From: a virus | Length of the DNA: 32,946 nucleotides | Reading direction: 5' to 3' (one strand) | IMG/VR virus record: IMGVR_UViG_3300041955_000778 | Location: 1-32,946 of that record | Part shown: piece after piece, positions 1-32,946 of the stretch | Numbering within the stretch: position 1 is the first letter of the stretch | Layout: every line of letters starts with the position of its first letter | Program-made: the position numbers and the translations under genes | The notes under the pieces: model-generated | Told to the model about the DNA's origin: nothing | Seen by the model: the letters and a program-made list of their open reading frames with translations, nothing else | Database searches by the model: none

Positions 1-68
1 TCCGACAGCACCCTGCGCAGTGATTCGTACTTTTCGCGAACCGCTCCTACTAGTCCATTCCGCTTCAT
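1..68 (-). CDS. N-terminal fragment of a small helical protein, runs off the left edge
   Basis: Read on the minus strand from an ATG at 68, the frame is open to the window edge for 22 full codons and begins MKRNGLVGAVREKY. The residues are charged and helix-like, as in a small phage protein. No clear ribosome binding site precedes the ATG; the 40 bp upstream contain the palindrome TACATGTA near 93-100. If the window were circular, this fragment would point into the C-terminal fragment at 32821-32946, but the two frames differ by one base. A short open stretch can occur by chance, so this is tentative. Confidence 0.35.
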   Translation of the reverse strand, partial: MKRNGLVGAVREKYESLRRVLS

Positions 69-110
69 GCAGTTAGACTACAATACATTCGCTACATGTA
101 CAAGTTATTT

Positions 111-325
111 ATGCGCAATTCCTAAGACTGAAGTTTGACGAACAGCGAGAGGAGCTTGAAGCTACCAAGGCGAAGCTGAGGGACATTAAGGCGAAGCATA
201 ACAAACTAATCAAGGGGTATTCTAAGCTCGCCATGCAGCTTCAGGCTGCCAATGATAAGATCGCGGACTTGGAGCGCGCTCTGCACGACAAAGCGAGGAA
301 TGACGTATCGGAGCGTGAGGGCTAG
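111..325 (+). pseudogene. Coiled-coil ORF with a broken or unrecognised start
   Basis: A rightward frame open from 77 to the TAG at 323-325 encodes a strongly charged heptad-like coiled coil of about 65 residues (KFDEQREELEATKAKL, later ANDKIADLERAL) ending in NDVSEREG. It has no in-frame ATG, GTG or TTG before the coil. An ATG at 111 begins another frame (MRNS, then TAA at 123-125) that would join the coil if one base were added near 121-125, so either the gene is frameshifted, the sequence has an error, or a CTG near 128 is used. It stops just before the 350-380 terminator, as expected for a real last gene of a transcript. The composition looks like protein, but the function is unknown. Confidence 0.45.
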
Positions 326-349
326 AAGTCGAGTCACGAGCAAAAGAGT

Positions 350-380
350 AGCCCCGGTGATGAGCCGGGGCTTTCTTATT
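350..380. terminator. Bidirectional intrinsic terminator
   Basis: A perfect 8-bp stem AGCCCCGG (350-357) / CCGGGGCT (365-372) with a 7-base loop is followed on the plus strand by TTCTTATT, and on the minus strand by an ACTCTTTTG tract. It sits between the ends of the rightward coiled-coil ORF (stop 325) and the leftward excisionase-like gene (stop 390), so it can serve both convergent transcripts. Confidence 0.85.
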
Positions 381-389
381 GCTGCTGAT

Positions 390-635
390 TTACTTCACAG
401 CGCAGCGGTTGAGGTAACGACGCAAGACGGAATCCGGAATCCGAAGCTGGCGATATTTTCGCCGCCCTCGGACAGTCTCAGCGTTGCCGAAGATCAGAAC
501 GCCCGGCATGCCCGCAAAGCGGCGAATCACGGTATCCCTGCCGATGCGCAACATGGACGCTACTTCATCAACGGTGTAATAAACCGGAGTCTGTAACGGA
601 CTCGGCGAGGCCGAACGAATAGGAATTGCGGCCAC
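390..635 (-). CDS. Excisionase-like helix-turn-helix DNA-binding protein
   Basis: This small basic protein (81 residues from a GTG at 635) has the signature of the MerR/excisionase-type winged helix (HTH_17 class). The segment YYTVDEVASMLRIGRDTVIRRF (about residues 19-40) contains the recognition helix, followed by a wing ending in a GRRKYR-like basic patch and a C-terminal helix. Members of this class are phage excisionases or small transcriptional regulators. No integrase is present in the window, so an excision role cannot be inferred and a regulatory role is equally likely. It is the last gene of the leftward operon, directly before the bidirectional terminator. The ribosome site before the GTG is weak, so an internal start is possible. 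Family assignment is by motif; specific function is inference. Confidence 0.7.
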   Translation of the reverse strand: MAAIPIRSASPSPLQTPVYYTVDEVASMLRIGRDTVIRRFAGMPGVLIFGNAETVRGRRKYRQLRIPDSVLRRYLNRCAVK

Positions 636-845
636 TGGAAATAACCCGATTGTAGATTCGGGATATCATGCCGGCTGCTCTGTGGGTCGCCGGTTACAAT
701 GGGGCGCGCCCATACTGCGCCCAACCTCATCAATGCAGCAGTGATCCGGGGAGTTGATTCCCGCGCCGCAAAGTCCCGGCAATCTCGACCCGAAGGGTCT
801 TGGGTTGCCTTTGATCTTGCCGATCCCGGGCGGGACCGAACACCA
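636..845 (-). other. Gene-free stretch with hairpins; possible leftward leader or small RNA
   Basis: No convincing ORF is seen on either strand. On the minus strand several stems are visible in order: CGGCAA and TTGCCG bracketing a 5-bp hairpin GACCC-TTC-GGGTC (about 775-825), a near-perfect ATGGGCGCGCCCCAT hairpin (about 698-712), CCGGC/GCCGG (about 671-693), and finally CCCGA/TCGGG (645-662) followed by TTATTT, which resembles a weak intrinsic terminator. This could be a structured leader of the excisionase-like gene or an independent small RNA. The open frames here have no starts or unlikely compositions. Confidence 0.35.
645..662 (-). terminator. Weak terminator-like hairpin upstream of the excisionase-like gene
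   Basis: On the minus strand the stem CCCGA/TCGGG with an 8-base loop is followed by TTATTT. The stem is only 5 bp, so it may attenuate rather than stop transcription entering the gene at 635. Confidence 0.35.
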
Positions 846-974
846 CTATTTTATCACGTTGCGAGCTGGTGCCATCGACTGCAACAGTGCTTCCAACTCA
901 ATGCGCGACCGCTGACAGGCGTCGCGCAGATCGAGCAATAATCCCAGCAGTTCGGCCTTCTGTTTCTTTGTCAT
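846..974 (-). CDS. 42-residue helical protein of unknown function
   Basis: An ATG at 972-974 opens a 42-codon frame ending TAG at 846-848. The start has a good ribosome site (ACAGGAAAC immediately upstream). The product begins MTKKQKAELLGLLLDLRDAC and reads as one or two amphipathic helices with regular leucines and few turn formers. It lies 24 bp after the end of the zinc-finger gene on the same strand and clearly belongs to the leftward operon. Small helical proteins like this in early operons are often regulators or inhibitors of host functions, but nothing in the sequence identifies a target. I do not recognise a family. Confidence 0.55.
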   Translation of the reverse strand: MTKKQKAELLGLLLDLRDACQRSRIELEALLQSMAPARNVIK

Positions 975-998
975 GTTTCCTGTCTCCGGGAGCACGGG

Positions 999-1313
999 CT
1001 ATTCTGCGCCCCGGACGCGACGCTCCCACGTCTCTGGGCTGTCTTTGTTCCCGAGATAACGCCAGTATATTTCTGGGTCTTTGCGAAACCTTGACAGATG
1101 ATAAACATTGATCGTGTCGCGATATAACCCCGACTTGCGGCGGCAGCGCCGCCAGAGCCAGTAGCGGTCGTGGTGATTTGTTTGCAGGAGCCTGATACGT
1201 GGCTTGTCAATTGAGTTTGGCGCTGGCATTCCGATACATGGCCGACCCACAAGGGCGAAGCAGGTCGGGCAGATCACCGTCGTTGGCGAGTCTTCTACGT
1301 CTTCATGATTCAT
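999..1313 (-). CDS. Small phage zinc-finger protein (mycobacteriophage-type finger)
   Basis: Starting at the ATG at 1313 the protein has 104 residues. Residues 15-50 contain CPTC, then a third cysteine in GRPC (C26), then a histidine/arginine-rich segment (H47, H48, R50). This C-x2-C-x7-C...H pattern matches the short zinc-binding finger found in many actinophage and other phage early proteins. The remaining C-terminal part is rich in aromatic and basic residues (YWLWRRCRRK), suggesting nucleic-acid contact. A longer frame reaches 1379, but the ATG at 1313 has GAAAGGGAAA upstream and a better composition. It lies between the metallophosphoesterase and the 42-residue gene in the leftward operon. 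The molecular target is unknown. Confidence 0.65.
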   Translation of the reverse strand: MNHEDVEDSPTTVICPTCFALVGRPCIGMPAPNSIDKPRIRLLQTNHHDRYWLWRRCRRKSGLYRDTINVYHLSRFRKDPEIYWRYLGNKDSPETWERRVRGAE

Positions 1314-1385
1314 AGTTCTAGTTTCCCTTTCATAATCGTTTGGCCTTTGATAACGAGCGTAGGCTACACATACCGTCAAGCAGAG

Positions 1386-2321
1386 TTACAACCTCACGAG
1401 CTGCGACTGGTTCACGTCGGTTAAGCCGTCGCGCTGCTCAACGTAGAGATACGCTTGTGTCTGCGGCCTGTACCTGATGTCCGGTTGCACGGAATAGTCC
1501 TGGAGCTTGCACAAGCATCCTGTTTCGTACAGTGCGACTCCATCCGCGCGGTACAGCGGACCGCCCGCTTGATGCGTATGACCCATAGCAACCACGTTGA
1601 AGCGTGGAAGCAGGCCGCGCCGCTCATAGCGCAGCAACCAGTCGCAGAACTTATCGGGAGCTTTGCCGGGAACAATGGAGTGTGTCTCTGGGTGGCCCAC
1701 GATCAGGTCGCCTATCTGGCATAGCCACGTCAACTCCTGGCCTCCGATTGCGACAGATGGGAAGCTGACATTCGGCAGATCGGCAGCCGCTAGCTTCAAT
1801 AGATCATGCTGCACGAGTGGCAAAAACTCTGGCGGCAACGTGCGAGCGAAATATTTCATCGCTCGCACATCGTGATTGCCCTTGATTACCCACACTGCGG
1901 CGAAGGACTCACTGAAGATTCTGAGTATCGCTGCGATTGCCGCCAGCTCTTCCTCCGGGGGCGCTGGCTTCGTGTGCAGGAAGCGACTGAAAGCATACCC
2001 GTCGCCGATATCCCCGGCGAGAATCGCTTGTGTCACGCCTCGCCGTGACGCATCCTGCAACGCTTTACTTATCGCTGCGATGTCGTGGTGCGGTGCGTGA
2101 AAGTCGGAGAATACGCCGATGCGGTGGACGAGGGCTTGCTTCGACTTCGGTACTTTGACTCGCTCCGCTTTCTTGCCGACAAGCTCATTGAACTTACCGA
2201 CAGCATCACTGTATGGCGTAGGGGCTTTCTCCATGATCCTCTCTTCCATATTCCAGCGGCCAGCGGCGTGCGCCGAGGCGCACGCCCGCGGCGTCATACC
2301 GCTAGCCACTACACAGTTCAC
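1386..2321 (-). CDS. Calcineurin-like metallophosphoesterase
   Basis: All the signature blocks of the calcineurin-like phosphoesterase fold are present in order: SDFHAP (D73, H75), GDIGD (D104, D107), GNHD (N149-D151), GH (H210) and GHTH (H248, H250). These residues bind two metal ions and hydrolyse phosphomono- or diesters. Family members in phages include DNA nucleases, 2',3'-cyclic phosphodiesterases and protein phosphatases; the substrate cannot be read from sequence. The GTG at 2321 overlaps the stop of the preceding gene by 4 bp (GTGA), which favours coupled translation, but the ATG at 2234 has the better ribosome site (GAAGAGAGG) and removes a 29-residue N-terminus of unusual composition. 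With either start the catalytic domain is complete. Confidence 0.88.
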   Translation of the reverse strand: MNCVVASGMTPRACASAHAAGRWNMEERIMEKAPTPYSDAVGKFNELVGKKAERVKVPKSKQALVHRIGVFSDFHAPHHDIAAISKALQDASRRGVTQAILAGDIGDGYAFSRFLHTKPAPPEEELAAIAAILRIFSESFAAVWVIKGNHDVRAMKYFARTLPPEFLPLVQHDLLKLAAADLPNVSFPSVAIGGQELTWLCQIGDLIVGHPETHSIVPGKAPDKFCDWLLRYERRGLLPRFNVVAMGHTHQAGGPLYRADGVALYETGCLCKLQDYSVQPDIRYRPQTQAYLYVEQRDGLTDVNQSQLVRL

Positions 2322-2527
2322 GACTTTCTCTGGGGCTGGCTGAATACGCGCTCCAGAGCGGCGTACAGCTTGCCCGCTTCTGCTGGATCAATCTTTGCCG
2401 CGTGGTCTTCCGGCATACCGGAAGCTGCGAGCCACAATGAATACTGCTGAGGGTTGGTGACACGCCAGTTAGGCGTTGTTAGGCCGCGGAGTAGGACAGC
2501 AAGCGCAAGACGTTTGACGGGGTTCAT
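2318..2527 (-). CDS. 69-residue hypothetical protein
   Basis: The ATG at 2527 overlaps the sigma factor stop (ATGA), and its TGA overlaps the metallophosphoesterase start (GTGA), so it is translationally locked into the operon on both sides. The product has a basic hydrophobic N-terminus (MNPVKRLALAVLL) and a later helical segment (DPAEAGKLYAALERVF). No family is recognised. Its tight coupling to the sigma factor makes a regulatory accessory role possible, but this is inference only. Confidence 0.65.
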   Translation of the reverse strand: MNPVKRLALAVLLRGLTTPNWRVTNPQQYSLWLAASGMPEDHAAKIDPAEAGKLYAALERVFSQPQRKS

Positions 2528-3042
2528 CAGATCACCTCGCGGAGACGATCAAGCGCGGCATCTGTCTTGCGCTTCACGGTAGTTATCGAACAACCCAGCG
2601 CGGCCCCAACAGCAGCGAAAGATTGCTCTTCTAGGAAGTGCTTTGATAACAACTGCCGCTGCTCCGTCGGCAGCTTCTCAAGGGCAGAGATTACGTGCCG
2701 CTGTAGGTCGGCATTGATAACTTGCTGTTCCTGTGACGGGGTAGGGTCAGGGAGGATGTCAGCTTTCGTGACGTTATAGCCTTCTTCGTCAATCAGTGGA
2801 TCGTCGAGAGATAGCAGCCTGTGGCGGAGTTCTTTCCTTGCCCAGTTCCCGAGATACCAGTTGACTTGATGTACGACATAGTTCTCTGGCGGGAGCGCGT
2901 CAAGATTGGGAGCCCATAGCGCCAAACACACACCAGCTTCTGACTTAGCATCATCGGTATCAAGCCGGTAGCGGCTGGCAAAGGAAGCAGCGAGACGGTA
3001 GGCAAGGGGTAGGTATCGGTCTAGCAGAGTGTCAGCGGTCAT
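2527..3042 (-). CDS. Phage RNA polymerase sigma-70-family factor
   Basis: The 171-residue protein from the ATG at 3042 (ribosome site CCCGGAG) has the two-domain layout of a small sigma factor. An N-terminal region-2-like part (about residues 5-75, including DRYLPLAYRLAASFASRY and a tryptophan-rich stretch VNWYLGNWARKEL) is joined by an acidic, proline-containing linker to a region-4 helix-turn-helix (about 120-168, LEKLPTEQRQLL then FAAVGAALGCSITTVKRK). Such factors redirect host RNA polymerase to phage promoters, commonly those of late genes. It sits second in the leftward operon, about 120 bp behind the HNH gene. A copy of the repeated motif CAGTACAAAGTAG lies 76 bp upstream of its start. 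An ORF start at 3072 is less likely. Target promoters are not known. Confidence 0.82.
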   Translation of the reverse strand: MTADTLLDRYLPLAYRLAASFASRYRLDTDDAKSEAGVCLALWAPNLDALPPENYVVHQVNWYLGNWARKELRHRLLSLDDPLIDEEGYNVTKADILPDPTPSQEQQVINADLQRHVISALEKLPTEQRQLLSKHFLEEQSFAAVGAALGCSITTVKRKTDAALDRLREVI

Positions 3043-3117
3043 GTATCTCCGGGAGCGGCGCGAGACTTGCAACGCGGTTGGCCTTCAGGGAGGCGCGGAG
3101 GGTGGGGCTAATAGCAG

Positions 3118-3130
3118 CTACTTTGTACTG
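3118..3130 (-). promoter_or_regulatory. Copy A of the motif CAGTACAAAGTAG
   Basis: Read on the minus strand, this 13-bp sequence lies in the gap between the HNH gene and the sigma factor gene and points toward the latter. The identical 13-mer recurs at 4496-4508 on the plus strand, and 12 of its bases recur at 4404-4415 on the minus strand. Its core TAC-AAA-GTA is an inverted repeat. It could be an operator or part of a phage promoter. Confidence 0.5.
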
Positions 3131-3160
3131 TCGCGAAACAGCGCAACGTGCCGGGAATAT

Positions 3161-3559
3161 TTATGCTGCCGACTTCTGGGACTTACCCGCCTTCGCTGCG
3201 CGCGCTTGGGCGCGCTGCTCGGCGTGCAGCTTGGCGTGAGCGCGCGAAGACAGCAGAAGCATGTGGTTAACATTCAGGCAGCGCTTGTCGGCATGAGCGC
3301 CGCAGTTGAAGTGGTTGTGGTGAATCTCGTACCGATGGCTGCCGTCGACCGGCGGCGTCTCAGGGATTGGGCCGCGCGCGTGTTCGTAGATTGCGCGGTG
3401 GCAGTACACAACGCGGTCGCCGTCGAGAACGGTTGGGTAGTTGCCTTGTGCTGAAGTTCCGCCCTGCCAGATGTCGCAGCCAGTAACGGGGTCGTGAACG
3501 GTGCGGGCTTGAATGCGCTCGATTAGAGTTAGGGACTCGGTGCCTGCTTTACGGGGCAT
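3161..3559 (-). CDS. HNH endonuclease
   Basis: The 132-residue protein contains the phage HNH pattern: CHRAIYEHARGPIP (about 53-66), then EIHHNHFNCG (78-87) with the catalytic histidines, cysteines at C86 and C94 likely to hold zinc, and CLNVNHMLLLSSRAH (94-108). This arrangement matches free-standing HNH nucleases of the HNH_3/homing type, which cut double-stranded DNA. The C-terminal tail is basic and alanine-rich. The ATG at 3559 has a GAAGGAA ribosome site 9 bp upstream. It is the first gene of the leftward operon and borders the large non-coding region, so it may be a selfish homing nuclease whose target is nearby. A second, different HNH lies at 4939-5280. Confidence 0.85.
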   Translation of the reverse strand: MPRKAGTESLTLIERIQARTVHDPVTGCDIWQGGTSAQGNYPTVLDGDRVVYCHRAIYEHARGPIPETPPVDGSHRYEIHHNHFNCGAHADKRCLNVNHMLLLSSRAHAKLHAEQRAQARAAKAGKSQKSAA

Positions 3560-3672
3560 TGATTGATTCCTTCAAGCTGCCGGGGATGGCGGCGAAGAAC
3601 GCGCTCGGAAGGCGCTATGGGTTGGAACTGCTGATCGGCGGGTTAGCGGGGTAGGAGCGGGCCGAAAGTGGA

Positions 3673-3700
3673 TTGCTCCCATCTGCTATCTATATAGAAT
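3673..3700 (+). promoter_or_regulatory. Candidate rightward promoter into the gene-free region
   Basis: TTGCTC (3673-3678) and TAGAAT (3695-3700) are separated by 16 bp and overlap the palindrome TCTATATAGA (3689-3698). This is the best sigma-70-like match in the divergent region. A transcript from here would run rightward through about 950 bp without a gene before reaching 4654. The AT-rich block could also hold a leftward promoter for the HNH operon, but no good match is seen. Confidence 0.4.
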
Positions 3701-4403
3701 ACTAACTCTCGTGCTGGATGCCGATTTCGGGGCCGGAAACAGTACGAATTCGGCGGGGGTTGTTCCCTGGCGGGAATTTCGAGACCCCCTACGTTCGCGC
3801 TCACCGTCTTTCACTCGGTCACTCGGTCAACGATGACTCCGCCGCACTGAGGCGCGCTGGGGGTGCTACCCGCGAGCTTTCTATGCGTCAATCTGTCAGT
3901 GCATCGTCGGGGGAGCATCTGGCAGGTACACTTGAGGCTATCCCTCGTCAAGAGTGCTATATAGCTCCCTTGCTCGTGTTCGTTCCCTGCTTTGTCGTCC
4001 CTCTGGTCTGTTTACTGCCCCTTGTGCCCACGCATCGCTGGTGAGCTTTCAGCGTCCCGTAGTGTCGTCACCCTGAGTTTTGAGCGACCCGCGCCGCCTT
4101 GACATTCGACCTGGACGTAAGCCTCATGGCGGATCAAGTACCGTCCCGGAGCCAGGAAACCCGCTAGTTATGTGCGGGACTCAGTTTCACTACGCCTCGA
4201 CAGCCCTCGTTTGCTGCTTTGCCGTCTACGCACTCTCTCGCGTAAGAGATAGGGGTTTGTACTGCTGTGCAGCCCTTTGTTATGGACGGGGTACTGCGAT
4301 CCGCCGTTGCGCGGCGCGCGTCAAGCGCAGAGCGCAACATTGACCAGAGGATTACGCGGTTGTGTTCCTGCGGTCGCCCGTGGGGTTCTACCGTCAAGAG
4401 TCT

Positions 4404-4508
4404 CTACTTTGTACTACCGCCGAGAGTGGGGCCTTTACCGCCTTTATTTGCATCCCCTGCCAAAGAAACATGGCACAGGTGGTACCCCTCCATAACAGTA
4501 CAAAGTAG
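4404..4508. repeat. 12-bp perfect inverted repeat flanking about 80 bp
   Basis: CTACTTTGTACT (4404-4415) and its exact reverse complement AGTACAAAGTAG (4497-4508) face each other, so in RNA they could pair as a 12-bp stem closing a large loop. The loop contains the TGCCA/TGGCA inverted repeat. A further partial copy CAGTACAAA is at 4256-4264 on the minus strand and a near copy at 3740-3748. Shared with copy A at 3118-3130, the set looks like a family of binding sites. Confidence 0.6.
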
Positions 4509-4526
4509 GAGGGAAAATAACCTCCC
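4486..4526 (+). promoter_or_regulatory. Mutually exclusive hairpins around GGAGGG
   Basis: GGAGGG (4508-4513) can pair with CCCTCC upstream (4486-4491, 6 bp, 16-base loop) or through GGAGG with CCTCC downstream (4521-4525, 5 bp, loop GAAAATAA). The two pairings exclude each other and the upstream one buries the motif CAGTACAAAGTAG in the loop. This is the geometry of an attenuator-like switch ahead of the rightward operon, but no uridine tract follows. Confidence 0.35.
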
Positions 4527-4653
4527 GCCGAGAGTCGCGGCGCTGGCCCCGCCCAATAGAAGGACAACGATCCTCAATCAGCCAGCAATCTGTCACCGCC
4601 CCAGCGTGCTAACCCGCATGAAGTAGTGACTCCCGGCCCCACCTTTCGAGACC

Positions 4654-4935
4654 ATGACTGCCGCTGACATTTACACCGCTGCGAAGCAATATCTCGCTTG
4701 CCACCCCTGGGTCGCGGGTTTGCTCACGTGCGCCGAAGCTGCCGCCGCTGGCACCGTAATCAATGTGATTATCTCTGGCGGATTCGATTCCAGCCCCGCT
4801 GGACTCAAGCGCTTGGCTGCCGTCGTCCTGGCCAGCGTCGTTGTAGCGGTCCGCAATTATTTGAAGCAGAGCCCGCTTCCAGCCCAACCGCTCGCCAAGG
4901 TTATTCCATTCCCACCGCCCGCCGCCAAGGAATAA
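4654..4935 (+). CDS. Small membrane protein, holin-like topology
   Basis: The 93-residue product has two hydrophobic segments (about residues 17-40, rich in alanine, and 51-68, LKRLAAVVLASVVVAV) separated by a short polar glycine-containing turn, and a proline-rich tail ending PFPPPAAKE. Two membrane helices with a short charged tail are compatible with a holin, but the gene lies before the terminase block rather than beside a lysin, so this is weak. It is the first gene of the rightward operon and is followed 3 bp later by the HNH gene. The ribosome site is poor (TTTCGAGACC). Family is not recognised with certainty. Confidence 0.65.
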   Translation: MTAADIYTAAKQYLACHPWVAGLLTCAEAAAAGTVINVIISGGFDSSPAGLKRLAAVVLASVVVAVRNYLKQSPLPAQPLAKVIPFPPPAAKE

Positions 4936-4938
4936 CTC

Positions 4939-5280
4939 ATGCCGATGCGCGCCAAACGCACGTGTATGTTTCCCGGCTGCGCTGCCTTATCTGACGGCCC
5001 ACGTTGCGCGCAGCACCCCAACGAACCGTGGGAGTCAAGCGACCGAGCAACAGCCGCAGAACGGGGCTATGGCCATGCGTGGCGAGTTCTCCGCGCCCGG
5101 ATATTGAAGCGCGATAAATATTTGTGCCAGCCCTGCCTTAAGGCGGGGCGAGTGACTCCAGCATCCGCAGTGGATCACATCATTCCCAAGGCTAAGGGCG
5201 GAACAGATGCCGACGAGAACCTGCAAAGCATCTGCCGTCCTTGCCATGACTGGAAGACCAGCGCATTAGATTCCAAGTAG
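4939..5280 (+). CDS. HNH endonuclease of the packaging type
   Basis: The 113-residue protein has an N-terminal small zinc-ribbon-like part (C9, C14, C23, H26) and the classical phage HNH core. C63 and C66 begin it (YLCQPCLKAG), VDHIIP holds D79 and H80, N94 lies in DENLQSICRPCH, and C99, C102 and H103 complete the zinc knuckle. This form is encoded next to terminase in many HK97-like phages, where it assists DNA packaging by helping terminase cut at cos. Its position before the terminase genes, with only the methyltransferase between, fits. Translation starts at the ATG 3 bp after the previous stop. Confidence 0.92.
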   Translation: MPMRAKRTCMFPGCAALSDGPRCAQHPNEPWESSDRATAAERGYGHAWRVLRARILKRDKYLCQPCLKAGRVTPASAVDHIIPKAKGGTDADENLQSICRPCHDWKTSALDSK

Positions 5281-5336
5281 CAAAGGGATAGGGGCCTAAA
5301 TCCGTACAACCCCAACGGCCCGGTTACCGCTGCACA

Positions 5337-6785
5337 GTGTCCGACGCAATTCCGCGAAATGAAGTCTGGGGGTATCCCGCTCAATTGAAGTTATCCGACT
5401 TGAAACCGGACTCACGGAACGCTAACCGAGGCACTCAGCGCGGTCGCCAAGCGGTCGCCAAGTCTCTTGAGCAGTTCGGTGCCGGTCGATCCGTCCTGAT
5501 CGACCGTGATAACCGCGTTGTTGCCGGAAACAAGACGCTGGTGGCAGCGGCGGCAGCCGGTATCCGTGACGTGGTCGTCGTTGAGACGAGCGGGCGTGAA
5601 ATTGTAGCCGTAAAGCGCACGGATTTATCTCTGGACTCGCCGGAGGGACGCGGCCTAGCGATTGCTGACAACCGCACCGCTGAGCTTGGGCTGGAGTGGG
5701 ACCCGGAAATATTGAGCGAGCTTGCCGCCGAGCTTGACCTGCAACCGTACTTTACGGACGAAGAGCTGCAAGACATCACCGGTGGGCTCGGCGACGGCAC
5801 GGAGCAAGAGTCCTCTGCCGTCTACGCCGACGAAAAGATTATCGCCGCAGCGTTTGATTATTTCCGCGCCAGCGGGTTCCCCTACCGCAAGCTGCCACTC
5901 CACTTGTCGATGCAAGAGATTAACCAGCTTGCCACGACTGACCCGGACGCGCTAATCAATACCGACGTTGCATATCACGTCGCTGACACGTATCACCCGC
6001 ACCGCTTTCACGCCTCGGCTAACGGGATGAAGTCGCCGTTCGCTGCCTTCGCCGAAGACAAGTTGCTGCGCCGCGCGCTCTCGTTGGAGCTTACGAAAGG
6101 CAACAGCAAGATACCAGCCGGGTACTTCTCGTCACTGAGCATCGTCAGCGGCACCCAAGCGTGTTCTAACTTCCGCCCCGGCTTTGCTTGTTATCTGTAC
6201 AGGACCTACTGCAAGCCGGGTGATACCGTCCTGGATAGCTCCACTGGCTACGGTGGTCGTTTGGTTGGGTTTTTAGCTTCCGGCATCGCTGGTAAATACA
6301 TCGGCATTGACCCTAACACACTCACCCACGCCGGTAACGTTCGGTTAGCCACAGAGCTGGGCTTTGCCGATGTCGTAGAGTTGCACAACCTACCCGCAGA
6401 AGATGTCCCACACGATGTAGTAGCGGGGCGCTGCGACTTTAGCTTTACTTCGCCGCCCTACTTCTGCAAGGAACTCTATTCAGCGGAGCCTACGCAATCG
6501 TGCAATCGCTACTCTACCGGCGAAGCATGGCGAGACGGCTTCCTGCTCCCGATGCTGCGTCTACAGTTTGCCGCGCTGAAGCCAGGTAAGACAGCCATCG
6601 TCAATATCGCCGACGTGACGATAAACAACCGCACCTATCCGCTCGCTAATTGGACCCGCGAGTGTGCCCAGACTGTAGGTTTCCGCCACGTGCGTACTGA
6701 CGAGTTCCCGATGAATCGACGAGTCGGCAGAGGTATGCCTGACGAAGTAGTAACAGAACCAATGATCGTGCTTCAGAAACCATAA
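5337..6785 (+). CDS. ParB-domain DNA methyltransferase (SPPY type)
   Basis: This 482-residue protein starts at a GTG. Residues about 15-130 form a ParB/Srx-like domain (NRVVAGNKTLVAAAAAGI near 58-75 and LAIADNRTAELGLEW near 105-120). After a middle region, the C-terminal half carries S-adenosylmethionine motif I (VLDSSTGYGGRLVGFLASG, about 298-316) and the catalytic motif TSPPYF (SPPY at 372-375). SPPY is typical of N4-cytosine methyltransferases, but adenine methylation cannot be excluded. Phage enzymes of this kind can protect phage DNA from host restriction or mark sites for packaging. It lies between the HNH and the small terminase, overlapping the latter by 1 bp (TAATG). The ribosome site is weak. 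Confidence 0.88.
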   Translation: MSDAIPRNEVWGYPAQLKLSDLKPDSRNANRGTQRGRQAVAKSLEQFGAGRSVLIDRDNRVVAGNKTLVAAAAAGIRDVVVVETSGREIVAVKRTDLSLDSPEGRGLAIADNRTAELGLEWDPEILSELAAELDLQPYFTDEELQDITGGLGDGTEQESSAVYADEKIIAAAFDYFRASGFPYRKLPLHLSMQEINQLATTDPDALINTDVAYHVADTYHPHRFHASANGMKSPFAAFAEDKLLRRALSLELTKGNSKIPAGYFSSLSIVSGTQACSNFRPGFACYLYRTYCKPGDTVLDSSTGYGGRLVGFLASGIAGKYIGIDPNTLTHAGNVRLATELGFADVVELHNLPAEDVPHDVVAGRCDFSFTSPPYFCKELYSAEPTQSCNRYSTGEAWRDGFLLPMLRLQFAALKPGKTAIVNIADVTINNRTYPLANWTRECAQTVGFRHVRTDEFPMNRRVGRGMPDEVVTEPMIVLQKP

Positions 6786-7288
6786 TGGCCGGACGCAGAC
6801 CCAAACCGACCGCACTGAAGCAGCTTGCTGGAAACCCCGGCAAGCGTGCGGTAAATCACTGTGAGCCGCAGCCGTCCGGTATTCCCGATTGCCCCGAGCA
6901 CTTGGACGCAGAAGCCAAAACGGAATGGCAGCGCATCTCTGCTGAGCTTCTTACGCTTGGCCTGCTCACTTCGGTCGACCGCGCGGCACTCGCCGCATAT
7001 TGCGCGTCGTGGTCGCGCTGGATTGCCGCTGAGAAAAATATCGCCAAGTTCGGCGCGGTGATCAAAGCTCCATCCGGTTACCCGATCCAGAGCCCGTTTG
7101 TTTCCATTAGCAACAGCGCGTTGGACCTGTTGCGTAAGTTTCTGATTGAGTTTGGATTGAGCCCCGCCAGCCGCAGTCGCTTGTCCATTAACCCCACACC
7201 ACCCGCTGACTCGTTCGAGGCGTTCATGGCTGGAATCGGCGCTGACGATATCACCGAGCCGGAAGAGACACAGACCGAGCCGCTATAG
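6785..7288 (+). CDS. Terminase small subunit, P27 family
   Basis: The 167-residue product has the diagnostic start of the P27/Terminase_4 family (AGRRPKPTALKQLAGNPGKR, residues 2-21), a PEHLDAEAKTEWQRI block (about 37-51) and the helix-rich central part with LTSVDRAALAAYC. The end of the domain, FGLSPASRSRLSI, is also typical. The subunit recognises the packaging site and loads the large subunit. It is coupled to the methyltransferase upstream and the large subunit downstream by 1-bp overlaps. Confidence 0.95.
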   Translation: MAGRRPKPTALKQLAGNPGKRAVNHCEPQPSGIPDCPEHLDAEAKTEWQRISAELLTLGLLTSVDRAALAAYCASWSRWIAAEKNIAKFGAVIKAPSGYPIQSPFVSISNSALDLLRKFLIEFGLSPASRSRLSINPTPPADSFEAFMAGIGADDITEPEETQTEPL

Positions 7289-8946
7289 TGCATCCCGCCG
7301 AGCAGTACATTGAAAATGTTGTTTCCGGCAAAGTAGTAGTCGGCGAGCTGGTACGCCTCGCGTGCCAGCGGCACATGGACGACTTGCAAACAGCCCATCT
7401 ACGCGGCTTCCGTTTCGACCGCAGCAGAGCGCAGCGCGTCATTGATTTCTTTAGCTTCCTGCGTCACTCCAAAGGCGAGTGGGCGAACCGGCAATTCACG
7501 CTGGAGCCGTGGCAAGCAGCGTTGACCTGGATTCTGTTTGGCTGGGTTCACTCTGACACCGGCTTCCGTCGCTTCCGCACAGCATTAGTTGAGCTGGGCC
7601 GCAAAAATGGTAAGTCTACGTGGGCCGCCGGAATCGCTTTGTATCTCACGATTGCTGACGGTGAGCCGGGAGCGGAGGTCTACTCCGTTGCTGTAAAAAA
7701 AGAGCAGGCACGGCTGACGCACGGTGAAGCTACGCGGATGGTGGCGAAGTCACCGAGCATCGGCAAAGTTCTCAAGCGCGGGCGCGACAATCTTCACTGT
7801 CTACAAACGAACAGTAAGTTTGAGCCGTTGGCTAGCGAAGAAGATAGCCTCGACGGTCTCAACCCACACGGCGTCCTTGCAGATGAAGTTCACGCTTGGA
7901 AGAACCGCATGTTGTGGGACGTGCTCTACACCGCAACGGGTGCCCGCCGTCAACCTCTACTGCTGGCAATCAGCACCGCTGGATTCGACAGAAACAGCGT
8001 GTTCTTTCAACAGCACGATTATTCCATCAAGGTACTCAAGGCGATTATCGCGGACGATTCCTGGTTCGTGTGGATTGCGTCTCTTGATGACGAGGATAAC
8101 TGGGAGCTTGAAAGTACCTGGGTCAAAGCAAATCCCAACCTCGGCGTGACAATCAAGCTGGAAGAACTGAGGGCTGCCGCAGCGAAAGCGAAGGCGAGCC
8201 CCGCCGAGTTAAATAGCTTCCTTCGTCTGCGTCTCAACAAGTGGACATCCTCACACACCGCATGGATGCCGATGGATCGCTGGGACGCCTGCAACACACC
8301 GGTTGATCCAGAGGCGCTCAAGGGTCGTCCATGTTTCGGCGGGTTGGACCTTTCCACAACGACCGATGTCTCAGCTCTCGTGCTTTTGTTTCCGCCAACT
8401 GCTGCTGGTGAAAAGTGGACGGTACTTCCGTACTTCTTTCTGCCGGAAGACAACATTGAAGCGCGCGTCAAGCGCGATAGAGTCCCTTACGATGTCTGGG
8501 CGCGTCAAGAACTATTCACGCTGACAAGCGGAAGCGTAATTTGCTATGACACGCTCCGCGCCCGCATTAACGAACTGGGTAAGCTCTACGACGTCCGCGA
8601 GATTGTTTTCGACAGATGGAACGCGCAACAGATCGTGACGCAGCTCGCGGGTGATGGCTTCGAAATGGTAGAGCTGGGGCAAGGCTTCGCTTCTCTCTCT
8701 GCTCCTACTAAGCGACTGCTTGAACTGGTTCTATCCGGTGATCTTGCCCACGGTGGTCATGCGGTACTTCGATGGATGGCAAGCAACGTCATGGTTGCTA
8801 CCGACCCCGCCGGAAATATCAAGCCCGACAAGTCGAAATGCAGGGAAAAGATTGACGGCATCGCAGCTCTTATCGACGCGCTGGCGCGCGCAATCACCGT
8901 CCCGCTGAAACCCAAAAGTAAGTTCTTCAAGCCATTCTACGTGTAA
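7288..8946 (+). CDS. Terminase large subunit
   Basis: The 552-residue protein has an ATPase domain with Walker A GRKNGKST (104-111) and Walker B GVLADEVH (195-202, acidic pair 199-200), and a C-terminal RNase H-like nuclease with candidate metal-binding aspartates D354 (GGLDLSTTTD), D442 (VFDRWN) and D523 (KIDGIAAL). These belong to the HK97-like Terminase_1 family, which translocates DNA into the prohead and cuts it at the ends. It starts at a GTG overlapping the stop of the small subunit (TAGTG). Length and motif spacing are normal. Confidence 0.97.
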   Translation: MHPAEQYIENVVSGKVVVGELVRLACQRHMDDLQTAHLRGFRFDRSRAQRVIDFFSFLRHSKGEWANRQFTLEPWQAALTWILFGWVHSDTGFRRFRTALVELGRKNGKSTWAAGIALYLTIADGEPGAEVYSVAVKKEQARLTHGEATRMVAKSPSIGKVLKRGRDNLHCLQTNSKFEPLASEEDSLDGLNPHGVLADEVHAWKNRMLWDVLYTATGARRQPLLLAISTAGFDRNSVFFQQHDYSIKVLKAIIADDSWFVWIASLDDEDNWELESTWVKANPNLGVTIKLEELRAAAAKAKASPAELNSFLRLRLNKWTSSHTAWMPMDRWDACNTPVDPEALKGRPCFGGLDLSTTTDVSALVLLFPPTAAGEKWTVLPYFFLPEDNIEARVKRDRVPYDVWARQELFTLTSGSVICYDTLRARINELGKLYDVREIVFDRWNAQQIVTQLAGDGFEMVELGQGFASLSAPTKRLLELVLSGDLAHGGHAVLRWMASNVMVATDPAGNIKPDKSKCREKIDGIAALIDALARAITVPLKPKSKFFKPFYV

Positions 8947-8964
8947 CCGATCGGCAACTAAAAC

Positions 8965-10620
8965 ATGGGCATCCGCTCCTACCTGAAAAATCTGCGGGGT
9001 GAAAAGCGCGGCGGCAACCCGCTGGACAACCCGAGCGTTAGTTTGGCCAGTCCCGCCATCTGGGCTTGGATCAATCAGGGTAACCCGTCAGCGTCCGGCG
9101 AACTCGTCAACGAAGTATCAGCGCTGCAAGTCACGACCGTTTATGCTTGCGTCCGCACGATTGCCGAATCCATCGCATCACTGCCGTTGAAACTTTATGA
9201 GCGGCTCCCCAAAGGACGACAGGAAGCAGCCGACGCCCCGCTGTACGACCTGCTCGCTTACGAACCCAACCCGGAGATGACGGCATTTTCATTCGTGGAA
9301 ACCCTTTCCGGGTGCTTGGCTCTGACCGGAAATTGTTTCGCGCAAATTGTCCGCAACGGCGCTGGTCAACCATCTGCTCTCTATCCACTCCACCCGCTGA
9401 AGACCACGCCGGTTCGCTTGCCTGACGGATCGCTCGCTTACAAAACTTCTGACGGTGAGACCCTTGGAAGTGCCCGCGTTCTCAGCTCTGACGATGTTCT
9501 GCATGTTCCACTATTTTGTTTTGATGGCCTGAAGGGTCTGTCACCAATCCAGCAAGCGCGGGAAACCATCGGGTTGTCCCGCGCGGCTGAGAAGTTCGGC
9601 GCTCGATTCTTTGGCAACGGGAGCAGACCGTCCGGCGTGCTGAGCAGCGAGTCCGATATGGACGAGCAGCAACAGGAATCCGTCCGTGAGTCCTGGGCCG
9701 CAGCCAACGCTGGCGTGAATCAGAACCGTACCGCCGTTCTCCCCGGTAAATGGACTTATCAGCAGATTGGATTATCGCCCGAAGATAGCCAGTTCCTTGC
9801 CACCCGCCAGTTTCAGCGCACCGACATTGCCGCATTGTTCCGCGTTCCTTCGCACATGGTTGGCGATACATCCCGCCTGTCGAATAGCAACCATGAGCAA
9901 CAGTCCTTGCAGTTTGTCACCGATACGCTGCGACCGTATCTCTGCCGCTTTGAGCAGGAAATCATCCGCAAGCTGCTCCCGGACACCGGGCGCAACTCGG
10001 GCCGCTACTTCGTGCAGTTCGATGTGAGAGAGCGACTGCGCGGAGACTTCGCCACCACCATGCAGGGCTTTGCCACCGGCAAGCAGTGGGGTTGGTATAC
10101 GACCAACATGATTCTTGAAGACTTGGGCGAGAACCCTGTAGGGCCGGAAGGCGATGTGCTCTGGGCTCCCGTCAACATGACGAACGCCAAGAACCTCGTC
10201 AACCCCTCGGCCCCCCCGACCCCAGATCAGAGCGAGCGCGCCATTCTCTCGCAGTACGCCCCTGCTTTCATCTCGCTATTCCGTGACGCTGTAGGCCGCG
10301 CCACAGCGCGGACACAGCGGAGCATTGACAGCCTTTCAGCGATCTTTACGCCCCTATTAGTGAGCATTTCCGCAGTGTTTATCGACGCTGCGCGCGCTCA
10401 ATTCAGCTTGACGGATACGTGGAACCCGGCAACGGACAAGCTGATCAGGGAGCACCTGAAAAGTATTGAGAAGCGGGCCGCGGGTTGGACTGCGGATAAG
10501 GCCGACGAGATTACAGGGCTTGAGCTACAGAAAGCAGTCCGCGCGCTCCACATAAATATTTACCGTGACGCTGGGGCCGCTGTCGCACTTTTACCCGCCG
10601 AGGTCAGCAGCAATGAATAA
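8965..10620 (+). CDS. Portal protein, HK97 family
   Basis: The 551-residue protein matches the HK97-type portal: the segment VTTVYACVRTIAESIASLPLKLY (about 53-75), the DVLHVP strand, LSPIQQAR and the C-terminal half with FRVPSHMVGD and HEQQSLQFVTDTLRPYL. Twelve copies form the ring through which DNA enters and to which the tail is attached. The family usually has about 400-450 residues; here an additional C-terminal region of about 120 residues (after PSAPPTPDQ) is alpha-helical and may contact neighbours. The last codons overlap the start of the protease by 8 bp. Confidence 0.95.
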   Translation: MGIRSYLKNLRGEKRGGNPLDNPSVSLASPAIWAWINQGNPSASGELVNEVSALQVTTVYACVRTIAESIASLPLKLYERLPKGRQEAADAPLYDLLAYEPNPEMTAFSFVETLSGCLALTGNCFAQIVRNGAGQPSALYPLHPLKTTPVRLPDGSLAYKTSDGETLGSARVLSSDDVLHVPLFCFDGLKGLSPIQQARETIGLSRAAEKFGARFFGNGSRPSGVLSSESDMDEQQQESVRESWAAANAGVNQNRTAVLPGKWTYQQIGLSPEDSQFLATRQFQRTDIAALFRVPSHMVGDTSRLSNSNHEQQSLQFVTDTLRPYLCRFEQEIIRKLLPDTGRNSGRYFVQFDVRERLRGDFATTMQGFATGKQWGWYTTNMILEDLGENPVGPEGDVLWAPVNMTNAKNLVNPSAPPTPDQSERAILSQYAPAFISLFRDAVGRATARTQRSIDSLSAIFTPLLVSISAVFIDAARAQFSLTDTWNPATDKLIREHLKSIEKRAAGWTADKADEITGLELQKAVRALHINIYRDAGAAVALLPAEVSSNE

Positions 10621-11305
10621 GAAAGAACTTCGTACCCTGCACGTCAAAGAACTGCGCGTCAGCAAAGCTGACGACGGTTCCCGCAGCATTTCCGGGACTG
10701 TCACTTACAACACGCTGAGCGTCGACTTGGGCGGCTTTCAGGAGATTATCGCGCCGGGTGCTTTCGCCGAGTCACTGACAGGAGACGTTCTTTGTCTGCG
10801 CGACCACATCCCGGCTCTACTTATGGGCCGCACCAAGTCAGGCACGTTGAAGCTGGCTGACACTGCCGATGGACTGAAGTTCGATTGCAAACTGCCGGGT
10901 ACGACCACTGCAAGCGATCTTGCCGAAAGCATCGACCGTGGCGACCTTGACGGCGTGAGCTTCGGCTTCATCTGCAAGAATGACAAGTGGGCTGCCGCTG
11001 ACGGCGGAGATGTCGTCCGCACGGTGCTTGCCGCTGAGCTGATGGAAATCTCCCCATGCTCGTTTGCCGCCTATCCTGCAAACTCTGTCTCCGTCCGCTC
11101 CTGCCCCGCCGAGTTCCGCTCCAAGCTCAAGCGCAACGATCAATGCCAGTGTGCTTGCCTTGAGTGCGAAGACGACAACTGCGCTGATTGCTCCGACCCA
11201 AATTGCGACGACGAGAACTGCCGCTGTGCTCACCGGTCAGCCACGCTGTTCGAGTCCGAGCGCAACAAGCTCGTGATGCAGATCGCCGTCCGGCTCCGTA
11301 AGTAG
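10613..11305 (+). CDS. HK97-family prohead protease with a cysteine-rich tail
   Basis: From the ATG at 10613 (ribosome site GAGG) the protein has 230 residues. It contains the U35/HK97 fold marks: SISGTVTYNT, FQEIIAPGAF, catalytic histidine H65 in RDHIP, and the catalytic serine S116 in GVSFGF, plus ISPCSFAAYP. The enzyme cleaves the scaffold-like N-terminus of the capsid protein during maturation. The tail (residues 178-205) is unusual: nine cysteines in 28 residues, alternating with acidic residues. An ORF start at 10565 is out of line with the family; the chosen start overlaps the portal stop and is preceded by a good ribosome site. Confidence 0.94.
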   Translation: MNKKELRTLHVKELRVSKADDGSRSISGTVTYNTLSVDLGGFQEIIAPGAFAESLTGDVLCLRDHIPALLMGRTKSGTLKLADTADGLKFDCKLPGTTTASDLAESIDRGDLDGVSFGFICKNDKWAAADGGDVVRTVLAAELMEISPCSFAAYPANSVSVRSCPAEFRSKLKRNDQCQCACLECEDDNCADCSDPNCDDENCRCAHRSATLFESERNKLVMQIAVRLRK

Positions 11306-11457
11306 AACCCACACAAGTTCTGTAGAGCAGTACCGCAAGCCTGAGCGTCCCGCTTGCCGGGTGCCTTCAATGGCACCGCTCGCCTTGCTGCTGAGAAGTT
11401 CCCGCCCGCAGCGGTGCAACTGTCCTGCCCCAATCCTTCCGAAAAGGACATCCCGCA
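11306..11457 (+). promoter_or_regulatory. Intergenic leader before the capsid gene with a hairpin
   Basis: This 152-bp gap in an otherwise packed operon carries GGTGCC (11360-11365) and GGCACC (11372-11377), a perfect 6-bp stem with loop TTCAAT. No uridine tract follows, so it is not a classical terminator. The capsid gene starts with a clear ribosome site (AAAAGGA, 9 bp before the ATG). The leader may stabilise the capsid message or hold a processing site. Confidence 0.45.
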
Positions 11458-12687
11458 ATGACGACTAAAGAACTGCGCGACAAGCGCAATAAGCTGATGG
11501 CCGACGCTCAGGCGCTCGTCCTGAAGCCCGAAGTAACCGCTGAGGATCGCACGAAGTTTGACGCGATGCTCGTAGAAGTCGACACCATCGAGGCCGACAT
11601 CACCCGCATGGAGCGCGTTGAGAAGTTCAACGCCGACCAGCGCAGCTCCGTCACCCCGCCGCGCCCGCAGCCCGGTGCCGGTGTTGACGACACTCCAGAG
11701 AAGCGCACTGCTGCTGAAAAGCGCGCATTCGACAATTACGTCCGATATGGCGTGACCGATGCAACCTATCTGCGCAGCGCGATGCCGCTCACCGCAGTGG
11801 AAACCCGTGATTTGGGCACCGTAACTGGCGGCTCGATCAGCGGTGGCGCTCAGCTCATCCCGCAGGCGTTCTACCCGGTTCTGGTCGACGCGCAGAAAGC
11901 GTGGGGCCAGCTCCTGAACATCGTTGGAACCCGCGAGACCGACAACGGCGCGCCGATGAAGATCGCGTGGGATAACGATACCGGGAACATGGTGACGGTG
12001 ATTGGCGAAGCGGTTGGCGTGAGCGAGACGGACCCGACGATCAGCGGTGTGGTTTCCAGCACCGATTTTCTGACCACGGGCGTCGTGAAGGTATCGCTGG
12101 CTGAATTGCAGGACAGCGCGTTTGATATCGAGGCGTGGCTGCGCGATTCCTTCGGCAAGCGGTTCTTCCGTGGTGTCAATTATCTGGTGACCAACGGCTC
12201 GACCTCAGGCAACATCCAGAGCATCCTGACCGGCAACACCAACAGCTTCACGACCGCCGCGTCTGGAACGCTGACCTACGCTGACATCGCTGGTGCCTAC
12301 GCGGACCTCGATCCAGCCTACGAAGCCAACGCGAGTTGGAGCTTCAACAGCAACACGCGCGGATATCTCCTGAAGATCGAAGATACTCTGGGCCGTCCGC
12401 TGTTCGTTCCTTCGCCTTCCGCCAACACCTTCGACATGCTGCTGGGCAAGCCGGTAACGCTGAATCAGGCGTTGCCGAACGTAGCGGCTGGTAACGTCGC
12501 CGTGCAGTATGGCGATTTCAAGCAGGGTTATCTGTACCGCCCTGTGAAGCCGGGTCTTGCCATCTTCCGCTTGAATGAGCGTTACATGGACAGCGGCGAA
12601 ATCGGGTTTATTGGTTTCGCCCGCGCTGGCGGCATTGTTATGCTGCCGGGCACCTTCCCGCTGGTCAACGTTACCATCCACGCTTAA
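11458..12687 (+). CDS. Major capsid protein, HK97 family
   Basis: This 409-residue protein opens with a charged coiled coil (TTKELRDKRNKLMADAQAL, later TRMERVEKFNADQRSS) that corresponds to the delta domain removed by the protease, followed by a GGSISGGAQLIPQAFYPVLV segment at the start of the mature fold. Later sections (KIAWDNDTGN, VVKVSLAELQDSAFDIEAWL, NSNTRGYLLKIED) are typical of Phage_capsid (PF05065-like) strands and the spine helix. The mature part would be about 300 residues. Gene order portal, protease, capsid supports the assignment. Confidence 0.97.
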   Translation: MTTKELRDKRNKLMADAQALVLKPEVTAEDRTKFDAMLVEVDTIEADITRMERVEKFNADQRSSVTPPRPQPGAGVDDTPEKRTAAEKRAFDNYVRYGVTDATYLRSAMPLTAVETRDLGTVTGGSISGGAQLIPQAFYPVLVDAQKAWGQLLNIVGTRETDNGAPMKIAWDNDTGNMVTVIGEAVGVSETDPTISGVVSSTDFLTTGVVKVSLAELQDSAFDIEAWLRDSFGKRFFRGVNYLVTNGSTSGNIQSILTGNTNSFTTAASGTLTYADIAGAYADLDPAYEANASWSFNSNTRGYLLKIEDTLGRPLFVPSPSANTFDMLLGKPVTLNQALPNVAAGNVAVQYGDFKQGYLYRPVKPGLAIFRLNERYMDSGEIGFIGFARAGGIVMLPGTFPLVNVTIHA

Positions 12688-12696
12688 TCAACCCTC

Positions 12697-12724
12697 GCGC
12701 GGGGAGCAGCCACGCTCCCCTGCG
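12697..12724 (+). terminator. Strong hairpin after the capsid gene
   Basis: GGGGAGC (12701-12707) and GCTCCCC (12714-12720) form a perfect 7-bp GC stem with a 6-base loop, 13 bp beyond the capsid stop. No T tract follows, so it may be a partial terminator or a message-stabilising structure that keeps capsid transcript levels above those of the downstream genes. Confidence 0.45.
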
Positions 12725-12732
12725 TTCCACCT

Positions 12733-12918
12733 ATGAAAATCAAGATCACGCAAAGTTTCCTTATTCCGGGCTTCGCTCCTTTCTCTCCCGGCGAACTGCT
12801 GGACATCGACAGCAAGACCGCTCACGCCTTCGTCAAGAGCGGCTTCGCTGTTCTTCTGGAAAAACGGGAGCGGGAGAAAGCCACTCGTTCCCAGCGCGAG
12901 ACCGCAACGAGAGACTAA
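12733..12918 (+). CDS. 61-residue phage protein after the capsid gene
   Basis: The product begins KIKITQSFLIPGFAPFSPGELLDIDSKTAH and has a small beta-rich N-terminal part with a highly charged, basic C-terminal tail. Short genes with this pattern, in the same place between capsid and connector, occur in many HK97-like phages and are of unknown role; a head-tail joining or decoration function is possible. Its TAA is directly followed by the ATG of the connector gene. No strong ribosome site is seen. Confidence 0.65.
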   Translation: MKIKITQSFLIPGFAPFSPGELLDIDSKTAHAFVKSGFAVLLEKREREKATRSQRETATRD

Positions 12919-13608
12919 ATGCCCCTGAGTCTCAATCTCGTAACCCCGCCTGCCGTCGAGCCGGTGAGCTTGACCACGGCCAAGGCACATCTGCGCATCG
13001 ATGCTGACAACACAGCTGAAGACGCGCTGATCACGGCATTTATCACGGCGGCCCGCCAGTACGCCGAGAAAGTTACGCACCGTTCGTTTTTCAACCAAAC
13101 ATGGCAGTTGACGCTGGACTCGTTCCCGCTATACCCGTTCTGGCACGGCACGATTCAGGCTAGTAATCCCCGCACGGACTGGCTGGCGCGATACGGCATC
13201 CTGCGTGGTCAGCAGATTCTGCTGCCGAAGCCTCATCTGGTGTCGATTACCGGTATCACGTATGTGGACGTAACAGGAACCCAACAAAACCTACCGTCAA
13301 CAAGCTATTACGTGGATAACACGAGCGAACCTGCTCGCCTTGTCCCGGCACCCGGCACCACATGGCCAGCAACGCAGGTCTATCTCCCTGGCTCCGTTCA
13401 GATCACGTACGAAACCGGGAGCTATGGCGACGGGGTGGAAGTCAATACCTGCCCGCAGACGATCTGCATGGCGATCCTCTTACTCGTTGCCCACTGGTAC
13501 GAGCACCGGGAAGCCGCGTCCGAGCTACCCCTGAAAAACATCCCGCTCGCCGTGGATGCGCTGCTGGATACCGTCACGTTCCACTTCTTCTCTTACGAAA
13601 ACAACTAA
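12919..13608 (+). CDS. Head-tail connector, phiE125 gp8 / gp6-like family
   Basis: The 229-residue protein begins SLNLVTPPAVEPVSLTTAKA, the typical opening of the phiE125 gp8 family, and continues with HLRIDADNTAEDALITAFITAARQYAEKVTHR, the helical core of the gp6-like adaptor. A beta domain follows (YYVDNTSEPARLV, SVQITYETGSYGD), and the last helix has the ICMAILLLVAHWYEHREAA motif. It forms a ring under the portal. The gene abuts the preceding stop codon. Confidence 0.9.
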   Translation: MPLSLNLVTPPAVEPVSLTTAKAHLRIDADNTAEDALITAFITAARQYAEKVTHRSFFNQTWQLTLDSFPLYPFWHGTIQASNPRTDWLARYGILRGQQILLPKPHLVSITGITYVDVTGTQQNLPSTSYYVDNTSEPARLVPAPGTTWPATQVYLPGSVQITYETGSYGDGVEVNTCPQTICMAILLLVAHWYEHREAASELPLKNIPLAVDALLDTVTFHFFSYENN

Positions 13609-13611
13609 GCC

Positions 13612-13974
13612 ATGATCACCGGCAAGCTCCGCAAGCGGCTGCAATTCCAGTCTTTGTCTACGACCCCGGACGCCTCCGGGCAGCCGCAGAACACATGGAC
13701 GACCTATTACACGTGCTGGGGTAGCGTGGATTATCACAAGGGGCAGTTGTTTTATGACATCGCGGAGTTCGTCGGCCAGAGCTTCTACACCATCAAAATT
13801 CGCTTCCCGTGGGGAATCACAATTTCGCCCAACGACCGGGTGGTCTGGACGCAAACAGGCGGGGCCAGCTCTTCAGGCTCGCCGGTAGTGTTCTCGGTGC
13901 AGGCCATCATCAACCCAGAGATGCGTAATCGGGAATTGACCGTGCTGGCCTACGTCATCAACGAGGCCGATTGA
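13612..13974 (+). CDS. Head-tail adaptor (Phage_H_T_join family)
   Basis: The 120-residue, beta-rich protein starts MITGKLRKRLQFQSLSTTPD and has GQPQNTWTTYYTCWGSVDYHKG and a later YTIKIRFPWG strand. These features match the SPP1 gp16-like head completion (stopper) proteins that close the connector. It starts 3 bp after the upstream stop and its TGA overlaps the next ATG by one base (TGATG). Confidence 0.85.
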   Translation: MITGKLRKRLQFQSLSTTPDASGQPQNTWTTYYTCWGSVDYHKGQLFYDIAEFVGQSFYTIKIRFPWGITISPNDRVVWTQTGGASSSGSPVVFSVQAIINPEMRNRELTVLAYVINEAD

Positions 13975-14381
13975 TGAGCGAAGAAGTCACGGTCACGGGG
14001 CTGAATGAGCTTTCAGCAAAGCTGCGGGAGCTTACCCCAAATCTGGTCAAGCGAGCACTCATAGATTCCCTCCGGCAATCGGGCGAGGTATTCCGCGATG
14101 CCCTCGAAGAATACGCTCCGGTCGGGCCGCCGCCTGATCCGCACTCCGGGCAATTGGCCGAGTCCATGAAGATTGTCGTCAAGCTGGACATTCTCAAGGA
14201 TCAGGGCATAGCCCGGATCGGCCCAACACAGGATGCCTTCTGGGGCAGGTTCAGCGAGTTTGGAACTGTCCACGAAGCGGCCAAGCCGTGGATGCGTCCC
14301 GCGTATGACGCCGTAAAGAACGACGCCCTGGATAAGTTCGTCGCCACGATGAAATCCCATCTGCCGGAATTGACTAAATAA
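13974..14381 (+). CDS. Tail completion protein, HK97 gp10 family
   Basis: The 135-residue protein begins SEEVTVTGLNELSAKLRELTPN, has a central EEYAPVGPPPDPHSGQLAES motif and continues WGRFSEFGTVHEAAKPWMRPAYD. This FGT...A.PW.RPA pattern is the hallmark of HK97 gp10-like proteins, which join the tail tube to the connector. An in-frame TTG immediately precedes the chosen ATG; the ATG gives the normal overlap with the previous gene. Confidence 0.92.
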   Translation: MSEEVTVTGLNELSAKLRELTPNLVKRALIDSLRQSGEVFRDALEEYAPVGPPPDPHSGQLAESMKIVVKLDILKDQGIARIGPTQDAFWGRFSEFGTVHEAAKPWMRPAYDAVKNDALDKFVATMKSHLPELTK

Positions 14382-14764
14382 TGATCTGCACGGGCATAGT
14401 TTCGTATCTGCTAGCCGACACCACGCTCGCTGGGCTGGTTGGCAATTGCATTTACCCGACGATGATGCCGCAGAACTCGTCCACGTTTCCGGCCATTGTC
14501 TATACGGATGTCTCCGCCAACACCGATGTAAACCTCGACCTTACCGCCGTCCAATTCAAACGTATTCAGTTCGATTGCCGCGATATTTCCTACCTGAACA
14601 CGAAGACGATTCAGGACAGGCTGCACTTCCTGCTCGATGGCTTCACCGGTGCGCTGCCTGACGGCATGGTCATTAAGTACGTTGCCTGCGGAACGGACAT
14701 CGACCTGTACGACAAAGATTCCCACGTTTACCGCGCTGTGAGCGACTGGACGTTTCAATATTAG
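14381..14764 (+). CDS. Tail terminator/completion protein, DUF3168-like
   Basis: This 127-residue protein has YLLADTTLAGLVGNCIYPTMMPQ, then FPAIVYTDVSANTDVNLDL, and later VQFKRIQFDCRDISY and TKTIQDRLHFLLDGF. The combination of the I-Y-P..P motif with a predicted alpha-beta fold fits the gp17-like (DUF3168) tail-completion family. Gene order after the HK97 gp10 homologue supports this. It overlaps the preceding gene by one base. Confidence 0.85.
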   Translation: MICTGIVSYLLADTTLAGLVGNCIYPTMMPQNSSTFPAIVYTDVSANTDVNLDLTAVQFKRIQFDCRDISYLNTKTIQDRLHFLLDGFTGALPDGMVIKYVACGTDIDLYDKDSHVYRAVSDWTFQY

Positions 14765-14839
14765 TTGTCCCCTGCTGTAACTCTCCCGCCATTTCGAAAC
14801 ACCCGCAGCAACTACCCGCTACGAGAAAGGCCCTTCCCA

Positions 14840-15277
14840 ATGTCCTACACAGGATCAAAAGCAATTACCGGCGCAGGTACGACCATCAGCATCGGTACCA
14901 CCCCAACCCTCATCGGTGAAGTTAAAAACGTCAAGATCAACGGGCGCAAGTTCGACACCGATGATGTGACGAACATGTCCAGCACGCAGAAGGAATTCAT
15001 CGCGACCATCTTGGATGAAGGTGAAATCTCCTTCGACTTCAATCGCGTTTCCACCGACGCCGGTCAGATGGCGTTGGAAGCCGCATTCGTCGCGGGCACA
15101 ACCAACCCGTTCACCGTGCAGCTCCCGAAAACATCCGCTCAGACGACCGCTGGCGATAAGTACACGTTCAACGCCCTCATCACTGAGTGCAACTACTCGT
15201 TCGAGGTGACGAAGGCTGATGCTGGCGATTGCAAGCTGAAGATTAGCGGTTTGCTGACGATGATTGCTGGTTCTTAA
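14840..15277 (+). CDS. Major tail tube protein
   Basis: From the ATG at 14840, with AGAAAGG 9 bp upstream, the 145-residue product begins SYTGSKAITGAGTTISIGTT and contains EVKNVKINGRKFDTDDVTNM, LDEGEISFDFNRV and a final KLKISGLLTMIAGS. These strands are typical of siphovirus tail tube proteins; hexamers stack to form the tail tube. A frame extension back to 14765 would start at a TTG and has no family support. The position, just before the tail chaperone genes, confirms it. Confidence 0.9.
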   Translation: MSYTGSKAITGAGTTISIGTTPTLIGEVKNVKINGRKFDTDDVTNMSSTQKEFIATILDEGEISFDFNRVSTDAGQMALEAAFVAGTTNPFTVQLPKTSAQTTAGDKYTFNALITECNYSFEVTKADAGDCKLKISGLLTMIAGS

Positions 15278-15324
15278 TTTGCCACCACTCGCATGGGGGA
15301 AACCCCTGGCCCTCAAGGATCAAT

Positions 15325-15675
15325 ATGACCAAAAAGCCGTTTGCCGTGGTTGACCCAACCCTGCCCAAAGTGCCCGTGGAGATCGACGGCAAAGAATACT
15401 TCCTGGTGTTCGACTTCAATAGCATCGTCGTTGCCGAATCGCTTACCGGGTTGAACCTGCTCAACGCTTTGGATTTCTCGGCGATTGACGCCACAAAGCT
15501 GCGGGCTCTGCTCTACGCTTCGCTGTTGAAGCTGCAGCCGGACATCACGCTGGAGTCTGCCGGTGCGCTGATCACACTGAAGACAGCCGCCAAAATAACC
15601 CAGGCAATGACCAGGGCGTTCACGGAATCCCATCCTGAGCCGGACGCGGACCCAAACGCGCAGCCGCCGGAGTAG
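15325..15675 (+). CDS. Tail assembly chaperone, gpG-like
   Basis: The 116-residue protein (ribosome site AAGGATC) has a beta-rich N-terminus (EIDGKEYFLVFDFNSIVVAE) and helices with LTGLNLLNALDFSAIDATKL, as expected for the N-terminal part of the lambda gpG-type chaperone that binds the tape measure while the tail tube polymerises. The C-terminus is acidic and proline-rich. Near its end, codons 110-111 contain a slippery CCCAAAC at 15651-15657, allowing a minority of ribosomes to enter the frame of the following ORF. The stop TAG is at 15673-15675. Confidence 0.9.
   Translation: MTKKPFAVVDPTLPKVPVEIDGKEYFLVFDFNSIVVAESLTGLNLLNALDFSAIDATKLRALLYASLLKLQPDITLESAGALITLKTAAKITQAMTRAFTESHPEPDADPNAQPPE
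15651..15657 (+). promoter_or_regulatory. Programmed -1 frameshift site CCCAAAC
   Basis: The heptamer CCCAAAC is in the X_XXY_YYZ phase: the zero-frame codons are CCA AAC. Slipping back by one puts the ribosome on CCC AAA and the next codon at 15657 opens an uninterrupted frame through 16034. The -1 frame has a stop (TGA at about 15636) upstream of the slip site, so entry must occur close to the heptamer. Position and phase match the conserved G/GT frameshift of long-tailed phages. Confidence 0.85.
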
Positions 15676-16034
15676 CGCTCACTTCGGCGCAACAGTGGAT
15701 GTCTTACTGGTCGTGCGCCCGGTACAACCTTCACCTCACGAATGACGAGTTCTACCGCCTCACCCCGCGCCAGTTTGACTCCCTTTTGAAACGTCACCGC
15801 GAGCAGATCGAGCACGAGGAATTATTGGCGGGGATCATCGCTTCTGTCGTCGTTAACTTTTCCCTTGGTGCACCGAAAACTGGCACCAAGCCTGCTGATT
15901 TCATGCCCTCGCAATGGCGCACAAACGTGCAGAAGCCCAGGAATGAACGCATGACGAAAAAGAAGCGCCAGCGCGTGGCGAACAGCCTGCGGGCCTACTT
16001 CGAGGCCCGGATGGCAAGGCAAGGTAACAAATAA
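15657..16034 (+). CDS. T-domain extension of the tail chaperone (GT fusion by -1 frameshift)
   Basis: This -1-frame segment of 125 codons is expressed as a fusion to the gpG-like protein (about 236 residues total) through the slip at 15651-15657. The sequence from the slip site reads RAAAGVALTSAQQWMSYWSC, then NLHLTNDEFYRLTPRQFDSL, matching the tryptophan- and LTPREF-type pattern of T domains. The C-terminus is basic. An in-frame ATG exists at 15699 but has no ribosome site. The GT form recruits the tape measure and tail tube proteins. The stop TAA overlaps the tape measure ATG. Confidence 0.85.
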   Translation, partial: RAAAGVALTSAQQWMSYWSCARYNLHLTNDEFYRLTPRQFDSLLKRHREQIEHEELLAGIIASVVVNFSLGAPKTGTKPADFMPSQWRTNVQKPRNERMTKKKRQRVANSLRAYFEARMARQGNK

Positions 16035-18556
16035 TGGCGAACGTCCTCGGTTCTCTGCAAATCAACATTGACGGGAACACCGCGAGCTTCACCGACGCGA
16101 TGACCAAGGCCGAAGCCAAGGCCAAGGCGTCCGCCGCCGAAATTAAGCGCGCGATCCAGCAGGAAATCAAAGAGTCCAATGCATCGCTGGCGTTGATGGG
16201 GGAAGAGTTCGGCGTCCATCTCCCCCGCCACGTGCGGACTTTTGTCAGCTCTCTGCCGGGCATATCGAAAGCCATGGCCACCGCTTTCACTGGACTTGCT
16301 GTCGTCGCTATTGGCGATGCTCTGGTCAAAGCGGGAGAGAAAGCCTTTCAGCTAGCAGCCGCGCTATCGAAGTTGTCGGATGCTGCGAAAAAGAATGCCG
16401 ACCAGTGGCGCGGGCTTCAGCTACAGCAGCAACAGAGCAACGATCAGCTCGACCTGACCAATGCCAAGCTGGAAGTTGAAATTGCGAAGCTGGAGCACAA
16501 ACCAGTCAACAGCCTGAAGGTTTCGATAGACGAGGCTCGGGTGGCCGCCGATCAGCTGGCGGCGTCTTTACATAAAGGGGTTGAGGAAGAGATCAAGCTC
16601 CTAAAAGAACAGGAGCCGAACTGGTTCGTCCGTTTCCTCACCGGGCAAAGCGGAACAGGTGACATCCAAAAGCTATTGGATGAGCACAGCCGGGAGATGT
16701 CAACGATTGCCGCTGGCGGCAACCTTGGGGAATCCCACGACGTGGGAGCGACCCAGACGAATACAACCCTCGCGCTGCGGGCGCAGCAGCTTACCGTCAT
16801 TGCGCAGTTACAGAAGCAGATTGCAGACGCGAATGTCCGCAATCAATCTGCTTTAACCGATGAGGAGGGACGGAAGATAGGCACGGTCGATACCGCGCCC
16901 CTGCAAGCCGTCCTGGCAGCCGAGCAGCAGAAGCTGGTGTACATCGACGCTGAAATAAAGCGTGCCGCGTTGACCGCAAAGGTCAACGACCTGCGGGACA
17001 AGAACACCAACGTTGCCCCGGTCAGCCCGGTTACGGGTGCTCTGGCTATGGCCCAGGCGCAGTACGACAATAGCCTCAAAATGTTGGCGGTCTCGCGGGA
17101 AACCAGCCTTGAGCGGCAAAAACAGCTTGCGCTCGACAAAGCCGATTTGGAGATTGCCCGGCTCCAGAAAGAAATAGCCGAGCATAACGCCAAGGGTGGT
17201 AAGCAGTTGCCTGCGATGTCGGCGGGCGATCAGCAGAAACTCCGCGACACATTTGTATCCAGCGAAATGAACGCCCAGGCTACCAAGCTGAACGAGACGC
17301 TGGCTGACGGCACACGAACTATCACACTGAGAACCGCGCAGGAGAACGCCCTTGCTATGGCTATTCGCCAAGGCGCAGAAGCAGTCCAACAGGCCAACGC
17401 TCAGGCACAAGCCGAGAATGAGCTGAAGAACTTGGATGCCAGCGCGGCCGAGATTGCGGCCCGCGCTGAGGAAATCCTTGCGGAAGCGAAGGCCAAGGCG
17501 CATGTCGCCGCAACGCAGAGCATTCAGGATAAAAGTTATGAGTTGGAAGCCCAGCGGCGACTGACGGCGGCCTATCTTCAAGGTGTGGAAGCGACCCGCC
17601 TGGCGGAACTCCAGAACAAGATCGCGGCCATCAACCGTAGCGCTGCTTCCCCAGCAGACAAGTCGGCCCAAATTCAGCAGGCCACGCTGCAGTCTCAGTT
17701 GCAGCTCCAGGAAAATATCGCCAAGGCTGCCGGACAGGCGGCCAATGCCGAGAAAGACAGAATCACGTTCCTGCAACAAACGTTGGCTGCTTTGAAAACC
17801 ATGGATCAAGCGGCGCCAGAAGTATCGGCCGCGATCAAGCAGACCAGTAAAGAGATCGTTGAATTGCAGGACAAGATGGCCATGGCCACGGGTTTGCCGA
17901 TGGCGGGAATGCGAAGTTTCTTCGATGAAATGTCAATCAACACCCGGACGGCTGCTCAGGAAGTGAATGATGTTCTCGGAAAAGCTTTTGAGGGTCTGAA
18001 CGACCAAATGGCGAAGGCCCTCACAGGGCAAAAGACAAACTGGAAGGGGATGTTCGAAGGGCTATCCACCAGCACCGCTAAGTCCGCGATGAAACAAGGC
18101 GAAGGTGCCATCACCAAGGCCTTAGGCTTCGGCGGCAAAAGCAAACGTGGTGATTCCGCGATGATGCCAATGTTCGTGCAGGTCGTCGGCGGAATGCCGG
18201 GTGGCGGTGGAGCAACCTCGGATTTTGCGGGCGGCGGGCTGTTGCACTCTTTGGGTATTCCCGGCTTCGCCGCCGGTGGCGATCCGAATCCTTACGGGCT
18301 GTCCGTCGTCGGTGAGGATGGGCCAGAACTTCACTCCAACCTCGGCGGACACATCACCAGCAATTCCGATTTACGCTCCCTGCTTCGCGGTGGAGATACG
18401 TTCCACATTGACGCCCGAGGCACGAACGCCGCCGAAGTTGAAACGCGAGTCCGCCGTGCGATCGCTGAATCCCACGTTGCCAGTGTTCATAGTGCGGTGG
18501 CTGCTCAGCGGGAGTTGCAAGCCCGCAGGCCGCCCAAGACGAAGGGGGCTTACTAA
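16034..18556 (+). CDS. Tail tape measure protein
   Basis: At 840 residues this is mostly long helical, alanine- and glutamine-rich coiled coil (for example residues 130-620), with a hydrophobic patch near residues 75-97 (SKAMATAFTGLAVVAIGDAL). The C-terminus has the typical GGGLLHSLGIPGFAAGGDPN and SVVGEDGPELHSNLGGH elements. The protein sits inside the tail tube and fixes its length; about 0.15 nm per residue would predict a tail near 126 nm. It begins at an ATG overlapping the T stop (TAATG) and its own TAA overlaps the next ATG. Confidence 0.93.
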   Translation: MANVLGSLQINIDGNTASFTDAMTKAEAKAKASAAEIKRAIQQEIKESNASLALMGEEFGVHLPRHVRTFVSSLPGISKAMATAFTGLAVVAIGDALVKAGEKAFQLAAALSKLSDAAKKNADQWRGLQLQQQQSNDQLDLTNAKLEVEIAKLEHKPVNSLKVSIDEARVAADQLAASLHKGVEEEIKLLKEQEPNWFVRFLTGQSGTGDIQKLLDEHSREMSTIAAGGNLGESHDVGATQTNTTLALRAQQLTVIAQLQKQIADANVRNQSALTDEEGRKIGTVDTAPLQAVLAAEQQKLVYIDAEIKRAALTAKVNDLRDKNTNVAPVSPVTGALAMAQAQYDNSLKMLAVSRETSLERQKQLALDKADLEIARLQKEIAEHNAKGGKQLPAMSAGDQQKLRDTFVSSEMNAQATKLNETLADGTRTITLRTAQENALAMAIRQGAEAVQQANAQAQAENELKNLDASAAEIAARAEEILAEAKAKAHVAATQSIQDKSYELEAQRRLTAAYLQGVEATRLAELQNKIAAINRSAASPADKSAQIQQATLQSQLQLQENIAKAAGQAANAEKDRITFLQQTLAALKTMDQAAPEVSAAIKQTSKEIVELQDKMAMATGLPMAGMRSFFDEMSINTRTAAQEVNDVLGKAFEGLNDQMAKALTGQKTNWKGMFEGLSTSTAKSAMKQGEGAITKALGFGGKSKRGDSAMMPMFVQVVGGMPGGGGATSDFAGGGLLHSLGIPGFAAGGDPNPYGLSVVGEDGPELHSNLGGHITSNSDLRSLLRGGDTFHIDARGTNAAEVETRVRRAIAESHVASVHSAVAAQRELQARRPPKTKGAY

Positions 18557-18888
18557 TGAGTTGGGCACCGATTACAGGCAGCAACTTTCAGGACGCCAGC
18601 GGCAATTTGCTCGCCAGCGGCAAGGTCAGTTTTCAGGCCACGGACAACAACGGCACCCCTGTTCCGGTTCTAGCGGCTTCGGGAGGCCTAATCATCGGCC
18701 CGGCTTCCGCAAACATCACCAGTGGGGCTGTCGCTTCAGGGTTTCAGGTATCCCCGACAAGTGGCTTCCTGTACACGGTAACCATCACCGACTGTAACGC
18801 GGGTACCTCTGTCACGCTGACGGGCGTACCGGTTACGACCAGCGGGATTGACTTTGACACGTTCAACCCGACCCCATACGTGGGCTAA
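18556..18888 (+). CDS. Stand-alone copy of the fibre N-terminal domain
   Basis: The 110-residue product begins SWAPITGSNFQDASGNLLASGK and ends GIDFDTFNPTPYVG. Over its whole length it aligns with the first 105 or so residues of the giant fibre gene downstream (about half of positions look identical by eye), so it is a paralogue created by tandem duplication. The domain is beta-rich and probably docks to the tail. As a separate protein it could cap or spread fibre attachment sites, or compete with the fibre. Translation is coupled to the tape measure gene by a TAATG overlap. Confidence 0.8.
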   Translation: MSWAPITGSNFQDASGNLLASGKVSFQATDNNGTPVPVLAASGGLIIGPASANITSGAVASGFQVSPTSGFLYTVTITDCNAGTSVTLTGVPVTTSGIDFDTFNPTPYVG

Positions 18889-18898
18889 GGAATAGCGA

Positions 18899-21800
18899 AT
18901 GGCGTGGGCACCAATAACCGGCTCCACTTTCCAAGACGCTAGCGGCAACCTGCTAGTGAACGGCATGATCACGTTCGTGCCGACCGATGCCAATGGCAAC
19001 CCCATCCCGGCTCATGCTGAAAGTGGTGGCCTTGTAATAGAACAGTCTTCAGCCCCCATCACCAACGGTGTCATCGCCAACGATTACGTGGTGGCCCCGT
19101 TTCTGTACACAGTGTTGTTTGTGGATGGCATGACCGGGCTTGGTGTGGTGCTGAAGGGAGTAACGGTAACAGACGCGGGCATTAACTTTGACACCTACAA
19201 TCCCACCCTAGCTGCGTCTGCGACGATGACGTCTGAACTGAATAGCGCGCCATGGGCCACGGGTGGCGGTGGTGGCACTTGGGTAGAGATGTTCACACCC
19301 ACAGCCCACGAATTTCTAACTGGCTTCAACAGCCACACGGGCGATTTCTCGGCTGCCCAGCCCGCATATAGTGATCTCACTGGCGTCCCGGTCCTACCCA
19401 ATGGCAGCACCGCAACGACGCAGGCTGCTGACGACGATTCTGCCAATGTAGCAACGACGCAATATACCGACAGTGCAGTGGCGACAGCGCTGGCGACCGC
19501 ACTGCTAAAGGCGAACGACCTTTCGGATGTGGCCAGCCCCACGGCTGCTCGCACCAATCTGGGGCTTGCTACTGTAGCAGCCTCCAGCTCATACAACGAT
19601 TTAACCAACAAACCAACCATCCCGGCTGCACAAGTTAACAGCGACTGGAATGCGGCGAGTGGTGTTGCGGAAATCCTTAACAAGCCGACGATACCCCAGC
19701 CGGGCACCACGATTCTATACGGCACGGTCAGCAACCTTAATGCAGCCGTAGCGACTTCGGCACTGGTACAAAGCAATTTCGGCCAGCTATCTAATGCCAA
19801 CGCTGGCCCGTTCCCGGTCACAAGTGCTGTATCTTCGGGCTGCAATCTTAGCGCGTGGCAAGTCGGTGCAACACTTGGCACGCTTTCCGCTGGTCCTAGT
19901 TACGCATGGGTATTTAACGTCACGCTTAATGCCAACGTTGTAGACATCTTTTTCTATGCCTCGGGCAGTGGCACCACGACCAATGGTTATGTCATACGGC
20001 TGGATGGTCGTGCTGGCCAGTACCCTAGCCAAGTCTTCAAAGTCACCAGTGGTGTGTGGACTGCCATCGGTGGGCAATATCCGTTATCGCCGGTCAACGC
20101 ATCCACGCTGACTGGCACTTACGGTGTGTCGCTTGAATACCCTACCTACGGGACCATCACGTGGGATGTAGTTTTCAACGGTCAGGCTGGGGCCACAGCG
20201 GTGGACAGCACCTACACCCCGAGCGGTGCAATCTATTATGGTTACGAAGTGGGCACGGGGGCCAGCCTGTCGGCAACCACTATCGGCAACCCATTCGCCA
20301 TCTCACCGTTCGCCAACCCACAATCGGTAATTGCACTAGACAACCCCGTAGCCAGCGGCGACTTGATCACGATGGTCTTGTATGGCAACGGTGCTGGAAC
20401 CACCACCGGGGCACTGGCCATCAGTGACACGCTTGGTTCTAGCTGGTCCTTGGTAGCTTCCCAAGTCGGCCCCGGTGCGTGCGCCAACGATATAGAAGTT
20501 TATGCGGCGATAGCGCCCACAGCGGGGGCTTGCACCATTACTCTGGGTAACGGTGCATCAACTGCTCTCAACAGTTATTCGGGTTATGTGCTGGCAGAGG
20601 TTCAGGGCTGCACTGCGACCGTGGACGTGAGTGGTGGCAGCTATAGCGTGATGAGCGTTGGCTTGACCACTACCGACACCAACGATTTTATCATCGCCGC
20701 ACTAGACGATACCCTCGCCACCACCGTCGTGCCCGGCTCTGGCTTCACCGCAGGTGTTGGTGGTTCGTGTTCCTACGAAGGTAACACCATAACTTGTGGC
20801 TTCGCTTATGCCACCATAGCCACGGCTGGAGCCCTCACTGCTAGCTTTACCGGCAGCGACTTTATAGATCCTTGCATGCTGGTGGTGGCGTTCAAAGGTG
20901 GAACGGGCACCAGTGCCGTCGGTGCTGATGGCGACTGGTATTTCAACACCGCGACCGACACACTATATGGCCCCCGCGTGAGTGGGGTGTGGCCGGTAGA
21001 TGGTTTTCTACTGACCGGGGTCATACACTCAGGGGCAGCCCCAGCACCAGTCGTGCAGCAGAGTGCCATGGTGGCCACCACCAGCGCTGAACCATTTACC
21101 TACACGCTGACCACGAAAAATGTCACGGCTGGAAACCTGATTGTTGTGGTGGTAATGGGCGAGGGCACAAGCATCCCGAATACCGGTTATGTTATCACCG
21201 ATAACTTGGGGTCAGGCACCTATCCGTGTGTGGCGTGGGTGTTCACTGGCAGCAATTATGACATCGCATACTTCGCTGCTGTAGCTGCCTCTTCTGGTAG
21301 CTGCACCATAAGTCTAAGCGGCAGCCGAACACCCACCTATGATCAAGCCATGGGTGTGGCGGAAATTTCTGGTGCCAGCACTGTGGTTGACGTCTCCGCC
21401 ACAGCTACGGGCACGGGTGTCAGTTTAACCACGACCATTGCTAACGATCTAGTCATGGCAGCAATAATTACGCAGGGAGGTTATGACCCCTCAGCGGCCT
21501 CGGGTTTCACATCCCTAGGCACTAGCATCAACAGCAATTGTGAAAGTGCGTGGGAATACCTAGTAGCCACAACACCGGGCACGGTCACGGCAAATTTCGC
21601 TTCGGGTTACGCTGCGTCCGCCGGGCTGCAAGCTGTAGCTTTAAAAGCAGCCACGTCGTTCCCGGTTAATGCATCAAACGGTGATTGGTACTTCTGCACC
21701 ACCACGAACATCCTATATGGACCGGTGTCTGGTGGTGTATGGCCCTCCACGGGCTATCAACTAGGCCAAGCAGCAACAGCCACCCCGCTCATGGATGGCA

Positions 21801-24430
21801 CCGGGGCAGCGGGCGTCACCACATTATTCGCACGTCAAGACCACGTGCACCCCAGCGACACCAGTAGGGTGGCCACCGCGACCACCATTAACGGGCATGC
21901 ACTTTCAAGCAACGTAACGATTTCGGCCAGTGACATCACGACCGGAACGTTGCCCGCTGCCCAGCTACCATCCACGATTAATGCCACGGGGTTACAGGGT
22001 ACGGCTGTCGCAACCACCTCCCCCAGCACGGGGCAGGTACTAGAGTACAACGGCACGTCGTGGGTGCCTGCAAATATTGTGGGCAGTGGCACTGTCACAT
22101 CGGTGGCATTGACTGTACCCAGCGAACTATCTGTTTCCGGCTCACCCATCACCAGCAGTGGTACGCTGGCGATAACTAAAGCCAACCAGAACGCGAACAT
22201 TGTTATGGCTGGCCCGGCCTCTGGTGGTGCTGCGACACCGGGATACCGTGCTCTGGTGGTTGCCGACATACCAGCCATCCCCGAAAGTGGCGTCACCAAC
22301 CTAACGAACGACCTGAGTAACCGCGTGCTAACAACCACAACGGTCAATGGGCACGCACTAAGCAGCAACGTTACGATCTCCGCTAGCGACATCACCACGG
22401 GCAGCCTGCCCATGGCACAGATCCCCAGCGGTGGCAGTTCTAGCACCTATCTGCGTGGTGATGGCACTTGGAACACGCCATCGGGCAGCGGTGGTTCCAC
22501 CACACTTGCAGGCGACACCGACGTTACCATTTCGTCGCCTTCCAACGGACAGGTGCTTACCTATAACGGCACCAGCAGCAAGTGGACAAACCAAGCCGCT
22601 ACGGGAGGGGGCGGTGGTGGTGCCACGATTATCACGGGCACCAACCCCACGCCCAACATCGGTGTTCCTAACACTCCAACGCTGGTCCAGTCCAAGCTAT
22701 TCTCGGGCAATAGCCCGGCAGTTACCTTCACAAGCAACGTGTCCAGCGGCGATTTGATTGTGGTGGTTGTGTCTGGCAGTGGCACGGGCATCCCTAACTC
22801 TGGTTTCACGCCGACCGATAACCTTGGCAGCGGCACTGCTTACTCGCTAATCACCTATGGCACAGAAGGTGGCGCCGAATCCTACGACTGTGCTGTCTTT
22901 GCTGGCTTTGCGACCGCGACGGGTAGCTGTACTGTAACGGTCACCGGCTCGCGTTCTGCTTACTGTTCGGGCATGATCATAGCGGAGTTTAACAACATAC
23001 TCTCCGTGACCCCCGATGCCACAGGTGCTTCTTCGAGCACAACCACCACAGCAGTTCCGTTGACCACGACGGCTAACAGTGACCTCGTTATCGGTGTGGC
23101 TTACTCCAGCACCGCTGAAACTGCTGGCACTGGTTTCACCATGCCACAAGAGGGGACCGTTTCTGGCAACGGCAGTGGATACCTCGCACTAGAGTACCAA
23201 GTGCTGAGCACGGCTGGTGCGATTAACGTAGCCTTCGGCAGCATCACGGCGACTGGTCAAATGCTGGCGATGGCGTTCAAAGCCACCTATGGCACAGCGG
23301 TGTCCGGCAGCACGGGTGAATTCTATCTCTGCACGCCGACCAATACGTTGGTCCCATACGTGGGCAGCTCGTGGGGCACACTAAATCCCAACGTGGTGGC
23401 AACGGGCACCCCGCTCCCCAACCAGATGCTAAGTTACAACGGTTCAAGCTGGGTGCCCGTGTCTGGTTACACCGTGCCACCAATCTGGACGCCGAACGTT
23501 GTCACCTCATCCCGTGCCCTTGGTACGGTGTACCAGAACACCACAGGGTATCCGCTGCTGGTCGTTTGCTACTTTTCGGGCAACTCTTCGGTGACCGTAT
23601 TGCAAGGCATCACGGATGCTAGCAGCAGCCCCACGACTGTGGTGTGGCAGATGAATTCGGCAAGCTCCTCGGGCTGGGCTTTCTACGGCATGATGCTGGT
23701 GCTGCCAAACAACTATTACAAGTTCGCCCCGGTCGGTGGGGTTACGGGCAGCGCGATACAGAGTTGGGTGGAATTCAGCCTGCTCAAAGGTTCGGTTGCT
23801 AGCTCCGGCAGCGTTAAGGCTTCCCGTGCGTTGGGTACCACATACCAGAACACCAGCAGTTCCATGATGTTCGTGGCCACACAGGTGAGCGGAAACGGAG
23901 CCGTGGTTACAGTAGTAAGTGACACTAGCTCCAGTCCCACCACGCAGATATTCACCCAGAAAATAAGCGATTCAGCCACCTACATGACAACGTTCTGCCC
24001 GGTGCTGCCTGGCCACTATTACAAAGTGTCGGCAGCCGGTGGAACACCCGTGCTGCAAGATTGGTTTGAATTTACGTGGTCTGGTGTCACGTGCACACGT
24101 TCGCCCAGCCTAACCTCCACCCGCGTGGTGCCTAGCACAGCGTCTTCGCCGTATCCAGTTCGGCCTATGGTTTCGCCGAACGGCTACGTGTTCACCAACG
24201 TTTCGGGCTACGCAGCGGCAACGTGCACGCTGCACGTTCCCTATGATTACAGCCCCGGTTTCGCGACCTACTTGGCCGGATGTGGTGCTGCGGAATTGTG
24301 CGACCACGCTACACAAAACACCGATGTACGAAACGTCTATGGCTTGGTGCATCCCGGTGCTTCTATCGCATTTTATGTGGATAGCAGTACCTTTACCGTT
24401 AGCAATTGGTTTGACTGGCTCTTCAGCTAA
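18899..24430 (+). CDS. Giant modular tail fibre / adhesin, 1843 residues
   Basis: Residues 1-105 match the preceding 110-residue protein. Next comes a low-complexity linker (about 105-270) with the phage fibre pattern LATVAASSSYNDLTNKPTIP. Three related modules of about 220-240 residues follow (about 475-700, 717-950 and 1259-1490), sharing SGDLIxxVxxGxG, a TDNLGSG-like turn, G(S/A)CT(I/V) and a closing DWYFxTxTxxLYGP. Between modules 2 and 3 are two copies of TTxNGHALSSNVTISASDITTG (about 994 and 1146). The C-terminal 310 residues hold degenerate repeats starting SRALGTxYQNT (about 1537 and 1641). Such proteins bind host receptors. The start has a good ribosome site (AAGGA). No chaperone, protease or collagen domain is seen. 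Confidence 0.88.
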   Translation: MAWAPITGSTFQDASGNLLVNGMITFVPTDANGNPIPAHAESGGLVIEQSSAPITNGVIANDYVVAPFLYTVLFVDGMTGLGVVLKGVTVTDAGINFDTYNPTLAASATMTSELNSAPWATGGGGGTWVEMFTPTAHEFLTGFNSHTGDFSAAQPAYSDLTGVPVLPNGSTATTQAADDDSANVATTQYTDSAVATALATALLKANDLSDVASPTAARTNLGLATVAASSSYNDLTNKPTIPAAQVNSDWNAASGVAEILNKPTIPQPGTTILYGTVSNLNAAVATSALVQSNFGQLSNANAGPFPVTSAVSSGCNLSAWQVGATLGTLSAGPSYAWVFNVTLNANVVDIFFYASGSGTTTNGYVIRLDGRAGQYPSQVFKVTSGVWTAIGGQYPLSPVNASTLTGTYGVSLEYPTYGTITWDVVFNGQAGATAVDSTYTPSGAIYYGYEVGTGASLSATTIGNPFAISPFANPQSVIALDNPVASGDLITMVLYGNGAGTTTGALAISDTLGSSWSLVASQVGPGACANDIEVYAAIAPTAGACTITLGNGASTALNSYSGYVLAEVQGCTATVDVSGGSYSVMSVGLTTTDTNDFIIAALDDTLATTVVPGSGFTAGVGGSCSYEGNTITCGFAYATIATAGALTASFTGSDFIDPCMLVVAFKGGTGTSAVGADGDWYFNTATDTLYGPRVSGVWPVDGFLLTGVIHSGAAPAPVVQQSAMVATTSAEPFTYTLTTKNVTAGNLIVVVVMGEGTSIPNTGYVITDNLGSGTYPCVAWVFTGSNYDIAYFAAVAASSGSCTISLSGSRTPTYDQAMGVAEISGASTVVDVSATATGTGVSLTTTIANDLVMAAIITQGGYDPSAASGFTSLGTSINSNCESAWEYLVATTPGTVTANFASGYAASAGLQAVALKAATSFPVNASNGDWYFCTTTNILYGPVSGGVWPSTGYQLGQAATATPLMDGTGAAGVTTLFARQDHVHPSDTSRVATATTINGHALSSNVTISASDITTGTLPAAQLPSTINATGLQGTAVATTSPSTGQVLEYNGTSWVPANIVGSGTVTSVALTVPSELSVSGSPITSSGTLAITKANQNANIVMAGPASGGAATPGYRALVVADIPAIPESGVTNLTNDLSNRVLTTTTVNGHALSSNVTISASDITTGSLPMAQIPSGGSSSTYLRGDGTWNTPSGSGGSTTLAGDTDVTISSPSNGQVLTYNGTSSKWTNQAATGGGGGGATIITGTNPTPNIGVPNTPTLVQSKLFSGNSPAVTFTSNVSSGDLIVVVVSGSGTGIPNSGFTPTDNLGSGTAYSLITYGTEGGAESYDCAVFAGFATATGSCTVTVTGSRSAYCSGMIIAEFNNILSVTPDATGASSSTTTTAVPLTTTANSDLVIGVAYSSTAETAGTGFTMPQEGTVSGNGSGYLALEYQVLSTAGAINVAFGSITATGQMLAMAFKATYGTAVSGSTGEFYLCTPTNTLVPYVGSSWGTLNPNVVATGTPLPNQMLSYNGSSWVPVSGYTVPPIWTPNVVTSSRALGTVYQNTTGYPLLVVCYFSGNSSVTVLQGITDASSSPTTVVWQMNSASSSGWAFYGMMLVLPNNYYKFAPVGGVTGSAIQSWVEFSLLKGSVASSGSVKASRALGTTYQNTSSSMMFVATQVSGNGAVVTVVSDTSSSPTTQIFTQKISDSATYMTTFCPVLPGHYYKVSAAGGTPVLQDWFEFTWSGVTCTRSPSLTSTRVVPSTASSPYPVRPMVSPNGYVFTNVSGYAAATCTLHVPYDYSPGFATYLAGCGAAELCDHATQNTDVRNVYGLVHPGASIAFYVDSSTFTVSNWFDWLFS
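20320..23370 (+). repeat. Three diverged copies of a 220-240-residue fibre module
   Basis: The module copies lie at about 20320-20995, 21050-21745 and 22675-23370. All have VVVVxGxG(T/S)xIPN or its variant, TDNLGSG or SDTLGSS, a cysteine in the G-x-CT(I/V) turn, and an end such as NGDWYFCTTTNILYGP. They differ in many other positions, so they are old duplications that have diverged, not recent copies. The second pair are the closest to each other. Confidence 0.75.
21880..22403 (+). repeat. Two copies of the NGHALSSNVTISASDITTG fibre motif
   Basis: The sequences at about 21880-21950 and 22335-22403 encode nearly the same 22 residues, the second ending GSLPMAQIPS where the first has GTLPAAQLPS. 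This motif type occurs in the repeat-bearing shaft of many phage fibres. Despite identical protein, the codons differ in several places, suggesting long-standing duplication. Confidence 0.7.
23508..24130 (+). repeat. Tandem C-terminal fibre repeats
   Basis: Two units of about 105 residues begin with SRALGTVYQNT (near 23508) and SRALGTTYQNT (near 23822), each followed by a VTV strand, SSSPTT and a YYK..P/S.GG turn, then W-(V/F)-EF-(S/T). A weaker third unit starts around 24118. They form the distal end of the fibre, the place where receptor binding is expected. Confidence 0.7.
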
Positions 24431-24451
24431 CAGCTCCTTCAGTTAGGCAAC

Positions 24452-25084
24452 ATGATTATCGGCACGTTCAACGGCTGGAACATTATCAGCACACCCTCCA
24501 TCCCTGCGTGGAAGCAATTGGATTTCTCCGCATTTGACAGCGTAGGCGTTACCCAGAGCCCATTCACCTTACAGAGCCAGACGCAGTATTGGGTTGGTGG
24601 CGATCATTGGACAGTTAATGCTTCTCTGCCGCCCATGTCGTATGCGAACGCCCGGACCTGGGTGGCATTCCTGTTGGAATGCCGGGGCCGACTCAATGCG
24701 TTTCAGATTGGCGATCCGCTCGGAAAGAAGCCGTCTGGAAGTCCGGCCGGAACACCTGTCGTCAACGGCACGAACTCAGCCACATCCACTGTTCTGGTAA
24801 CTCGTGGTTGGCGTGCAAATACGAACAGGTTACTTCTGCCGGGCGATTATTTCCAGATTGGCTACCGACTTTATGTCGTCGTCTCCAGCGCCGTAAACAG
24901 TGACTCCGGCGGAAATGCAACGATCAATATTTGGCCGTCGCTACGTGAGCAGGTGACGGACGGAACGGCCATTATCACAACGAATTGCAGCGGGTTGTTC
25001 CGCCTCGCCTCTAACCAGCGTGATTACACATTCCGCGAGACAAAGACTGTCGGCCTGTCCCTGAAGATTGAAGAGTGCCGCTAA
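24452..25084 (+). CDS. Distal tail protein-like structural protein
   Basis: The 210-residue protein has the phrases SPFTLQSQTQYWVGGDHW and NASLPPMSYANARTWVAFLLECRGRLNAF, followed by QIGDPLGKKPSGSP. This pattern (S.PFT.....Y.W.G..W, TLPPM, AWVAFL, GDPL) is shared by tail-tip proteins in the same position in many lambda/GTA-like phages of Gram-negative bacteria. It probably forms the ring between tail tube and hub. It starts 21 bp after the fibre stop; the order distal tail, hub, peptidase, gpJ is preserved. Confidence 0.75.
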   Translation: MIIGTFNGWNIISTPSIPAWKQLDFSAFDSVGVTQSPFTLQSQTQYWVGGDHWTVNASLPPMSYANARTWVAFLLECRGRLNAFQIGDPLGKKPSGSPAGTPVVNGTNSATSTVLVTRGWRANTNRLLLPGDYFQIGYRLYVVVSSAVNSDSGGNATINIWPSLREQVTDGTAIITTNCSGLFRLASNQRDYTFRETKTVGLSLKIEECR

Positions 25085-25138
25085 GCGCCATCCCAAAATA
25101 TCTCGATTGCCCGTCACTCGCCTCTCCCGAAGTAGCTT

Positions 25139-25699
25139 ATGCCCAGAACCCTTGATTCCAATACCGCAGCCCAGCTCACCAGCAATGTAGTGCGACCCGT
25201 GTTCTTTGTGTCAATCGCCTTCAGCAACGAGACGATTTACGCCTGGACGGGGGCCGGGAACTTCGTCAATCCCTATGACGGGCAGACTTATACCGGCGTG
25301 GGTAATTTCGGGAGTGTCTCCAGCCTCCAGGAAGGGTCCGACGTCACCGCGCAAGGGATCTCTCTCAAGTTATCAGGAATCCCGACCAACCTGTTAGACG
25401 ACTCACTCTCCAATGTTCAGTTTGGCCAGCTTGCCAAAGTGCAGCTCGGTTTCTTGAACATCAGCGGAGCCTTGGTCGGCGCACCTATTCCTGCGTTCAT
25501 CGGTCTGGTGGATCAGCCCGCTATCGACATCAGCACGGACACGGTAACGGTTTCCATTTCTGTTGAGAGCCGCTTTGCTGACATGCAACGGGCTCCGGGC
25601 GGCAGGCTCACCGACCAGGACCAGCGCAGCCGATATCCAGCCGACGGCTCGCTGCGGTGGGTCGCGTACATCCAGAACATGCATTTGGGGTGGAACTAG
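25139..25699 (+). CDS. Tail hub protein (DUF2163-like / GTA hub type)
   Basis: This 186-residue protein begins PRTLDSNTAAQLTSNVVRPV and contains YAWTGAGNFVNPYDGQTYTG, EGSDVTAQGISLKLSGIPTN, and VSISVESRFADMQRAPGGRL followed by TDQDQRSRYPADGSL. These blocks match the tail hub of gene transfer agents and related phages. The protein connects the distal tail ring to the central tip. The stop TAG overlaps the GTG of the peptidase gene. Confidence 0.8.
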   Translation: MPRTLDSNTAAQLTSNVVRPVFFVSIAFSNETIYAWTGAGNFVNPYDGQTYTGVGNFGSVSSLQEGSDVTAQGISLKLSGIPTNLLDDSLSNVQFGQLAKVQLGFLNISGALVGAPIPAFIGLVDQPAIDISTDTVTVSISVESRFADMQRAPGGRLTDQDQRSRYPADGSLRWVAYIQNMHLGWN

Positions 25700-26142
25700 T
25701 GAGCGTGATTCGCAAGCCCGATTGGCAGCAACGGCTGCATGAATTCCTGTTAGCGCGAGGGAAGCAACCCTTCGCCTGGGGAAAGAACGACTGTGCCTTG
25801 TTCGCTGCTGATGCCATTCAATCTTTTACCGGCGTCGATTTCGCTGGCGACTTCCGGGGCAAATACACCGACGAAGCCGGGGCCAACGCAACGATTAAGT
25901 CCGTGACGGCTGGTTCAACGGTAGAGGATGCCGCTGTCCATGCGGCCAAGCAGCACGGCTTGGTGGAGTGGAAGACGGTCATGCTAGCCCAGCGGGGAGA
26001 CCTCGCACTTTATCAGGGCTCCGAGGGGTTAGCTGCTGGCGTCGTTCACCTCAATGGCATTCATGCTCTTTTTGTGACGCCGACCGGACTCCACAAAATT
26101 CCGCTGCGCCGGTGTCTGCGCGCATGGAAGGTGGGGCAGTAA
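25699..26142 (+). CDS. NlpC/P60-like tail peptidase (DUF6950-like)
   Basis: Beginning at a GTG overlapping the previous stop, the 147-residue protein has PFAWGKNDCALFAADAI, with probable catalytic cysteine C32, an aspartate in QRGDLALYQG (about 101) and a histidine in NGIHALFVTP (about 122). A ProTein-degrading or peptidoglycan-cutting role at the tail tip is likely: the enzyme opens the cell wall during infection. It is followed immediately by the gpJ-like gene, as in the GTA peptidase-megatron pair. With no other lysin in view it may also be the only murein hydrolase here. A frame opening at 25657 is not supported. Confidence 0.8.
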   Translation: MSVIRKPDWQQRLHEFLLARGKQPFAWGKNDCALFAADAIQSFTGVDFAGDFRGKYTDEAGANATIKSVTAGSTVEDAAVHAAKQHGLVEWKTVMLAQRGDLALYQGSEGLAAGVVHLNGIHALFVTPTGLHKIPLRRCLRAWKVGQ

Positions 26143-28814
26143 TGGCGAAGATCATTGAGGGAATCGGGATGATCGTTGGCCTCGGGGTCGCAGCTTTCCT
26201 TGATCCAGCACTGATCCCCTTCCTGATCGAAATCGAACCCGCAGTCCTTGGCCTCGGCGCTTCAATGGTGCTGATGGGTATCGCTGCGGAATTTGCCAGC
26301 GGCAATACGAATAGCGTTTCTGTCAGGGAGGCGGCAGGCTCCCGTCAAGTAATCTACGGGCAAACCAGGGCAAGCGGCACCGTAGTTTATTGGGCGAGCA
26401 CGAACAGCAACAGCCAACTTAATCAGATTTGCATCTGGGCCTCTCATACCCTGCAAAGCATTGATAACCTCTATCTGGATAACCGCAGAGCATATTGGGC
26501 GGAGGGCAACGGGCCGGACCCAACCGTTTACGGTACTAACAGCCTCCTGGACTCGTCAGATCACTATGACGATGCCGGAAATAAGTACAACTTCAAAGGG
26601 AAGGCTGCGGCCTCGCATACTCTCGGCTCATCCGCTGGCTACTGGTTTCAAGATTTGTACAGCCGGACAAATAACTCCGGCAACGGCGGAGCCATTTGGG
26701 ACAGTGCTTGCACGTTGAACGGGTTGGCCTCGACATATTGTCGGGCTGAGTACGACTCCAGCATCTTTAACAGCCCGCCCAATCTTCAGGCCGATATCCA
26801 TGGCAAATGCGATATTTATGACCCTCGCCTCGGGGCGCAATTCCTGAGCGATGGCGTTACGCCGAACCCGGCAACCCACATTTGGACGAACAATGCCGCG
26901 CTGATCATTGCCGACTACCTGTGCAACCCCGATTTTGGCTTCGGCTGCAACTACTCGGTCGAGATCGACGAAGATCAACTGATCGCCGCTGCGAATATCT
27001 GCGACGAGCAGGTTCAGCTCGCGGTGCAACCCGGCGCATGGGCTGCGAATTACGAATACGCCATCGGGCAGGTGATTTACGACAGCAATGGCCGACTGCA
27101 AACTGTGCAAGGGTACACGAATCAGGCGATCGGGTATTCAGGCGGCAGCCAGCCGACATGGGCAACGACTGAAGGTGCCACCACACAAGACAACAATATT
27201 ATCTGGGTTGCGGGCACGGTCGGACAGGCACTAACCGAGGCACGGTACACGATCAACGGCAGCTTCCGGTATAGCAACAATCGAGGCGACATCCTCGATT
27301 CGATGCTGATGGCCATGGAAGGCCGCATCTCGGTCAGCGGTGGTCTGATCAAGATTTACCCCGCCGCGTGGTACGGAACGTCACTGGAGTTCGACGAGGG
27401 CGATTTAGTCGGACCCGTCAAATGGACCCCAAGACGCAAGTTCCGTGATCTGTTCAATACCGTGCGGGCAACGTATGTCAGCCCGGTTTACCCGTACATG
27501 ATTATGGGTCTGATGTCGAACGGCTACCGTGACCCCAATGTTTTTTCCGGTGAGTACCAGCCGACGGACGCCCCGGAGTATGCGCAAGACGCATTGCACG
27601 GATACACGACGGACCCGAATCTTGCCCAGGATGGCGGCACCAAGCTGTACATGGATCGCCGCTATCAGTTCGTGCAGAGCTGCGCAACCGTCCAGCGCCT
27701 GATGAAAATATTCCTGCTGCGCAACCGCTGGCAGGGGACCGGCACTTTGCAAATGAATCTGGCGGCATACCAGACACAAGCTGTCGATGCCATTCAGATG
27801 ACGTTCTCTCCGCTAACCTGGAGTAACAAGAACCTTGAAGTCACCAACTTCCGCTTTGTGCCAAAGATCAGTTACAACGAGGAAGGCAAGGAGGCCCCAA
27901 CCCTCGCGTGTGAGCTTGATGTCTGCGAGACGGACCCAAGCATCTACACGTGGTCGCCTGCTGAAGAGCGGGGAATGGAAAACACCAATTCCCCGCTGAT
28001 GGCCGACTCGTTCCAAGTGGGATCGCCGACAAATCTTGTGCTCACCAGTGGAAGCACCACAGCGGTCGTTGGCGCAGACGGAATCATCATTCCCCGCATC
28101 TTGGCTACGTGGACTGAGCCGGATGATCCGTTTGTTACCACGGGCGGATACATTGTTGTCCAGACACAGCCAGCGTCAGGTGGAGCAACATGGAACACGG
28201 TCGCTCAGGTCAGTGGCACCACAACTCAGTGCTACATCGTTGGCGTGGTCTGCGGGCAGGCGTATAACGTGCAGATTTACGCAGTGCGGGCCAATGGTGC
28301 CATATCAGAGTTTGAATCGGTGGCCAACTACACTGTCTCTGAGACCACGACCGTACTCAGCACGACTAACCTGTTGAGCAATATCCCCTTCAACCAAACA
28401 AATAACATGACGCTGAACCCTGTTTGCCATGTTGTAGAAGGAACAGGCGGCGGAGTGTGGTGGGGTGTCGAATGGTATGGGCCTGGTGGGCCGGGAACCT
28501 CTGCCACCGCCACAATGGGAAACGGCTCGACAATCACATTGCCTGCGGGAATCACTTACGGGGAATGGCCTCCCAGCACATCAGTTACATGCTATTACCA
28601 AGGAAACGGCGGCTATGAATGGACGGAAGGATCAGGTAATGCGGCGGCGCTAAGCGATGGTTACCTGATGGTCGGCAGCTTTACTACGATGGGTGAGCTG
28701 ACCGACTGGGTTGCGGCTCCGGGCATTGTCGGCGGTGGTGCGGTAGCTGGCATGGGCGGGCCGCGCAGCGGTACGGTTAACCCCACTCCGGTGTCGGGTG
28801 GGTCAATGGTATAG
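26142..28814 (+). CDS. Tail tip host-specificity protein, gpJ-like
   Basis: Starting at the ATG at 26142 (TAATG overlap with the peptidase stop), the 890-residue protein has hydrophobic N-terminal segments (about 5-25 and 35-52, VGLGVAAFLDPALIPFLIEI) that resemble the gpI-type membrane region, then the gpJ signature SVREAAGSRQVIYGQTRASG (about 62-81). The central part holds the phage tail tip domain. A fibronectin type III-like domain is predicted at about 626-736 (ILATWTEPDDPFVTTGGYIV, YNVQIYAVRANG). A glycine- and threonine-rich C-terminus follows. It contacts the host surface and may form the channel for DNA. The earlier ATG at 25968 would overlap the peptidase heavily and is rejected. Confidence 0.9.
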   Translation: MAKIIEGIGMIVGLGVAAFLDPALIPFLIEIEPAVLGLGASMVLMGIAAEFASGNTNSVSVREAAGSRQVIYGQTRASGTVVYWASTNSNSQLNQICIWASHTLQSIDNLYLDNRRAYWAEGNGPDPTVYGTNSLLDSSDHYDDAGNKYNFKGKAAASHTLGSSAGYWFQDLYSRTNNSGNGGAIWDSACTLNGLASTYCRAEYDSSIFNSPPNLQADIHGKCDIYDPRLGAQFLSDGVTPNPATHIWTNNAALIIADYLCNPDFGFGCNYSVEIDEDQLIAAANICDEQVQLAVQPGAWAANYEYAIGQVIYDSNGRLQTVQGYTNQAIGYSGGSQPTWATTEGATTQDNNIIWVAGTVGQALTEARYTINGSFRYSNNRGDILDSMLMAMEGRISVSGGLIKIYPAAWYGTSLEFDEGDLVGPVKWTPRRKFRDLFNTVRATYVSPVYPYMIMGLMSNGYRDPNVFSGEYQPTDAPEYAQDALHGYTTDPNLAQDGGTKLYMDRRYQFVQSCATVQRLMKIFLLRNRWQGTGTLQMNLAAYQTQAVDAIQMTFSPLTWSNKNLEVTNFRFVPKISYNEEGKEAPTLACELDVCETDPSIYTWSPAEERGMENTNSPLMADSFQVGSPTNLVLTSGSTTAVVGADGIIIPRILATWTEPDDPFVTTGGYIVVQTQPASGGATWNTVAQVSGTTTQCYIVGVVCGQAYNVQIYAVRANGAISEFESVANYTVSETTTVLSTTNLLSNIPFNQTNNMTLNPVCHVVEGTGGGVWWGVEWYGPGGPGTSATATMGNGSTITLPAGITYGEWPPSTSVTCYYQGNGGYEWTEGSGNAAALSDGYLMVGSFTTMGELTDWVAAPGIVGGGAVAGMGGPRSGTVNPTPVSGGSMV

Positions 28815-28821
28815 GAAAATT

Positions 28822-29145
28822 ATGGCAATCGACGTTGTGCAAGCAATCATCGACGTGAATGAAAAGCGCGAACAGGTGATTCTAATGGACGATTACGGGG
28901 CAGCCTACCACGTCTATATTCCTGTTGCTTCCGCCACGCGGCAACAAACCATTCAAGCCGGGGTGACGTTGATGCAAAACAACCAGACGGCGATGGAATC
29001 GTATGCCGTTGCCAATGGCCATGACCTGTCCGCGCAGAAGGCTGCTGGTATCGCGAAGAAGCGGGCTCTAATAGCCCAGAACAAACCGGCTCCGTTTGTT
29101 CCAACCCCCGCCGTGCCGACTCCAGCTCCGACAACGACCCCGTAG
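28822..29145 (+). CDS. 107-residue late protein of unknown function
   Basis: From the ATG at 28822 (AGGA 6 bp upstream) the protein has an N-terminal beta-rich part (AIDVVQAIIDVNEKREQVIL) and a proline- and threonine-rich tail (FVPTPAVPTPAPTTTP) that looks like a flexible linker or surface tail. The gene starts 7 bp after gpJ. Similar short genes after gpJ may be small tail or virion-associated proteins; this is inference. Not recognised as a known family. Confidence 0.6.
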   Translation: MAIDVVQAIIDVNEKREQVILMDDYGAAYHVYIPVASATRQQTIQAGVTLMQNNQTAMESYAVANGHDLSAQKAAGIAKKRALIAQNKPAPFVPTPAVPTPAPTTTP

Positions 29146-29185
29146 CAAATTATCGGCCCCATCTGTTAGGAGTTGATCCCCAGAG

Positions 29186-29593
29186 ATGTACCAGACCATG
29201 CTTGAACCCATCACCGCCCCCTTGCAATACGGCCCTTATCTCGGTGCTTCTTTCCTGTGCGTAGCGCTGTTCATCTGGTCGCAGTTAGCGATGAACGCAT
29301 TCCGCAAGACGTTTGACCGGCACGTGGATTCTGACGACAAGAGTTTTGCCGACCTGCAAAAGATGCAATCGGCGATTCTTTCCCAGCAGACTTCCGCGCT
29401 GTCATCGATCCGGGATATCGCCGAATCGATCAACCATCTCGCCGACGCCATCACGACGCAAAGCGAGATGCACCACGAGCAGCTAGAGTTATTGCGGGAG
29501 CAGAGTGGGGATATAAAAATCATGCTGACGAATCAGACAGCGGCGCAAGGCAATCTGCAAAAGCTGCTGGAGCAGGTCGTGCTCAAGCTGTAG
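29186..29593 (+). CDS. Membrane-anchored coiled-coil protein, holin/spanin-like
   Basis: The 135-residue product has one hydrophobic segment (about residues 18-36, YLGASFLCVALFIWSQLAM) followed by a charged region with extended helical coil (HVDSDDKSFADLQKMQSAIL to the end). A single membrane helix plus periplasmic or cytoplasmic coil is seen in spanin or holin partner proteins at the end of late operons, so a role in lysis is a reasonable guess, not a demonstration. It is the last gene before the strong terminator. No endolysin gene is next to it. Confidence 0.6.
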   Translation: MYQTMLEPITAPLQYGPYLGASFLCVALFIWSQLAMNAFRKTFDRHVDSDDKSFADLQKMQSAILSQQTSALSSIRDIAESINHLADAITTQSEMHHEQLELLREQSGDIKIMLTNQTAAQGNLQKLLEQVVLKL

Positions 29594-29618
29594 CGGCGCA
29601 AAGTTCATACGCCGAAGA

Positions 29619-29646
29619 GGGCTCCGGTTTGCGCCGGAGCCCTTTT
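29619..29646 (+). terminator. Strong terminator at the end of the late operon
   Basis: Perfect 9-bp stem GGGCTCCGG (29619-29627) / CCGGAGCCC (29634-29642) with a 6-base loop, then TTTT (29643-29646) and GTGTT. It lies 26 bp after the stop of the coiled-coil gene and isolates the late transcript from the accessory cassette downstream. Confidence 0.92.
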
Positions 29647-29897
29647 GTGTTCCTGCCACGCCCCGTGGTTAGACTTGACCCGCAGCCGCAGCCCTCTGTT
29701 CGGCAACGATCTCGATTTACGCGGCAAAGCCCGAAATGGGACCGTATTGGATGCAGATTCAGCTTTGGCTTTGCAAACCCGCTCACCCGCAGTACAATCC
29801 GGACGATTCGAGCTTCCTGTTAAAAATGATACGGGGGGCTTTGGTCTCCTTCGGGCTCTGTGGGACGCCCTTACCCAGGGTAGTGGGAGGAGCTTAC
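29647..29897 (+). promoter_or_regulatory. Spacer with candidate promoter for the accessory cassette
   Basis: TTGCAA (29771-29776) and TACAAT (29793-29798) with a 16-bp spacer form a good sigma-70 promoter in front of the membrane protein gene. The CAGTACAAT context at 29790-29798 resembles the phage motif CAGTACAAA. Immediately before the gene is GGGAGGAGC, a strong ribosome site. No gene is seen in the 29647-29897 stretch; the ORFs crossing it use other frames and lack support. Confidence 0.55.
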
Positions 29898-30140
29898 ATG
29901 AAGAAATGGCTCTCGGCAGTTGCCACGTTTATTCTTGCGAACGCTTGGCTTGCGGCGGCTGCCACGTTTGTTATCTCCAGCGCTTTGATAGCAGGCTTCT
30001 ATGGGCTGTTGGACGTGCGAGCCAGCCGCATTCCGATCCCGTTGTACCCACCGGTCATCGGCGCAGTCCTGGCTTGGGTAGTTTTCCGCAGACACCGGGC
30101 CAAGTTTCGCAGCAACCCCAATTCAATCCATAAGGATTAA
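29898..30140 (+). CDS. 80-residue membrane protein of the accessory cassette
   Basis: The ATG at 29898 is chosen for its exceptional ribosome site (GGAGG, 7 bp upstream). The product is hydrophobic with two membrane helices (about 8-30, TFILANAWLAAAATFVISSAL, and 50-63, YPPVIGAVLAWVVF) and ends in a very basic tail (RRHRAKFR). The topology could fit a holin or an envelope-modifying protein. It is co-transcribed with the Sel1 gene, overlapping by 1 bp (TAATG). No family is recognised. Confidence 0.6.
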   Translation: MKKWLSAVATFILANAWLAAAATFVISSALIAGFYGLLDVRASRIPIPLYPPVIGAVLAWVVFRRHRAKFRSNPNSIHKD

Positions 30141-31513
30141 TGATTGCGATTCAGGCGCTCTCGATGAAGAAAACGCTAATTCTCATTGCTGCTGGCATAG
30201 TTCTGTCGGCTGGAATTGTGGTCACGTGTATGCTTGGTTGGGGTAATGGCGCAAGGACTCCCTTTTCCAACCAAGCAGCGTCGGTCATGAGCGAGGCGGA
30301 CACCCTCAGGGCTAAAGCTTCGGCTGGGGATGCGGATGCCATGACTAAACTGGGCAATGCATACTTCGAAGGAAGGTTGGGCCTTGCCAAGGATTATCAG
30401 TTGTCGGCAGATTGGTACCGCAAAGCAGCCGGCGTGGGAGGCGCATATGCATCCACTGGTTTGGGAATTATGTACCTAAAGGGGTGGGGCGTTAATCGAG
30501 ATACAAGCGAGGCTAAGAAATGGTTGCAATTAGGTTACGAACGGGGCGATGCCATGGCCGGCCTTATTTTCGGCAACATGTACCTCAACGGTGAATACGT
30601 AGCACAAGATTCCCATGCGGCGCTTCTTTGGTTTGGCAGAGCTGCACAGCGGGGGAACGCCACCGCTGCCAACAACATAGGTTACATGTTCGGTAAGGGC
30701 GAAGGAGTCGTACAGGACCGGAAGGAAGCTATGGCCTGGTTCGCTCTGGCGGCATCCATGGGCTATCAAAACGCTATTCAGGACTACAACTCTATCGCGG
30801 ACGACGGAACTGTTTTGGGCTATTGTGGCCCGCTAGTCGGTATTGTGAAGAATGAGGTGTTGGTAGGGCCCGGACCCGCGAAGATGGGCCGAGTCTGCTA
30901 TCCCGCGCCCAAGCCCAAATGGGTAATACCAAGTGGCGCATCAACGATTCCCCCGAGCCAAGCTGCTGCGACCGATGTAGATCGGGGTACTCCTTCGGCA
31001 ACCAGCGAGATGGCTGTGAAAAGTCCCGCTCTCCAGGCGGGGGTGATGAGCCCTGAACAAGCGCAGCAAAAACCGCCAGTAACGCAGTTACCCCAAACAC
31101 AGCGATCCGATGGCTACAACAACGCCCGATTCGGTTACGTCGTAGATTACCCACGAGATCTCTTCATCCCACAGCAAGAATCTGCTAACGGAGATGGGCG
31201 CGTGTTTTTGTCCCGAAATCATGATGCGACTATTTCAGTATCTGGGTCCCACAATGTGACCGGGGAGACCATCTCTGAACTATTCCGGAATACGGTAGCC
31301 CAGCATCCAATGGCAGCATACAAGATACAGCGCCAGGACTGGTTTGTTGTGTCGTGGAGTGACGGGCGGAAGGTCTTTTATCAGAAGACAATTCTGGCAG
31401 ACGGGATCGAACGAACACTGCGGGTTGAATATGATCTTAGCCAAAAGGCAATTTACGACGCGCAGGTCGCTACGATCGCTAAGTCTTTTAGGCGTACTGG
31501 CCCTGGACTTTGA
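30140..31513 (+). CDS. Membrane-anchored Sel1-repeat protein
   Basis: The 457-residue product has an N-terminal membrane anchor (about residues 11-32), at least four Sel1 (TPR-like) repeats (about 64-99, 100-135, 136-171 and 172-207; each with a G-A...LG.MY..G.GV...D...A..W...AA..G pattern), a proline/glutamine-rich linker (260-325) and a C-terminal globular domain (about 326-455) beginning NARFGYVVDYPRDLF, as seen in several Gram-negative secreted or periplasmic proteins. Sel1 repeats mediate protein contacts. In a phage late genome this is foreign-looking: its own promoter, after a terminator, suggests expression outside the late programme. An internal ATG at 30164 would also allow a membrane anchor. 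The function is unknown. Confidence 0.9.
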   Translation: MIAIQALSMKKTLILIAAGIVLSAGIVVTCMLGWGNGARTPFSNQAASVMSEADTLRAKASAGDADAMTKLGNAYFEGRLGLAKDYQLSADWYRKAAGVGGAYASTGLGIMYLKGWGVNRDTSEAKKWLQLGYERGDAMAGLIFGNMYLNGEYVAQDSHAALLWFGRAAQRGNATAANNIGYMFGKGEGVVQDRKEAMAWFALAASMGYQNAIQDYNSIADDGTVLGYCGPLVGIVKNEVLVGPGPAKMGRVCYPAPKPKWVIPSGASTIPPSQAAATDVDRGTPSATSEMAVKSPALQAGVMSPEQAQQKPPVTQLPQTQRSDGYNNARFGYVVDYPRDLFIPQQESANGDGRVFLSRNHDATISVSGSHNVTGETISELFRNTVAQHPMAAYKIQRQDWFVVSWSDGRKVFYQKTILADGIERTLRVEYDLSQKAIYDAQVATIAKSFRRTGPGL

Positions 31514-31832
31514 CGTTTTTGCATCTTTGCAACGTCAGATGTGCTCCGCACGCGCAGACATCGCAGTGCTCAAGTCGCAATGCCATAATCTTTGTCGTGT
31601 GTCCTGACGATAAAAATCTGCCCGATTGGTCGGCCCCATGTTCCGAGTTCCTGATTATGTCAAGCAGGAAGCTGCTGGGCTCGCGTGCGGAACGCGCGCG
31701 CGGCTACCACAATCACATCTTGCTGCGCGTGCGGGCGCAGAAAGGGTTGTGGATAAGCTGGAAGCGGCTACAAATATATGTGTGCAACAAAGAAGGCTCC
31801 GGACGTAACCGGATCAAGCACATATTGAGGTG
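31514..31832. other. 319-bp gene-free stretch with a DnaA-box match
   Basis: No credible gene is seen; an ORF across 31510-31851 has an unlikely composition, and a 55-codon frame from the ATG at 31638 has no ribosome site. TGTGGATAA (31748-31756) is a perfect match to the DnaA box (minus strand TTATCCACA), followed by an AT-rich stretch around 31769-31785. An interrupted inverted repeat TGACGTT...AACGTCA lies at 31510-31536 just after the Sel1 stop and may end its transcript. A single box is weak evidence for an origin. Confidence 0.4.
31748..31756 (-). promoter_or_regulatory. Perfect DnaA-box match
   Basis: Minus-strand TTATCCACA, next to AT-rich DNA. A 9-mer occurs by chance about once per four windows of this size on both strands, and no second box is found, so this is only suggestive of an origin. 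Confidence 0.3.
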
Positions 31833-32780
31833 TCAGAGGGGGTCGTCCTGATCCGAACTTTTGGTGGTGGTTTTGCCCAACGGCGTCCTGCTGAAGACAG
31901 CTACTGTCGAGTGAATTAGCGCTCCGTCGTCATCACGATCCGTCTCGGAGCCGACATGCAAACAGATCATACCGTGTTCGGAGATGAGATGGTTGCAGGA
32001 TTCTTCAAAGTCGTCCAGCCCAATCGCCACCTCCTCACAGAATGGGCATAGCTTCCTAACGGCAGTGCTGACGTAAACCATCGTCGGTAAATCGGGCTCG
32101 TCGTCTTCCGTGTAACCATATCCGTCGTTGTCGGGTTCGCGCTGGGGATACAGTTCCGGGTGGTCATTCTCATACTCTTGTCGGCGCGCCCAGCATTCTG
32201 GCAGGCTGAGGCTGTTGGGTAGTTCTTGGTCCTTGGGCGTGCATTCGTACAGATGAAGGAATCCCTTTGTTGGGGGAGAGCCATCGCGTCGTTGGATCAG
32301 GATTGCCAGGAAATCCTCTTTCGTAGTTATCTGTTCCCGACATGCGCGGCAGTGACGGGCATGTTTGTCAGGAGTGCAATGAATACCAACCCGGCGTGCT
32401 TCCGGTACATACTTAGCCGGAATCAAGTAGGGGTCTAGGACCTCTCCGTATTCAGTCACTATGGAGCGCATCTCGGCGTTAGGAACAACGACGAGATTGG
32501 CGGGAACGTACTTCGATGGCATCGGAGCCAGATTGGAAGTTCGACAATCTAGCTTGTTTCCATTGAGCCGAATTAACTTCGGCACCGCTTTGAGTTCGAG
32601 GCCGTGGCGCTTTGCGTACACGGCTCGATGGAGGGCCACTCCCGTCTCAAGCATCACAGTCTCGGTTTGGACAAACGAAGACTTGCCCTCCAAAATGCCG
32701 AGCATGTCGGCATCGAGGGTGACTTCTCGGCGGGTGCCGTGGTCGTCTATCGTGTAAGTGAATGCCTCAGGGTCAGGCAT
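31833..32780 (-). CDS. Protein with degenerate HNH-like segment and zinc-binding motifs
   Basis: From the ATG at 32780 (AAGG 8 bp upstream) the protein has 315 residues. Residues about 50-86 (LHRAVYAKRHG, then RLNGNKLDCRTSNLAPM) look like the HNH_3-type homing endonuclease core, but the first catalytic histidine (normally in VDHINGN) appears replaced by arginine in LIRLNGN, so it may be inactive or only bind DNA. A second cysteine/histidine cluster lies near 135-147 (IHCTPDKHARHCRAC), and a C2H2-like finger near 245-269 (CPFC ... HLISEH). Between is an acidic, proline-containing stretch. A TTG at 32834 would add 18 residues and overlap the upstream gene. Function is probably DNA binding. Confidence 0.7.
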   Translation of the reverse strand: MPDPEAFTYTIDDHGTRREVTLDADMLGILEGKSSFVQTETVMLETGVALHRAVYAKRHGLELKAVPKLIRLNGNKLDCRTSNLAPMPSKYVPANLVVVPNAEMRSIVTEYGEVLDPYLIPAKYVPEARRVGIHCTPDKHARHCRACREQITTKEDFLAILIQRRDGSPPTKGFLHLYECTPKDQELPNSLSLPECWARRQEYENDHPELYPQREPDNDGYGYTEDDEPDLPTMVYVSTAVRKLCPFCEEVAIGLDDFEESCNHLISEHGMICLHVGSETDRDDDGALIHSTVAVFSRTPLGKTTTKSSDQDDPL

Positions 32781-32820
32781 GGGCCTCGCCTTCCGCGGAT
32801 AGCCGCGTATTGACAGGCTG

Positions 32821-32946
32821 CTATTTGATTCCAAGCAGCGTCTTCACCCTCGCCTCGTTAAGAACGATTGGGCTTTGGGTTGTGAAGTCGTACTTGGTTA
32901 CCGCCAGAAGATCGTTTAGGAACACCTTGATGTTTTCCCGGACGAC
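32821..32946 (-). CDS. C-terminal fragment of a small protein entering from the right edge
   Basis: Read on the minus strand, 41 codons from the edge to TAG at 32821-32823 give VVRENIKVFLNDLLAVTKYD and later IVLNEARVKTLLGIK, a soluble alpha-helical sequence. Its stop is 40 bp ahead of the next gene start at 32780, so it is part of the same leftward transcript. In a circular molecule the missing N-terminus would be the fragment at 1-68, giving a protein of about 64 residues if one base (or 1+3n) is absent at the junction. Confidence 0.55.
   Translation of the reverse strand, partial: VVRENIKVFLNDLLAVTKYDFTTQSPIVLNEARVKTLLGIK

Follow-up and report, generated by a model that had tools for sequence, protein, structure and literature searches.

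The put antitermination RNAs of phage HK022 and the EAR element are structured leader RNAs that could act on RNA polymerase, and RNAs of the put type bring about processive antitermination with RNA alone. GOLLD and ROOL are ornate structured RNAs of phages and prophages whose function is unknown; GOLLD is often longer than 800 nt, the solved ROOL measures 659 nt, and both often occur near tRNA islands (PMC12286853). The RNA that we describe here is likewise an ornate structured RNA of phages and prophages, but GOLLD and ROOL are larger (above about 600 nt) and often lie by tRNA islands, whereas this one has about 300 nt and appears to stand at operon heads. Its likeness to put and EAR is one of position: it is structured, would occupy a leader position and could conceivably target RNA polymerase, although put sites are far shorter than 300 nt. 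A third comparison is with HEARO, the IscB omega RNA of Rfam. The RNA does lie 5' of an HNH gene in our phage and in two other members of its family (L196 and L227), but it matches no Rfam model, most members precede other genes, and the HNH proteins concerned are small phage HNH proteins rather than full IscB.

The window, which is the entire virus record of 32,946 bp, belongs to a siphophage. Its rightward genes begin at 4654 (HNH, ParB/methyltransferase, P27-type TerS, TerL, portal, protease, capsid), and its leftward genes run from 3559 (HNH, sigma-70-family factor, phosphoesterase). The gap between the two operons and the genes that matter here are:

2527 to 3072, minus strand: sigma-70-family factor, with a possible ATG at 3042 (TIGR02937, E 3e-16, above cut-off)
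3161 to 3559, minus strand: HNH endonuclease gene, the first gene past the RNA in the RNA direction (phrog_1872, E 2.6e-15)
3560 to 4653, no strand: gap without genes between the leftward and rightward operons (coding scores, periodicity, Pfam)
4654 to 4935, plus strand: first open reading frame of the rightward operon, no family above cut-off
4939 to 5280, plus strand: HNH endonuclease gene (phrog_144, E 2.2e-35)
6785 to 8946, plus strand: genes for the small (P27 family) and large terminase subunits (family matches)

Several other features of the record deserve mention. A ParB-like domain is fused to a DNA-methyltransferase-like domain at 5337-6785, between HNH and TerS. An HTH_17/excisionase-like gene on the minus strand (390-635) suggests a temperate phage whose integrase would lie beyond the left end of the record. 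Intrinsic terminators are evident by eye after the late operon (29620-29655, a clear case) and at the left end (344-376), and of all local RNA folds in the window the strongest is intergenic, at 31651-31850 on the plus strand (z -5.6). Our guess at the host is Acidobacteriota, from a cultured terminase relative (Bryocella) at 50% identity.

The preliminary description had called the gap gene-free, and this was confirmed. Open reading frames inside 3560-4653 have negative coding scores and no credible Pfam match, and a protein-coding or decayed gene was rejected on these grounds; three-base periodicity is absent too, in a test that misses some genuine short genes of the window. Comparison at the DNA level found no homologs covering the gap in INPHARED phages or PLSDB plasmids and no similarity to it around the terminases of related phages, and searching with the proteins of the flanking genes brought up no useful relatives. 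The free-energy z-scores of the gap are ordinary, not lower than those of the remaining genome, so single-sequence folding gave no hint of an RNA. The minus strand of the gap shares the A-richness of the leftward genes, and its fold is slightly more stable than those of shuffled copies (z -2.0). The repeats and hairpins reported for the gap do exist, but its CTATATAG palindromes (at 3690 and 3957; some 8-bp palindrome recurs in 6.1% of shuffles) and its 11-bp direct repeat (at 4417 and 4525; present in 12.9% of shuffles) are not clearly beyond chance. A rightward promoter proposed at 3673-3700 did not hold up, as no sigma-70-like site was found there, and a search over the whole gap recognised none.

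A comparative search led to the RNA. Using BLASTN against 396 genomes of the Bryocella phylum (Acidobacteriota), we found one locus, L130, that matches the gap over 81 nt at 75% identity (E 3e-7), and several of the differences between the two sequences sit at matching stem positions. A covariance model built from this pair found four further homologs (E 1e-7 to 9e-10) in prophage-like surroundings, all near an integrase and one also near a terminase and an excisionase-like gene, as named from the translations. We wrote the six-sequence consensus as a pattern with stem partners left free and ran it on IMG/VR viral contigs, where it matches 73. Two candidates were discarded on the way: a first exact-word pattern gave 6 matches inside coding DNA that reflect chance, and a match in L131 is probably chance as well. 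The carriers are otherwise unrelated phages with several different terminase types and G+C contents from 0.33 to 0.69; five other virus records searched over their full length hold one copy each. Several genomes of Acidobacteriota type also carry the kernel of the RNA, for the most part in prophage-like context. Searches of INPHARED phages, PLSDB plasmids and the 75 loci around related terminases did not find the family. For two other phyla, 209 and 199 genomes were searched with no match and with no positive control in those phyla.

The elements of the RNA in the window are:

4035 to 4325, minus strand: approximate extent of the structured RNA, with inferred boundaries (5' end near 4325, 3' end near 4035; comparison)
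4058 to 4194, minus strand: closing helix P0, 4058-4064 with 4188-4194 plus 4073-4078 with 4179-4184, assigned with moderate confidence (comparison and sequence)
4102 to 4165, minus strand: conserved 65-nt kernel, CCNGGCAACGGGYnGGUAnUYGAUCCnRCAA..CUACGUCCN'GGUCN (covariance model, leave-one-out profile)
4110 to 4156, minus strand: stem P1, CCTGG at 4110-4114 with CCAGG at 4152-4156 (comparison of members)
4128 to 4145, minus strand: hairpin P2, 4128-4132 with 4141-4145, whose loop bears two tertiary pairs (covariation, mutual information)
4160 to 4178, minus strand: hairpin P3, CCCGC/GCGGG, 4160-4164 with 4174-4178 (comparison of members)
4267 to 4311, minus strand: second domain, D2, with a stem 4269-4273/4293-4297 (likeness to member L235, covariation)

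The kernel of the window scores 57.2 bits with covariance model R2, whose training set includes the window itself. A sequence-only profile built from the 63 other kernels still finds it at 4104-4159 on the minus strand (E 5.6e-9). Read on that strand, P1 of the window pairs fully and P2 pairs with one non-standard pair. Across the first six sequences, all stem cells are paired (100%) and covariation is 0.640, compared to 0.134 in shuffled alignments; across 64 kernels, 97.1% of cells are paired and covariation is 0.484, compared to 0.132 ± 0.012 when shuffled and at most 0.091 with slid partners. In all 64 members the middle pair of P1 is G-C, A-U or U-A. Because the search pattern fixed some columns, invariance at those positions carries no meaning, but the covarying columns had been left free. 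These compensatory changes, the test that the preliminary description had called for, support a structured RNA, one of the options raised there.

Mutual information calculated with no structure assumed ranks the stem pairs first, followed by two non-nested pairs that we read as tertiary contacts. One joins an A or G of the P2 loop to a U or C of the ACGUCC segment (Watson-Crick in 63 of 64 kernels, GU in the remaining one), and the other joins the next loop base to the base after GGUC (48 Watson-Crick and 6 GU among the 64). Outside the kernel, the CCCGC/GCGGG hairpin that had been noted from the single sequence turns out to be part of the RNA, as P3; in the first pair of sequences it was compensatory under one alignment only, and we left it out of the support. 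D2 sits 5' of the kernel in the RNA direction. It covaries as well, with 98.9% of cells paired, but its members were partly selected by a 4-bp complementarity filter, so its independent support is the stem that MAFFT and RNAalifold place in this region without the filter, together with the likeness of the window's D2 to L235 (E 4e-5). A leave-one-out D2 profile also has its top match at 4269-4303, in the expected place and strand (E 0.013). A further hairpin is possible at 4302-4316. Subtypes can be told apart among the members (L167, L173, L184, L190, L193 and L206) by their second domain and by the helix that follows the kernel. Taken together, these comparisons show computationally that the gap carries a structured RNA of a multi-phage family, with a covarying kernel, two tertiary pairs and a second domain. 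An ornate large RNA had been suggested for the whole gap; a structured phage RNA is indeed present, but it spans about 300 nt and not 1.1 kb, in agreement with the 260-400 nt of total intergenic space in compact member phages.

We next consider which strand is used. Wobble pairs lean toward the minus-strand reading (GU 13, AC 4; p 0.049, marginal). A home-made gene caller supplied the neighbor genes. In 44 of 53 members, the gene on the 3' side of the element runs in the same direction as it (44 vs 9, p 1e-6), whereas the gene on the 5' side shows no orientation bias (31 vs 24), and an intrinsic terminator lies between the element and the following gene in 0 of 44 cases. The G-U bias and the orientation of the neighbors point to the minus strand, and the contrast between the 3' and 5' genes, with no terminator intervening, means that the element behaves like part of an operon leader. 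The RNA is thus probably read from the minus strand, at the start of the leftward HNH/sigma-factor/phosphoesterase operon. Against a leader of this operon stands the distance to its first gene in the window, about 540 nt from the kernel. G-U pairs are also rare, with 13 in about 855 cells, which is unusual for RNA, and this keeps alive a different reading in which the stems act in DNA, as a single-stranded fold or cruciform at a replication origin, packaging or recombination site. Stems that are almost purely Watson-Crick would suit such an element, as would the terminase, helicase or integrase genes near some members. However, the lean of the existing wobble pairs to one strand, the strong bias in orientation toward the following gene, and the RNA-like tertiary pairs and multi-domain layout all speak against it, and we regard a DNA-level element as improbable.

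The gap also holds sequences that look like operators, the only features assigned in its parts outside the RNA (3560-4035 and 4325-4653). Three exact copies of a 12-mer occur in the region:

3118 to 3129, minus strand: AGTACAAAGTAG, pointing left, upstream of the sigma gene and 76 nt before the ATG at 3042
4404 to 4415, minus strand: AGTACAAAGTAG, pointing left, about 80 nt before the estimated RNA 5' end; putative operator or promoter element
4497 to 4508, plus strand: AGTACAAAGTAG, pointing right to the late operon

The second and third copies make up the 12-bp perfect inverted repeat of the preliminary description, which is present as reported and goes beyond chance (one lies within 300 nt in 1.3% of shuffles). 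The first lies outside the gap and makes the case stronger: when 3000-4653 is shuffled 1000 times, a single shuffle contains any 12-mer three times. All three copies are confined to non-coding DNA, and each faces a transcription unit in a promoter-like orientation: the sigma gene (3118), the RNA and HNH operon (4404) and the late operon (4497). No -10 or -35 elements were recognisable at a constant spacing from them, and the exact inverted-repeat pattern had 0 matches in viral contigs. The three copies are probably operator or activator sites, and a candidate role is as binding sites for the phage sigma factor or a repressor. The sigma-70-family factor at 2527-3072 (minus strand) is phage-encoded and ECF-sized, with one of the 12-mers just upstream of its start.

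Operator-like 12-mers are thus there, as had been suggested for the gap, but so is a structured RNA, and the two probably coexist. An ordinary divergent promoter/operator plus cos region with no RNA would account for the divergent operons and for three identical 12-mers oriented as promoter elements. From the HNH-TerS-TerL gene order, a cos site in the vicinity of the gap is plausible, which also fits that reading. The reading without an RNA leaves unexplained a covarying kernel common to 73 other contigs, and we give it hardly any credence.

We compared the element with all 4227 families of Rfam 15, and no model matched it in the window, in the first homologs or at the loci of 20 further members; the matches listed were elsewhere or far below cut-off. 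At L213:1992-2278, about 1 kb from that member's copy of the RNA, the permuted tmRNA and beta tmRNA models give a tmRNA-like match. The earlier idea of a relative in the GOLLD/ROOL size class found no match at gathering score in the window or the 20 members' loci, and within 3500-4700 these models return nothing at E up to 5. The kernel's sequence words were absent in this context from open full text, a scope outside which lie closed literature and preprints, where a prior description is possible. By these searches the family is new to Rfam 15. It is the RNA family that we call "new"; the way in which it works may turn out to be a known one.

What might the RNA do? The genes downstream of it vary (HNH, methyltransferase, Erf, terminase, ParB, integrase, unknown), and this diversity does not fit a riboswitch for one pathway. 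Because the RNA stays constant while downstream genes and phage lineages change, it would be expected to act on a universal partner. We propose that transcription begins left of the 12-mer at 4404-4415 and proceeds leftward, and that the structured RNA forms in the leader of the HNH/sigma-factor operon. By analogy of position, our first choice is that this leader acts in cis on transcription in an antitermination-like manner, and perhaps thereby controls its own operon. The target would be something common to all hosts, with RNA polymerase favored, as in RNA-only processive antitermination of the put type. Our main reading, to which we assign a probability of roughly 0.6, is that the gap encodes an RNA of about 300 nt from a widespread non-Rfam phage family, which serves as a leader of the leftward operon and likely acts on a host-common target, RNA polymerase being the favorite.

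The same RNA might instead be free-standing and trans-acting in the manner of GOLLD and ROOL, processed from the operon transcript or sharing it. The single copy per record, the diverse neighbors (terminase, helicase, integrase and methyltransferase among them), the elaborate tertiary contacts and the very different G+C of the carriers would all fit such a role, and a trans-acting RNA on a shared operon promoter would show the same positional pattern. On the other hand, co-direction holds strongly for the following gene only, and no terminator stands behind the element. We consider a trans-acting RNA less likely than the leader, though it is the main rival and a more serious contender than the DNA-level element. 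For the leader RNA that we prefer, a bolder version can be offered tentatively, at somewhat less than even odds: a new class of phage leader RNA, found across unrelated packaging types and G+C contents, that would reprogram the host transcription machinery or another universal component without a protein.

Widespread new structured RNAs with covariation at tertiary pairs are rare. Folding of one sequence did not reveal this one, and it is found neither in Rfam nor among the isolated phages of INPHARED nor, by sequence words, in open full text. It adds a likely regulatory RNA to phage biology, spread over phages with several terminase types. As a small, operon-linked case, it makes the role of large structured phage RNAs testable, and it supplies targets for RNA-seq and mutagenesis.
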